Origin: Nitrospirota bacterium
GTDB taxonomy: Bacteria; Nitrospirota; Nitrospiria; Nitrospirales; UBA8639
Assembly: GCA_003695915.1 (NCBI GenBank)
Contig: RFGF01000053.1
Span: 1 to 36,620, forward strand
Length of the DNA stretch: 36,620 bases
Direction of reading: 5' to 3'
Shown here: positions 1-36,620 of the stretch, piece by piece
Layout: every line of letters starts with the position of its first letter
Position numbering within the stretch: position 1 is the first letter of the stretch
Notes under the pieces: model-generated
The model's database searches: none
Told to the model about the DNA's origin: nothing
What the model saw: the letters and a program-made list of their open reading frames with translations, nothing else
Made by a program: the position numbers and the translations under genes

Positions 1-2
1 CG

Positions 3-323
3 AAGGCCGTCGAACGCGTACACCACGACTGGGAGCGGCTGGTCACGTGTTACCCGTTCCCCCGTGAGCATTGGCGGCACCTCCGGACCACCAACGTCAT
101 CGAGTCCCCGTTCGTGGCCGTCCGGCTGCGGACCACTGCGGGAAAACGGGACAAGCGGGTCGAGTCCGCCATGGCGCTGATTGGGAAAGTCCTGCAGGTT
201 GCGGAGCAGACGTTCCGACGGCTGAATGCCCCGGAGCGGCTCCCCTTGGTGGATGCCGGGGTTCAGTTTGTCGACGGCGTGAAGCAGTCAACCATGGCCA
301 CCCGACAGGAGGCCGCTGCCTGA
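3..323 (+). CDS. IS256-family transposase, C-terminal part (runs off the left edge)
   Basis: This is the last 106 codons of a Mutator/IS256-type transposase; the reading frame is open to the left edge of the window. The stretch HLRTTNVIES followed by VRLRT is the hallmark C-terminal segment of this family, and it carries the third catalytic acidic residue (E of NVIES). In most relatives a threonine follows ES (NVIEST); here the residue is proline. After the stop there is a run with two ATTGAC repeats (about 331-346) that may belong to the element's right end, but the matching left end lies outside the window. The fragment is G+C rich compared with the lipoprotein gene that follows. Whether the complete element is intact cannot be judged from here. 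Confidence 0.8.
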   Translation, partial: KAVERVHHDWERLVTCYPFPREHWRHLRTTNVIESPFVAVRLRTTAGKRDKRVESAMALIGKVLQVAEQTFRRLNAPERLPLVDAGVQFVDGVKQSTMATRQEAAA

Positions 324-372
324 GTCCATTGACACACCTATTGACAAGGCCTCTGAAGGGCACGCCATATAA

Positions 373-1479
373 CTAATAACTATAAAATCGTATGGAAATC
401 TCTTGGTAAAGATGGCTGAGGTCTTCGCTCATAAGTTTGACTGTCGCCCGGAGGACATCCAGCATATTCTTTCGGGCACGAAGGTCGTCAATGGTATAAA
501 TGCCTCCTTCGCTGAAAAACAGTTTGATTCTTCGTTTTCTCAGAGCACTACCGGGTTCGCCTAGAAGCCCTGCCTGCTCCCATAGGCTAATAATTATCTC
601 TCGTAAAGACCGGTGTAAAGGATCCTCTGTTTGCGGTCTAGTCAAATAATTCCAGACCGATGGGGGATAAATAGTCGAGTATTTAGGTCCGTTCCAAATT
701 TCTGCTAAAAAGTTCGGAGTATGTTTGTATTGCGATCCACCTCCTGAATACAGCCCTGCTTCTAACCCGAAAATCGTTGAAGCTAGTCCTCCAAAGATTT
801 CTGATGAATTCCCAGCAATGTCGAGGCTTGCTAAAGCCAAAGCACCGCCGACTATCCCAATTGCAGCATCGCCGACAATGGCCAAAATAGTGAGAAACCG
901 AATTTGTTGTTCAGCTTCCAAAAAGAGACGGTTCGCTAATTGATCAGCACGCTCGCTTTCACAATCTGCTTGCGCAGTTACATATTGTAAATCGAGCGTC
1001 GCCGCCAAGATTCGATCTGAGAGCGATTGGCGTAGCTGAAGCCATTGGAATTCTGTTTCTGTATCCTTTCTCTGGGACCTTTGCTTTTCCAACGTTTCGA
1101 CTTTATGCAGAAGGTCCAAGATCCCAATATCTTCGGCAATCTCGACCGAGCGAGGTGAAAAAAAGCCATTATCTGCAATTTTGATCACGTGAGGGACCAA
1201 ACCGTCATCGTTGAGCAGCTTGAACGAACTCTGAGTTGCAGCAGGTTGATTCCCTTGACGAAATTTCCGGACATCGCCGCAGTGACGAAGAAAGATATTG
1301 GTCTTTTTATCTATCTTGAGCTGCTCTTCCGGCGTTGTTTGAAAGATATGACGAGTTACACCACACCCTAAAGCCATACTTATGAGTAAAGACAGGAGTA
1401 GGAGTGTGGTGGTGCGGTAGAAGGATCTTATCCGGGAGTGTACTTTTTGTTGAATCTGTGAATAGCGTGGTCTAGTCAT
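373..1479 (-). CDS. Putative lipoprotein of unknown function
   Basis: I do not recognise this family. The protein is about 368 residues from the ATG chosen here; a TTG five codons upstream is also possible. The N terminus has a basic stretch, then a hydrophobic segment ending in SMALGC, with Cys39 as a plausible lipidation site. The -3 residue is Ala rather than Leu, so the lipobox is imperfect. A charged, probably helical middle region (LHKVETLEKQRSQRKDTETE) is followed by a hydrophobic, glycine/alanine-rich stretch (LTILAIVGDAAIGIVGGALAL) that could be a membrane segment. The codon use is more A+T rich than in the flanking transposon remnants, which suggests a resident gene trapped between mobile elements. 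It stands alone on the minus strand, with no operon partner. Confidence 0.55.
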   Translation of the reverse strand: MTRPRYSQIQQKVHSRIRSFYRTTTLLLLSLLISMALGCGVTRHIFQTTPEEQLKIDKKTNIFLRHCGDVRKFRQGNQPAATQSSFKLLNDDGLVPHVIKIADNGFFSPRSVEIAEDIGILDLLHKVETLEKQRSQRKDTETEFQWLQLRQSLSDRILAATLDLQYVTAQADCESERADQLANRLFLEAEQQIRFLTILAIVGDAAIGIVGGALALASLDIAGNSSEIFGGLASTIFGLEAGLYSGGGSQYKHTPNFLAEIWNGPKYSTIYPPSVWNYLTRPQTEDPLHRSLREIIISLWEQAGLLGEPGSALRKRRIKLFFSEGGIYTIDDLRARKNMLDVLRATVKLMSEDLSHLYQEISIRFYSY

Positions 1480-1734
1480 TCCAATTGAGAGCAAGCCGTC
1501 TTGTTAAGAGTAGCAACCATAGCAAAGCACAAAACGCGAGCAGTATAACTCGGATGCAAAGGTTTATCAAAAATCAGATAAACTGATGATATCCTCAAGG
1601 TGGTTGAGAAATAAGGTACGTTCTGGCGTTGGCCTATATTGCCTGTATAAATGGGTGGTGTGGAAATAAAATGGCGTAACATCTTTCTTCGCTTACCGAC
1701 CCGAATCCGAGGCCCAAGCTGAAAGGCGGATTCG
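1480..1734. other. Intergenic stretch, no gene seen
   Basis: This is the upstream region of the minus-strand lipoprotein gene. It is A+T rich with no convincing reading frame on either strand. A minus-strand frame of 215 codons crosses it, but its composition looks random. Any promoter of the lipoprotein gene should lie here; I could not single one out. Confidence 0.4.
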
Positions 1735-1870
1735 ACCCTGTTGGAGCAAGGCAGCGAGGGCGCCGCATATCCCTTCGACGAGCTCATCCGACTGAGTGCC
1801 TGGTACGTGTTGCGGGTGGCCTTCGAGGCAGGAAGCGACCGAGTAGTTGGGCCGTGCCTACGATCAACAG
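1735..1870 (+). pseudogene. Decayed IS256-type transposase N-terminal remnant
   Basis: The plus-strand frame reads YPFDELIRLSAWYVLRVAFEA. A frameshift near 1847 brings in LGRAYDQQG. Together they resemble the early region of IS256-type transposases, where a helical 'LIRLGARYVLQVALEAEV' segment leads into 'FLGRAxYxRG'. The match is by eye and short, so this is tentative. The rest of such a gene is missing: the sequence runs into a different remnant and then into the IS3-family element starting at 1961. Confidence 0.3.
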
Positions 1871-1960
1871 GGCATGTTCTTTGGTCACAAGAGGAATTTG
1901 ATGGTCCAAGCCGGTTTGCGCAATCAAGGTGTCGGCGAGTTTGGTTGTATGGGACCGGCG
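1845..1960 (-). pseudogene. Possible PIN-domain (VapC-like) C-terminal remnant
   Basis: On the minus strand the frame reads KLADTLIAQTGLDHQIPLVT. This resembles the C-terminal PIN-domain signature, in which an acidic residue precedes LIAxTAL and is followed by a short loop and PLVT plus a metal-binding acidic residue. Here the residue after LVT is Lys-Glu rather than the usual Asp. The frame is cut at 1961 by the end of the IS3-family element, so the upstream part of the domain and any antitoxin are lost. The region overlaps the IS256-like remnant on the other strand; only one of the two readings need be right at the overlap. Confidence 0.28.
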
Positions 1961-2030
1961 TGTAAGCTTCCCCAAATTGAAGACACGTCAAACGTAGAGT
2001 TTTCTGGCACCATGTCGGCAGGAGGCTCGG

Positions 2031-2296
2031 ATGAAACGGACGCGATTCAGCGAAACGCTGATTGGCACCATCTTGAAACAAGCCGATGCCGGGATCACGG
2101 TCAAAGACCTGTGCCGCGAGCATGGGCTCAGTGACGCGACCGATGACAACTGGAACGCGACGTATGGGGGCTCGAGGCCTCGGCTCTCAAATGGCTCAAA
2201 GAGATGGAGGGGGAACTGACCACGTTGAAACGGATGGATGCCGATCTGACCCTCGAGAATCGAGCGTTGAAGGAGTTGATCGAAACAAAGCGCTAA
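2031..2296 (+). pseudogene. IS3-family transposase OrfA (frameshifted)
   Basis: The frame opens MKRTRFSETLIGTILKQADA with VKDLCREHGLSDAT, the helix-turn-helix start typical of IS3 OrfA. Frame is lost around 2166-2172 after NATYGG. The protein resumes one frame over as LEASALKWLKEMEGEL and then LKRMDADLTLENRALKELI, the leucine-rich coiled-coil part, ending at a TAA at 2294-2296. One missing base would explain it. OrfA normally binds the element's ends and acts with OrfB as a frameshift fusion; this copy cannot do so. Confidence 0.75.
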
Positions 2297-3093
2297 CGCC
2301 GACGGAGAAACGGGAGGCCGTGCAACCCCTACACGCAACGCATGGTCGCTCCATTGTCCGGGGCTGTGCGGCCCGCAAGCTCGCTCGGTCGGTGTACGAC
2401 CAGCTACCCGGTAATTGGCAGGTCCGGGATGCGGCCCTCAGTGATGCTCTGAATCAGTTAAGCGCGGCCCACCCGCGGTGGGGCATCTGGAAGTCTATCG
2501 CTCGGCTCCGGGCCTGAGGCCATGCCTGGAACCACAAACGCAGGTACCGGGTCTATCGGTAGTGGAAGCTGAATCAGCCGCGACGGACCACACGCCGCTT
2601 ACCGAAGCGGCCGTCGTTACCCGTGTGTGCCGGAAGGGCCCAACGAAGTCTGGTCAGCGGACTTCATGAGTGATGCCGTGTATCACGGCCCGCGCTTTCG
2701 GACCTGCAATATCATCGATGATGTTACTCGAGAAGCCCTCGCCATTGCGATTGAGACGTCACTCCGCGCTGCGCGGGTGATTCGTGTGCGTGATCGCCTG
2801 AAAGCGGAACGAGACCTGCCTCCTATGATTCGGGTGGATAACGCGGCCCAGAGTTTCTCGCTCAACGTCTCCAAGACTGGGGGAAGGCCAATCGGGGGTT
2901 GCTCTCTGACATTCAACCCGGGCGCCCGCCCCAGCATGCCTTCATTGAACGCTTCAATCGCACGTATCGAAATGAAGTCCTGAATTTTTATCTGTTTGGC
3001 AGTTGAGAGGAAGTACGGGAGGTCACCGCAGAGTGGATGACCATCTATCACGAACACCGACCACCGAAAGCGCTACAGGGAGCTGCCCCCTGT
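2293..3093 (+). pseudogene. IS3-family transposase OrfB (several stops and frameshifts)
   Basis: The protein starts LTPTEKREAVQPLHATHGRS with AHPRWGIWKSIARLRA, then hits an in-frame TGA at 2515-2517. The same frame reads on as GHAWNHKRRYRVYR before a TAG. The rve integrase core continues in another frame from about 2627 with EVWSADFMSDAV (first Asp) and PPMIRVDNA (second Asp). It shifts again to give QHAFIERFNRTYRNEVLNFY (catalytic Glu) and ends with HEHRPPKALQGAAP. The DDE residues are still recognisable, but the gene is dead, with at least two frameshifts and two or three stops. Confidence 0.75.
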
Positions 3094-3157
3094 AACTCTC
3101 ACAAACCCAACCGGGAACCTCTACGTTTAACCTGTCCGCTTGACGGGGAAGCTTACA

Positions 3158-3370
3158 TTGGCCCATGCACTGGAAGCTTGGAAGCGGAGCTCTGTGGACG
3201 CCGGTATGCGTGGGCTCAAACGCCACGTCGAGCCGGAAGACCCCGAGCTCATGAGCACCCGCGCCACACTCGGCGAAGTGACAATGCGGCTGGATCTCGC
3301 GGAGGATCTCATCGAAAACGGGGGGCTCGTGGACGAGTGGAAGAAGCGCAAGTTATGTGGAGCCAGATGA
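3158..3370 (+). pseudogene. IS3-family OrfA of element 2, 5'-truncated
   Basis: The surviving frame reads LAHALEAWKRSSVDAG, then VEPEDPELMSTRATLGEV and DLAEDLIENGG, ending at a TGA at 3368-3370. It is the C-terminal part of an IS3 OrfA-like protein; the N-terminal helix-turn-helix was lost at the junction with element 1. An apparent ATG at 3140 lies inside the inverted repeat of element 1 and is fortuitous. The TGA overlaps an ATG (ATGA, 3367-3370) in the orfB frame, which fits an ancestral orfA/orfB overlap. Confidence 0.6.
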
Positions 3371-3396
3371 GTCCGGGGACCGGTCGGCGCTAGCCG

Positions 3397-4242
3397 GTGG
3401 GGCTGATCTGTGCGGTGTACCGCCTGGCGCGCTCGAGCGTGTACGTGCACCAGCGGCCGTGTCAGCCCGCGCCCCTCGAGAAGCGGGGCCCGAAGACACG
3501 GTGCAGCGATGCGGACGTCGTCGGCGAGATCCGCCGCGTGTTGGCGAGCTGTCCGTTTTATGGCGAGGGGTCCCGCAAGGTGCGGGCTCGCATCGCGCGT
3601 CGGGGCCTGGCTGTGGTCGGCAAGCGTGTGCTGCACCAGATGCGCACACACGGCCTGCTGGCGCCCCGGCGGATGGGGCCACCCAACGGCAATCCCTCGC
3701 ATGACGGCACGATCATCATGGACCGGTCTTACGTCATGTGGGGGACGGACGCCACCCGCTTCTCCACCAAGCGCGAGGGCTGGTACTGGTTCTTCGGCGC
3801 GATCGACCATTACACTGATGAAGTCGTCGGCTGGCATGTCGCGAAGCTGGGCGATCGCTGGGCCGCGCTCGAGCCGGTCCGCCAAGGCGTGCGACACGCG
3901 TACGGGATGTTTGCCCAGGACGTGGCACGCGGGCTGTGGCTCCGCTGCGATTGGGGGCCCCAATACGTGGCGACGGCCTGGATCAATGAAGTGCAATGGC
4001 TCAGGATCACGAGCTCGCTGAGCTACGTCGGCGAACCGGAGTGCAACGGCGTCGCCGAACGGTTCATGCGGACATTGAAGGAGCAATGCCTGTACCTGCA
4101 TCAGTTCCAGAGTTTGGCCGAGGTGCGGGAGATCATCGCGGTCTTTATCCAGCGCTACAATACCGAGTGGCTCATCGAGCGGCTGGGGCATCGGACACCA
4201 GCGCAGGCCCGAGCGGTTGCGGGAACCCCAAGGGCGGCCTGA
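3397..4242 (+). CDS. IS3-family transposase OrfB (integrase core intact, start region disrupted)
   Basis: The 281-codon frame from GTG carries a complete rve-type DDE core: first Asp in MWGTDATRF, second Asp in LRCDWGPQYVA, and Glu in ECNGVAERFMRTLKEQ. An N-terminal ARSSVYVHQR segment and the HTH_21-like FYGEGSRKVRARI region precede it, and the C-terminal RYNTEWLIERLGHRTPAQAR is typical of OrfB. The natural start is probably the ATG at 3367 overlapping the orfA stop. That frame meets a TAG at 3391-3393, eight codons in, just before the GTG used here. The copy is therefore probably inactive as an OrfAB fusion, although the catalytic region has no other stops. Confidence 0.75.
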   Translation: MGLICAVYRLARSSVYVHQRPCQPAPLEKRGPKTRCSDADVVGEIRRVLASCPFYGEGSRKVRARIARRGLAVVGKRVLHQMRTHGLLAPRRMGPPNGNPSHDGTIIMDRSYVMWGTDATRFSTKREGWYWFFGAIDHYTDEVVGWHVAKLGDRWAALEPVRQGVRHAYGMFAQDVARGLWLRCDWGPQYVATAWINEVQWLRITSSLSYVGEPECNGVAERFMRTLKEQCLYLHQFQSLAEVREIIAVFIQRYNTEWLIERLGHRTPAQARAVAGTPRAA

Positions 4243-4388
4243 TCCATGGAGCGCAGGCAATGACGCTCGCTGTCAGAAAACGAGACACGCGTATTTGCCT
4301 CAGGACGAACGATCGCCGACCGTCGCGACCAAGAAGAAGTTGGGCTGAAATAGTACAGAAGACTGTCCAGAAAACCGGGAGCGGTACA

Positions 4389-4542
4389 CCGCATAGGTGG
4401 CGAAGAAGTCGGTGATTTCGGCTTCCAGGGCTTGGACAGTCAATTTCCGTGCTCCGGCCCGTAGGACCTCGGTCAACAGATCGTGCTCCTCTCGACCTCC
4501 AGCTTCAGTTTTGGTACGCTCTCTCATCGTGGCGTCTCTCAT
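4389..4542 (-). pseudogene. IS256-family transposase, N-terminal fragment cut by IS3 element 2
   Basis: On the minus strand the frame reads MRDATMRERTKTEAG, then LLTEVLRAGARKLTVQALEA and ITDFFATY, the start of an IS256-type transposase. After the TY codons the frame enters the terminal repeat of IS3 element 2 (junction 4388/4389) and the remainder is non-homologous. The fragment lies on the opposite strand to the C-terminal IS256 piece at the left edge, so the two are unlikely to be simple halves of one gene unless an inversion occurred. The ATG at 4542 is preferred over an upstream TTG at 4578; a second ATG lies five codons in. Confidence 0.6.
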
Positions 4543-4783
4543 TTCAGGGTTGAGTTGTGGATGTCTCGTAATACCCAATTCAACCTGAGACGCCGCGTCT
4601 TTTCAACTCCCCCCAGACACTACTTTCGAGTATAGCTCATGAAAATCTGGTTTGCGGTAAAATTCTTTAATAGAGATAGGCCTATAAATATAGACAAGCC
4701 TGACAAGACAGTTTTAGATGGCTTCATCAGAATGAAGGAACGGGCGAAGTTCAATTATATATTAATCGGCGAATACGTTACGT
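4543..4783. other. Transition from IS debris to chromosome, no confident gene
   Basis: The left part probably contains the outer end of the IS256-type element. From about 4625 the composition drops to A+T-rich sequence. A 62-codon plus-strand frame (4639-4827) overlaps the start of surE in another frame; it has no recognisable features and a weak ribosome site, so I do not call it. The surE promoter should be in this interval. Confidence 0.35.
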
Positions 4784-5650
4784 GTGTGGAAAACCGTGAG
4801 TTTGAGAAGTACCCAAAAGATATCTGAGAAAGGAAAAGTAACGATTCTGATCACGAACGATGATGGAATCCATGCTCGAGGCCTTCGAGCCATAATCGCC
4901 GTTGCGAGAGAATGGGCGGATGTCTGGGTTGTCGCGCCAGAGCGGCCGCAAAATGCAGTTGGTCGGGCGCTGACACTTCACAAGCCTCTCCGGCTGACCG
5001 AAATACGGAAACAAATCTATGCGGTGAATGGAACGCCTGCGGATTGTGTCACACTTGGTATCGAAAAGTTGTTGCAAGGAGAGACGGTGACAATGGTCAT
5101 TTCTGGTATTAATGACGGATTGAATATAGGAGACGATGTGACGAATTCGGGAACCGTATCTGGGGCAATTGAAGCGGTCCTGCATGGCGTCCCTGCTATT
5201 GCCGTTTCTCAGGAAGGTCAAGAGAACGCGAGCTATCGACGCGCTGCAGCTATTTTTACTTCTCGGATTGCGCAGCGAGTTCTGGCCGAAGGGTTGCCAG
5301 AGGAAACGATGCTCAATGTTAATGTTCCCGCTCGATCGCTTCGAAAGATATCGGGTGTTAAAGTTACCTCTCTAGGCCGGCGACGATACCTCAATCCTGT
5401 GGTCGAACGTATCGATCCGCAAGGGAGGAAATATTACTGGATTGCGGGAGAGCGATTGACCTGGCAACGGCAAAAATGGTCCGATTTCGAGGCTGTTTCG
5501 CAGGGTATGGTCTCCATCACTCCGTTACATGTCGATCTAACGGATTATCGGCTTATAAAAGCCCTTGAGCCTTGGGAAAGTATGTTAATAGATCTAAAGC
5601 CAGCGGAGGCCCGTCGGCAGAGTCAAAAGAAAAGCGAATCCGCTCTTTAA
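4784..5650 (+). CDS. surE: SurE: 5'-nucleotidase / nonspecific nucleoside monophosphate phosphatase
   Basis: SurE hydrolyses nucleoside 5'- and 3'-monophosphates in the cytoplasm, using a divalent metal. The metal-binding ITNDDG motif is at residues 23-28, and SGINDGLNIGDDVTNSGTVSGA is the conserved core of the family. The length is typical once the N terminus is trimmed. The start is uncertain: family members begin 5-8 residues before NDDG, but no start codon occurs there. The options are GTG at 4784, GTG at 4796 or TTG at 4802; the later ones fit the family better and none has a strong ribosome site. The IS remnants end about 200 bp upstream, so the native 5' region may have been replaced. 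The DedA-type gene follows 57 bp downstream. Confidence 0.93.
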   Translation: MWKTVSLRSTQKISEKGKVTILITNDDGIHARGLRAIIAVAREWADVWVVAPERPQNAVGRALTLHKPLRLTEIRKQIYAVNGTPADCVTLGIEKLLQGETVTMVISGINDGLNIGDDVTNSGTVSGAIEAVLHGVPAIAVSQEGQENASYRRAAAIFTSRIAQRVLAEGLPEETMLNVNVPARSLRKISGVKVTSLGRRRYLNPVVERIDPQGRKYYWIAGERLTWQRQKWSDFEAVSQGMVSITPLHVDLTDYRLIKALEPWESMLIDLKPAEARRQSQKKSESAL

Positions 5651-5707
5651 GAGCGAGCCTAACCGTTTCTCTCCACGTAGATCGATCTCTCAGTTGCCAG
5701 GAACACA

Positions 5708-6343
5708 ATGGACACTCTCCACGCATTATATGAATGGATGCTCTCGTGGGCGGAGACTCCTTATGCGGGATGGGCCTTGTTCGCGCTGGCTTTCGCAGAG
5801 TCGTCCTTTTTCCCGATTCCTCCGGACGTCTTGCTGATGGCATTGACTCTGAACAAACCAGAATGGAGCATGTGGTATGCCTTGATTTCAACAGTAGGGT
5901 CCACGCTGGGGGGAATGTTCGGTTATGCGATCGGATGGGCAGGCGGACGGCCATTGCTCCTGCGATTTATCGGTCCTCAACGGGTGGCCATGATCCATGA
6001 TCGGTTCCAACGCTACGAGGCTTGGGCGATTCTCATTGCTGGCTTTACGCCCATCCCTTATAAAGTGTTTACTATTGGTGCAGGGGCTTTTTATGTCAAT
6101 TTTCGAGTGTTTGTCTTAGCCTCGCTGATCAGTCGGGGAGGACGATTTTTCTTGGTGGCTGGCACGCTTCAGGTTATGGGACCATGGATGAAAGAAGTGT
6201 TGGAACGCTATTTTAATATCTTTACGATCTTTTTGGTTGCTGTGATCGTTCTCGGGTTTGTGATGGTGAGATGCTACGCACAACGCGCCAGAAGAATTTC
6301 CTCATCGAATGTTTCGGTGGGTGAATCGAAGCAATCATCATGA
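5708..6343 (+). CDS. DedA/YqaA-type membrane protein (VTT/SNARE-associated domain)
   Basis: This is a polytopic inner-membrane protein of 211 residues. The ESSFFPIPPDVLLMAL segment near residues 31-46 is the conserved re-entrant-loop motif of the YqaA branch of the DedA superfamily. It is followed by GSTLGGMFGYAIGW and AGFTPIPYKVFTIGAGAF, which mirrors the first loop. Four to five hydrophobic segments are visible, the last near residues 165-190. DedA proteins are linked to lipid-carrier (undecaprenyl phosphate) or phospholipid translocation and to proton-motive-force homeostasis; the substrate here is not evident. Its stop overlaps the cysS start (ATGA, 6340-6343), which indicates translational coupling. 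Confidence 0.88.
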   Translation: MDTLHALYEWMLSWAETPYAGWALFALAFAESSFFPIPPDVLLMALTLNKPEWSMWYALISTVGSTLGGMFGYAIGWAGGRPLLLRFIGPQRVAMIHDRFQRYEAWAILIAGFTPIPYKVFTIGAGAFYVNFRVFVLASLISRGGRFFLVAGTLQVMGPWMKEVLERYFNIFTIFLVAVIVLGFVMVRCYAQRARRISSSNVSVGESKQSS

Positions 6344-7794
6344 AACTGTACAATACCCTTACCAAACGCAAAGAAGAGTTTGAGCCGCTTCATGATGCGA
6401 AAGTCGGCATGTATGTCTGTGGGGTAACTGTTTACGATGATTGTCATCTTGGCCATGCACGGAGTGCGATTGTATTCGATATTCTCCGACGCTGGTTGAC
6501 TGCCCGTGGCTACCGTGTGACCTATGTCAGAAATTTTACGGATATCGACGATAAAATCCTCGCTCGGGCTGCCAAAGAAGGGCGAGCTTGGCAAGAAATT
6601 GCCGAGACATACATTGCCGCTTATCGACGCGAGATGGCACGCCTTGGCGTGGCACGTCCGGATATCGAGCCCCGGGCGACGGATCATATTCCACAGATGA
6701 TCAAGATGATCGCCGGTCTCCTTGAAAAAGGTGTAGCCTACTGCATTAATGGCGATGTGTATTATCACGTAGCTGCCTTTCCCTCGTATGGGCAATTAGC
6801 TGGACGAAAAGAAGAAGAGCTGTTGGCCGGTGCCAGGGTCGAAGTGGATCCGCGGAAAAAACATCCGATGGATTTTGCATTATGGAAAAGCGCCCATCCC
6901 TCGGAACCGGGCTGGCAGAGCCCTTGGGGATTCGGACGGCCGGGGTGGCACATCGAATGCTCAGCGATGGCCATCCATTATTTGGGCGCCACATTTGATA
7001 TTCACGGCGGCGGGAAAGATCTGATCTTCCCCCATCATGAAAACGAGATTGCCCAATCGTGTGCCTATACTGGACATAGTTTCGCCCGTTATTGGATTCA
7101 CAACGGATTCGTGACGGTGGATGAAGAAAAGATGTCGAAATCATTGGGTAATTTTTTTACGATTAAGGCGATGTTTGAACAGTCCACCTGTCCCGAGCCG
7201 GTGACAGCCGAAACCCTTCGCTATTTCCTGCTTTCGACCCATTACCGGAGCGACCTCAATTTTTCTTTGCAAGGGCTCAGCGAGGCCAAGGCCGCACTCG
7301 ACAATTTGTACAACTTGCTTCAACGGTTGGAAGAACCGGGAAGTGAACAGGCGCGGCACGACAGCGCACTCGGTCCGACACTGAAAGAGTTTGTGAATCG
7401 ATATCAGGATGCGATGGATGATGATCTAGGAACGCCTCGGGCCCTAGCGGAACTTCAGCGAGTGCGCGGGATGCTCAATACGATGTTGGAGGGCTTGTCG
7501 ACCAGCTCCCGACAAATAGCCCTCGAACAATTGAAAAAAGCCGGCCACCCGTTAGGATTGTTCACTGTGGCTACAAAGGATTGGGTCTTCCGGGCATTGG
7601 AGTTTCGTGATCGCAGTTCTCGCCCAGATGTCGAGACCGTGACGGACCAATGGATTGCTGACCAGGTGGAAGCGCGGCAGCGGGCCCGTGAGCAAAAAGA
7701 TTTCGCTACAGCCGATCGGATTCGTCAACGGCTCGCCGAACATGGGATTGTTTTGGAGGATCGACCCGATGGGACAACGCGGTGGAAACGATAA
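6340..7794 (+). CDS. cysS: Cysteinyl-tRNA synthetase
   Basis: This class I aminoacyl-tRNA synthetase charges tRNA-Cys with cysteine. The 484-residue length is normal. The zinc and cysteine pocket begins with Cys27 in MYVCGVTVYD. The HIGH-type signature is HLGH at 36-39, further zinc ligands lie in HIECSAM and FPHHENEIAQS, and KMSKS is at 264-268. A C-terminal anticodon-binding part ends in LAEHGIVLEDRPDGTTRW, as in bacterial CysS. The gene overlaps the upstream DedA-type gene by 4 bp and the downstream methyltransferase by 26 bp, so the three are very probably one transcript. Confidence 0.97.
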   Translation: MKLYNTLTKRKEEFEPLHDAKVGMYVCGVTVYDDCHLGHARSAIVFDILRRWLTARGYRVTYVRNFTDIDDKILARAAKEGRAWQEIAETYIAAYRREMARLGVARPDIEPRATDHIPQMIKMIAGLLEKGVAYCINGDVYYHVAAFPSYGQLAGRKEEELLAGARVEVDPRKKHPMDFALWKSAHPSEPGWQSPWGFGRPGWHIECSAMAIHYLGATFDIHGGGKDLIFPHHENEIAQSCAYTGHSFARYWIHNGFVTVDEEKMSKSLGNFFTIKAMFEQSTCPEPVTAETLRYFLLSTHYRSDLNFSLQGLSEAKAALDNLYNLLQRLEEPGSEQARHDSALGPTLKEFVNRYQDAMDDDLGTPRALAELQRVRGMLNTMLEGLSTSSRQIALEQLKKAGHPLGLFTVATKDWVFRALEFRDRSSRPDVETVTDQWIADQVEARQRAREQKDFATADRIRQRLAEHGIVLEDRPDGTTRWKR

Positions 7795-8533
7795 CTCGAC
7801 AGAACTGGTCTATGGTCTGCATGTCCTTCGAGAAATCCTTCGTTCGAGACGCCGGCCGGTTTCTCGGGTGTACGTGCTTCGACGCCATCACCAGTTTCGA
7901 GAGATCGTGCAACTTGCCCGCACCCAAGGGATCCCCGTATATGTGGAGCCGAGCGAACGACTCGATCGTATGGTCCCCAATGGGCGCCATCAAGGTGTCG
8001 TCGGTGTCGTTGCCCATAAGGATACAGTAAATGAAGATGATCTCTTGGAAGCGGCATTGCGGGAGCCGCGGCCAGCGTGGCTTGTAGCATTGGATGGGAT
8101 CGAAGATCCCCAAAATCTTGGAGCGATCCTGCGCACAGGAGAAGCGGCCGGTGTCCACGGGGTGTGTATCCCCGATCGCCGATCCGTCGGGTTGACGGCT
8201 ACGGTGGCTAAGGCATCTGCTGGGGCTTTGGAATATCTTCCAATTGCTCGCTCTTCCAATATCGGTAAGTTTGTCTTGAAGTGTGAGGCGGCAGGAATCA
8301 CAAGTATAGCGCTCGATCCCGCGGCCTCCACCCTCTATACCCAGATCGATTTTCGCGGACCAATCGTCTTGGTGTTTGGACGAGAAGGAACGGGAATCCG
8401 ACCAGGAGTCTTGAGCAAATGCACAGAGCGGGCTCGTATTCCGCTTTTTGGAAAAGTGGCTTCGCTCAACGTATCTGTGGCCGTTGCCGTTGTCTTATAT
8501 GAGGTGGTAAGGCAGCGTGGAGAGGCGCGCTGA
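7769..8533 (+). CDS. rlmB: RlmB-type 23S rRNA 2'-O-methyltransferase (SpoU/TrmH family)
   Basis: This is a SPOUT-fold methyltransferase that uses S-adenosylmethionine to 2'-O-methylate RNA; RlmB acts on G2251 of 23S rRNA. The N-terminal substrate-binding domain starts at ELVYGLHVLREIL. The three SpoU motifs are IEDPQNLGAILRTGEAAG, IVLVFGREGTGIR and IPLFGKVASLNVSVAVAVVLYE. I chose the ATG at 7769 (254 aa) because a GGAGGA sits eight bases upstream; the longer frame from 7655 lies inside cysS and has no family match. A tRNA methyltransferase of the same family cannot be excluded, but the N-terminal domain favours RlmB. The stop is only 3 bp from the stop of the convergent LuxR-type gene. Confidence 0.9.
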   Translation: MGQRGGNDNSTELVYGLHVLREILRSRRRPVSRVYVLRRHHQFREIVQLARTQGIPVYVEPSERLDRMVPNGRHQGVVGVVAHKDTVNEDDLLEAALREPRPAWLVALDGIEDPQNLGAILRTGEAAGVHGVCIPDRRSVGLTATVAKASAGALEYLPIARSSNIGKFVLKCEAAGITSIALDPAASTLYTQIDFRGPIVLVFGREGTGIRPGVLSKCTERARIPLFGKVASLNVSVAVAVVLYEVVRQRGEAR

Positions 8534-8536
8534 ACG

Positions 8537-8797
8537 TTATTTCACCTGGATAAGCCCCTCTTGAATAGCTGCGTTCAATAATTGCGCGGCATTGGAGACC
8601 CGAACCTTTTTCATCATATTCGCTCGATGGGCTTCTACAGTTTTGACGCTGATACGGAGCCGTTGGGCAATTTCCTTGTTTTTCAATCCAGCCCAAATGA
8701 GTTGAAGGATTTCTTGTTCTCGTTCGGTTAACGCTTCAGGTCGCTTGCGCTTAAAGTACGGGGCAGTGGATTTTTTCTCTTTTGGCTGAGCGCGCAT
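8537..8797 (-). CDS. LuxR/GerE-type helix-turn-helix protein without a receiver domain
   Basis: The protein of about 86 residues is essentially one DNA-binding domain. After a basic linker (MRAQPKEKKSTAPYFKRKRP), ALTEREQEILQLIWAGLKNKEIAQRL and ISVKTVEAHRANMMKKVRV match the GerE/LuxR C-terminal HTH, including the TVEAHR recognition helix. No receiver, autoinducer-binding or PAS domain precedes it. The ATG at 8797 is preferred to a TTG two codons upstream because GAGG lies seven bases before it. It is transcribed away from the type IV pilus genes across a shared 124-bp upstream region, so it may regulate them or itself. The target is unknown. Confidence 0.85.
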   Translation of the reverse strand: MRAQPKEKKSTAPYFKRKRPEALTEREQEILQLIWAGLKNKEIAQRLRISVKTVEAHRANMMKKVRVSNAAQLLNAAIQEGLIQVK

Positions 8798-8921
8798 GAA
8801 CAATCCTCGAAATTCTTCTACCGTTAAACTATCTAGGTGATAATAACAGGCCTCCTACTGAATGTAAACTCTCCGACATGAGTGCCTTTTGCTCTATGAG
8901 CGACGCCCGCTGAGTGTTCTG

Positions 8922-9698
8922 ATGTATCCCATTTGGTTGCAGTTCGGCGCAATATTCGTTATCGGGTTAGTCATCGGGAGCTTTTTGACAGTTTGCGTGA
9001 CGCGAATCCCTTTGGGGCAATCTATTGTATTCCCACGCTCTCGATGTTCCAGTTGTCGAACGATCATCACCTGGTATGACAATATTCCACTCATCAGTTT
9101 TCTGCTTTTGAGGGGGCAATGTCGACGGTGTCAACAGCCGATCGATCCACGGTATCCGCTCATCGAATTGCTCAATGGTCTGGGATATGTTTGGCTGTTT
9201 TGGCATTTCGGATGGGGGTGGCCCTCTGCAATCTATGCGGGATTTTTTTCTGTGCTCTTGACCGTCACCTGGATCGATTGGGATCATCAAATCATTCCGG
9301 ATGTGATTACACTTCCAGGAATTGTTCTGGGTTGGGTGGCGGCCACAGTGGTGCTGCCGATCGGATGGCTCGACTCTTTGATCGGGACGTTGATGGGGGG
9401 CGGAGTGCTGCTTGTCATGGCCTGGGTCAGCCCGTATCTCTTGGGAAAAGAAGGGCTGGGAGGCGGAGACATTAAGTTCCTGGCCATGATCGGGGCTTTT
9501 TTAGGTTGGAAATCGGCCCTGATAACTTTGTTCTTCGCTTCCGTTCTCGGCGCCAGTGTGGGCGTCGGACTACTGGCTTGCAACATGATGCAACGAGGCC
9601 AGTACATGCCCTTCGGCCCGTTTTTAGCCGTAGGAGCCTTTGTGTCCATGTTGTATGGGGACCGTGTCTTAGCCTGGTATTGGGGGCTCCTCCTGTAA
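8922..9698 (+). CDS. pilD: Type IV prepilin peptidase / N-methyltransferase (PilD, A24 family)
   Basis: This inner-membrane aspartyl protease cleaves the leader of type IV pilins and methylates the new N terminus. Features are visible in order: an N-terminal GSFLTVCVTRIP; a cytoplasmic zinc-binding loop with CSSC and CRRC pairs; the first catalytic Asp in VTWIDWDHQIIPD; the second in the GGGDIKFLAMIGAF motif (GxGD type); and YMPFGPFLAVGA near the C terminus. Around eight hydrophobic segments fit the family, and 258 residues is a normal length. I start at the ATG at 8922; the upstream TTG at 8889 adds eleven unrelated residues. It heads the minor-pilin cluster and would process those proteins. 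Confidence 0.93.
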   Translation: MYPIWLQFGAIFVIGLVIGSFLTVCVTRIPLGQSIVFPRSRCSSCRTIITWYDNIPLISFLLLRGQCRRCQQPIDPRYPLIELLNGLGYVWLFWHFGWGWPSAIYAGFFSVLLTVTWIDWDHQIIPDVITLPGIVLGWVAATVVLPIGWLDSLIGTLMGGGVLLVMAWVSPYLLGKEGLGGGDIKFLAMIGAFLGWKSALITLFFASVLGASVGVGLLACNMMQRGQYMPFGPFLAVGAFVSMLYGDRVLAWYWGLLL

Positions 9699-9731
9699 AG
9701 GCGACCGACGCCAAGCCGCGAGAAATTGCGG

Positions 9732-10193
9732 ATGAACCGTTCCAGAGGATTTTCCTTGATGGAATTGCTCATGGTTCTGGGCATTTTGGCAATCGTGAGT
9801 ATGGTATCGAGTACGTGGCTTCGTCATCAGCTGCTGCATCTTCGTTTGAACGGGGCGACACGAACGCTCATCTCCGACTTAGCGGCCGCCAGACGAGCGG
9901 CTATTACCCAAGGTCACGAGCATCGGGTCGTCTTCTTGGATGGTTTCCGTTACGCCATTGTGGCGGATACTAATGGCAATGGAAAGGCTGATCCTGACGA
10001 AGAAGTGCAAACAAGGAATCTCCTAGATCGTTACCCTGGAGTGACCGTGCATGCGACCAATCATCCGGTGTTTCACTCTCGGGGAACCGCCTCGCATCTT
10101 GCCACCATCACAGTGCAGAACGTTGCAGGATCGAGGAAAGTCACGATTGGGATCACCGGACGAATTGCTTTGAAAGAATCGCTGAGAAAGTAA
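9732..10193 (+). CDS. fimT: FimT/GspH-type minor pseudopilin with an EF-hand-like loop
   Basis: The class III signal reads MNRSRG followed by FSLMELLMVLGILAIVSMVSS. Cleavage by PilD is after Gly6, with Glu at +5 of the mature protein. The next region, TRTLISDLAAARRAAITQGHEHRVVF, is characteristic of GspH/FimT. Residues 79-90 (DTNGNGKADPDE) follow the EF-hand spacing exactly, with oxygen ligands at 79, 81, 83, 87 and 90, so calcium binding is plausible. The start is the ATG at 9732; a TTG two codons earlier is an alternative. Minor pilins of this group prime pilus assembly and, in other bacteria, some bind DNA. It sits 33 bp after pilD and 1 bp before the PilV-like gene. Confidence 0.85.
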   Translation: MNRSRGFSLMELLMVLGILAIVSMVSSTWLRHQLLHLRLNGATRTLISDLAAARRAAITQGHEHRVVFLDGFRYAIVADTNGNGKADPDEEVQTRNLLDRYPGVTVHATNHPVFHSRGTASHLATITVQNVAGSRKVTIGITGRIALKESLRK

Positions 10194-10194
10194 A

Positions 10195-10608
10195 GTGAAC
10201 GGAATTCCAATTCAGATCGCACCGCGTTCGCGGATGTGCGGCAGCAAAGGGAGCACGTTGGTAGAAGCCGTCATCGCCACGGCCCTCTTGGCGATTGTGC
10301 TTTTGGGTTTTGCCGGTGTGGCTACCGTGGGTGTCCGCGGCGCGGCCGTGGGCCAGAAGATGACAACGGCCATCGCCTTGGCCCGGGACAAAATGGAGGA
10401 AATCCGACTGAAGGGGTATCGCCCTCAGCTGGCCGCCTCAGACACGGTGATCGAGCCGTATGGGACGATTCCATATGCTCCGTATCATGCCCGCAGAACG
10501 GTGATTCATCCTCACCAGCCAATCGTAGGACTCCAAACGATCACGGTGACTGTTTCGTGGGACCATGATGGTCATGACATCGAGTTCGCCACGATAGTGG
10601 CGGAATGA
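10195..10608 (+). CDS. pilV: PilV-like minor pilin
   Basis: The 137-residue protein has a class III prepilin signal: KG followed by STLVEAVIATALLAIVLLGFAG, with Glu at position 5 of the mature form. ALARDKMEEIRLKGY is typical of the PilV/type IV pilus modification family. The start is a GTG immediately after the preceding stop (TAA at 10191-10193). The leader, from MNGIPIQ to GSKG, is somewhat long. The C-terminal globular part is small and unrecognised. It belongs to the minor-pilin operon with the FimT-, PilW- and PilX-like genes, whose products are thought to form the initiating tip complex of type IV pili. Confidence 0.8.
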   Translation: MNGIPIQIAPRSRMCGSKGSTLVEAVIATALLAIVLLGFAGVATVGVRGAAVGQKMTTAIALARDKMEEIRLKGYRPQLAASDTVIEPYGTIPYAPYHARRTVIHPHQPIVGLQTITVTVSWDHDGHDIEFATIVAE

Positions 10609-10623
10609 CGAGAGCTCCTGGTT

Positions 10624-11226
10624 ATGACAGTTCGTCAGGCTGGGTTTACGTTACTTGAATTGGTCGTGGCTCTGGCCATAAGTCTGCTCACGGTGGCCAC
10701 GGCCTATTCTGTGTATGTATCGCAGGCTCGTTCCATGGCTGCCCATCGTGAAAGACTGGCCATGCAACAGGAACTCCGTGCGATCTCAGATCTGATGGTC
10801 CGCGAACTCAGGCAAGCAGGATACGATCCCGCAGGCGTCAATCACGATGCGGATCCGACAAATGATTTTGTCGGCGTTTCAGGGGACGCCGACAATCTGG
10901 TGATTCGAGCGGACTTGAACGGGGATGGACAAACCGACGATAGCCATGAACAGGTGAGTTTTTCTTATGATCCCAACGCGTTCACGCTTCGACGAGATAC
11001 AGGGGGAGGTCGCCAGCCTTTTGGCGAGGCGATCGAATCGTTTGAAGTCCGATTGTTTGATCGCAACGGTCACATGACTCTCATGCCCGCCCGCGTGCGA
11101 TATGTGCAGGTGGTCCTGGTGGGAAGGACGACAAAAAGCGCCCTGCGTTCCGCAGCACACGACGGCAATCAGACGTATCCCCTACGCGTCTCGGTGGCGC
11201 CCCGTAATCTGGGTCTGGGACGTTGA
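10624..11226 (+). CDS. pilW: PilW-like minor pilin with a calcium-type loop
   Basis: The 200-residue protein begins MTVRQAG followed by FTLLELVVALAISLLTVATAYSVY, a textbook prepilin leader with Glu5. AMQQELRAISDLMVRELRQAGYDP is the PilW family segment after the N-terminal helix. Residues 97-105 read DLNGDGQTD, the dockerin/EF-hand-like spacing of acidic and Asn residues seen in several secreted Ca-binding domains. The remainder (SYDPNAFTLRRDTGGGRQPF and IESFEVRLFDRNG) is typical of PilW beta-rich domains. The start lies 15 bp after the PilV-like stop. Likely a component of the pilus-initiation tip. Confidence 0.82.
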   Translation: MTVRQAGFTLLELVVALAISLLTVATAYSVYVSQARSMAAHRERLAMQQELRAISDLMVRELRQAGYDPAGVNHDADPTNDFVGVSGDADNLVIRADLNGDGQTDDSHEQVSFSYDPNAFTLRRDTGGGRQPFGEAIESFEVRLFDRNGHMTLMPARVRYVQVVLVGRTTKSALRSAAHDGNQTYPLRVSVAPRNLGLGR

Positions 11227-11274
11227 CTCGGAGACCATCCTTCTCCCGTCATCAGCAATGTTCACGATACAACG

Positions 11275-12546
11275 ATGACAAAGACGAATCATCAACACGG
11301 TATAGCATTGGTGACGGTCTTGATCCTCCTCGCTATCGTCAGCCTTTGGGGCTTGACGATTTTGGAAACCTCCTCGACGGAAATTGCCATGAGTGGCCAT
11401 CATTATCGGGATGTCGCGGCATTCTATGTGGCAGAGGCGGGTCTGGAAGAAGCGCGGGCTCGGTTGCGAGGGCCGCAGAATGGCAATGCGTTTTTTTTGG
11501 GCGATCGAAAGTCGTCGCCCTCGGCACATTGGTCCGCATACCTCGTAGCTGTGCCGGAATGGACTCCAAGCCAAGATCCGGAATATTGGCCGACGGCAAC
11601 TAATTATTTCCCTACCGTGGCGAACCCAGAGAATAGGCAGGTCGTTTTGAATAGTGTGCAAAACGATCTCCGCTATTGGGTGAAACTTCAGCACAAGACG
11701 GAATACGATGCAGAGCGAGCGGGCCATCGTCTTGCTGCGCCACATTATGTCGATCATGATGGTAATCGGAGGCGACACCGGCGCAGGGGAACGAGCGGTA
11801 TCATCTATTATGGATTCCCTCCTGGACAGGTAAAAGGTCCAGTGCCGTTTACCACGAGCGAGCCCACGCCGTTTGCTCCTGTAGAGCGCCTCACAGCCTA
11901 TGGGGTTGTGGGAAACGCTCGGGCTGCTGTGGAAATGGAAGTGGTGCATCCCGCTCCGCTTCCTCATTTGGGAACTATCTATGCCCGCCAAGGGATAACC
12001 TTTTCTGGCTCTTCGAACGAGGCCGCACGCGTGAGCGGATTGGATCGCTGTGGCCGGGTGGCGGCCATCTCGGCTGCGTACACGGCGACGCCTTTCAGGA
12101 CCAGCGGAGTAGCTCGATTTTCCGGCGCTAGTTCTATGCCGCAAATGGGGTCGGCGGCTCTCGACGTTTCAGGAGCTGTGAGTGAACTCCGAGAGGCTTC
12201 ATCGCTGCCATCAAATGGAACGAGAGGGCGATGGGGAGAGTCCGCGTATCCTGTGGTGGTCTATGAATCAGCTCCGAGGCGCATCGAAAATGTCTCGGGG
12301 TACGGGCTTTTGATCGCGCAAGTGGCTCTCGATCTCGTCGGGCCGTTGGTTTGGCGCGGTCCTATTCTGAGCGGTGGGCAGATTCGCATTGACGCGAGAA
12401 ATGGACCGGTGACCATTGAAGGGATCATCTGGGCAAATTCCGTCGAGGTCGTGGGTCCTGCGACGATTTCCTATCATAGTTGTCATGTGCAATCCACGTT
12501 CGGTAGTTTACCGCTCCGTGTGATTGTGTGGCGGGAGCGGATGTGA
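11275..12546 (+). CDS. pilX: PilX-like pilus assembly protein
   Basis: The N terminus MTKTNHQHG followed by IALVTVLILLAIVSLWGLTI, and then STEIAMSGHHYRDVAAFYVAEAGLEEARARL, matches the PilX N-terminal family: a pilin-like helix, then the AFYxAEAGLE box. At 423 residues it is far longer than classical PilX (about 170-200). The extra C-terminal part has AS- and G-rich segments (SGSSNEAARVSG, SGASSMPQMGSAALDVSGA) and a repetitive, probably beta-solenoid-like end (PVTIEGIIWANSVEVVGPATI). No PilY1 adhesin gene follows in this window; the long C-terminal region might take on an adhesive or structural role, which is an inference. It ends the cluster; 203 bp separate it from the rTCA genes. Confidence 0.75.
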   Translation: MTKTNHQHGIALVTVLILLAIVSLWGLTILETSSTEIAMSGHHYRDVAAFYVAEAGLEEARARLRGPQNGNAFFLGDRKSSPSAHWSAYLVAVPEWTPSQDPEYWPTATNYFPTVANPENRQVVLNSVQNDLRYWVKLQHKTEYDAERAGHRLAAPHYVDHDGNRRRHRRRGTSGIIYYGFPPGQVKGPVPFTTSEPTPFAPVERLTAYGVVGNARAAVEMEVVHPAPLPHLGTIYARQGITFSGSSNEAARVSGLDRCGRVAAISAAYTATPFRTSGVARFSGASSMPQMGSAALDVSGAVSELREASSLPSNGTRGRWGESAYPVVVYESAPRRIENVSGYGLLIAQVALDLVGPLVWRGPILSGGQIRIDARNGPVTIEGIIWANSVEVVGPATISYHSCHVQSTFGSLPLRVIVWRERM

Positions 12547-12633
12547 GCGACCCGAATCGAGGCCTAGTGGAAAAGCCCATTGGCATTATGATCTGGGACT
12601 TTCGGTTGGGGAGCGACTGGGTCTTTTGATTGA

Positions 12634-12661
12634 TTGCATAAAAAAATTTCTTCCGTAAAAT
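12634..12661 (+). promoter_or_regulatory. Candidate sigma-70-type promoter of the rTCA block
   Basis: TTGCAT and TAAAAT are separated by 16 bp in an A-rich stretch, about 90 bp upstream of aclB, in the only sizeable gap before the rTCA genes. The fit to consensus is fair, not perfect. The rest of the 203-bp gap (12547-12749) shows no gene. The aclB ribosome site is AAGGAAG shortly before its ATG. Confidence 0.45.
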
Positions 12662-12749
12662 CCTTCGCTTGAAAATTCACATCAGCAAACGAGCAACACG
12701 TGCGTGCACTGAGAACATGGTGATATGTTGATCCGAAAGGAAGATCGCT

Positions 12750-13946
12750 ATGGCAAAAGTACTTGAAGGGCATGGAATGGGCTTGCTGAGAAAGTGGGGA
12801 TTACATACGCCTAACTATGTCGTGGTGAGTTCGACTGAGGAGTTCGAGCAACTTGCGCGTGCCAATGAGTGGCTCCAAGTTGGCCGATTGGTGGTCAAAG
12901 CCCACGAGGCGTTGGGGTCTCGATTCAAGCTGGGCCTGGTCAAAGTGGGGCTAACATTAGAGGAAGCTAAGGCCGCCGTCAAGGACATGCTCGGAAAGCA
13001 GGTCGAAGCGTTGACGATCAGGCAACTAATCGTTTCGGAAATGGTGGAGCATCAAGACGAGTATTATGCGGCGGTCAAATCGACACGTGACGGGGCAGAT
13101 ATTTTGGTCGCCAACTGCGGGGGCATCGAAGTCGAAGCCAATTGGGATCGGGTCAAAAAGCTCGCTGTGGAGGTGGGGGATTCGCCTTCTGATGGAGCTC
13201 TTCTCTCGTTGGTCAAGGATGCCGGGTTTTCGGAACACACGGCGGGCAGGATGGCCGAGTTTCTCAAAAAACTTTATGCGTGTTTCGATAACGAAGATGC
13301 CCAATATCTGGAAATCAACCCCGTGGTACAGCGGGCCGATGGAGAGCTGGTCGCACTTGATGCCGTGACACTATTGGACGCTGATGCGAAATTCCGCCAT
13401 CCCGATTGGAATTTTCCCTTCGCAGCAGAGTTTGGACGACCCTATACCAAAAACGAATTGGAAGTGATGGAAGTGGATTCCAAGGTGAAAGGGTCCGTGA
13501 AATTGATCGAAATTCCGGGTGGGACAGTGGCGCTGTTACCGGCTGGAGGAGGGGCCAGTGTGTTTTATGCGGATGCCGTTGTGGCCCGTGGAGGCAAACT
13601 GGCGAACTATGCAGAATATTCCGGCGATCCTCCGGATTGGGCGGTCGAAGTGTTGACGGAAAAAGTCTGTTCGTTACCAGGAATCAAACATATTATCGTC
13701 GGGGGAGCCATTGCGAATTTTACCGATGTCAAAAAAACCTTTGGCGGGATCATTAATGCGTTTCGAAAAGCTAAGGCCGAAGGAAAATTGGAGGGTGTGA
13801 AGATCTGGGTCAGGCGAGGCGGTCCCAACGAAAAAGAAGGGCTGGCTGCCATGCGGGCCCTTCGGGATGAAGGATTCGATATCGAAGTGTTTGATCGGTA
13901 CACACCTCTAACAGATATCGTGGATATGGCGTTGGCCACATCTTAG
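12750..13946 (+). CDS. aclB: ATP-citrate lyase, small (beta) subunit
   Basis: With the large subunit, this protein cleaves citrate with ATP and CoA to acetyl-CoA and oxaloacetate, the defining step of the rTCA cycle. The 398-residue length equals that of the Chlorobium small subunit. It has a SucC-like ATP-grasp N-terminal half (GRLVVKAHEALGSRFKLGLV, and EINPVVQRADGELVALDAV as the metal-binding end). The citrate-binding half has PAGGGASVFYADAVVARGG and GGAIANFTDVKKTFGGII, as in the eukaryotic enzyme. A good ribosome site (AAGGAAG) precedes the ATG. It heads a same-strand block of eight rTCA genes. The sequence is clearly the two-subunit ACL type and not the citryl-CoA synthetase/lyase pair of Aquificales, because the next gene carries the citrate-synthase-like lyase domain. 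Confidence 0.95.
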   Translation: MAKVLEGHGMGLLRKWGLHTPNYVVVSSTEEFEQLARANEWLQVGRLVVKAHEALGSRFKLGLVKVGLTLEEAKAAVKDMLGKQVEALTIRQLIVSEMVEHQDEYYAAVKSTRDGADILVANCGGIEVEANWDRVKKLAVEVGDSPSDGALLSLVKDAGFSEHTAGRMAEFLKKLYACFDNEDAQYLEINPVVQRADGELVALDAVTLLDADAKFRHPDWNFPFAAEFGRPYTKNELEVMEVDSKVKGSVKLIEIPGGTVALLPAGGGASVFYADAVVARGGKLANYAEYSGDPPDWAVEVLTEKVCSLPGIKHIIVGGAIANFTDVKKTFGGIINAFRKAKAEGKLEGVKIWVRRGGPNEKEGLAAMRALRDEGFDIEVFDRYTPLTDIVDMALATS

Positions 13947-13975
13947 TCTGGGCGCATAGCCAAGGAGCTGAGTCG

Positions 13976-15802
13976 ATGAGCATTCTTGCAACAAAAGACA
14001 CGCATGTGGTGATTCAAGGTGGCCCGGCAGGGGTCAATGCAGCGCGCCGAATGGCAGAATTTTGTTATTTGATTAAACGCCCGATCAATGTGTCGGCCTT
14101 TGTCTATCCTCCCGATGCCGGCAAGACGAATGAAATTATCTATGGCACCGACTTGATCACGATCCCCGTGTACAAAAGTATTGCCGAGGCGACGAGCAAT
14201 CATCCGGAGATTAATACCAGCTTGGTCTATATTGGTGCGGATCGGGCTTATGCTGGGGCCAAAGAGGCCTTGGATGATCCACGAATTCAAGTGGTCTCTA
14301 TGATCACGGAAGGCGTGCCGGAAAAAGACGCCAAGCTGCTGGGAAAGCATGCGCGCAAGCTCGGGAAAATTTTTAATGGCCCCTCCTCGATCGGGGTCAT
14401 TTCGGCGGGAGAATGCCGTTTGGGAGTAATCGGTGGCTCGTTCGATAATTTGGTGGCCTGCAAGTTGTATCGCCCGGGCTCCTTTGGTGTGATCACAAAA
14501 TCCGGCGGATTGTCGAACGAGATTATTTGGATTTGTTCCCAGTTTGCTGACGGGATCACCACGGCCATTGGTATCGGCGGCGATGCCTATCCCGGAACGG
14601 ATTATGTCAGTTATTTGGAGATGTTTGAAAAAGATCCACAGACCAAGGCTGTGGTCATCGTGGGAGAAATGGGCGGTGACTTGGAGGAGCGGGCAGCGGA
14701 ATGGTTCGCTGCGGCCAAGCGCCGGATCAAATTGCTGGCAGTTGTGTCCGGATTTTGCCAGGAAGCGCTGCCAAAAGGAATGAAATTTGGCCATGCCGGC
14801 GCAAAAGAAGGGTTGAAAGGGGAAGGATCGGCACGAGCGAAAGCTGAAGCGCTGAAAAAGGCGGGGGCGATCGTACCGGAAACGTTTGGTGCGCTTGGCC
14901 CTGCCATCAAGCGGGTCTATGAAGAGTTGCTCGAACGCGGTGAAGTTCGACCAATTCCAGAGGTGAGTCCTTCGGAATTGCCTCGGTTGCCCAAGACCGT
15001 CGAGCAAAGCATGAAAGAGGGCGAGGTTTTAGTCACTCCGCTCATCAAGACCACAATCAGTGATGATCGTGGTGATGAACCATTGTACTGTGGGTATCCG
15101 GCTTCGGAGCTCATCAATAAAGGCTATGATATTCCCCATGTCATTGGTCTGTTGTGGGATAAGCGGCTGCTTTCGAAGCAGGAAGCTGAAATTATTAAAC
15201 GCATTATCATCCTTTCTGCGGATCATGGGCCTTGTGTGAGCGGAGCGTTGGCGACCATCATCGCTGCTTGTGCTGGGATTGGAATGTCCCAAGCCGTGGC
15301 GGCGGGCCTGATTATGATCGGCCCCCGTTTTGGCGGGGCGGTGACAGATGCTGGGCGGTGGTTTAAGCATGCCGTAGACAATCGCATGTCGGTGGACGAA
15401 TTTTTAAGTTTCATGAAGAAAAATGTAGGGCCAGTCCCGGGAATCGGACATCGCGTCAAGAGCGTGAGAAATCCGGATACTCGTGTGAAGGAATTGGTCA
15501 AGTATGTCAAGAGCCTAGGTATCCCCACCCCGCACCTCGATTTTGCGCTAGAGGTTGAGAAAGTGACCTCGGCCAAAAAAGAGAACCTGATTTTGAATGT
15601 CGATGGCACGATGGCTGCGGTGTTAGTGGATCTTGGATTTCCTGTCGAGAGTTTGAACGGGTTCTTCATCTTGGCTCGCACCATCGGATTGATTGGTCAT
15701 TGGACGGATCAAAAACGGCAAGGAAGTCGACTGATCCGCCTCTATGATTATTTGGTCAATTACGCGGTGCCAAAGCGAAGAGAAGTACCACCTCTTCAAT
15801 GA
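13976..15802 (+). CDS. aclA: ATP-citrate lyase, large (alpha) subunit
   Basis: The 608-residue protein equals the Chlorobium large subunit in length. The N-terminal half is a SucD-like CoA-binding and ligase region: VIQGGPAGVNAARRMAEF, then SKSGGLSNE-type motifs. The phosphohistidine is His273 in KFGHAGAKEG, the counterpart of His760 of human ACLY. The C-terminal half is a citrate-synthase-like citryl-CoA lyase domain, with His417 in SADHGPCVSGA and the PGIGHRVKSVRNPDTRV segment. This fusion identifies a true ATP-citrate lyase. AAGGAG lies before the ATG and only 29 bp separate it from aclB. The presence of both genes is a strong marker for CO2 fixation by the rTCA cycle, although reversible use cannot be excluded from sequence. 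Confidence 0.95.
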   Translation: MSILATKDTHVVIQGGPAGVNAARRMAEFCYLIKRPINVSAFVYPPDAGKTNEIIYGTDLITIPVYKSIAEATSNHPEINTSLVYIGADRAYAGAKEALDDPRIQVVSMITEGVPEKDAKLLGKHARKLGKIFNGPSSIGVISAGECRLGVIGGSFDNLVACKLYRPGSFGVITKSGGLSNEIIWICSQFADGITTAIGIGGDAYPGTDYVSYLEMFEKDPQTKAVVIVGEMGGDLEERAAEWFAAAKRRIKLLAVVSGFCQEALPKGMKFGHAGAKEGLKGEGSARAKAEALKKAGAIVPETFGALGPAIKRVYEELLERGEVRPIPEVSPSELPRLPKTVEQSMKEGEVLVTPLIKTTISDDRGDEPLYCGYPASELINKGYDIPHVIGLLWDKRLLSKQEAEIIKRIIILSADHGPCVSGALATIIAACAGIGMSQAVAAGLIMIGPRFGGAVTDAGRWFKHAVDNRMSVDEFLSFMKKNVGPVPGIGHRVKSVRNPDTRVKELVKYVKSLGIPTPHLDFALEVEKVTSAKKENLILNVDGTMAAVLVDLGFPVESLNGFFILARTIGLIGHWTDQKRQGSRLIRLYDYLVNYAVPKRREVPPLQ

Positions 15803-15836
15803 ACCAATTAATTAATAACCCTCAAGGCAACGCCAA

Positions 15837-15867
15837 CTCCTGAGTAGGTGCTACGTCTATTCAGGAG
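15837..15867 (+). promoter_or_regulatory. Hairpin in the leader of the aconitase gene
   Basis: CTCCTGAGTAG at 15837-15847 pairs with CTATTCAGGAG at 15857-15867. This gives an 11-bp stem with one G-U pair and a 9-nt loop (GTGCTACGT). No T-run follows, so it is not an ordinary intrinsic terminator. It ends 8 nt before the GGAG ribosome site of the aconitase gene and lies in the 82-bp gap after aclA. It could set relative expression of acl and acn, protect the downstream mRNA, or be a protein-binding site. Confidence 0.6.
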
Positions 15868-15884
15868 CGCAAATGGAGTAGGCT

Positions 15885-18131
15885 ATGTCTCTCGAACTTG
15901 TACAAAAAGTCTATGGAGCAATGCCCGTAGCGATAGAAAAAGCGAGAAAGAAATTCGGTCGGCCACTAACGCTTACGGAAAAAATACTGGTGTCCCATGC
16001 TGATCATTTCGATACCCAAGTGTGGGAGCGAGGGAAAGCCATGCTCGCACTCCGTCCGGATCGCGTGGCCATGCAGGATGCCACCGCGCAAATGGCGATG
16101 CTTCAGTTTATCCAAGCAGGGAAAAAGCGCGTAGCGGTCCCCAGCACCATCCACTGCGATCATTTGATTCGTGCGGAATCAGGGTCCGAAAAAGATTTGT
16201 TGCGCGCCATGGATGAAAATCGGGAGGTCTACAATTTCTTGGCTTCCGCCGCGAAAAAATACGGGATCGGCTTTTGGAAGCCTGGGTCTGGCATTATTCA
16301 TCAGGTCGTGTTTGAAAATTATGCCTTTCCTGGTGGATTAATGATCGGGACGGATTCCCATACGCCCAATGCCGGGGGACTCGGTATGTTGGCCATTGGC
16401 GTTGGTGGAGCGGATGCCGGAGAAGTGATGGCTGGGTTAGCGTGGGAAGTGTTGCACCCCAAATTGGTGGGAGTGCGGCTTACCGGTCAATTGCAAGGGT
16501 GGGCCTCGCCGAAGGATGTCATTTTGTATATTTGTGGATTGCTGACGGTCAAAGGGGGCACGAATAAGATTCTCGAGTACTTTGGCCCAGGAGTAGAAAC
16601 GATCAGTGCAACCGGGAAGGGCACGATTACCAATATGGGTGCGGAGTTGGGCGCCACCACGTCCATCTTCCCCTTTGATCAGAAAATGGCGGCCTATTTG
16701 CGGTACACGGATCGTGAAGATATTGCCAAGCTCGCTGAAGCTAACAAGGAATTCTTGGTCGCGGATCCTGAGGTGCATCAATCTCCAGAACGTTTTTTTG
16801 ATGAAATTATCGAGGTGGATCTTTCATCGCTCGAACCCCATGTCGTGGGACCCCATACGCCGGATCTTGCCCGACCGATTTCACGAATGGCGGAAGAAGC
16901 TAAGGAGAAGGGCTATCCTGTCGAGTTGAAGGCTGCGCTCATCGGCAGTTGTACAAATTCTTCGTATGAAGATATCAGTCGTGCTGCGTCGGTAGCGAAG
17001 CAAGGACTCGAAGCCGGACTAAAGGCCAAAACGGCATTTTTGGTCACTCCTGGATCCGAGCGGATCTTCCATACGATGAAGCGAGACGGTTTTCTGGAGA
17101 CCTTTCAAGCGATGGGCGGGACGGTTTTGGCTAATGCCTGTGGCCCATGCATCGGACAGTGGAAGCGCGCTGATGCAGTGAAGGGACGGGCTGATTCTAT
17201 TGTCAGCTCGTTCAATAGAAATTTCCCCGGTCGAAACGATGGGATTCCAGACACCCTGTCCTTTCTGGCCAGTCCAGAGATCGTCACGGCATACGCGTTT
17301 GCTGGCGATCTCACCTTTGACCCTGTCCACGGATCGTTGAAAACGCCCGATGGCAAAGAGGTCGTCTTTTCTCCGCCCCAAGGAGAAGAATTGCCTAAGC
17401 AAGGGTTTGCCAAAGGGGAAGAAGGCTATGTGCCGCCAGCGGAAAATGGCGATGACCTCACCGTGGAAATTCCCCCGACCAGCGAACGGCTTCAGTTGTT
17501 GCAGCCGTTCCCGCGCTGGGATGGAAAAGATTTCGACAAGCTGCCCATTTTGATTAAAACCAAAGGGAAAACCACGACCGACCATATTTCACCGGCCGGG
17601 CCTTGGCTCAAATACCGCGGACATCTCGATAAAATCAGCGACAATATGTTTCTGGGGGCCACGAATGCGTTTACGAGCGAGATGGGGAAAGGTATCGATG
17701 TGCTGACCGGCGAAGCCGGCCTTCCTATTGCCCAAATCGCTCGTCGGTATAAGGAGCAAGGCATCGGCTCTGTGGTTGTAGGGGATGAAAATTATGGCGA
17801 AGGGAGCAGCCGGGAACATGCTGCGATGTCTCCGAGATATTTGGGTGTGAAGGCGGTTCTGGCGAAGAGTTTTGCCCGCATTCACGAAACGAACCTCAAA
17901 AAACAAGGCATCCTTCCGCTCACTTTTGCGAATCCCAGCGATTATGATTTGATCGAGCAGGAAGATCGGATCAGCGTCGTTGGGTTAAACGAACTGGCGC
18001 CTGGAAAGCCGGTGCAGGTTATTCTTCATAAAAAGGATGGACAAGAGATCCCTATTCAAGCTAATCATAGTATGACGGAGCAGCAAATCCGGTGGTTTCG
18101 AGCCGGCTCGGCGTTGAACGCCTTGAGCTGA
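15885..18131 (+). CDS. acn: Aconitate hydratase, mitochondrial-type
   Basis: Aconitase interconverts citrate and isocitrate through cis-aconitate using a [4Fe-4S] cluster; in the rTCA direction it makes citrate. The 748-residue length and sequence match the mitochondrial ACO2-like group rather than the ~890-aa AcnA or ~865-aa AcnB. The cluster cysteines are Cys356 ([10 protein letters not shown]), Cys419 and Cys422 (ACGPCIGQW), almost the same numbering as in animal mitochondrial aconitase. Substrate-binding motifs such as [25 protein letters not shown] and [15 protein letters not shown] are intact. The C-terminal swivel domain ends [11 protein letters not shown]. The ATG at 15885 follows GGAG. 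The gene sits between ATP-citrate lyase and isocitrate dehydrogenase, as expected for rTCA use. Confidence 0.96.
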
Positions 18132-18171
18132 CTCGATCGCCAGTTGTGGGTGGCGGTGTCAGGTCTTCTCC

Positions 18172-19443
18172 ATGCATTATGTCAAATTGACGCCTCCCGC
18201 GAGCGGCCAAAAAATTACGATGGGGGAGGATGGGAGGCTCCATGTTCCGGATCGTCCGATCGTGCTGTTTATCGAAGGCGACGGGACCGGTCCGGAATTG
18301 TGGGCGGCTGCGGTTCGGGTTTTTGACGCGGCCGTTGAGCGGGCTTATCGAGGAACGAGAAAAATCGAATGGTTTGAGGTCTATGCCGGAGAAAAATGCA
18401 ATGCGGTTTATGGTGAAAATACTTGGCTCCACGATGACACCGTCCACGCATTTCGAGAATTTTTAATAGGAATGAAAGGCCCGCTTACCACACCAGTAGG
18501 TGGAGGAATTCGCAGCATCAACGTGGCGCTGCGACAGGTGCTCGATTTGTATGTCTGTCAGCGGCCTGTCAAGTGGTATCCAGGAGTGGCGTCTCCCGTC
18601 AAGCGGCCAGATCTCATTAATATGGTCGTATTCCGGGAAAACACAGAAGATATTTATGCCGGCATCGAATGGCCCCAAGGGACACCAGAGGTTAAAAAAG
18701 TCATTAATTTTATCCAAAATGAGATGGGTGTGACGAACATTCGTTTTCCGGAAACATCCAGCATCGGCGTGAAGCCCATTAGTCGAGAAGGCACCTCCCG
18801 ACTGGTTCGCGCTGCCATTGCTTGGGCCCTTCAACACGATCGCAAAAGCGTCACGCTTGTCCATAAGGGCAATATCATGAAGTTTACCGAAGGCTATTTT
18901 TGTAAATGGGGTTATGAAGTCGCGAAGAAGGAATTTGCGGATACCACGGTGAGTTGGGATGCATGTGGAGGTCATCCTCCGAAGGGGAAACTGCTTATCA
19001 AAGATGCGATCGCAGATAACTTTCTTCAGCAAATTTTAACGCGCCCGGTAGAGTACGATGTAATAGCTACCATGAATTTGAATGGCGATTATATTTCCGA
19101 TGCCTTGGCAGCGCAGGTGGGTGGATTGGGGATTGCCCCAGGAGGTAACATCAATTATCTCACAGGTCACGCCTGTTTTGAGGCGACGCATGGGACCGCG
19201 CCCAAATATGCCGGGCAAGATAAGGTGAATCCAAGTTCGCTAATTCTCTCGGGAGCGATGATGTTCGACTATATGGGGTGGCGCGAGGCCGGTGCGCTGA
19301 TCGAATCCGGGTTGTCGCGAGCCATTGCGGCTGGCACAGTGACTTATGATTTTGCGAGACTCATGAGAGAAGAAGGGCGAACGGATGTGAAAGAAATAAA
19401 ATGCTCGGAATTTGGAACTGCTATTGTCGATCATATGGTATGA
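18172..19443 (+). CDS. icd: Isocitrate dehydrogenase, NADP-dependent (type I)
   Basis: In the reductive direction this enzyme carboxylates 2-oxoglutarate to isocitrate. The 423-residue protein is close to E. coli Icd throughout. The substrate loop [13 protein letters not shown] has Ser115 at the place of the phosphorylated Ser113. Coenzyme-specificity residues Lys345, Tyr346 and Val352 (PKYAGQDKV) plus Tyr392 and Arg396 ([10 protein letters not shown]) are the NADP set. Metal-binding Asp residues lie in the [13 protein letters not shown] region. It starts 40 bp after the aconitase stop. The ATG at 18172 gives a start equivalent to other members ([19 protein letters not shown]). No kinase/phosphatase gene (aceK) is present nearby. 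Confidence 0.96.
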
Positions 19444-19491
19444 GCCGAATATGGGCTACCCGAATTGAAAACGTAGTATGCAGCATTGACG

Positions 19492-20211
19492 ATGTCTACG
19501 TCGGAATTTGATACCAACAAGGTTCTTGAGCAGGAAGAGAACCTCCAGCCTAAAATGGTGACGGTGGAGATTGCCGGGAAACCTCACCGAGTACCCGCGG
19601 GCATTACCTTGATGAAGGCGTTATGGTACACCGGCCATGAAGTCATTCGGGGCGCCGGGTGCCTCGGTGGGTTTTGTGGCGCTTGCGGGACCTATTACCG
19701 CACGAAGGATGATCCGCGAGTCAAGACCTGTCTGGCCTGTTCGTTCGCCGTAGAAGATGGCATGTCTTTTTCTTTCGCTCCCCCGTTTCCTGCCCGAAAA
19801 GCAATTTATCGAATGGAGGAGCTCAAGGATCCGAAACAGGATCTGTTCACGCTGTATCCAGAAGCGCCGCTCTGTCGCAATTGCAATGCGTGTACAGAAG
19901 CCTGCCCTCAAGCTATCGATGTGCGCGAAGGGGTGTGGCGTGCCGTGTTTGGTGATTTCAAAGCGGTTTCGGAAATGTTCATGAATTGCGTGATGTGCGG
20001 CCTCTGTGCCCCTGTCTGCATTGCCGATATTGCGCCGAATTTCGTCGCGCTGTATGCCAGTCGGGCTCAGGGCGTATATTTTACGGAAAAGCCCAAAGGA
20101 TTAGCTGAACGGATTCAAGCCATTGCCGATGGCCGATACGACGAAGAATGGAATCGAATCCTTTCCATGACCGATGAGGAACTCGAGCAAGCTTCGGCTT
20201 CTGCTGCGTAG
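19492..20211 (+). CDS. frdB: Fumarate reductase / succinate dehydrogenase-like iron-sulfur subunit
   Basis: The 239-residue protein is an electron carrier expected to feed the flavoprotein encoded next to it. A plant-type [2Fe-2S] domain is shown by Cys57, Cys62, Cys65 and Cys80/83 (CLGGFCGAC and TCLAC). Two ferredoxin-type motifs follow: CRNCNACTEAC at 128-138 and CVMCGLCAPVC at 166-176. Both are Cx2Cx2Cx3C, so two [4Fe-4S] clusters are likely. In classical SdhB/FrdB the last motif binds a [3Fe-4S] cluster and has a different spacing. No membrane-anchor or haem subunit gene is near, so the enzyme may be soluble or use an anchor encoded elsewhere. I used the ATG at 19492; a TTG lies two codons earlier. 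Confidence 0.8.
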   Translation: MSTSEFDTNKVLEQEENLQPKMVTVEIAGKPHRVPAGITLMKALWYTGHEVIRGAGCLGGFCGACGTYYRTKDDPRVKTCLACSFAVEDGMSFSFAPPFPARKAIYRMEELKDPKQDLFTLYPEAPLCRNCNACTEACPQAIDVREGVWRAVFGDFKAVSEMFMNCVMCGLCAPVCIADIAPNFVALYASRAQGVYFTEKPKGLAERIQAIADGRYDEEWNRILSMTDEELEQASASAA

Positions 20212-20231
20212 CGAATCTCCATGAGCCGTTC

Positions 20232-21818
20232 ATGACATTGTCTGCCCTGCAAGACATCGTTCACCAAACCCGAGAAGCCCGCCGGAAACAGGTGCTTCCG
20301 AAATTGACCCCATCCGAGCGAGATACGCTGATCAAAAAATTTCATCCAGATTGTCGCGAGCAGGCATATCGCCCGCTCAAATTTGGTCCCAATAAGGGTC
20401 AACTCACGGTTCGCGAACTGGCTGCGCTGTTGGAAGGAGACAGTCCTGTTCCCTATGATTTACCGCTCGATCCGGATCACACGGTCGATGTGTTGGTGAT
20501 CGGAGGCGGTGGAGCAGGCTGTGCAGCAGCCCTTCATGCACATAAGGCGGGGGCCAAGGTTCTTCTGGCGACAAAATTGCGCCTGGCCGATTCCAATTCT
20601 GTGATGGCTCAGGGTGGGATGCAAATTGCCGTGGCTCCTGATGATTCGCCGGTTCAACATTTTTTGGATACGTTGAAGGGTGGGCATTTTAAAAACGATC
20701 GCCAATTGCTCAAGGTCATGGTCGAAGAGGGACCATCTATCGCGCAATGGTTATTGGAGCTTGGCGTGTTGTTCGATCGGGATACCGATGGAAGTTTGCA
20801 CGTCAAGAAAGGAGGCGGCAGTACCAAGCCTCGATTGGTTACCTGCTCCGATTATACTGGCTTGGAAATCATGCGGGTGCTCAAAGATGAAGTGTTGAAT
20901 CGACAGATTCAACTTCTAGAATTTTGTGCGGCGGTGGAGCTCCTGACGAACCGCGATGGTGTGTGCACAGGGGCTGTGCTTCGAGATCTCGACAACAAAC
21001 GATTTATCGTGGTAGCGGCGAAAGCCGTGATTTTGGCCACCGGAGGGATTGGCCGACTGCACATTCAGGGATTTCCCACCAGCAACCACTATGGTGCAAC
21101 GGGCGATGGGCTAGCTTTGGCGTATCGAGCAGGGGCTCCTCTCGTTCATATCGATACGTTCCAATATCATCCAACTGGAGCAGTCTATCCGGAGCAATTG
21201 GTGGGAGCCTTGGTGACAGAAGGCATTCGCTCAGAAGGCGGGCATCTCGTGAACGCCAGAGGCGAACGTTTTGTCAACGAGTTGGATACCCGAGATGTCG
21301 TCTCTTCTTCGATTATTCGGGAATGCGAAGAAGGGCGTGGAATCAGGACGCCAACCGGCCGGATGGGGGTTTGGCTCGATACTCCGTTATTGGAACTCGA
21401 GCATGGGGCCGGAACTCTTGAAAAACACTTTCCGGCCATGGTTCGTCAATACGAGCGTTATGGCATCGACATTCGAAAGGATCCGGTCCTCATTTATCCG
21501 ACCTTGCACTACCAAAACGGTGGGGTCCAGATCGATGTCAATGCCGAGACAGCCGTGCCCAATTTGTTTGTCGCAGGTGAGGCCTCGGGCGGGTTGCATG
21601 GTCGAAACCGGTTGATGGGCAACTCGCTGTTGGATTTAATGGTGTTTGGCAAGCGGGCTGGTTTGACGGCTGCAGCCCGAGCAGCATCAAATCGACAGGG
21701 CGTGCTGACTCTCCAGCACCTCCGTCGATTCCGAGAAGAGGCCAAGCGTTATGGTGTGACGGAACAAATTACATCCCCGGTCATCCTCCCGGCCTACACC
21801 AGAACACAGGACTCATGA
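20232..21818 (+). CDS. frdA: Fumarate reductase-like flavoprotein, lacking covalent-FAD His and C-terminal domain
   Basis: This FAD enzyme of the FrdA/SdhA/NadB superfamily is expected to reduce fumarate to succinate in the rTCA cycle. The FAD-binding VIGGGGAGCAAA is at 89-100, preceded by an 85-residue N-terminal extension I do not recognise. Active-site residues are present: His313 (QYHPTGA), Arg333 (EGIRSEGG), His426 (TLHYQNGG) and Arg460 (NRLMGNSLLDL). The His that carries covalent FAD in Frd/Sdh (RSHTVAAEGG) is replaced by Asn122 (DSNSVMAQGG), as in non-covalent members such as NadB. The protein stops at 528 residues, about 60 after the NRLMGNS motif, so most of the usual C-terminal helical domain is missing. 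The stop overlaps an ATG (ATGA, 21815-21818). L-aspartate oxidase is less likely, given the FrdB partner and the rTCA setting. Confidence 0.8.
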   Translation: MTLSALQDIVHQTREARRKQVLPKLTPSERDTLIKKFHPDCREQAYRPLKFGPNKGQLTVRELAALLEGDSPVPYDLPLDPDHTVDVLVIGGGGAGCAAALHAHKAGAKVLLATKLRLADSNSVMAQGGMQIAVAPDDSPVQHFLDTLKGGHFKNDRQLLKVMVEEGPSIAQWLLELGVLFDRDTDGSLHVKKGGGSTKPRLVTCSDYTGLEIMRVLKDEVLNRQIQLLEFCAAVELLTNRDGVCTGAVLRDLDNKRFIVVAAKAVILATGGIGRLHIQGFPTSNHYGATGDGLALAYRAGAPLVHIDTFQYHPTGAVYPEQLVGALVTEGIRSEGGHLVNARGERFVNELDTRDVVSSSIIRECEEGRGIRTPTGRMGVWLDTPLLELEHGAGTLEKHFPAMVRQYERYGIDIRKDPVLIYPTLHYQNGGVQIDVNAETAVPNLFVAGEASGGLHGRNRLMGNSLLDLMVFGKRAGLTAAARAASNRQGVLTLQHLRRFREEAKRYGVTEQITSPVILPAYTRTQDS

Positions 21819-21892
21819 AATACGATGACGGTCGGCAATCGTTGGTGAGCCATTTAGCTCATCACGCCATTCAGTGCCAAGGAATTGTATGA
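21815..21892 (+). CDS. Possible 25-codon linking ORF between frdA and sucC
   Basis: A short frame starts with an ATG overlapping the frdA stop (ATGA) and ends with a TGA overlapping the sucC ATG (ATGA, 21889-21892). It fills the 70-bp gap exactly. The product would begin MKYDDGRQSL and be rich in His near its end. It could be a coupling minigene that carries ribosomes from frdA to sucC, or a coincidence. There is no independent evidence of a functional peptide. Confidence 0.2.
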   Translation: MKYDDGRQSLVSHLAHHAIQCQGIV

Positions 21893-23088
21893 ATATTCAC
21901 GAATTTCAGGCCAAACAATTGTTCGCTCGGTTCGGCATTCCGGTGCCCAGAGGCAAGGCGATCACAAGCCCCAAGGCGGCTGAAAAGTGGGCAGCGGCTC
22001 TTCAGGCTGATGTGTACGTCATCAAAGCACAAATTCATGCTGGAGGACGAGGAAAAGCTGGCGGTGTCAAGCTAACCAACAATCGGGACGAAGTGCCCGA
22101 GCTCGCCAAAGAATTGCTGGGAAAGACGTTGGTGACGCATCAAACCGGCCCTAAAGGCCGCAAAGTCCGACGTGTGTTGATTGAAGAAGGGGCTGATATT
22201 GCCAAAGAACTCTATCTGAGTTTGTTGGTCGATCGGGACTCAGGGCGTCCCACGTTCATTGCGAGCACCGAAGGAGGGATGGAAATCGAGGAGGTTGCCG
22301 CACGGTCGCCTGAAAACGTCTTGAAAGAACCCGTCGATCCTGCCGTTGGTTTTCAAGGTTATAACGGGCGAAATCTTGCTTTTGGCTTAGGGCTTCCCAG
22401 CTTGGAATCCACCGTGGTCACGCCGTTCATTCAAATGCTGGGGAATCTCTATCAATTGTTCATGGAGAAGAACGCGTCGCTCGTCGAAATTAATCCTTTG
22501 GTCATAACGAAGGATAAACGACTGGTGGCGTTGGATGGAAAAATCTCGCTGGACGATAACGCCCTTTTTAAGCATCCTGACCTACAAAAACTCCGCGATC
22601 TTCATGAAGAAGATCCTTTGGAGATCGAAGCCAGCGAACATCATTTGAACTATGTCAAATTGGACGGTGATATTGGCTGCATGGTCAATGGAGCTGGATT
22701 GGCGATGGCCACGATGGATGTGATCAAGCTGGCTGGGTCGGAGCCTGCCAATTTTCTTGACGTGGGTGGCAGTGCGACGAAGGACACGGTCGCAGCCGGC
22801 TTCCGGATTTTGTTGAAGGACAAAAACGTCAAAGGAATTTTTATTAATATCTTTGGCGGCATTGTTCGCTGTGAACGGATCGCTCACGGTGTGATCGATG
22901 CCGCAAAAGAAGTCGGAATCACCTTGCCGGTCGTGGTGCGTCTCCAGGGAACCAATGCAGAAGAGGGGCGCCAGCTACTTTTGCAATCAGGGCTCACGGT
23001 AGACGTGGCGACCGACTTGTGGGAAGCGGCGCAAAAAATTGTCGCCATGACGCGAGGAAAGTCAAGCGGTTCTGGCTTGGGTCACTAG
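21889..23088 (+). CDS. sucC: Succinyl-CoA synthetase, beta subunit
   Basis: Together with SucD, this protein makes succinyl-CoA from succinate, CoA and a nucleoside triphosphate in the reductive direction. The 399-residue chain begins MNIHEFQAKQLFARFGIPVP, the canonical start. The ATP-grasp fold is shown by VYVIKAQIHAGGRGKAGGVK and by EINPLVITKDKRLVALDGKI, with the metal-binding residues. The C-terminal half contains NFLDVGGSATKDTVAAGFRI and FINIFGGIVRCERIA, typical of the subunit interface and power-helix region. The ATG at 21889 has AAGGA six bases upstream; an upstream GTG at 21874 is rejected. Nucleotide preference (ATP or GTP) cannot be told with certainty. Confidence 0.96.
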   Translation: MNIHEFQAKQLFARFGIPVPRGKAITSPKAAEKWAAALQADVYVIKAQIHAGGRGKAGGVKLTNNRDEVPELAKELLGKTLVTHQTGPKGRKVRRVLIEEGADIAKELYLSLLVDRDSGRPTFIASTEGGMEIEEVAARSPENVLKEPVDPAVGFQGYNGRNLAFGLGLPSLESTVVTPFIQMLGNLYQLFMEKNASLVEINPLVITKDKRLVALDGKISLDDNALFKHPDLQKLRDLHEEDPLEIEASEHHLNYVKLDGDIGCMVNGAGLAMATMDVIKLAGSEPANFLDVGGSATKDTVAAGFRILLKDKNVKGIFINIFGGIVRCERIAHGVIDAAKEVGITLPVVVRLQGTNAEEGRQLLLQSGLTVDVATDLWEAAQKIVAMTRGKSSGSGLGH

Positions 23089-23172
23089 AAGATAGCCGGT
23101 ATCCTGAGCGCACGCTCAAATGTGCTGGACAGCAGTGGAATCCTGCACGGTAGGGAAAGGTCAAAAGGGCGC

Positions 23173-24045
23173 ATGAGCATTTTGGTGAATAAATCGACGC
23201 GGGTGGTGGTTCAAGGCATCACGGGCAAAGAGGGTTCCTTTCATGCGACGCAATGCAAAGCGTATGGGACGCAAGTCGTTGCCGGTGTTACACCCGGGAA
23301 AGCCGGACAAACGGTGGATGGCATACCGGTGTTCAATACAGTTCGCGAGGCCGTGAAGCACACGGAAGCCTCCGTCTCCTTGATTTTTGTTCCTCCGGCG
23401 TTTGCCGCCGATGCCATCCTCGAGGCAGCGGATGCCGGCATTTGGCTCATTGTCTGCATTACGGAAGGCATTCCCGTCAACGATATGGTGAGAGTCAAGC
23501 GCGCGTTGCAAGGTAGCGTTTCCCGCCTCATTGGTCCAAACTGTCCAGGGATCATTACGGCAGAGGAATGCAAAATCGGTATCATGCCGGGATTCATTCA
23601 TCGCAAAGGGCGTGTTGGCGTCATCTCCCGGAGCGGGACGTTGACCTATGAGGCAGTGAATCAGCTCACCACATTAGGATTGGGAGAAACCACTTGTATC
23701 GGTATCGGGGGCGATCCCATTATTGGCACCGGGTATATCGATCTCTTGCAGATGTTTGAAGAAGACGAGGATACCGAGGCGGTCGTGATGATCGGAGAGA
23801 TCGGGGGCGATGCCGAAGAAAAAGCCGCCGCCTTCATCAAAGAGCATATCACCAAGCCGGTCATTGGATTTATTGCCGGGATTACCGCTCCCCCGGGACG
23901 ACGGATGGGGCACGCCGGTGCCATTATTACAGGAGGTCAAGGGACGGCAACGGAAAAAATGACCGCCCTTGAAGCCGCCGGTGTTCATGTCGTGCGCAAT
24001 CCGGCTGAGATCGGCGCTACGGTCGCAAAAGTCCTCAATACATAA
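23173..24045 (+). CDS. sucD: Succinyl-CoA synthetase, alpha subunit
   Basis: This subunit binds CoA and carries the phosphohistidine intermediate. It has the Rossmann-type CoA-binding start [19 protein letters not shown], the [20 protein letters not shown] loop, and the catalytic His247 in [13 protein letters not shown]. Its 290-residue length is normal. The ATG at 23173 ([13 protein letters not shown]) is chosen; the frame is open further upstream, but the extra 17 residues have no family match. It is 84 bp downstream of sucC and is the last recognisable gene of the rTCA block. Its N terminus resembles that of aclA (MSIL), in keeping with their common ancestry. Confidence 0.96.
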
Positions 24046-24142
24046 GCCAAAGGTCGATCAGAAAGTTATCGTTTTCCGATTCACCGCTTTCCCTTCTTAG
24101 TATCTTTCTGTTTTTTGCTTTGTGCATATTTTTAGGTGATCT

Positions 24143-24170
24143 GTCCTTTTGCAAAAATTTAGAAAAGGAC
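24143..24170 (+). terminator. Candidate terminator after the rTCA block
   Basis: GTCCTTTT at 24143-24150 pairs perfectly with AAAAGGAC at 24163-24170 across a 12-nt loop; it is followed by CATTTTGTTC, only a modest T-run. The position, 98 bp after sucD and before the STAS gene, fits an operon end, but the stem is A+T-heavy and termination may be weak. The rest of the 24046-24288 gap shows no gene. Confidence 0.35.
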
Positions 24171-24288
24171 CATTTTGTTCTCGAGTGGAGTAAGGATAAT
24201 AAATTTTGCTGCCCAGATCGCATAGTTGGTCTTGAAAGACAAAGACTTACAAGATTTGGCCGATACAATCCTAAAAAAGGATTCGGCC

Positions 24289-24636
24289 ATGCAGGTAATG
24301 GAACGGTTACACGGAGGTGTGCTCATTTTGGTTATTTCAGGAAGGTTCACCTATTATTCTCGACGAGTGTTCCAGGCTGTAATCAAAAACGCTGAATCCA
24401 GTGGAATCCGCCACATCATCTTGGATTTTTCTCATGTCACATGGATAGATAGTGCGGGATTGGGGCTCTTGGCACTTGCTCGCATCGAGTGCGAAGGGCA
24501 TCAGGTCTCGATGAGCCTGGTCGGACTTCAATCGCCAGTCAAAGAGGTTATAGAACAAGCCAGTTTATCCGAACTCATTCCCATTTTTCCCACAGAAAAT
24601 TGTGTGCTTGGTCATCTCGCTTCCATCCGTGCCTGA
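24289..24636 (+). CDS. STAS-domain protein (anti-sigma-factor-antagonist type)
   Basis: The 115-residue single-domain protein fits the SpoIIAA/RsbV family: GGVLILVISGRFTYYSRRVF, HIILDFSHVTWIDSAGLGLL, then a Leu-rich region ending near NCVLGHLAS. Ser55 in WIDSAGLG is at the position phosphorylated by the partner anti-sigma kinase. The ATG at 24289 has AAGGAT upstream; the frame is open to a TTG at 24226, but those residues do not match the family. No kinase (RsbW-type), phosphatase or sigma-factor gene is adjacent, so the partner is unknown. It may belong to a partner-switching pathway encoded elsewhere. Confidence 0.85.
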   Translation: MQVMERLHGGVLILVISGRFTYYSRRVFQAVIKNAESSGIRHIILDFSHVTWIDSAGLGLLALARIECEGHQVSMSLVGLQSPVKEVIEQASLSELIPIFPTENCVLGHLASIRA

Positions 24637-24932
24637 GCGCATCATTTTTGTAAGCCCATCATGCTCCGGATGATTCCTTTTCGCCTCTTATCGTTATAGA
24701 GCGCAGGCTGACGCGACTCTTGATGGATCCTCGCCGCACGATTCATTCTCCTCGCTTTCTTTTCCCTGGGAAAGGCCGAGGTCCTCCATCGGGATCACGG
24801 TCCTGTGTCGAGGGGAGAGATCCTCAAGAATGACAAATTCGCGCCGTGAATGCGCGGAAGTTTTTGCGAAAGTCTGAGTGAAACCTGTTACAATGAATTA
24901 ATTTCCCTTGTTCTCATTTCATTCCCCTATCG
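24637..24932. promoter_or_regulatory. Upstream region of the M24B peptidase gene with a possible promoter
   Basis: No gene is seen in this 296-bp gap. Near its right end, TACAAT at 24889-24894 lies 19 bp after TTGCGA (24864-24869). The spacing is longer than ideal, so the promoter call is tentative; the -10 element is good and lies about 39 bp upstream of the ATG at 24933. Confidence 0.35.
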
Positions 24933-26750
24933 ATGATTCAGCAACCTTGTCCCAATTTGCAGCAGGCAAAATATGCAGATCGGCTCCTAGCGCTTCGGAA
25001 GGAACTCCGTGGGCGCAGACTTGCCGGGTTTATCATCCCACACGCCGATGAATATCAAAATGAATATATCCCTCCGAGCGCCGAGCGGCTCGCTTGGCTC
25101 ACGGGGTTCACAGGTTCGGCGGGAACGGCGGTGGTGTTGGAAGATCAAGCGGCTATATTTGTCGATGGTCGATATATTGTCCAAGTTCAGCAGGAAGTCG
25201 ATGTCGAACTCTTTACGCCTTATCAGATTCCCGAGACCTCGATGTTCGAATGGATCGCCACCGCTCTGAAACCCAACCAGCGTCTCGGCTATGATCCGTG
25301 GTTGCATACCCCTGAAGAGGTAGAACGCGTTGCGTCAGCCTGTCAACGCGCAGAAGCGGAATGTGTGGCATGCCAAGGAAATCCTATCGATGCGATTTGG
25401 AAGGATCGACCGCTTCCTCCGGTCTCGCCGGCCGTGCCGCATCCTCTTCAATTTTCCGGAAAACCGTCTCTGGAAAAACGGAATGAGTTGGCTCAACAGC
25501 TTCAGCATGAACGAGTAGAAGCCGCGGTGTTGACAGCTCCGAGTTCCATAGCCTGGTTGCTCAATATTCGGGGAAAAGATGTAGCCTATACGCCCCTGCC
25601 GTTATGTTTCGCGGTAATATACCGGGATCGCTCTGTGCAAGTTTTTATCGATCCGAGGAAGGTGACGGAAGCTTTGACCGCGTTCCTCGATGAACAGGTG
25701 ACGCTGCAGACTCCCGAGGCGTTCGCGCGGGTACTCGATGAATTGGGACAACGCCGTGCCCGAGTGCTTTGTGATCCTTCGTCATCGCCGGCTTGGGTTT
25801 GGGAGCGTTTGGGAAGCGCTGGAGCGGTACGGATCGAAGGGGATGATCCTTGTGCACTTCCGAAGGCCTGTAAAAATCAGACCGAGCTGGAGGGGGCAAG
25901 GAAGGCCCACAGTCGAGACGGTGCGGCCGTCTGCCGGTTTTTGGCATGGTTGATCCAAGCAACCTCATCGGAGCGAGTCACGGAATTAGAAGCGGCAGCT
26001 TACCTCGACGAATGCCGACGTCAGGGAACGTTCTGGCAGGATTTGAGCTTCCCTACGATTTCGGCCTTCGGCCCCAATGGGGCCATTGTTCATTATCGAG
26101 TGACGGAGAAGACGAATCGAACCTTAAAGCCCGGGGGACTGTACCTCGTCGATTCGGGAGCTCAGTATCTCGATGGCACGACGGACGTCACGCGTACCGT
26201 AGCGATTGGTCGACCGACTGATGAACATCGGGACCGGTATACGCGTGTGCTCAAAGGGCACATCGCGCTCGCCACTACCCGGTTCCCCAAAGGCACGACG
26301 GGGTCTCAGCTCGACGTGTTGGCTCGACAATTCTTATGGGGTACAGGATTGGATTATGATCACGGGACAGGCCATGGGGTCGGGAGCTATCTTGGGGTTC
26401 ATGAAGGACCTCAACGGATTTCCAAGAGTCCCAATCGAGTGCCACTTCTTCCGGGCATGATTGTCTCGAACGAACCGGGATATTACAAAGCGGGAGCCTA
26501 CGGGATTCGGTTGGAAAACTTGGTCGTTGTCGTTCCGGCCCGTGATCTGACCGCGACTGAACGAGAAATGTTGGCGTTTGAACCGTTGACTTTGGTCCCG
26601 TTCGATCGGAGATTGATCGACGTGTCCTTATTGACAGCGGAAGAGCGAGCTTGGATTAATACGTATCATGCGCAGGTGCGCCAGACGTTGTCATCGTTGA
26701 TCGATGAAGAAACAGCTCAATGGCTTGATGAGGCGACCCAGCCTCTATAG
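24933..26750 (+). CDS. pepP: Xaa-Pro aminopeptidase, M24B family (XPNPEP1-like)
   Basis: This cytosolic metallopeptidase removes an N-terminal residue that precedes proline. The 605-residue three-domain form resembles eukaryotic XPNPEP1 and its bacterial relatives more than the 440-aa E. coli PepP. The first creatinase-like domain contains GFIIPHADEYQNEYIPPSAERLAWLTGFTGSAG. A second similar domain starts near residue 180. The catalytic pita-bread domain has the five ligands in YLVDSGAQYLDGTTDVTRT (two Asp), HGTGHGVGSYLGVHEGP (His), NEPGYYKAGAYGIRLEN (two Glu). The gene appears monocistronic. 'pepP' is used loosely; the exact specificity is not proven by sequence. Confidence 0.9.
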   Translation: MIQQPCPNLQQAKYADRLLALRKELRGRRLAGFIIPHADEYQNEYIPPSAERLAWLTGFTGSAGTAVVLEDQAAIFVDGRYIVQVQQEVDVELFTPYQIPETSMFEWIATALKPNQRLGYDPWLHTPEEVERVASACQRAEAECVACQGNPIDAIWKDRPLPPVSPAVPHPLQFSGKPSLEKRNELAQQLQHERVEAAVLTAPSSIAWLLNIRGKDVAYTPLPLCFAVIYRDRSVQVFIDPRKVTEALTAFLDEQVTLQTPEAFARVLDELGQRRARVLCDPSSSPAWVWERLGSAGAVRIEGDDPCALPKACKNQTELEGARKAHSRDGAAVCRFLAWLIQATSSERVTELEAAAYLDECRRQGTFWQDLSFPTISAFGPNGAIVHYRVTEKTNRTLKPGGLYLVDSGAQYLDGTTDVTRTVAIGRPTDEHRDRYTRVLKGHIALATTRFPKGTTGSQLDVLARQFLWGTGLDYDHGTGHGVGSYLGVHEGPQRISKSPNRVPLLPGMIVSNEPGYYKAGAYGIRLENLVVVVPARDLTATEREMLAFEPLTLVPFDRRLIDVSLLTAEERAWINTYHAQVRQTLSSLIDEETAQWLDEATQPL

Positions 26751-26862
26751 TTAATTGAGCGAGGCCGAGCGCGCGACCCTGTGATCAATTCATTGCTAAA
26801 AACGAGGATAGCGAGGCAATACCAGTGGAGGTCAGACGAGAAGCCGAGTTGAGGAGCGACAC

Positions 26863-27168
26863 ATGAACGAGGCCGATATTGCCGTGGCGAACGAACTCAA
26901 AAACCACTTGGGGAAGACTCCCCATGTCGAGCAGGTGACCGTTCAGGGGACGCTGCTCAAGCTCCATGTGGCCCCACAATTTTACCAGCGATTGGCGATT
27001 GATCGAGAACGAGGGCGCAAGATCGTTTTGATGTTGATGCAGCATATGAGACGATTGACCGGTGCAGAGGATGTGACCGTCTGGGTCTATTGCAATCGTG
27101 AAAAGATGATCGTAGGTAAGGCGATGAATTGGGGCGGGGATAACGTAAACTATCTGTGCGATTTGTGA
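26863..27168 (+). CDS. Conserved-looking 101-aa protein of unknown function
   Basis: I do not recognise this protein. It is short, without signal peptide or membrane segment. Visible features are VTVQGTLLKLHVAPQFYQRL, a basic helix (RERGRKIVLMLMQHMRRLTGAEDV) and the C-terminal VWVYCNREKMIVGKAMNWGG followed by NVNYLCDL. The alternation of strands and one helix suggests a compact alpha/beta fold. The coding character is good and the ATG at 26863 is the first in frame. It precedes the TraB-family gene by 137 bp on the same strand; a functional link is possible but unproven. Confidence 0.65.
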   Translation: MNEADIAVANELKNHLGKTPHVEQVTVQGTLLKLHVAPQFYQRLAIDRERGRKIVLMLMQHMRRLTGAEDVTVWVYCNREKMIVGKAMNWGGDNVNYLCDL

Positions 27169-27305
27169 TCCACGATTATGGCGCGACCCAAGGAAAGCAG
27201 GGCTTCGCGAGCCGATTGCGCAATCTTGCAGACGGTGCGGAGGGAGAATAGCGCATAACCGTACCAGCACGCAGATGAAGAGGAAATGAAGACGAAGGAG
27301 ACACG

Positions 27306-28547
27306 ATGGACGAACACAGCTACTATATGACCACGACATCTCGGTTACGAAACACAGCCGATATCAACCTTGAGGCTCGCTATCCCTCGGATGTCTCGGT
27401 CATGTCGCTCGACAACAAAACACTTATCCTCGTAGGCACTGCTCACATCTCTCAGGAATCCGTCGCGCTCGTGCGAGACGTGATCGAGCGCGAACGTCCC
27501 GATGCCGTCTGCGTCGAGTTGGATGCTCGGCGGTTTGAGGCGTTGTCGCAACCGAGTCGATGGGAAACGCTGGATTTAAAATACATTATTCGCAACAAGC
27601 AATTAAGTACCTTGGTGGTCAATCTCTTACTGGCTTCATACCAAAAACGATTGGGTGAACAATTGGGAGTGATGCCAGGAGCGGAAATGCTTGAAGCTGT
27701 GCGCACTGCAGAGCGCCATCACATTCCCATTGTTCTCTGCGATCGCGACGTTCGCGTGACTATGAAACGAGCATGGCGCACGACGCCCTTTTGGCGAAAA
27801 AGCATCTTGCTCTCGTCGTTGGCGTTCAACGTGTTTGATACGACGGAGGTCTCGGAAGAAGACATTCGCCGTCTTCGAAAGCAGGACGTGCTTTCCGAAA
27901 TGATGCAGGAGTTGGGCAAGGAAGTCCCGACGCTTAAAACCGTGTTGATCGACGAACGCGATCAATATTTGGCTCGAAAGATTCAGGACGCCCCAGGGCA
28001 AAAAATCGTCGCCGTAGTGGGGGCCGGACATGTGGCAGGGATTCGAACAGTTCTAGAAACACAGCAGGACGTCAACCTTGATGCATTAGAGGCCATTCCA
28101 CCGACCTCGCCGGCCCGGAAGTGGATTGGGTGGAGTCTTCCTCTCGTCATCGTGGGATCGATAATCGGTATTGGGTTTCAACAAGGCGCCCTTGCTGCGG
28201 GAGAAAATGCGTTGTTCTGGGTTTTAGCCAACGGAATTCCCAGCGCCATTGGGGCCATGGCGGCGCTTGCGCATCCTGTGACGATTCTCACGGCGTTTGC
28301 CGCGGCACCGGTGACCAGTTTGACGCCTGTCATCGGGGTGGGATACGTAACGGCGTTCGTCCAGGCCTATGTCCAACCGCCGATCGTCCGGGAGTTCCAG
28401 AGCGTAGCGGAAGACATCGGGAATCCGCGGCAATGGTGGAAAAGCCGCCTCTTGCGGGTATTTTTGGCCTTTTTGCTTCCCACGATCGGAAGCATCATCG
28501 GAACTTGGGTGGGAGGTACGCGAATCGTCGCGAATTTGTTGTCGTAA
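27306..28547 (+). CDS. TraB/PrgY-family membrane protein
   Basis: The TraB family includes enterococcal pheromone-shutdown proteins and is distantly related to TIKI/GumN-type (erythromycin-esterase-like/EreA superfamily) hydrolases. The cytoplasmic N-terminal domain shows the hallmark LILVGTAHISQESVALV and CVELDARRFEAL motifs and ends with IVAVVGAGHVAGI. The C-terminal third has three to four hydrophobic segments (WSLPLVIVGSIIGIGF, GIPSAIGAMAALAHPVTILTAF, FLAFLLPTIGSIIGTWVGG). At 413 residues it is typical. AAGGAG is seven bases before the ATG. The biochemical activity is not established for bacterial members; a metal-dependent peptidase activity is inferred from the TIKI relatives. Confidence 0.88.
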   Translation: MDEHSYYMTTTSRLRNTADINLEARYPSDVSVMSLDNKTLILVGTAHISQESVALVRDVIERERPDAVCVELDARRFEALSQPSRWETLDLKYIIRNKQLSTLVVNLLLASYQKRLGEQLGVMPGAEMLEAVRTAERHHIPIVLCDRDVRVTMKRAWRTTPFWRKSILLSSLAFNVFDTTEVSEEDIRRLRKQDVLSEMMQELGKEVPTLKTVLIDERDQYLARKIQDAPGQKIVAVVGAGHVAGIRTVLETQQDVNLDALEAIPPTSPARKWIGWSLPLVIVGSIIGIGFQQGALAAGENALFWVLANGIPSAIGAMAALAHPVTILTAFAAAPVTSLTPVIGVGYVTAFVQAYVQPPIVREFQSVAEDIGNPRQWWKSRLLRVFLAFLLPTIGSIIGTWVGGTRIVANLLS

Positions 28548-28579
28548 AGCACAGCTGATCAGGAGAAGGAAACCGGTTT

Positions 28580-28786
28580 TTACGAGGACTTGTGGGGCGA
28601 GTGTGCAGAGGTATCCCGTTTGACAGTGTGTTGAAAAATGCAGATGGGGCAGATGTAATGTACGAATCGCCCTCCGCCGACAAGCCGTTTCTTCATGACG
28701 GTCTGACACCACGTACAGCGACGGTCGGGAAGATCGTCGGCGCGTGACGGATCGCTAGCGTGAGCTGAAGAGGTTGTAGTGGTCAT
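28580..28786 (-). CDS. Small two-CxxC (zinc-ribbon-like) protein
   Basis: The 68-residue protein has CTWCQTVMKKRLVGGGRFVHYICPIC, two CxxC knuckles about 22 residues apart, which suggests one bound zinc. I do not recognise the family. The ATG at 28786 is preferred to an upstream start at 28861. Its 5' end overlaps, or nearly overlaps, the start of the plus-strand SIMPL gene, depending on which start that gene uses. The arrangement is divergent with a shared upstream sequence. It ends 33 bp from the 3' end of the TraB-family gene (convergent). Confidence 0.5.
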   Translation of the reverse strand: MTTTTSSAHASDPSRADDLPDRRCTWCQTVMKKRLVGGGRFVHYICPICIFQHTVKRDTSAHSPHKSS

Positions 28787-28823
28787 GCACAACCATTGTC
28801 GAGGACCGGTAAAGAATTTGTCA

Positions 28824-29582
28824 ATGCAGATGTTTTGCGCAAGAATCGGAGGTTTGGGCACCGGCTTCTTTGCGCTGCTGTTATGGGCAGGTCAAGTCGA
28901 AGGCCAAGCCCTGCAGACCGCTGAAGGGACAATGACCGTCTCGGCCATCGGCAAATTGCAAGTGCCGCCTGATATGGCGACGATCAATGTTTCGGTAGAA
29001 ACAACCGGAGAAACGCTCCATCCTATCCAAGAAGCCAATGCGAAACGTGTTAAACGCGTCGTTGCTCGCTTGCATCAGTTAGGTATTCGGGAAGAACAGA
29101 TTCAAACATCCGCCTTTCGCGTAATTCCTCGGTATTCTGCTCAACACTCGTCTCACCGACGCGATCGGGATGGACCGCCTCCGATCATTGGCTACACGGT
29201 ACGTCATGCGCTGACTGTAGAAGTTCAGGAGTTGGATCAGGTGGGTCGCCTTATTGATGAGACGTTAGCGGCCGGTGCAAATCGGTTTGAAGGCCTTACC
29301 TGGGGACTTCAGGACGAGCATCCCGTTTACCTTCAGGCCCTTACGCTGGCAGCACGCAAAGCCAGGCAGAAGGTCGAGACTCTCGTGCGCGCATTGGATG
29401 TCCGATTCGGGCGAATAGTCAAGGTCAGCGAAAGTTGGGAACACGACGTCCGACATCCCTATGAAGTCGCTCCCATGATGCGAGCCGGTGGGCAAGATGA
29501 AAATGGCTCCTTTGCTGTTGCATCGGGCAAGGTCATTGTGCAGGCTAGGGTCAGTCTTACGGTTCAAATCGATCACGAGTGA
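28824..29582 (+). CDS. SIMPL-domain (DUF541) periplasmic protein
   Basis: The protein has an N-terminal export signal (MQMFCARIGGLGTGFFALLLWAGQVEG) and then a SIMPL/DUF541 domain: TMTVSAIGKLQVPPDMATINVSVETTGET, an alternating helix region, YTVRHALTVEVQELDQVGRLID and the C-terminal ARVSLTVQI. Members of this family (such as BP26 and YggE) are periplasmic or outer-membrane-associated and form ring oligomers; their role is stress-related but poorly defined. I use the ATG at 28824, since the signal peptide then has normal length. An ATG at 28785 and a GTG at 28779 are possible and would overlap the minus-strand CxxC protein. Confidence 0.85.
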   Translation: MQMFCARIGGLGTGFFALLLWAGQVEGQALQTAEGTMTVSAIGKLQVPPDMATINVSVETTGETLHPIQEANAKRVKRVVARLHQLGIREEQIQTSAFRVIPRYSAQHSSHRRDRDGPPPIIGYTVRHALTVEVQELDQVGRLIDETLAAGANRFEGLTWGLQDEHPVYLQALTLAARKARQKVETLVRALDVRFGRIVKVSESWEHDVRHPYEVAPMMRAGGQDENGSFAVASGKVIVQARVSLTVQIDHE

Positions 29583-29639
29583 GATGATGAAAATCGCTGA
29601 GGCAGAGTCTGGGCAAAAACAACAAGAACAGAAAATCCG

Positions 29640-30581
29640 ATGATGCCAGATCAACATGACCCGGTCTCTACGCCGAGCTCATCTTCCATGCTGGATGAGC
29701 CGTCCTCCGCGTTGGTCATCTCCGGATTCCTCGGCGCTGGAAAGACGAGCTTGGTGCGTTCGCTGTTGCGCCAAGCACAAAACGAAGGAATACGGCTGGC
29801 TGTCATTTCCAATGAATTTGGGGCATTGGGAATTGATCGAGCGTTATTGCAGAGCGAGCAATGGGGGGAGTATGTGGAATTGGAGGGCGGATGTGTGTGC
29901 TGCCAGCTGTCGAGCGAATTGTTGGAGACTTTACAGAAAATTTGGGAACGCAACCGACCTCATCGCATTATTGTCGAAACGTCTGGTTTGGCATTGCCCT
30001 TCGAAACATTGATGACGTTTTGGCGAGAGCCTGTTTCCCAATGGGTCAGTGAAAGTCTGGCCGTGGTGGTGGTCAATGCTGAACAACTCGCGACAAAACG
30101 GGATATCGAAGGGCTGTTTGAGCAGCAGGTTTCCTCTGCCGATCTTCTGGTTTTGAACAAAACCGATTTGGTGGATACAGCATCACTCGATCAACTGGAA
30201 TCCTTCTTGACAGAAATGGCTCCCGATACGCCGGTCATTCGCAGCTCATACGGTCAAGTTGATAGTCGGATATTATTTACATCTTTAACGAAAAACGACC
30301 TTCCACAAGCCCGCGAGGGAAATATGATTGATTCGCAGGTTCATGCCCATGATTGTTATGAAGTGAGCGAGCTCGACATTGAGCCAGGCATCGATCTCGA
30401 AGAGGTGATCGCGCAAGTGCAAGCGCTCAATCCCGTTCGGGTAAAGGGAGTTGTCGAGACAAATTCTGGTCCTGTCTTGGTGCAAGGCGTCGGTCCACGA
30501 TTTGATCAGGTGCCTGCGCCTGAGCATTTTCCGGCACGCCTTCGCGGGCGTCTCGTGGTCATTCGACGTAAAAGCCGGTAG
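29640..30581 (+). CDS. CobW/COG0523-family GTPase (metallochaperone type)
   Basis: This G3E P-loop GTPase has Walker A GFLGAGKT at 29-36, the metal-binding CxCC motif in EGGCVCC (Cys85, Cys87, Cys88), an ETSGLA switch region, LNKTDLVD for guanine binding and a short C-terminal CobW_C domain (VRVKGVVETNSGPVLVQGVG). Relatives act in cobalamin synthesis (CobW), zinc allocation (ZagA/ZNG1-like) or nitrile hydratase activation. Nothing in the neighbourhood tells which; there are no cobalamin genes here. At 313 residues it is on the short side for the family. The N-terminal 20 residues, with a run of four serines, are poorly conserved and a later ATG (MLDEPSS) may be used. Confidence 0.87.
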   Translation: MMPDQHDPVSTPSSSSMLDEPSSALVISGFLGAGKTSLVRSLLRQAQNEGIRLAVISNEFGALGIDRALLQSEQWGEYVELEGGCVCCQLSSELLETLQKIWERNRPHRIIVETSGLALPFETLMTFWREPVSQWVSESLAVVVVNAEQLATKRDIEGLFEQQVSSADLLVLNKTDLVDTASLDQLESFLTEMAPDTPVIRSSYGQVDSRILFTSLTKNDLPQAREGNMIDSQVHAHDCYEVSELDIEPGIDLEEVIAQVQALNPVRVKGVVETNSGPVLVQGVGPRFDQVPAPEHFPARLRGRLVVIRRKSR

Positions 30582-30640
30582 GTATTGGCCTTCAAAAGTC
30601 CTTTGTCTTTCATCGGCGCGTTTTTCTTGATGCTTATTCA

Positions 30641-30670
30641 TTGACAAGAGAGAAAAAGGCTTCCTATACT
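30641..30670 (+). promoter_or_regulatory. Strong sigma-70-type promoter before the oxidoreductase operon
   Basis: A perfect TTGACA at 30641-30646 is followed after 18 bp by TATACT at 30665-30670. It lies about 170 bp upstream of the first gene of the 2-oxoacid:ferredoxin oxidoreductase operon, in a 255-bp gap that otherwise has no gene. A transcript from here would have a 5' leader of about 160 nt, A+T rich. A second, weaker pair (TTCACA and GATACT, 18 bp apart) lies nearer the start codon at about 30777-30806. Confidence 0.6.
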
Positions 30671-30710
30671 GCATACTGCTTGTTGACATGAAAATATGGG
30701 GCAAAAGACT

Positions 30711-30739
30711 CATGCAAATTATTTATTAGCATGCAATTT
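30711..30739 (+). repeat. Direct repeat CATGCAAATT / CATGCAATTT in the operon leader
   Basis: CATGCAAATT at 30711-30720 recurs as CATGCAATTT at 30730-30739, 19 bp apart, roughly two helical turns, downstream of the promoter at 30641-30670. The second copy is part of a GCATGC palindrome. The placement would suit a regulator that binds the same face of the DNA or a leader element, but no regulator is known to me for this motif. Confidence 0.35.
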
Positions 30740-30836
30740 TTTTTACCTTTTGGGTCTTTTTACTTCTTGCGAGAAATTCACAAGAAGTTTAAATTTTTAG
30801 GATACTATTGTAACTCATAGGCATGGAGCGGGAGTA

Positions 30837-31451
30837 ATGGCAACATCATCATATAAAGTGCTTCCAGGACCAGAGCACTTTTTGCCGCCAGCGGCGGCAG
30901 CAATGGGGATCCGGCTTCCTAACCCCGGGGAAGCTCATATCCATGGGGAGATCGTTCCAGAAGAAAAAGCGATGGAAGTGGCGGCAAAGCAATTTTTGAT
31001 GGCTAAAGTTCCAACAATTTTCCCCGGGCCATTGGTTCTTTGGGCGTGGAATGAAAAAGCAGCTCAAAAAGCCAAGGCTGTCCGTCATCTTTTTGAAACG
31101 ATCAAAGAATGCGTGACTCCCTCTCAACGGCCTATGCTGATTCCGATGCCCGATTATCGTCCCAAATATCCTAAGATCAATCCGGAAATCGAAATTAATC
31201 CGAATCATCCAAACCTGACGATCTGGCATAATAAAATCGATACCTGCATGTTTGTGGGGGTGCATTGCCATCAGGCCAATTTGTCACTCAAAATCATTCG
31301 GGGCGGGACCAGTTGCTATACGATTGCGATGTGTGCTCAGGCAGGGCATGAAGATGCCATGCTTTCTTTTCGTGATGCTACAGCAGAGAAAATTCTGAAA
31401 CTGGCTGAATGGATTAAAAAGCTAAAGGGAACTGTCGGTCCTTCACAGTAA
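30837..31451 (+). CDS. Accessory subunit of a five-gene 2-oxoacid:ferredoxin oxidoreductase
   Basis: The 204-residue protein starts the operon and is followed by the alpha, beta, gamma and ferredoxin-like subunits. I recall proteins of this kind as the additional subunit of five-subunit 2-oxoacid:ferredoxin oxidoreductases in Aquificales and Nitrospira, sometimes labelled 'carbon monoxide dehydrogenase beta subunit family'. The C-terminal half, IDTCMFVGVHCHQANLSLKIIRGG followed by CYTIAMCAQAGHEDAMLSF, is compatible with a CdhB-like nucleotide-binding fold. It has Cys and His residues (CMFVGVHCH) but no ferredoxin motif. A proline-rich segment (MPDYRPKYPKINPEIEINPNHP) separates the halves. Its exact role (assembly, FAD binding or oxygen tolerance) is not known. 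Confidence 0.65.
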   Translation: MATSSYKVLPGPEHFLPPAAAAMGIRLPNPGEAHIHGEIVPEEKAMEVAAKQFLMAKVPTIFPGPLVLWAWNEKAAQKAKAVRHLFETIKECVTPSQRPMLIPMPDYRPKYPKINPEIEINPNHPNLTIWHNKIDTCMFVGVHCHQANLSLKIIRGGTSCYTIAMCAQAGHEDAMLSFRDATAEKILKLAEWIKKLKGTVGPSQ

Positions 31452-31574
31452 TCTGGTCAAAAGAAAAGATGTGTAGGCTTACCTTCCCTCGATTACAAGA
31501 TATCGCTCCTGGTTTTCTGGTTTCATCGATCTCATCCCATGAATATACATTAAAATATAAAGGAGGTCACACTC

Positions 31575-32783
31575 ATGGCCACACCGTCGATTATCGGGCA
31601 AAAGAATAAAAAGGGGCAAGTGTATACGGATCCTTGGTATATGTTGCACGAGGCGCCAAGAACGCCGTCATTCTTTACCGGGAGCGAAGTCATCAAAGAA
31701 GCCATTCGGCGAGCCAGCGTCGATGTGATGATTGCATATCCGATTACGCCGCAGAGCGAGGCCGCCGCGTTGATTGGCGAATTGTTTGCTGAAGGCTATG
31801 TTGGTGACTACTTCAGGGGAGAAAGCGAGTTTGCTGTGATGTCGGAATGTGCCGGAGCTGCATTTGGTGGAGCCCGTGTGTTTACGACTACGGCGGGTCC
31901 GGGGACGATGCGGGCAATGGAAAACTTCCCAATGTGGGCAGGGTCACGGCTTCCTATCCAAATGATCGTCACCTGTCGAGGAATCAATTCTCCGTTGTCC
32001 ATTCAGCCGGATACATTAGAAATGGCCTATCTGTTACAGACCGGAATGTTGGTCTGGCATGCTGAAACGGCCCAGGATTTCTATGATTGGATCTTAAAAG
32101 GCTATATGGTGGCGGAGGAACCCGATGTTCATTTACCGCTTGCCTTGTGCTGTGACGGATTTTTTGTGACGCACACCAAGGATATGGTGGAGTTGACCCC
32201 AGCTGATATGTGTTTGCCGCCCTATGATCCCTATCGGTCTCCAGTGCCTTGTATGGACATGGAATGCCCTCCGGTTCGGATGATGCGCGATCCGTTTGTC
32301 ATGAAGAGCAATTATATTAGTTATGCCACTCATGCGAGTTGGCAACAAGAAGTATGGGCGGCCGTGGAGCGATCCAGAAAGCATACCATTGCATGGCTTG
32401 ATGGATTGATCGATGCGGAAAATGTCGAATCCGATGTCGTGATTGTAGCTTCCGGGACCGCCGTTTCTCAGGGACGGGAAGCTGTCGCCATGCTTGCGGA
32501 CGAAGGAATTGATGTCGGGTTAGTGAAAGTCAAAACCATTCGCCCATGGCCTGGCGAGGAAATTCGTGAGGCCACTAAACATGCCAAGCATATTGTAATT
32601 CCTGAATTTAATATCATTGGATGGTTGGCTCGAGAAGTCAAAGCCACAATTCCGAATAATGAAAGAGTGCACGCAGGTCCTCACGTTGCTGGTGGCATGA
32701 CCATGCCTCCGGAAATTATTGTTGGCGAAATCAAGAGCCTGTTGGGCATGAAAGTGGAAACGCTAGCCACCAGGGGAAGTTGA
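31575..32783 (+). CDS. porA: 2-oxoacid:ferredoxin oxidoreductase, alpha subunit
   Basis: The enzyme carboxylates acetyl-CoA to pyruvate or succinyl-CoA to 2-oxoglutarate with reduced ferredoxin; both reactions occur in the rTCA cycle. The alpha subunit has the POR N-terminal domain (FTGSEVIKEAIRRASVDVMIAYPITPQSEAAALI, with the PITP loop near residue 55), GESEFAVMSECAGAAFGGARVFTTTAGPG, and a C-terminal transketolase-like domain II (DVVIVASGTAVSQGREAVAML). AAGGAGG lies just before the ATG. The 402-residue length is normal for a separate alpha chain without a fused gamma domain. Sequence alone does not tell pyruvate from 2-oxoglutarate specificity, so the symbol is provisional. It is 123 bp after the accessory-subunit gene. 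Confidence 0.88.
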   Translation: MATPSIIGQKNKKGQVYTDPWYMLHEAPRTPSFFTGSEVIKEAIRRASVDVMIAYPITPQSEAAALIGELFAEGYVGDYFRGESEFAVMSECAGAAFGGARVFTTTAGPGTMRAMENFPMWAGSRLPIQMIVTCRGINSPLSIQPDTLEMAYLLQTGMLVWHAETAQDFYDWILKGYMVAEEPDVHLPLALCCDGFFVTHTKDMVELTPADMCLPPYDPYRSPVPCMDMECPPVRMMRDPFVMKSNYISYATHASWQQEVWAAVERSRKHTIAWLDGLIDAENVESDVVIVASGTAVSQGREAVAMLADEGIDVGLVKVKTIRPWPGEEIREATKHAKHIVIPEFNIIGWLAREVKATIPNNERVHAGPHVAGGMTMPPEIIVGEIKSLLGMKVETLATRGS

Positions 32784-32788
32784 GCAGC

Positions 32789-32823
32789 CTCAGGCGATAA
32801 CAGATAAAAGATTGTCGCCTGAG
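32789..32823 (+). promoter_or_regulatory. Intercistronic hairpin between alpha and beta subunit genes
   Basis: CTCAGGCGATAA at 32789-32800 pairs with TTGTCGCCTGAG at 32812-32823 (12 bp, one G-U pair) around an 11-nt loop. It starts 5 bp after the alpha-subunit stop. No T-run follows, so it is more likely an mRNA-stability or processing element than a terminator. The next ribosome site (AAGGAG) is 42 bp further on. Confidence 0.6.
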
Positions 32824-32873
32824 CAAGATAGAATCTGCATCCAAGGAGATAATTTGAAAAAGGAGAGAATGTT

Positions 32874-33782
32874 ATGAGTCTGGAACGTATAAAAATAGCA
32901 CCTGAGTTATACGACATCATGCCCCCTGAATATCAGGATCTCGTGCAACGTGCGACATATGGCAAAGAGTCGAGAGGATGGAAGGATATTGGGACGACCA
33001 AAGAGTTGATCGAGGAGCATTCTCTTTGCGCTGGCTGTCCGGAGTCTATGGCCTTTCGGTATATTCTGGCTTCTCTGCCGAACCCCGAAGATACCGTAAT
33101 GGTAGGCTCGACGGGATGCACCAGCTTGGTCTTTCCCCATGTGGCCGTGCATAATATTCACTCGCTTTTTGGGAATCAGAACGCGGTTGCTTCTGGATTA
33201 AAGCGAGCATTGGCGCTTCGCTTCCCTGGGCGAATCAAGGATGTGGTGGTTCTTGCAGGCGATGGGGCGACGGTCGATATCGGCTTGGATATGACGCTTC
33301 AATCCTGGTTCCGACAAGAAAAATTCACGACCATTTGCTTTGATAACGAACTGTATGCCAATACCGGAGGCCAGGAAAGCGGATTAATGCAAAAAGGATT
33401 TGTTGCAAAAATGGCACCGGTAGGCAAAACGTTTGAAAAAGTGCGCTTGCCCGAAATTGCTCGTGAATCTGGGTGTCATTATGTGGTCAATTGTACGGTC
33501 AGCAAACCCAATCTTGTTGAAAAAGTTGTGAAAAATGCCGTATACGTGGCCAGAGAAATAGGACCGACCTATATTCAATTTTATACACCATGCATTTTGG
33601 AGATCGGGAAAAACAGCATGGAAGGTCTCCAAGAAATGCGGGATGCGGAAAAGCCTAACGAGCGCTTTGCCTATAAAGAATATGTCAGCGATGCGGCCAA
33701 AGAACTCTTAGCGGAAATTGCCGCCAAGGAAAAGGAAAGAAAAGCAGCGGCTAAAAAACAATTGGCTGGGCAGAACGCTTGA
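32874..33782 (+). CDS. porB: 2-oxoacid:ferredoxin oxidoreductase, beta subunit (thiamine diphosphate-binding)
   Basis: The beta chain binds thiamine diphosphate and the catalytic [4Fe-4S] cluster. The cluster ligands appear as CAGCPE near residue 52, GSTGCTS, and a later Cys in FYTPCILE. The ThDP/Mg motif is VVLAGDGATVDIG followed by the Asn-containing FDNELYANTGGQ. The conserved LFGNQNAVASGLKRAL follows the proximal cluster motif. The protein is 302 residues with a Lys/Ala-rich tail (AAKEKERKAAAKKQLAGQ). AAGGAG precedes the ATG. It forms the catalytic dimer with the alpha chain. Confidence 0.9.
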   Translation: MSLERIKIAPELYDIMPPEYQDLVQRATYGKESRGWKDIGTTKELIEEHSLCAGCPESMAFRYILASLPNPEDTVMVGSTGCTSLVFPHVAVHNIHSLFGNQNAVASGLKRALALRFPGRIKDVVVLAGDGATVDIGLDMTLQSWFRQEKFTTICFDNELYANTGGQESGLMQKGFVAKMAPVGKTFEKVRLPEIARESGCHYVVNCTVSKPNLVEKVVKNAVYVAREIGPTYIQFYTPCILEIGKNSMEGLQEMRDAEKPNERFAYKEYVSDAAKELLAEIAAKEKERKAAAKKQLAGQNA

Positions 33783-33825
33783 TTGAACATTTGCGCGAAG
33801 CCTAAAGAGCGCAAGGGGGAGAATT

Positions 33826-34527
33826 ATGATAAAGCGACGGCTCAATATTCGGATGTCCGGGCTTGGAGGCCAAGGGGCAGTGACGGCAGCGCATGTTTTG
33901 GCAATGGCGGCGGCAAAAGACGGAAAATACGCGATTTCCAATCCATTTTTTGGCGCAGAAAAACGGATGGCCCCTGCAGAAAGCTATTGTCGTATCGGCG
34001 TGTATCGAATCTATGATCGTGGAGAACTTGTCTATCCCGATGTCATTGAAGTGTTTCACCCCCAAGTCATCACAATGGGGAAAAGTTATACCATGCCGTT
34101 TTATTCGGGCATTAAAGAAAATGGGCTCGTCATCATCAATTCAGAGGTTCCACTGCTTTCAGACGAAGATGTCAAGCGACTGAAGGACTTGAATGTGGCG
34201 GTGTTTTATATTCCTGGCACACAAATCGCGTTAGAAATCGCAGGGACCGAATTATCGACGAACATGACCATGATCGGATCGGTGGCCGGCATCACCAAAT
34301 GTGTCTCGCTCCAGGCCTTGGATCTAGCCCTGCAGGAGCGGTTTGGGAAAAAATTCGTGGCCTCTGGAGGAACGGCGACATTGGATGAAGCGATTAAGAA
34401 AAAATTCGCCAAAAAAGAAATGCTGCTCAAGAAAAACCTCGAAACAGTAACGCGGGCGTATAATATCGCGGCAGAATGGGCTGAAAAAAATAATGTGGAA
34501 TTATGTGTGGCTGAAGCCTCTGCATAA
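33826..34527 (+). CDS. porG: 2-oxoacid:ferredoxin oxidoreductase, gamma subunit
   Basis: The 233-residue protein matches the POR gamma domain: IRMSGLGGQGAVTAAHVLAMAAAKDG at the N terminus, then SNPFFGAEKRMAPAESYCRI and ALEIAGTELSTNMTMIGSVAGI. This subunit helps bind CoA and completes the heterotetramer core. It starts 43 bp after the beta gene behind GGGGGAG and is followed 29 bp later by the ferredoxin-like subunit. No unusual features. Confidence 0.9.
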   Translation: MIKRRLNIRMSGLGGQGAVTAAHVLAMAAAKDGKYAISNPFFGAEKRMAPAESYCRIGVYRIYDRGELVYPDVIEVFHPQVITMGKSYTMPFYSGIKENGLVIINSEVPLLSDEDVKRLKDLNVAVFYIPGTQIALEIAGTELSTNMTMIGSVAGITKCVSLQALDLALQERFGKKFVASGGTATLDEAIKKKFAKKEMLLKKNLETVTRAYNIAAEWAEKNNVELCVAEASA

Positions 34528-34556
34528 AAAATAAAAATAAAAAGGAAAGAGTTTGT

Positions 34557-34835
34557 ATGTATAATGTTGCACAAGTGATTGAAGAAAAATGCGTAGCCAA
34601 GAAGGGTTGCCGGCTGTGCATTATGTATTGTCCGGAAGCTAACTGTCTGGACCTCAACGTAGAAAAGATGGTGGCAGAGGTTAACATTAACCGCTGCAAG
34701 GGATGCGAGTTGTGTAAAGTCGTGTGCGATGCCGCTAAGCATCATGCAATTGAAATGGTGGCAGTAAGCGCTGATGGAAAATTGATGGACAAAGCCGGAG
34801 AGGCTGCTGCATTGGGACAGGCGTACCAAGGCTAG
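34557..34835 (+). CDS. porD: 2-oxoacid:ferredoxin oxidoreductase, ferredoxin-like delta subunit
   Basis: This 92-residue protein carries two [4Fe-4S] binding motifs that pass electrons between ferredoxin and the catalytic cluster. The second is regular: CKGCELCKVVC (Cx2Cx2Cx3C), although not followed by the usual Pro. The first, CVAKKGCRLCIMYCPE, has Cx5Cx2Cx3CP, so the first spacing is three residues longer than the usual Cx2C, and a fifth Cys follows in PEANC. The C-terminal tail (VSADGKLMDKAGEAAALGQA) is polar. It ends the five-gene operon. Confidence 0.85.
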   Translation: MYNVAQVIEEKCVAKKGCRLCIMYCPEANCLDLNVEKMVAEVNINRCKGCELCKVVCDAAKHHAIEMVAVSADGKLMDKAGEAAALGQAYQG

Positions 34836-34854
34836 TTTGAGCAAAGACGATCTC

Positions 34855-34907
34855 ACGGGCCCTTCGGCGCAACTATCAAAGGGATTGACGTCGTAGGGCC
34901 GTTTTTT
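34855..34907 (+). terminator. Probable terminator of the oxidoreductase operon
   Basis: ACGGGCCCT (34855-34863) can pair with AGGGCCGT (34895-34902) with one bulge, and six T residues follow at 34902-34907. The loop is long (about 31 nt) but contains smaller pairings. Its place, 20 bp after the last subunit gene and before an unrelated small gene, supports the call. Confidence 0.45.
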
Positions 34908-34951
34908 ATAGTTGAACAGAGTCTGCTGGTAAATTTGGGGACAAGAAGAAA

Positions 34952-35215
34952 ATGAGCGAAGAATTACGATGGCTCATGAACAGCATTGCCGAACAAATGG
35001 GACGGTTCCATGAACTGTTAGCGCAGCGAGCCGGTGAACTCGATGCTGCAGGAGCCGATCGCGCAACGGTCGCCAAGCTTGCTCAAGGAGCCGATGCGAT
35101 GAGAGATAGCGGAAATATTTATATATCCTGGGCCAAGCATTATGTAGTGTTAGCTGAAGGGAGTCCAGCGGAAAGCAGCGAAGATGAAGAAGGCTTAACG
35201 GATTTTGAATTCTAA
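34952..35215 (+). CDS. Small acidic protein of unknown function (87 aa)
   Basis: I do not recognise this protein. It is predicted to be mostly helical (LRWLMNSIAEQMGRFHELLAQ and DRATVAKLAQGADAMRDSGN), with an acidic C-terminal tail (SSEDEEGLTDFEF). It has no signal peptide, Cys or membrane segment. The ATG at 34952 follows an A/G-rich ribosome site (AAGAAGAAA). It sits between the oxidoreductase operon's terminator and the tRNA-Asn gene; it may be transcribed by read-through or from its own promoter. Confidence 0.55.
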   Translation: MSEELRWLMNSIAEQMGRFHELLAQRAGELDAAGADRATVAKLAQGADAMRDSGNIYISWAKHYVVLAEGSPAESSEDEEGLTDFEF

Positions 35216-35235
35216 TGTCTGAATTCTCAGGTCTA

Positions 35236-35263
35236 TTGATCTCGCGATGAAGTGTGGTATCAT
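35236..35263 (+). promoter_or_regulatory. Promoter of tRNA-Asn
   Basis: TTGATC (35236-35241) and TATCAT (35258-35263) are 16 bp apart. Transcription would start near 35270, about 30 bp before the mature tRNA 5' end. The good match and the location make this likely. Confidence 0.6.
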
Positions 35264-35299
35264 TGCTCGCCAGGTTTAAGCTCATCGATAACATCCGGT

Positions 35300-35375
35300 T
35301 CCCCGGTAGCTCAGTTGGTAGAGCGGTCGGCTGTTAACCGATTGGTCGCAAGTTCGAGTCTTGCCCGGGGAGCCA
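35300..35375 (+). tRNA. tRNA-Asn (anticodon GTT)
   Basis: The 76-nt gene folds as a standard cloverleaf. The acceptor stem is TCCCCGG with CCGGGGA, the D-arm contains AGCTCAGTTGGTAGAGC, and the anticodon stem GTCGG/CCGAT holds the loop CTGTTAA with anticodon GTT. The T-arm contains GTTCGAGTC, and the discriminator G is followed by an encoded CCA. It lies downstream of its own promoter and is followed by an intrinsic terminator at 35414-35445. Confidence 0.97.
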
Positions 35376-35413
35376 TTTTATTCCACAATCGACAACCTAA
35401 TCACTTGAACATC

Positions 35414-35445
35414 AGGCTTTGGAGGTGTTCCTTCAGAGCCTTTTT
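35414..35445 (+). terminator. Intrinsic terminator after tRNA-Asn
   Basis: AGGCTTTGGAGG (35414-35425) pairs over 12 bp, with two G-U pairs, with CCTTCAGAGCCT (35430-35441) around a TGTT loop; a run of five T follows from 35441. It stands between tRNA-Asn and the convergent histidine kinase gene. On the minus strand no T-run follows, so it acts for the tRNA transcript. Confidence 0.85.
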
Positions 35446-35499
35446 CATTGGATGAGTGAGCGAAGTTTTTCCCATTTCTGGGATAAACGAGAATCTCTC

Positions 35500-36620
35500 T
35501 CATAACACCACCTGAATAGGAATCGATTCTGGAAGCCAAATACCCACGGTCGTCCCTTTGCCTACCTCGCTGCGCAGTTGAATGTCCCCGCCATGCGCCT
35601 CAACGATATTGCGACAAATGGCCAGTCCCAGCCCGGTTCCATGCCCTTTTCCGAACGTGAAAAATGGCTCGAATACCCGGGAGAGAATGGCCGCCTCGAT
35701 TCCTTTTCCGTAATCATGCACGGTGATGAGCACGCCATTAGTTTGATGGGAGGATTGAGGGATTAGCCTGATGTCCAGACGACCTTTGGGCGGAAGAGCT
35801 TCAATGGCGTTTTGAAAGACATTCAGCATCACTTGTTTGATCTGATCACGATCCGCCTCTATATCTGGCACGTGATCCGAGATCGTCCAATTCACCGTGA
35901 TCGCTTTGTCGCGGATGGAACGATTGAGCAAAAGCAGTGTTTCCTTCAACAAATCGGGCAGTGAAAAAATGGTTGGCGCAAGTTCTCGGGGACGGGCATA
36001 GTCCACGACTTGATTGACGATTCGATCTAATCGTCGGGTCTCTCGCAAGATGGTGAGAAGATCCGCCCGCCACTCGTGTTCCTCCGGGATTTCTTCCAGC
36101 AAGAGTGAAGCGGTGGAGCCGATTCCGACCAAGGGGTTGCGAATTTCATGAGCGATGCCAGCGGCTACCTGTCCCAAGGTGGTCAGCCGCTCCGCACGGC
36201 TTAATTGTGCGCGCATTTGTTCCAATACAGTGATGTCCACATTAAAACCCTGGTAAACAAGAGGGAGAGTATGGGCATCATCGTGGATAGGAATGGCGCG
36301 GCTCAAAACTTTACGCACGGTGCCATCGGGATGGAGAAACCGAAAGATGCGCTCAAAGGTCACGCCTTGTTTGGCGGCAGATAGAAAAGCGTGATAGGTG
36401 GCATCGCGATCTTCTGGATGCACGGCCTCCCACATCCGCTCGGGGTCCGTGTCCGATTCCTGTTCACGACCGGCTAATTTCCAGTTTTCCCGATTGGAAA
36501 AAATGATCCGGCTATCGACAGCAGTAAAAATTCCGATGGGCGCGTGATCGACAATGCCGCGGTATTTCGCTTCGGATGCGGCTAAATTGGCATTCAGCAG
36601 GCGGAGTTCCTGTTCAGAAC
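35500..36620 (-). CDS. PAS-domain sensor histidine kinase (N terminus beyond right edge)
   Basis: The frame is open to the right edge and encodes at least 373 residues. A PAS/PAC domain begins SEAKYRGIVDHAPIGIFTAVDSRIIFSN and continues through MWEAVHPEDRDATYHAFLSA, FRFLHPDGTVRKVLSRAIPI and VYQGFNVDITVLEQ. The dimerisation/phosphoacceptor domain has His in GIAHEIRNPLVGIGSTASLL. The ATPase domain has the N box NVFQNAIEALPP, G1 VHDYGKGIEAAIL, an F box FEPFFTFGKGHGTGLGL and G2 GTGLGLAICRNIVEAHGG. No membrane segment is present in the visible part, so the input may be cytosolic; further domains may lie upstream. No response-regulator gene follows on the minus strand within the window (the tRNA lies next), so the partner is unknown. 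Confidence 0.9.
   Translation of the reverse strand, partial: SEQELRLLNANLAASEAKYRGIVDHAPIGIFTAVDSRIIFSNRENWKLAGREQESDTDPERMWEAVHPEDRDATYHAFLSAAKQGVTFERIFRFLHPDGTVRKVLSRAIPIHDDAHTLPLVYQGFNVDITVLEQMRAQLSRAERLTTLGQVAAGIAHEIRNPLVGIGSTASLLLEEIPEEHEWRADLLTILRETRRLDRIVNQVVDYARPRELAPTIFSLPDLLKETLLLLNRSIRDKAITVNWTISDHVPDIEADRDQIKQVMLNVFQNAIEALPPKGRLDIRLIPQSSHQTNGVLITVHDYGKGIEAAILSRVFEPFFTFGKGHGTGLGLAICRNIVEAHGGDIQLRSEVGKGTTVGIWLPESIPIQVVL

Follow-up and report, generated by a model that had tools for sequence, protein, structure and literature searches.

A probable soluble fumarate reductase of the Nitrospirales reductive TCA cycle, with a predicted non-covalent FAD and a candidate NuoF-like electron donor

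The five-subunit FrdABCDE of Hydrogenobacter thermophilus is reportedly a soluble NADH-dependent fumarate reductase of the reductive TCA (rTCA) cycle, a finding attributed to a 2008 paper of Miura and colleagues that PMC12743299 cites; compared by description only, the enzyme proposed here resembles it in being a soluble NADH-dependent rTCA fumarate reductase. For Aquifex, an FrdA of 63.9 kDa has been described, together with one subunit annotated nox and none NuoF-like by name (PMC10052474). Leptospirillum ferriphilum carries frdAB in a ccs/ccl rTCA operon (Levican et al. 2008, PMC2607301), where the product was described as a type E membrane enzyme with covalent FAD and ubiquinol, and orf1 was proposed as membrane anchor. 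In L-aspartate oxidases (NadB) and the soluble fumarate reductases of bacteria, FAD is bound non-covalently, and these enzymes reduce fumarate without oxidizing succinate (PMC9557727); covalent linkage lifts the potential of the FAD by some 100 mV (PMC9557727, PMC10238741). Nitrospira, comprising the main nitrite oxidizers and the comammox bacteria, fixes CO2 via the rTCA cycle. Both the enzyme of its fumarate step and the electron donor were left open by a 2019 transcriptome paper on N. moscoviensis (PMC6606698), in which a flavoprotein auto-annotated as SdhA or NadB (NITMOv2_0695) reached much higher expression than SDH/FRD or the canonical NadB. In the same data a lone nuoF accompanied by genes for a ferredoxin and for Fe-S insertion (NITMOv2_4064) was highly expressed, and complex I of type CI_1 was tentatively proposed as its partner (PMC6606698).

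The window, i.e. the whole analyzed stretch of 36,620 nucleotides from a Nitrospirales genome (contig RFGF01000053.1), was found to hold on its forward strand two ATP-citrate lyase subunit genes (ATP-grasp + citrate-binding, 12750..13946; CoA ligase + citrate synthase-like, 13976..15802), followed by genes for aconitase (15885..18131) and NADP-isocitrate dehydrogenase (18172..19443), frdB (19486..20211), frdA (20232..21818), sucC for succinyl-CoA synthetase beta (21874..23088, with the downstream ATG, MNIHEF..., as probable start) and sucD for the alpha subunit (23122..24045). The placement of frdA in an rTCA operon by the sequence-only reading thus stands. The iron-sulfur subunit FrdB (241 aa; an ATG at 19492 is also possible) contains four ligands for a [2Fe-2S] cluster and eight for two [4Fe-4S] clusters. 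It does not have the three-Cys [3Fe-4S] third cluster of covalent complex II FrdB: Cys171, the fourth ligand of the third cluster, was Cys in 52/52 FrdB rows and is Val in E. coli FrdB. Only Fer2/Fer4 domains were matched in FrdB, and the search of the window operon for a membrane-anchor gene returned none; FrdAB is probably a soluble enzyme. Elsewhere in the window, an integrase-core (rve) transposase-like ORF was located 5' of the operon (3397-4242), and genes for a multi-subunit 2-oxoacid:ferredoxin oxidoreductase, preceded by a CO dehydrogenase/ACS epsilon-like gene (PF02552), were located at 30837-34527.

The 528-aa frdA product was matched by FAD_binding_2 (PF00890, 301 bits) and belongs, by its sequence, to the FAD_binding_2 fumarate reductase/succinate dehydrogenase superfamily. 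In an alignment with E. coli FrdA, SdhA and NadB, the flavin-site motif DSNSVMAQGG (residues 120-129, 20589..20618) was placed such that Asn122 stands in the column of the FAD-linking His of E. coli FrdA (RSHTVAAEGG) and SdhA. Both this substitution and the four catalytic residues named in the sequence-only reading were recovered, His313, Arg333, His426 and Arg460 corresponding to H232, R248, H355 and R390 of E. coli FrdA. Further residues absent from that list are likewise kept, namely Glu330 (E245) and Arg354 (codon at 21291..21293), the counterpart of the proton-shuttle Arg287; with Thr329 at the substrate-site T244, all seven of H232/T244/E245/R248/R287/H355/R390 (E. coli FrdA numbering) are conserved. 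It is very probable that frdA encodes the catalytic subunit of a fumarate reductase. Asn was also found at the flavin site in 132/132 family sequences, down to approximately 50% identity and most of them mutually close relatives, and in the FAD-linking column of 47/47 aligned family rows. Because of this invariance in 132/132 sequences, Asn122 is not a chance substitution. With the linking His lost, the flavin is in all probability non-covalent, as had been predicted.

A second unusual feature is the N-terminal extension of about 85 aa (20232..20486, forward strand), which carries the family-specific motif [H]PD[Y/C]R...GxNxG...ELAxLLExxS with Pro39, Asp40, Gly52 and Asn54 invariant in 47/47 rows. 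Residues 1-85 gave no match in Pfam (best E 0.17) and no significant match among PDB sequences, and when the extension alone was searched against Pfam, PDB and plasmids, the significant matches were family members only. At the other end, the chain stops 67 residues past ...GRNRL, versus 188-210 in E. coli SdhA/FrdA, and the C-terminal helical domain is absent. A frameshifted or otherwise hidden C-terminal domain, or a sequencing error, was considered and rejected, as the remaining reading frames around the 3' end contain either stop codons or sucC (MNIHEFQAKQL...). The sucC start lies about 75 bp past the frdA stop, so no domain is concealed there, and the orthologues match the frdA product in length. 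Thus the claims of an unrecognized N-terminal region and a truncated C-terminus were both upheld, and the downstream sequencing error that had been offered as a way to overturn them was not encountered. AlphaFold gave a poor model with 18 orthologues (pLDDT 46) and a moderate one with 48 (pLDDT 61, pTM 0.69), the latter confirming the fold only, without placing the N-extension or the C-terminus; in a Foldseek search with the second, medium-confidence model, SdhA/FrdA structures were the top matches.

Orthologues of frdA were detected in about 90/98 related genomes, nearly all at 76-83% identity and some as contig fragments only, the carriers being Nitrospira, including N. moscoviensis and N. 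defluvii, and other Nitrospirales. With the N-terminal 83 residues alone as query, the extension was found in 139/296 Nitrospirota genomes. Full-length homologues occur in other Nitrospirota classes and families (50-69% identity), and near-full-length members outside the phylum were those of Ilyobacter (52%) and of Cupriavidus, Paraburkholderia, Caballeronia and Pseudoroseomonas (47-49%). Identity to the frdA product family-wide is 47-83%, across Nitrospirota, Ilyobacter and Proteobacteria; a search of viral contigs returned no relatives. The Asn substitution and the missing domain are, at the level of sequence, family traits and no oddity of a single gene. All four genomes of family f4 (genus g13) lack the FrdA family despite belonging to the same order. 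Among the loci retrieved from across the Nitrospirota, frdA mostly follows frdB and lies within rTCA genes, either with ATP-citrate lyase, a setting retained throughout the class, or, in family f21, with a citryl-CoA synthetase/lyase-like set. The family also occurs outside rTCA operons. Many non-Nitrospirales members (12 loci) have a tandem pair of different frdB-like genes 5' of frdA, where the window has one.

In a maximum-likelihood tree of the core, calculated for the family together with NadB and SDH/FRD sequences, the FrdA family formed a clade with 100/100 support on the SDH/FRD side, its sister group being poorly supported (83/96). The frdA product shares its fold and catalytic residues with complex II SdhA/FrdA (E. 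coli SDH, QFR), from which the system differs by lacking the FAD-linking His, the C-terminal helical domain, the three-Cys [3Fe-4S] site in the B subunit and, as far as the operon shows, the membrane anchors. That it might instead be an L-aspartate oxidase, or a relative oxidizing aspartate or another dicarboxylate, is suggested by the automatic annotation of the N. moscoviensis protein and by NadB itself, which is soluble, has a related core and likewise shows Asn/Ser at the flavin site in place of the covalent-FAD His. The NadB clade (100/100), however, is split from all others by a 100/100 branch, and the diagnostic Glu121 column holds Glu in 5/5 NadB rows but Gly, Pro or Ala in all 47 family rows. 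The score against the NadB model was 318 bits versus a cut-off of 453, a separate NadB (SNTFYAQGG) is encoded in the same genome, and frdA stands in an operon with frdB and rTCA genes. NadB identity is hence considered extremely improbable, and the family is distinct from NadB as originally stated; the placement inside NadB that would have spoken against the claim did not occur.

Equally improbable is a covalent or decayed SDH subunit, with the flavin on another residue or the gene truncated by error. The missing C-terminal domain and the low score against the SdhA/FrdA model TIGR01812 (326 bits, cut-off 567) would fit such a protein, but equal length and residues are kept in about 90/98 related genomes and phylum-wide, sucC follows immediately, and the genome has a normal SdhA (RSHSNAAQGG) adjoining SdhB. 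Among NCBIfam models, the highest score was obtained with TfrA NF004900 (376.7 bits, cut-off 718), which covers residues 84-489 only; its cut-off was passed by 0/246 Nitrospirota genomes. The likeness to methanogen TfrAB is thus one of the core only, TfrA having no N-extension and a longer C-terminus, and TfrB having C-terminal Cys-rich CCG domains that the window FrdB lacks.

The closest described relative is probably the L. ferriphilum FrdAB, which appears to be a member of the family. The genome set f21, probably Leptospirillum by its gene order, shows the Leptospirillum arrangement and encodes an FrdA 50-54% identical to the window protein, with the Asn, the N-extension and the short C-terminus; the Asn at the flavin site argues against the covalent FAD described for the Leptospirillum enzyme. 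The designation of the protein as a distinct class of fumarate reductase was therefore upheld in part: the clade is real and well separated, but the term overstates a discovery, because frdAB of the Leptospirillum rTCA operon had been reported before (PMC2607301) and soluble fumarate reductases with non-covalent FAD are a known kind. The novelty lies in the likely electron donor of the family.

Taken as a whole, the data favor as the likely identity of the locus a soluble FrdAB fumarate reductase of the Nitrospirales rTCA cycle, with a proposed electron supply from NADH through NuoF. FrdAB would convert fumarate to succinate, with FAD held non-covalently at a presumably low potential, so that the enzyme would work in one direction. 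The suggested bias towards fumarate reduction agrees with the non-covalent relatives, which do not oxidize succinate (PMC9557727).

As to the electron donor, a question missing from the sequence-only reading and the more informative part of the analysis, two NuoF homologues were found in the own genome, one inside a complex I operon (L184) and one stand-alone (L183:4035-10893, contig C98) with malate dehydrogenase, [2Fe-2S] ferredoxin and PTPS. The mdh-NuoF-ferredoxin order is kept across Nitrospirales, and the N. moscoviensis locus adds an A-type Fe-S carrier-like gene. The stand-alone NuoF is not a complex I NuoF by either clade or neighbors, and falls into one clade with the Frd-linked NuoFs, which a 100/100 branch separates from complex I NuoF. 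Such linked genes were seen directly after frdA in four Proteobacteria (frdB-frdA-nuoF) and in a deep Nitrospirota genome (G128) as frdA-sucC-sucD-nuoF, while G103 has sucC-sucD-nuoF. A profile search for the NuoF clade, in which matches split cleanly (at least 580 bits versus at most 548 bits), yielded both genes in 127 genomes, FrdA only in 12, NuoF only in 14 (2 of them with a partial FrdA) and neither in 143, i.e. the stand-alone NuoF in 127/139 FrdA-bearing genomes, counts inflated by shared descent. Fisher p-values were computed but, because the genomes are related, were not taken as a measure of evidence strength.

On balance, these linkages lean towards FrdAB receiving electrons from NADH through the NuoF-like subunit. 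Electrons would enter from NADH at its FMN/[4Fe-4S] sites (L183:4559-6313, beside malate dehydrogenase and the [2Fe-2S] ferredoxin) and pass via the FrdB clusters and FAD to fumarate. Against the pairing, the Nitrospirales NuoF gene lies outside the frd operon, in three f13 genomes FrdA occurs but this NuoF does not, Fe-S and FAD/NAD proteins being encoded after sucD, the partner proposed for the N. moscoviensis NuoF was complex I of type CI_1 (PMC6606698), and spending NADH on fumarate is thermodynamically wasteful for a nitrite oxidizer. In families f14, f20 and f38 (L296-L301), same-clade NuoF genes stand between cytochrome b/4Fe-4S/FlpD (MvhD) fusion genes, and no family FrdA was found in the sampled genomes; the NuoF module therefore serves other partners too, this arrangement suggesting a membrane quinone-linked NADH module. 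No description of an FrdAB-NuoF enzyme was found in the literature searched.

The same fumarate reductase might draw on another donor, such as ferredoxin in its reduced form, a partner of the thiol/Hdr type, or menaquinol delivered by an unlinked protein. This is an unlikely option, to which the position of the Nitrospirales NuoF gene outside the frd operon lends weight, as do the HdrABC/MvhD and Fe-S/FAD-NAD genes that adjoin family members in Ilyobacter and some Nitrospirota, the best NCBIfam match being the thiol-driven TfrA, and the anchor role proposed for Leptospirillum orf1 (PMC2607301). It is countered by an FrdB without a C-terminal CCG/HdrB-like domain, by a window operon in which no anchor gene was found, and by the linkage of NuoF-like genes with family members of unrelated lineages.

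The supply from NADH through NuoF, as the favored route, bears directly on N. moscoviensis. There the FrdA orthologue maps to 657.9 kb. The lone NuoF maps to 3.840 Mb, its neighbors being a ferredoxin and a protein resembling A-type Fe-S carriers, and locus-tag numbering from the 0695 position predicts 3.85 Mb for 4064. Because positions and neighbors fit both genes, we infer with high confidence that NITMOv2_0695 is the FrdA orthologue and NITMOv2_4064 the stand-alone NuoF; the high expression of both (PMC6606698) speaks in favor of the donor pairing. The flavoprotein with the ambiguous SdhA/NadB annotation would then be assigned to the rTCA fumarate reductase. The FrdAB-NuoF pairing is a testable proposal that bears on the use of NADH versus quinol and hence on the cost of the rTCA cycle.

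An extension of the NADH route, in which FrdAB, the NuoF-like subunit and ferredoxin form an electron-bifurcating NADH:fumarate/ferredoxin enzyme, is regarded as very doubtful. If true, the steep drop from NADH to fumarate would drive ferredoxin reduction for the 2-oxoglutarate and pyruvate ferredoxin oxidoreductases and fill a gap, since no ferredoxin-reducing mechanism has been identified in Nitrospira save a possible 2M-type complex I (PMC6606698). In its favor are the Hdr-type complexes adjoining the family members named above and the presumed low potential of the non-covalent FAD. Against it, the NuoF-like subunit is no longer than a plain NuoF and lacks the extra domains of bifurcating hydrogenases.

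On a plasmid of Ilyobacter polytropus (L168), family frdBA has as neighbors hdrABC, mvhD, genes for Fe-S and FAD/NAD proteins and one for aspartate ammonia-lyase, an arrangement suggestive of aspartate fermentation with a bifurcating fumarate reductase. The homologue of this FAD/NAD subunit in the own genome (L176/L182) was rejected as a candidate donor, as it is part of a NiFe hydrogenase cluster. This cluster, of group 3b type and with Fe-S and FAD/NAD subunits, is located at L182:6111-10253 (contig C120).
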